Part shown: positions 1 through 5,002 of the stretch, in pieces
Layout of the letters: each line of letters begins with the position of its first letter
Numbering within the stretch: the stretch's first letter is position 1
NCBI GenBank assembly: GCA_025450255.1
Contig: JANWHV010000260.1
Span: 1 to 5,002 of the forward strand
Direction of reading: 5' to 3'
Length of the DNA stretch: 5,002 nucleotides
Origin: Chloroflexota bacterium
Lineage (GTDB): Bacteria > Chloroflexota > UBA5177 > JANWHV01
The notes under the pieces: generated by a model
Told to the model about the DNA's origin: nothing
The model's input: only the letters and a program-made list of their open reading frames with translations
Databases searched by the model: none
Translations under genes and position numbers: made by a program

Positions 1-339
1 ACCACGCCGGTGCCTACCGCGATTATCTGCGCCACCGACATTATCGCCATCGGCGTCCGTTTGTATCTGGAGCGTTCCGGTATCTTGAAGAGCGGACGGA
101 TCGCCATTGCCAGCTATGACGATACGCCGGTGGCGGAGGCACTTGACCTCACCTCGGTCCACCAGCAAATCGACGTGATAGCGCGCACCGTCGCCGATAT
201 GTTGATAGGCGAGATCCGGAGCGCGCCCGTGCCGGAGCGCCACGTCCTCGTCGCGCCGCGCCTTGTCGTACGCGCGAGCAGCCTCGGCGCCAGGGCCAGG
301 CATGAGATAGATTCCCGCGCGGGTGGCGCCCGAGCCTGA
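1..339 (+). CDS. LacI/GalR-family transcriptional regulator, C-terminal part (5' end outside window)
   Basis: Only the last 112 codons are present; the frame is already open at base 1, so this is a window-edge truncation and not a broken gene. The visible part is the C-terminal half of the periplasmic-binding-protein-like effector domain. It contains PTAIICATDIIAIGV, the usual 'P-T-A-hydrophobic-A-x-(N/T)-D' segment of LacI proteins, then ASYDDTPVAEALDLTSVHQ, the family's 'G/S-F/Y-D-D ... L-T-x-V-x-Q' segment, and the closing VAPRLVVRASS strand. The DNA-binding head is not visible. It is closely related to the convergent complete regulator next to it: about 65 of 92 aligned residues are identical by hand count. 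The two stop codons are only 10 bases apart. It probably controls another sugar gene set to the left, which is an inference. The effector is unknown. Confidence 0.9.
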   Translation, partial: TTPVPTAIICATDIIAIGVRLYLERSGILKSGRIAIASYDDTPVAEALDLTSVHQQIDVIARTVADMLIGEIRSAPVPERHVLVAPRLVVRASSLGARARHEIDSRAGGARA

Positions 340-664
340 GGCCGCCGGCCTACCGCGCCGGGGTGTCCACCCGATCGGACACGCGTGCCCCGCCGCCGCT
401 GCTGGAACGCACCACCAGGCTGGGCGCGACCAGGATATGCTTGGCGGGCGCCGGGATCCCCTGAATCTTACCGATAACCAGATCCGTGACGGCGCGGGCG
501 ATATCGTCGATCTTCTGGTGGACGGACGTCAGATCGAGGGCCTCCGCCACCGGCGTGTCGTCATAGCTGGCCACCGCCACGTCCGCGCCGATCAGCAAAC
601 CGGCGCTCTCCAGATAGGCGCGGACGCCGATGGCGATAATGTCGGTGGCGCAGATAATCGCGGT
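16..664. repeat. Inverted repeat: 44-bp perfect arms at 16-59 and 621-664
   Basis: Bases 16-59 are the exact reverse complement of 621-664. Both arms encode TAIICATDIIAIGV in the two convergent LacI paralogues. Similarity continues outside the arms but with many synonymous changes. For example, the block encoding ASYDDTPVAEALDLTSVHQ differs at 7 of 19 codons although the protein is identical, while the 14 complete codons in the perfect arms show none. The repeat arises from a tail-to-tail paralogue pair; the patchy identity suggests local gene conversion (inference). Confidence 0.85.
339..351. terminator. Short GC hairpin between convergent genes, weak bidirectional terminator candidate
   Basis: AGGCC GCC GGCCT forms a perfect 5-bp stem with a 3-base loop across the 10-base gap between the two convergent stop codons and touches both stops. 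There is no T-run on either strand, so it is not a classical intrinsic terminator. The location is where a shared terminator would be expected, but the stem is short and such hairpins occur by chance in GC-rich DNA. Confidence 0.25.
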
Positions 665-1531
665 TGGGCGTGGTATGCGCGAACGGAGATGCTCCGCCGC
701 TTTCCTGGCATTCAGTACATCATTCGGCGTCCGGATCAGCAAGCCCGGCAGCGCGTCGATGCCGGCGGCGCGCAGCGCCTCTCTATAGCCCTCGACGCGG
801 ATGTCGCCGACCACCGTTCCCTCGAGCCATCCGAGCATGGCGATGCGTGTGTGGCCTTGCGCCCGCAGGTGTTCCACCACCAGGCCGATGCCGCGCTGCC
901 CGTCGTCGTCCGCGAACGGGAAGTCCCAGTCGATATTTGAGCGGCCAAAGCAGGCGAAGGGGAAATCCAGCTCAAGCAGCCGCCGGATGCGCGGATCGTG
1001 GTAGGTGGTATCGGAGAGCACGAAGCCGTCGACGCGGCTGGTGCGGATCAGGTCGGTATAGCTCTGTTCTTCGTGCGGTCCGGATTGGGCAAAGGTAAGC
1101 ACGTGGTAACCGTTCTGCTCCGTGGCCTGGGCGACCTCGTACAAAAAGCGGTCGAGCACCTGGTTGCGCTGCACCACGTCGTGGACCCGGTGCCAGGCAT
1201 AGCCGATCATGCGCGTCTCGCTGGCTTTCAAGTTTCGCGCCGTGCTGTTCGGGCGATAGCCAAGGGCCTGGATGGCCGCGTTCACCTTATGGCGGGTTTT
1301 CTGCTTGATCAGCGCGCTATCGTTGATCACGTACGACACTGTCGAGACTGAGACGCCCGCGAGCACGGCGACATCCCTGATCGTGACGCGCAGCGTATAC
1401 GCCTGATCGGCCGCGGCGCGCCGCACGCGGTCGCCCACCGCCGCGGCCACGGCGGACGGGTCGGTCAGCGCGGCATAGGCGGTCAGTAGCGGCACCCCTG
1501 CCTGTGCGGACACGGATCGCAGGCTAGACAT
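350..1531 (-). CDS. LacI/GalR-family transcriptional regulator with an extra N-terminal HTH-like domain
   Basis: This 393-residue protein is a probable sugar-responsive repressor. A canonical LacI DNA-binding head lies at about residues 49-97 (TIRDVAVLAGVSVSTVSYVIN, then the helix ending LGYRPNSTAR), followed by the hinge (about 98-107) and the effector domain. That domain shows DDDGQRGIGLVVEHLRAQGH (208-227), GYREALRAAG (248-257), PTAIICATDIIAIGV (289-303) and ASYDDTP (321-327). Residues 3-48 align gaplessly with 50-95 (R5/R52, V7/V54, AGV 11-13/58-60, T17/T64, D24/D71, V36/V83, A39/A86, Y45/Y92), so they look like a second, degenerate HTH. Without them the protein would be 345 residues, the normal family size. 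The ATG at 1529-1531 was chosen because GAGGGA lies 5 bases upstream of it; a farther in-frame ATG at 1577-1579 has no ribosome binding site and lies upstream of the predicted transcript start. Autoregulation and control of the divergent importer operon are likely, inferred from position and operators. Confidence 0.92.
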   Translation of the reverse strand: MSSLRSVSAQAGVPLLTAYAALTDPSAVAAAVGDRVRRAAADQAYTLRVTIRDVAVLAGVSVSTVSYVINDSALIKQKTRHKVNAAIQALGYRPNSTARNLKASETRMIGYAWHRVHDVVQRNQVLDRFLYEVAQATEQNGYHVLTFAQSGPHEEQSYTDLIRTSRVDGFVLSDTTYHDPRIRRLLELDFPFACFGRSNIDWDFPFADDDGQRGIGLVVEHLRAQGHTRIAMLGWLEGTVVGDIRVEGYREALRAAGIDALPGLLIRTPNDVLNARKAAEHLRSRIPRPTAIICATDIIAIGVRAYLESAGLLIGADVAVASYDDTPVAEALDLTSVHQKIDDIARAVTDLVIGKIQGIPAPAKHILVAPSLVVRSSSGGGARVSDRVDTPAR

Positions 1532-1536
1532 TTCAT

Positions 1537-1542
1537 TCCCTC
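1537..1542 (-). promoter_or_regulatory. Ribosome binding site of the complete LacI-type regulator
   Basis: On the minus strand this reads GAGGGA, 5 bases before the ATG at 1531-1529. It decides the start: the upstream in-frame ATG (1579-1577) has no purine-rich sequence before it. Confidence 0.7.
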
Positions 1543-1550
1543 GGCGCCTA

Positions 1551-1579
1551 TTGACGAGCCAATAGTCGTAGTGTAGCAT
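1551..1579 (+). promoter_or_regulatory. Sigma-70-like promoter candidate for the importer operon
   Basis: TTGACG (1551-1556) is a near-consensus -35, followed by a 17-base spacer and TAGCAT (1574-1579), which matches 4 of 6 bases of the -10 consensus. The predicted start, near 1586, falls inside the first operator (1584-1595), which is a classical repression arrangement. It gives a leader of about 147 bases before the binding-protein gene. Identified by eye only. Confidence 0.5.
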
Positions 1580-1596
1580 GTGTTGTAACGTTTCAA
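1570..1596 (-). promoter_or_regulatory. Promoter candidate for the LacI-type regulator, with extended -10
   Basis: Read on the minus strand, TTGAAA (1596-1591) serves as -35 and TGCTACACT (1578-1570) is an extended -10 (TGn plus TACACT). The spacer is 15 bases, short of the optimum, but an extended -10 can compensate. The -10 overlaps the -10 of the opposite promoter by two bases, and the -35 and spacer overlap the first operator, so the regulator is probably autoregulated. Confidence 0.45.
1584..1595. promoter_or_regulatory. LacI-type operator candidate 1 (TGTAACGTTTCA)
   Basis: A 12-bp near-palindrome with half-sites TGTAAC and TGAAAC around a central CG, the typical architecture of LacI/GalR-family operators. 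One base breaks the symmetry; the flanking T and A extend it by a further pair. It covers the predicted start of the importer transcript and the -35/spacer of the regulator promoter, so one bound repressor could block both directions. Confidence 0.7.
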
Positions 1597-1624
1597 AAGG
1601 AGGAAAATAGGCAATATCGGTGGC

Positions 1625-1636
1625 TGTAACGTTACA
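1625..1636. promoter_or_regulatory. LacI-type operator candidate 2 (TGTAACGTTACA)
   Basis: A perfect 12-bp palindrome with central CG, matching the LacI/GalR operator pattern. It lies about 40 bases downstream of the predicted importer transcript start. It could act as a roadblock or as a second binding site for cooperative binding with operator 1. Confidence 0.75.
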
Positions 1637-1720
1637 AAGGAGGAATTAGCGCGCTGTCCGTTGCTCGGGTCGAAGCTTGCCCATTTGGGCAGGCGGCTGT
1701 ACACACGAACAGATTCCGAA

Positions 1721-1727
1721 GAGGGGG
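1721..1727 (+). promoter_or_regulatory. Ribosome binding site of the solute-binding protein gene
   Basis: GAGGGGG lies 5 bases upstream of the ATG at 1733. It favours this start over an in-frame TTG at 1661, which would add 24 residues ahead of the Tat signal. Confidence 0.7.
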
Positions 1728-1732
1728 CCACG

Positions 1733-3142
1733 ATGACCGATAATCACGCGCCGAAGACGTCGCTAAGCCGACGTTCGTTCGTCCTCAAGACCGCCGCGAC
1801 CGGCCTGGCCGTCGCCGGCGGCGCCGATCTTATTCGTTCGCTAACGTCGCCAAGCGCCGCCGCGGCCGCCTCGCGCGCCGCCTCGGGCACCACGTTCACG
1901 CTTAACGATATGCCCGCGCCATCGGACAAAGTGAACGTCACCGCCTTCAATCTCACGGTGTCACGGTTTGAAAAAACCAACCCCTCGATCAAGGTAATCG
2001 GCAAAACCGATACCTTCGACCCCACCACCTTTTACGCGCACTACGCGGTCGGCAACGTCGAGGACACCTATAAGGTCTATTTCACCGACGTTCAGCACCT
2101 TATCCAGCTTGGCTACGCGAAAGACATCTCCACCTACGTCAAGGGCTGGCAGTACTACTCCAGCATCGCGCCCGGCGTGAAGCAAATCATCAGCGACGCC
2201 AGCGGCAAGATCTACGGCCTGCCGGTCGACGGCTACGCTCTTGGCCTGGCCTACAACAAGAAGCTTTTCGTGGCCGCCGGCCTCGACCCCGACAAGCCGC
2301 CGCTTACCTGGACACAATTCAGGCAGTATGCCAAGAAGCTGACCGACGCGAGCAAGGGCCGCCACGGCTTCGCGCCTCTCAGCCTGTCCAATACGGGCGG
2401 CTGGCATCTCACCGCCATGATCTACAGCTTCGGCGGCCAGCCGCAAATCGTGAAGAACGGCAGAACGCTCGCCAACTTCAACGACGCGCATGGCGTTCAG
2501 GCGCTGCAATTGCTGCGCGATATGCGCTGGGTCGACCAATCCATCGGCCCCAAGGAGATGGGGTACAACGACAATACCGCGGCGCTCGCCAACAACTCCA
2601 TAGCCATGGGTATCCTCGCCGGCGATCAGCCTCGCTTCTTCAAGACCCAATACCAGGCGGACCTGAACGACTTTATCCTGGCCGGTTTGCCACAGGGCGG
2701 CGGCAACGCGACCCTTACCGGCGGTGATGTCCAGCTCGTCAAGCCCAACGCCACCGAGGCGATCGCCGCCGCCGCCCTGGAGTTCACCGAGTATCGCTAT
2801 TTCGATCTGCCGTCCTGGGAAGCAAGTGACAAGGCGCAGGTCGCCGGTGGCGGCGCGGTCGGCATCCCGGCGAACATTGCATACGGCGGCGCCCTCAAGA
2901 AGGCGCTTGACGCCATCGACGCGAAGTACGCTAACGTTCCCACGCAAAACTATAAGTTCTTCGTGCAAGCGAACAATACCCTGAATCTCAGGCCGGAGCC
3001 CCGTATACAATCGCAAAAGATGTACGCGCTGCTCGACACCTGCGTGCAGGCCATCCTGAGTGACAAGTCGGCCAACCCGAAAGCGCTCCTCGACAACGCC
3101 GCCAAACAATTCCAGGTCATTCTGGACGCCGCCAAGTCGTAG
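1733..3142 (+). CDS. Carbohydrate ABC transporter substrate-binding protein (family 1), Tat-exported
   Basis: This 469-residue extracytoplasmic solute-binding protein captures a sugar or sugar derivative and delivers it to the permeases encoded downstream. The N-terminus has a textbook twin-arginine motif, SRRSFVLK (residues 12-19), a modest hydrophobic stretch (20-31) and an Ala-rich region (about 42-50) where signal peptidase I could cut. No lipobox cysteine is present, so the mature protein seems not to be lipid-anchored. Family 1 hallmarks are YGLPVDGYALGLAYNKKLF (161-179), the following AAGLDPDKPPLTWTQFRQYAKKL block (W193) and YSFGGQ (231-236). Length is normal for the family. The ligand cannot be inferred. 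It is first in the operon, behind the operator-bearing leader, with a hairpin after its stop codon. No frameshift or internal stop is seen. Confidence 0.93.
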   Translation: MTDNHAPKTSLSRRSFVLKTAATGLAVAGGADLIRSLTSPSAAAAASRAASGTTFTLNDMPAPSDKVNVTAFNLTVSRFEKTNPSIKVIGKTDTFDPTTFYAHYAVGNVEDTYKVYFTDVQHLIQLGYAKDISTYVKGWQYYSSIAPGVKQIISDASGKIYGLPVDGYALGLAYNKKLFVAAGLDPDKPPLTWTQFRQYAKKLTDASKGRHGFAPLSLSNTGGWHLTAMIYSFGGQPQIVKNGRTLANFNDAHGVQALQLLRDMRWVDQSIGPKEMGYNDNTAALANNSIAMGILAGDQPRFFKTQYQADLNDFILAGLPQGGGNATLTGGDVQLVKPNATEAIAAAALEFTEYRYFDLPSWEASDKAQVAGGGAVGIPANIAYGGALKKALDAIDAKYANVPTQNYKFFVQANNTLNLRPEPRIQSQKMYALLDTCVQAILSDKSANPKALLDNAAKQFQVILDAAKS

Positions 3143-3145
3143 CGC

Positions 3146-3165
3146 GCCGGCATGCACGTGCCGGC
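3146..3165 (+). other. Intergenic hairpin between binding-protein and permease genes
   Basis: GCCGGCA (3146-3152) pairs perfectly with TGCCGGC (3159-3165) around a 6-base loop. It starts 4 bases after the binding-protein stop codon and ends just before the AGGGGGAG ribosome binding site of the permease. No T-run follows, so full termination is unlikely. In known sugar operons such as malE-malF, structures in this gap help keep binding-protein mRNA more abundant than permease mRNA; the same role here is an inference. Confidence 0.55.
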
Positions 3166-3183
3166 AGGGGGAGATAGGCCACG

Positions 3184-4134
3184 GTGACGGCGTCAGAGCG
3201 GAGTATGCAATCGGGGCCGATTCCGGAGCCGCGCAAACCGCTCGCCGCGCGGCTCCGTCGTGGAGTCGCGCGCAACACCGCGGCCTATCTCTTCCTGCTG
3301 CCCGCCCTGGTCACCTACGCGCTCTTCGCCTGGTTTCCGATCTTCAAGGGCTTCTTGCTCAGCTTCCAGAACGTGAACCTGGACCCCAATGGGTCGAGTC
3401 CCTGGGTGGGATTCGATAACTACCGCGCGCTTTTCGCCGATCCATTGTTTGGACAGGCATGGCGCAACACGATCCAATTCACGGTGTACGCCCTGGTGCT
3501 CGGCTACCTCATCCCGCTGACGCTGGCCCTGGCGCTGAACGAAGTGCGGCACGGCCGCGCCTTCTTCCGCGCCGCGTTCTACCTGCCGGTCATTTTACCG
3601 CCCCTGGCCAGCGTTTTTATCTGGCAGTGGTTCTTCGACCCAGACCCCACCGGCTTCTTGAACGAAGTGCTGGGCTGGGTCGGCATTGGCCCGCAAGAGT
3701 GGATTTCCGATCCCGGCCAGGCCATGGGGAGCCTGGTCGGCGTGGCGACCTGGGCCGCCGCGGGCGGGACCATGCTGATCTACCTCGCCGCGCTCCAGGG
3801 TATTCCCGCTCACCTCTACGAGGCGGCGGAGATCGACGGCGCGTCGCTCTGGGGACGGCTCTTTCACATCACGCTGCCGCGGCTGCGCGTGGTCATGCTG
3901 ATTATGCTGGTCTTGCAAATCATCGCCACCATGCAGATCTTCACCGAGCCGTACGCGCTGACCCAGGGCGGCCCCGCCAATGCCACGATTACCGTGATGA
4001 TCTTGCTCTACACCACGGCCTTCGGCTACCAGGAATGGGGCCAGGCCAGCGCCCTCGGCGTGGTGTTGTTCTTCGTGCTCGCGTTCTTTTCCATCGTGTA
4101 TATCCTGGTTACCCGGCGCTTCGCGCGCGGCTAG
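3184..4134 (+). CDS. Sugar ABC transporter permease, MalF/UgpA-type
   Basis: This 316-residue inner-membrane subunit of a binding-protein-dependent importer (CUT1-type) pairs with the permease encoded next. It has a basic cytoplasmic N-terminus and about six membrane segments (roughly 34-56, 96-118, 132-150, 183-205, 234-256, 288-310). The EAA loop that docks on the ATPase reads EAAEIDGASLWGRLFHITLP (213-232), with the expected Glu-Ala-Ala, Gly and Leu-Pro. The QGGPANAT stretch (261-268) is also typical of this subunit class. Start: GTG at 3184 with GGAG about 10 bases upstream. An ATG at 3205 is possible and would remove 7 residues, but its own upstream signal is too close. It lies 41 bases after the binding-protein gene and is probably cotranscribed with it. 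MalF-like short form, without the large periplasmic loop of enterobacterial MalF. Confidence 0.93.
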   Translation: MTASERSMQSGPIPEPRKPLAARLRRGVARNTAAYLFLLPALVTYALFAWFPIFKGFLLSFQNVNLDPNGSSPWVGFDNYRALFADPLFGQAWRNTIQFTVYALVLGYLIPLTLALALNEVRHGRAFFRAAFYLPVILPPLASVFIWQWFFDPDPTGFLNEVLGWVGIGPQEWISDPGQAMGSLVGVATWAAAGGTMLIYLAALQGIPAHLYEAAEIDGASLWGRLFHITLPRLRVVMLIMLVLQIIATMQIFTEPYALTQGGPANATITVMILLYTTAFGYQEWGQASALGVVLFFVLAFFSIVYILVTRRFARG

Positions 4135-4188
4135 ATCGCCTGTTAGCCCGCATGCGAGCCCCAAGTTGACGAACGGGATCGAAACAGC

Positions 4189-5002
4189 GTGGCGGTACAG
4201 CGCGTGATATTCCCGGAGCCGCGAGAACTGACCACGCGGATCCGTGCCCGGCGCCGATCGGAACGCGCCGAGGAGCGAACCCTGGTCTCGCCGCTCGAGC
4301 GACGGCGTCCCTCGGTGCGAATCGGCTACTGGTCGGTTTTCACGGTGCTGTTGTTGCTCACGCTGACCACCATCGTCCCCCTGTACTGGCTATTCACCGA
4401 CGGCCTGAAGTCGTCGATCGAAATCGCCACGCTGCCACCGACCTGGGTGCCGCAACATCCGAACTGGAGCAGCTTTCAACAGACCTGGGATCTGCTCAAC
4501 CTGGGCAAGTATCTCGGCAACACCCTGATCCTGGTGGCGGGCTCCTGGGTATGCCAGGCGTTGGTGTCGGTCCTGGCGGCCTTTTCGCTCTCCAAGCTAC
4601 GCCCGGCCTTCGGTAACGTCGTGCTGGGGTTTTTCCTGCTCACGCTGCTGGTGCCGCCCGTTTCGTACTTGATTCCACAGTATGTGAACGTCTCCAGCCT
4701 GCCGTTCGTGCACTGGAACATTGGCAGCGGCACCTACGCCTACCTCGGCGTGCTGCTACCGGAGGCCGTAAACGCGTTCAATCTGTTCCTGTTGAAGAGT
4801 TTTTTCGACGAAATCCCGGATGAGATCATCAACGCGGCGCGCATTGACGGCGCCAATGCTCTTGGCTTATTGCGATGGATTGTGCTGCCCATGTCCCGGG
4901 CGGTGCTGGCGGTGATCAGCATTCTCACGGTGATGGCCTCCTGGAAAGACTTCCTCTGGCCCTACGTGCTGTTGCAATCCGATTACGAGCGCATGCCGCT
5001 CA
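4189..5002 (+). CDS. Sugar ABC transporter permease, MalG/UgpE-type (3' end outside window)
   Basis: The second membrane subunit of the importer; 271 codons are visible and the frame is open at the window end. Membrane segments fall near residues 48-69, 112-132, 144-165, 183-203 and 237-256. The EAA loop is NAARIDGANALGLLRWIVLP (215-234), and ASWKDFLWPYVLL is the typical post-loop segment of MalG-type permeases. The start is uncertain. An in-frame stop at 4144-4146 sets the limit and no ATG precedes the first membrane segment; GTG at 4189 (weak CGGGA upstream) is preferred, with GTG 4204 as an alternative. From 4189 the cytoplasmic tail before the first membrane segment is about 44 residues, rich in Arg and Glu, longer than is usual. 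The gap to the preceding permease is 54 bases with no terminator seen, so cotranscription is likely. Confidence 0.9.
   Translation, partial: MAVQRVIFPEPRELTTRIRARRRSERAEERTLVSPLERRRPSVRIGYWSVFTVLLLLTLTTIVPLYWLFTDGLKSSIEIATLPPTWVPQHPNWSSFQQTWDLLNLGKYLGNTLILVAGSWVCQALVSVLAAFSLSKLRPAFGNVVLGFFLLTLLVPPVSYLIPQYVNVSSLPFVHWNIGSGTYAYLGVLLPEAVNAFNLFLLKSFFDEIPDEIINAARIDGANALGLLRWIVLPMSRAVLAVISILTVMASWKDFLWPYVLLQSDYERMPL

Follow-up and report, generated by a model that had tools for sequence, protein, structure and literature searches.

The window, that is, the whole stretch of 5,002 nt analysed here (contig JANWHV010000260.1 of a Chloroflexota bacterium), carries the gene of a LacI/GalR-family regulator and, divergent from it, a set of sugar ABC transporter genes that is the probable target of this regulator (Table 1). 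For the substrate-binding protein we chose an ATG as the start; the listed frame runs from a TTG at 1661. At the other side of the regulator lies the end of a second gene of the same kind, whose product is 66% identical to the window regulator (P0001) over 106 aa and 77% identical over 111 aa to P0024, a protein with both heads present. A further homologue, P0002, is 88% identical to P0001; since 8979 bases is the longest contig given for P0002 as well as for P0024, the two regulators may be kept together as a pair. Because genes for GH31 glycosidases (L002, L005) and GH65 family enzymes (L004, L007, L009) neighbour the regulators of relatives, alpha-glucosides would be our guess for the effector.

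Table 1. Genes, protein domains and predicted regulatory sites in the window
Feature	Position	Strand	Remark
C-terminal part of second regulator of same kind	1-339	+	convergent with first regulator
LacI/GalR-family regulator, 393 aa, two tandem LacI heads and sugar-binding domain	350..1531	-	
Effector-binding and dimer domain, about residues 105-378	398..1219	-	
Hinge region, residues 96-104 (Ala98, Leu101)	1220..1246	-	
HTH2, canonical LacI head, residues 50-95	1247..1384	-	residues 49-100 score 74 bits with PF00356
HTH1, degenerate first LacI head, residues 3-48	1388..1525	-	
Promoter-like site for transporter operon, TTGACG-17-TAGCAT	1551..1579	+	operator A right after
Predicted operator A, TGTAACGTTTCA	1584..1595	.	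just downstream of promoter-like -10
Predicted operator B, perfect palindrome TGTAACGTTACA	1625..1636	.	41 bp from A
Sugar ABC transporter substrate-binding protein	1733..3142	+	divergent from regulator; SBP_bac_1, 63 bits
ABC transporter permease, UgpA/MalF type	3184..4134	+	under equivalog cut-offs
ABC transporter permease, UgpE/MalG type, cut by window end	4189..5001	+	under equivalog cut-offs

Going by its sequence, the whole protein is a LacI/GalR-family regulator: a Pfam head, the hinge Ala/Leu pair and a sensor domain are all present. The sensor domain scores 107.1 bits with PF13377, and its fold resembles solved LacI-family sensors in searches with the full model, which mostly test residues 49-386. 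The conserved hinge residues are present as Ala98 and Leu101 (placed by sequence, with the HTH2 offset of 47); their GalR counterparts, Ala 51 and Leu 54, are conserved, with roles given in PMC2978694. In the DNA-free model the hinge (residues 96-104) has pLDDT mostly <50. Instead of the single head usual at the N-terminus of LacI/GalR proteins the regulator has two, as the earlier note had read from the 350-1531 product; the open reading frame is present with its 393 codons for amino acids, and the residues assigned to the first head (3-48) were correct, while its coordinates, given as 1387..1525, should be 1388-1525. The start at 1531 agrees with the homologues and has a GAGG 7 nt upstream; an alternative upstream ATG at 1579 would give a protein of 409 aa.

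HTH1 aligns with HTH2 without gaps at an offset of 47 (residues 3-48 versus 50-95), with 10 of 46 positions identical and a BLOSUM62 score of 34. Shuffled HTH1 sequences, each scored at the best of seven offsets, had a mean of -7.8 (sd 8.6), and 1 of 20,000 reached 34. Taken alone, residues 1-48 matched Pfam LacI (PF00356) with 16.9 bits (E 0.0057) over model positions 2-44 of 46; LacI was the sole Pfam family listed for them, with the score under the cut-off of 27. Thus, when the two segments were scored separately, residues 49-100 were over the cut-off and residues 1-48 were not; in 10 of 10 relatives tested, HTH1 was over it (31.2-44.5 bits). The best solved structure found by sequence for residues 1-48 was the LacI regulator 3bil (E 2.1e-4). 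Modelled by AlphaFold2 on its own (residues 1-50), HTH1 folds as a LacI head, with helices predicted at 4-11, 15-23 and 30-42; ranks 1-35 by VIA-align Z were all LacI-family chains, and in Foldseek the top rows had weak E-values (best 0.18) with probability 0.99-1.00. Search of a viral library gave no result bearing on HTH1.

The list of the 120 best homologues has 109 proteins with two complete heads (the window's own protein included; P0033 and P0079 were counted as complete, both heads being apparent in their sequences); 1278 of the 7998 scored candidates had E <= 0.001. Seven of the 120 start inside or after HTH1 and four are fragments. Six of these seven keep remains of HTH1; in the remaining one, P0008, HTH2 is preceded by no more than an 18-residue stub, through secondary loss of HTH1 perhaps or through a late start call. 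The longest contig of P0008 has the same length (17356) as that of P0013, a protein with two heads. The homologues, rather than starting at residue 49, mostly include HTH1, and the idea of a degenerate first head of LacI type, put forward in the earlier note, is supported by sequence, by predicted fold and by these 109 proteins.

Eight of 12 loci from genome contigs match from residue 1. Among 173 LacI-like matches in six genomes, 8 start at model position 1, with at least one in each genome; no other match listed begins before 18, and many begin at 41-51. Wider genome samples, which overlap and differ in E-value cut-offs, give counts that are lower bounds, with top candidates only, and few per genome, being scored (at most 4 in the 400-genome sample). 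In that sample, from the phylum of G001 (Chloroflexi), 20 of the 400 genomes had a match with E <= 1e-90, four of them tandem. Matches were seen in 4/82 genomes of the order of G315 and in 6/158 of the class of G001, all of them tandem; in 28/154 genomes of the order of G003, where 28 of 31 matches start at 1-2 and the three late starts are at contig ends (G514, G529) or masked bases (G487); and in 15/199 genomes of the class of G198, one tandem and 14 starting at 37-50. The genome of L005, a locus recorded as Bacteroidetes, is placed in the order of G003 (Anaerolineae). Independent tandem heads were looked for in two other phyla (296 genomes, phylum of G822; 198 genomes, phylum of G821), among best candidates only: no match listed covers both heads, the furthest N-terminal reach being model position 17, and no second LacI head was found upstream of the head in 14 loci, the position-17 row included (16 loci were taken, of which L121 and L138 yielded no head). 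In these comparisons the tandem-headed regulators encountered belong to Chloroflexota, and related single-headed ones begin at HTH2. The latter, from the class of G198 (L046, L047, L087-L098) and that of G190 (L049), have a related sensor domain, a similar operator core (TTAAACGTTTAA / TTGAAACGTTTCAA) where it was looked for, and matches starting at 37-50 of the 384-position model, approximately at HTH2.

A tree of 70 heads (47 columns, midpoint root; with program warnings about the small number of columns, a bootstrap that had not settled and long branches) has a branch, supported at 100/99, that separates all 25 HTH1 rows from the HTH2 rows and the single-headed LacI heads. Its input was 19 of 108 proteins, 6 loci and 15 single-headed rows, near-copies being dropped. 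The dN/dS ratio was 0.06-0.31 for HTH1 in 11 pairs (one of 12 was undefined, and some dS values are saturated) and 0-0.13 for HTH2 in 12 pairs; the HTH1 value was the larger in 10 of 11. Given the 0.06-0.31 range, HTH1 is very probably translated and selected, more loosely than HTH2. Since it evolves faster in 10 of 11 pairs, free positions in HTH1 may partly reflect loose constraint overall.

We considered residue changes in an alignment of 108 proteins in LacI numbering (12 of the 120 were left out, 11 partial proteins and P0050). The conserved columns of HTH1 are L6, V9, A10, A13, V15, L24, V38, A42 and Y47. As for changes in HTH1, Ser21 is replaced in 105 of 108 proteins (Tyr in 100, Phe in 5), Val20 by Ala in 102 and Pro49 by Leu in 103; position 31, Ser in LacI, is Asp or Glu in 90; Asn25 is retained in 9, and Thr19, which contacts phosphate in LacI, in 82. 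Position 17 is hydrophobic also in HTH2 of most of these proteins. In GalR, residues 15, 16 and 20 (LacI 17, 18 and 22 by our own mapping) are linked to operator bases, and hinge Leu54 to the central CG, according to PMC2978694. The base-reading features are in order in HTH2 and the hinge but not in HTH1, after which there is no hinge helix because HTH2 starts at once; HTH1 thus seems to be without the features of a working LacI DNA-reading head, both reading residues and hinge helix. Net charge was rejected as proof against DNA binding: HTH1 has a mean of -1.7 (range -6 to +4; +2 in the window protein), heads of 21 single-headed controls have a mean of +1.2, and the ranges overlap. With this overlap and the +2 of the window HTH1, charge leaves DNA contact by HTH1 possible.

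The two predicted operators, both CG-centred, lie between the divergent regulator and transporter genes. With no more than one mismatch the operator pattern has an expectation of 0.03 occurrences per window, against four observed (two sites, both strands); the promoter-like site, a consensus match only, has 0.2 occurrences expected by chance. Both predicted operators are followed by AAGGAGGAA (window 1597-1605 and 1637-1645), with one more base separating it from the core in operator A than in B. This element resembles a ribosome-binding sequence, with no fitting start codon seen; it could belong to a duplicated operator or be an element of the flank.

In relatives L001, L005 and L006, related TTTGWAACGTTTYAAA-like sites, not all perfect, precede transporter genes; at other tandem-headed loci the sites precede regulators (TTAAACGTTTAA, TGAAACGTTTCA, TTTTGAGACGTCTCAAAA), and operators of single-headed relatives (TTAAACGTTTAA, TTGAAACGTTTCAA or GCGAACGTTCGC) are of similar length. 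A palindrome scan of 32 tandem-headed upstream regions caught an operator-like site in 17, and in 6 further regions (L009, L064, L066-L069) one was read by eye. The other 9 regions had no operator-like site near the gene: three (L001, L005, L006) have the site upstream of the transporter operon instead, and in six (L002, L003, L043-L045, L062) none was found, longer stretches included; the ORF filter applied in scanning longer stretches presumably masked the window's operator A and the L108 sites, which were seen otherwise. No regulator gene was extracted for L065, L050, L021, L022 and L030. Paired predicted operators occur beside both tandem-headed and single-headed regulators. On this comparison, the predicted operators of both kinds of regulator look like ordinary CG-centred LacI palindromes. 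The longer or double operator imagined in the earlier note did not find support: the predicted operators resemble those of single-headed relatives in length and core, paired sites go with both kinds of regulator, and HTH1 position 22 varies in one clade while the operator core stays fixed.

That clade is represented by 13 loci (L070-L080, L082, L084) with GAGACGTCTC in every upstream region; as the sites were chosen by an exact GAGACGTCTC seed, positions up to +/-5 are invariant by construction, and +/-6 and +/-7 are not. Three loci with the same HTH2 type (L083, L085, L086) were left out (no start found, or contig end). HTH2 positions 17, 18, 19, 21, 22, 25 and 29 are invariant in 13 of 13 loci. 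Position 22 of HTH1 is H in six, Q in three, R in two, N in one and L in one, and HTH1 positions 19, 25, 29, 34 and 35 vary also; positions 17 (M12 I1), 18 (L12 M1) and 21 (F11 Y2) are hydrophobic throughout. Flanks away from the promoter, analysed in 10 non-redundant sites of the 13, had no motif, with a mean of ~0.3 bit beyond -12 where the small-sample value is ~0.2; the downstream flank contains promoter elements and is unfit for judging. As HTH1 varies under a fixed operator core, with flanks that show no motif, HTH1 most likely does not read bases in this clade; the argument from variation is somewhat weaker because HTH1 is less constrained throughout, and applying the result to the window's own group is an extension. 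A longer operator read by HTH1 was considered as well, and neither the flanks of the 10 non-redundant sites nor the single-headed loci give support for it.

In the same clade the HTH2 recognition helix is altered (VAKGTVSYALN or VGKGTVSYALN), and alongside it the operator core is GAGACG in place of GAAACG; for the LacI recognition code, altered helix and changed core form a naturally occurring pair. Upstream of the regulators of L077, L082 and L084 there are second GAGACGTCTC sites, 56, 55 and 56 bp from the first.

Computation supports the tandem heads, their fold, a single origin, purifying selection, loss of contact residues and ordinary operators; from these we infer repression, autoregulation and a protein-contact role of HTH1. 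The reading we favour, with slightly more confidence than doubt, is that of a sugar-transporter repressor in which HTH2 binds DNA and HTH1, derived from one ancestral duplication, is a repurposed head engaged in protein contacts. A single tandem duplication of the N-terminal head would have taken place in an ancestor belonging to Chloroflexota. A dimer would bind the palindromes at 1584-1595 and 1625-1636 with HTH2 and the hinge, blocking the transporter-operon promoter and probably the regulator's own gene, and sugar binding at the C-terminal domain would end the block. HTH1 would keep its three-helix fold with most of the family's DNA-reading features lost, and would be retained because it touches HTH2, the other subunit or a further dimer. 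Such protein contacts are suggested by the conserved hydrophobic residues on what was once the recognition helix, and by the fixed junction Leu. The other option in the earlier note, a first copy that had lost DNA reading and may act in contacts, fits better than the longer operator. A weak or passive role of HTH1 is possible too. Going further, one may suppose, tentatively and with somewhat less than even confidence, that the recognition helix of HTH1 (hydrophobic at 17/18, aromatic at 21) turned into a protein-docking helix. HTH1 would then be a module for regulation or assembly that became fixed a single time in Chloroflexota and has been maintained throughout a deep clade.

One particular version of the protein-contact reading, possible though rather doubtful, is that where operators are paired HTH1 joins dimers to form tetramers or cooperative pairs, the role that belongs to the C-terminal tetramer helix in E. 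coli LacI. Here the model shows disorder at the C-terminal end (385-393), and HTH1 has the hydrophobic 17/18/21 patch; the 41 bp between the window operators and the 55-56 bp to the second sites in L077, L082 and L084 would suit this assembly as well. However, these spacings have no common helical phase, most tandem-headed upstream regions have one site or none, and paired sites are found also beside single-headed regulators (L049, L113). We think it unlikely that HTH1 is a working DNA-binding head, with four HTHs per dimer giving a longer or tighter footprint by flank contacts, specific or not. Retention of the fold and often of Thr19, the +2 charge of the window HTH1, flanks that are A/T-rich to about +/-9 in the ITQ clade and the right flank AAGGAGGAA common to both window operators speak for it; but HTH1 has no hinge and in most proteins lacks Ser21, Asn25 and Ser31, its position 22 differs between loci that have the same operator core, upstream flanks past about -12 carry ~0.3 bit on average (n=10), close to small-sample noise, and single-headed relatives have operators of similar length and core.

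That HTH1 is a tolerated leftover from an old tandem duplication, nearly neutral and slowly decaying, most so in the window's group, would agree with the mere 16.9 bits of P0001 in Pfam and with the stub of P0008; it is improbable in view of the dN/dS of 0.06-0.31, the conserved core, Tyr21 and Leu49 fixed over a broad set, and HTH1 complete in 109 of 120 listed homologues. Hardly credible is a mis-annotated start, with the protein beginning at HTH2 and residues 1-48 untranslated: some relatives do have in-frame GTG/TTG at residues 43-49, yet homology, predicted fold and purifying selection all span HTH1, and the window has no ATG, GTG or TTG between residues 37 and 55.

The regulator is like LacI, GalR, PurR, CcpA, CelR and RbsR in its canonical head, hinge Ala/Leu and periplasmic-binding-protein-like domain, and like LacI/GalR sugar repressors in its CG-centred palindrome (predicted here) and sugar-transporter target; it differs from them in the extra degenerate head in front, which has no hinge. 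The solved sensor domain of 3bbl, a LacI-family regulator of Chloroflexus aggregans, aligns from residue 63 (281-residue chain), and the heads are not comparable. AraC/XylS regulators such as MarA also have two HTHs per chain, both able to enter the major groove; their fold family is different, and HTH1 here seems not to read DNA. No description of tandem-headed LacI proteins was found in the open-licence literature searched, as far as its available text goes: the accessible part of PMC4052901, on LacI regulons including those of Chloroflexi, mentions tandem sites and not tandem heads, and the heads are likewise unmentioned in that of PMC3870299. Those listed homologues that carry a name have ordinary LacI-family ones, and therefore the tandem variant passes unnoticed; operator predictions built on the first head would mislead.

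LacI is the textbook repressor, and one head per subunit is taken for granted. A natural clade with doubled heads shows what becomes of a surplus DNA-binding domain fused in place; whether an HTH can be converted into a protein-contact or allosteric part becomes testable with it. If the docking-helix reading is true, it would give LacI-family repressors a novel means of controlling cooperativity or inducibility.
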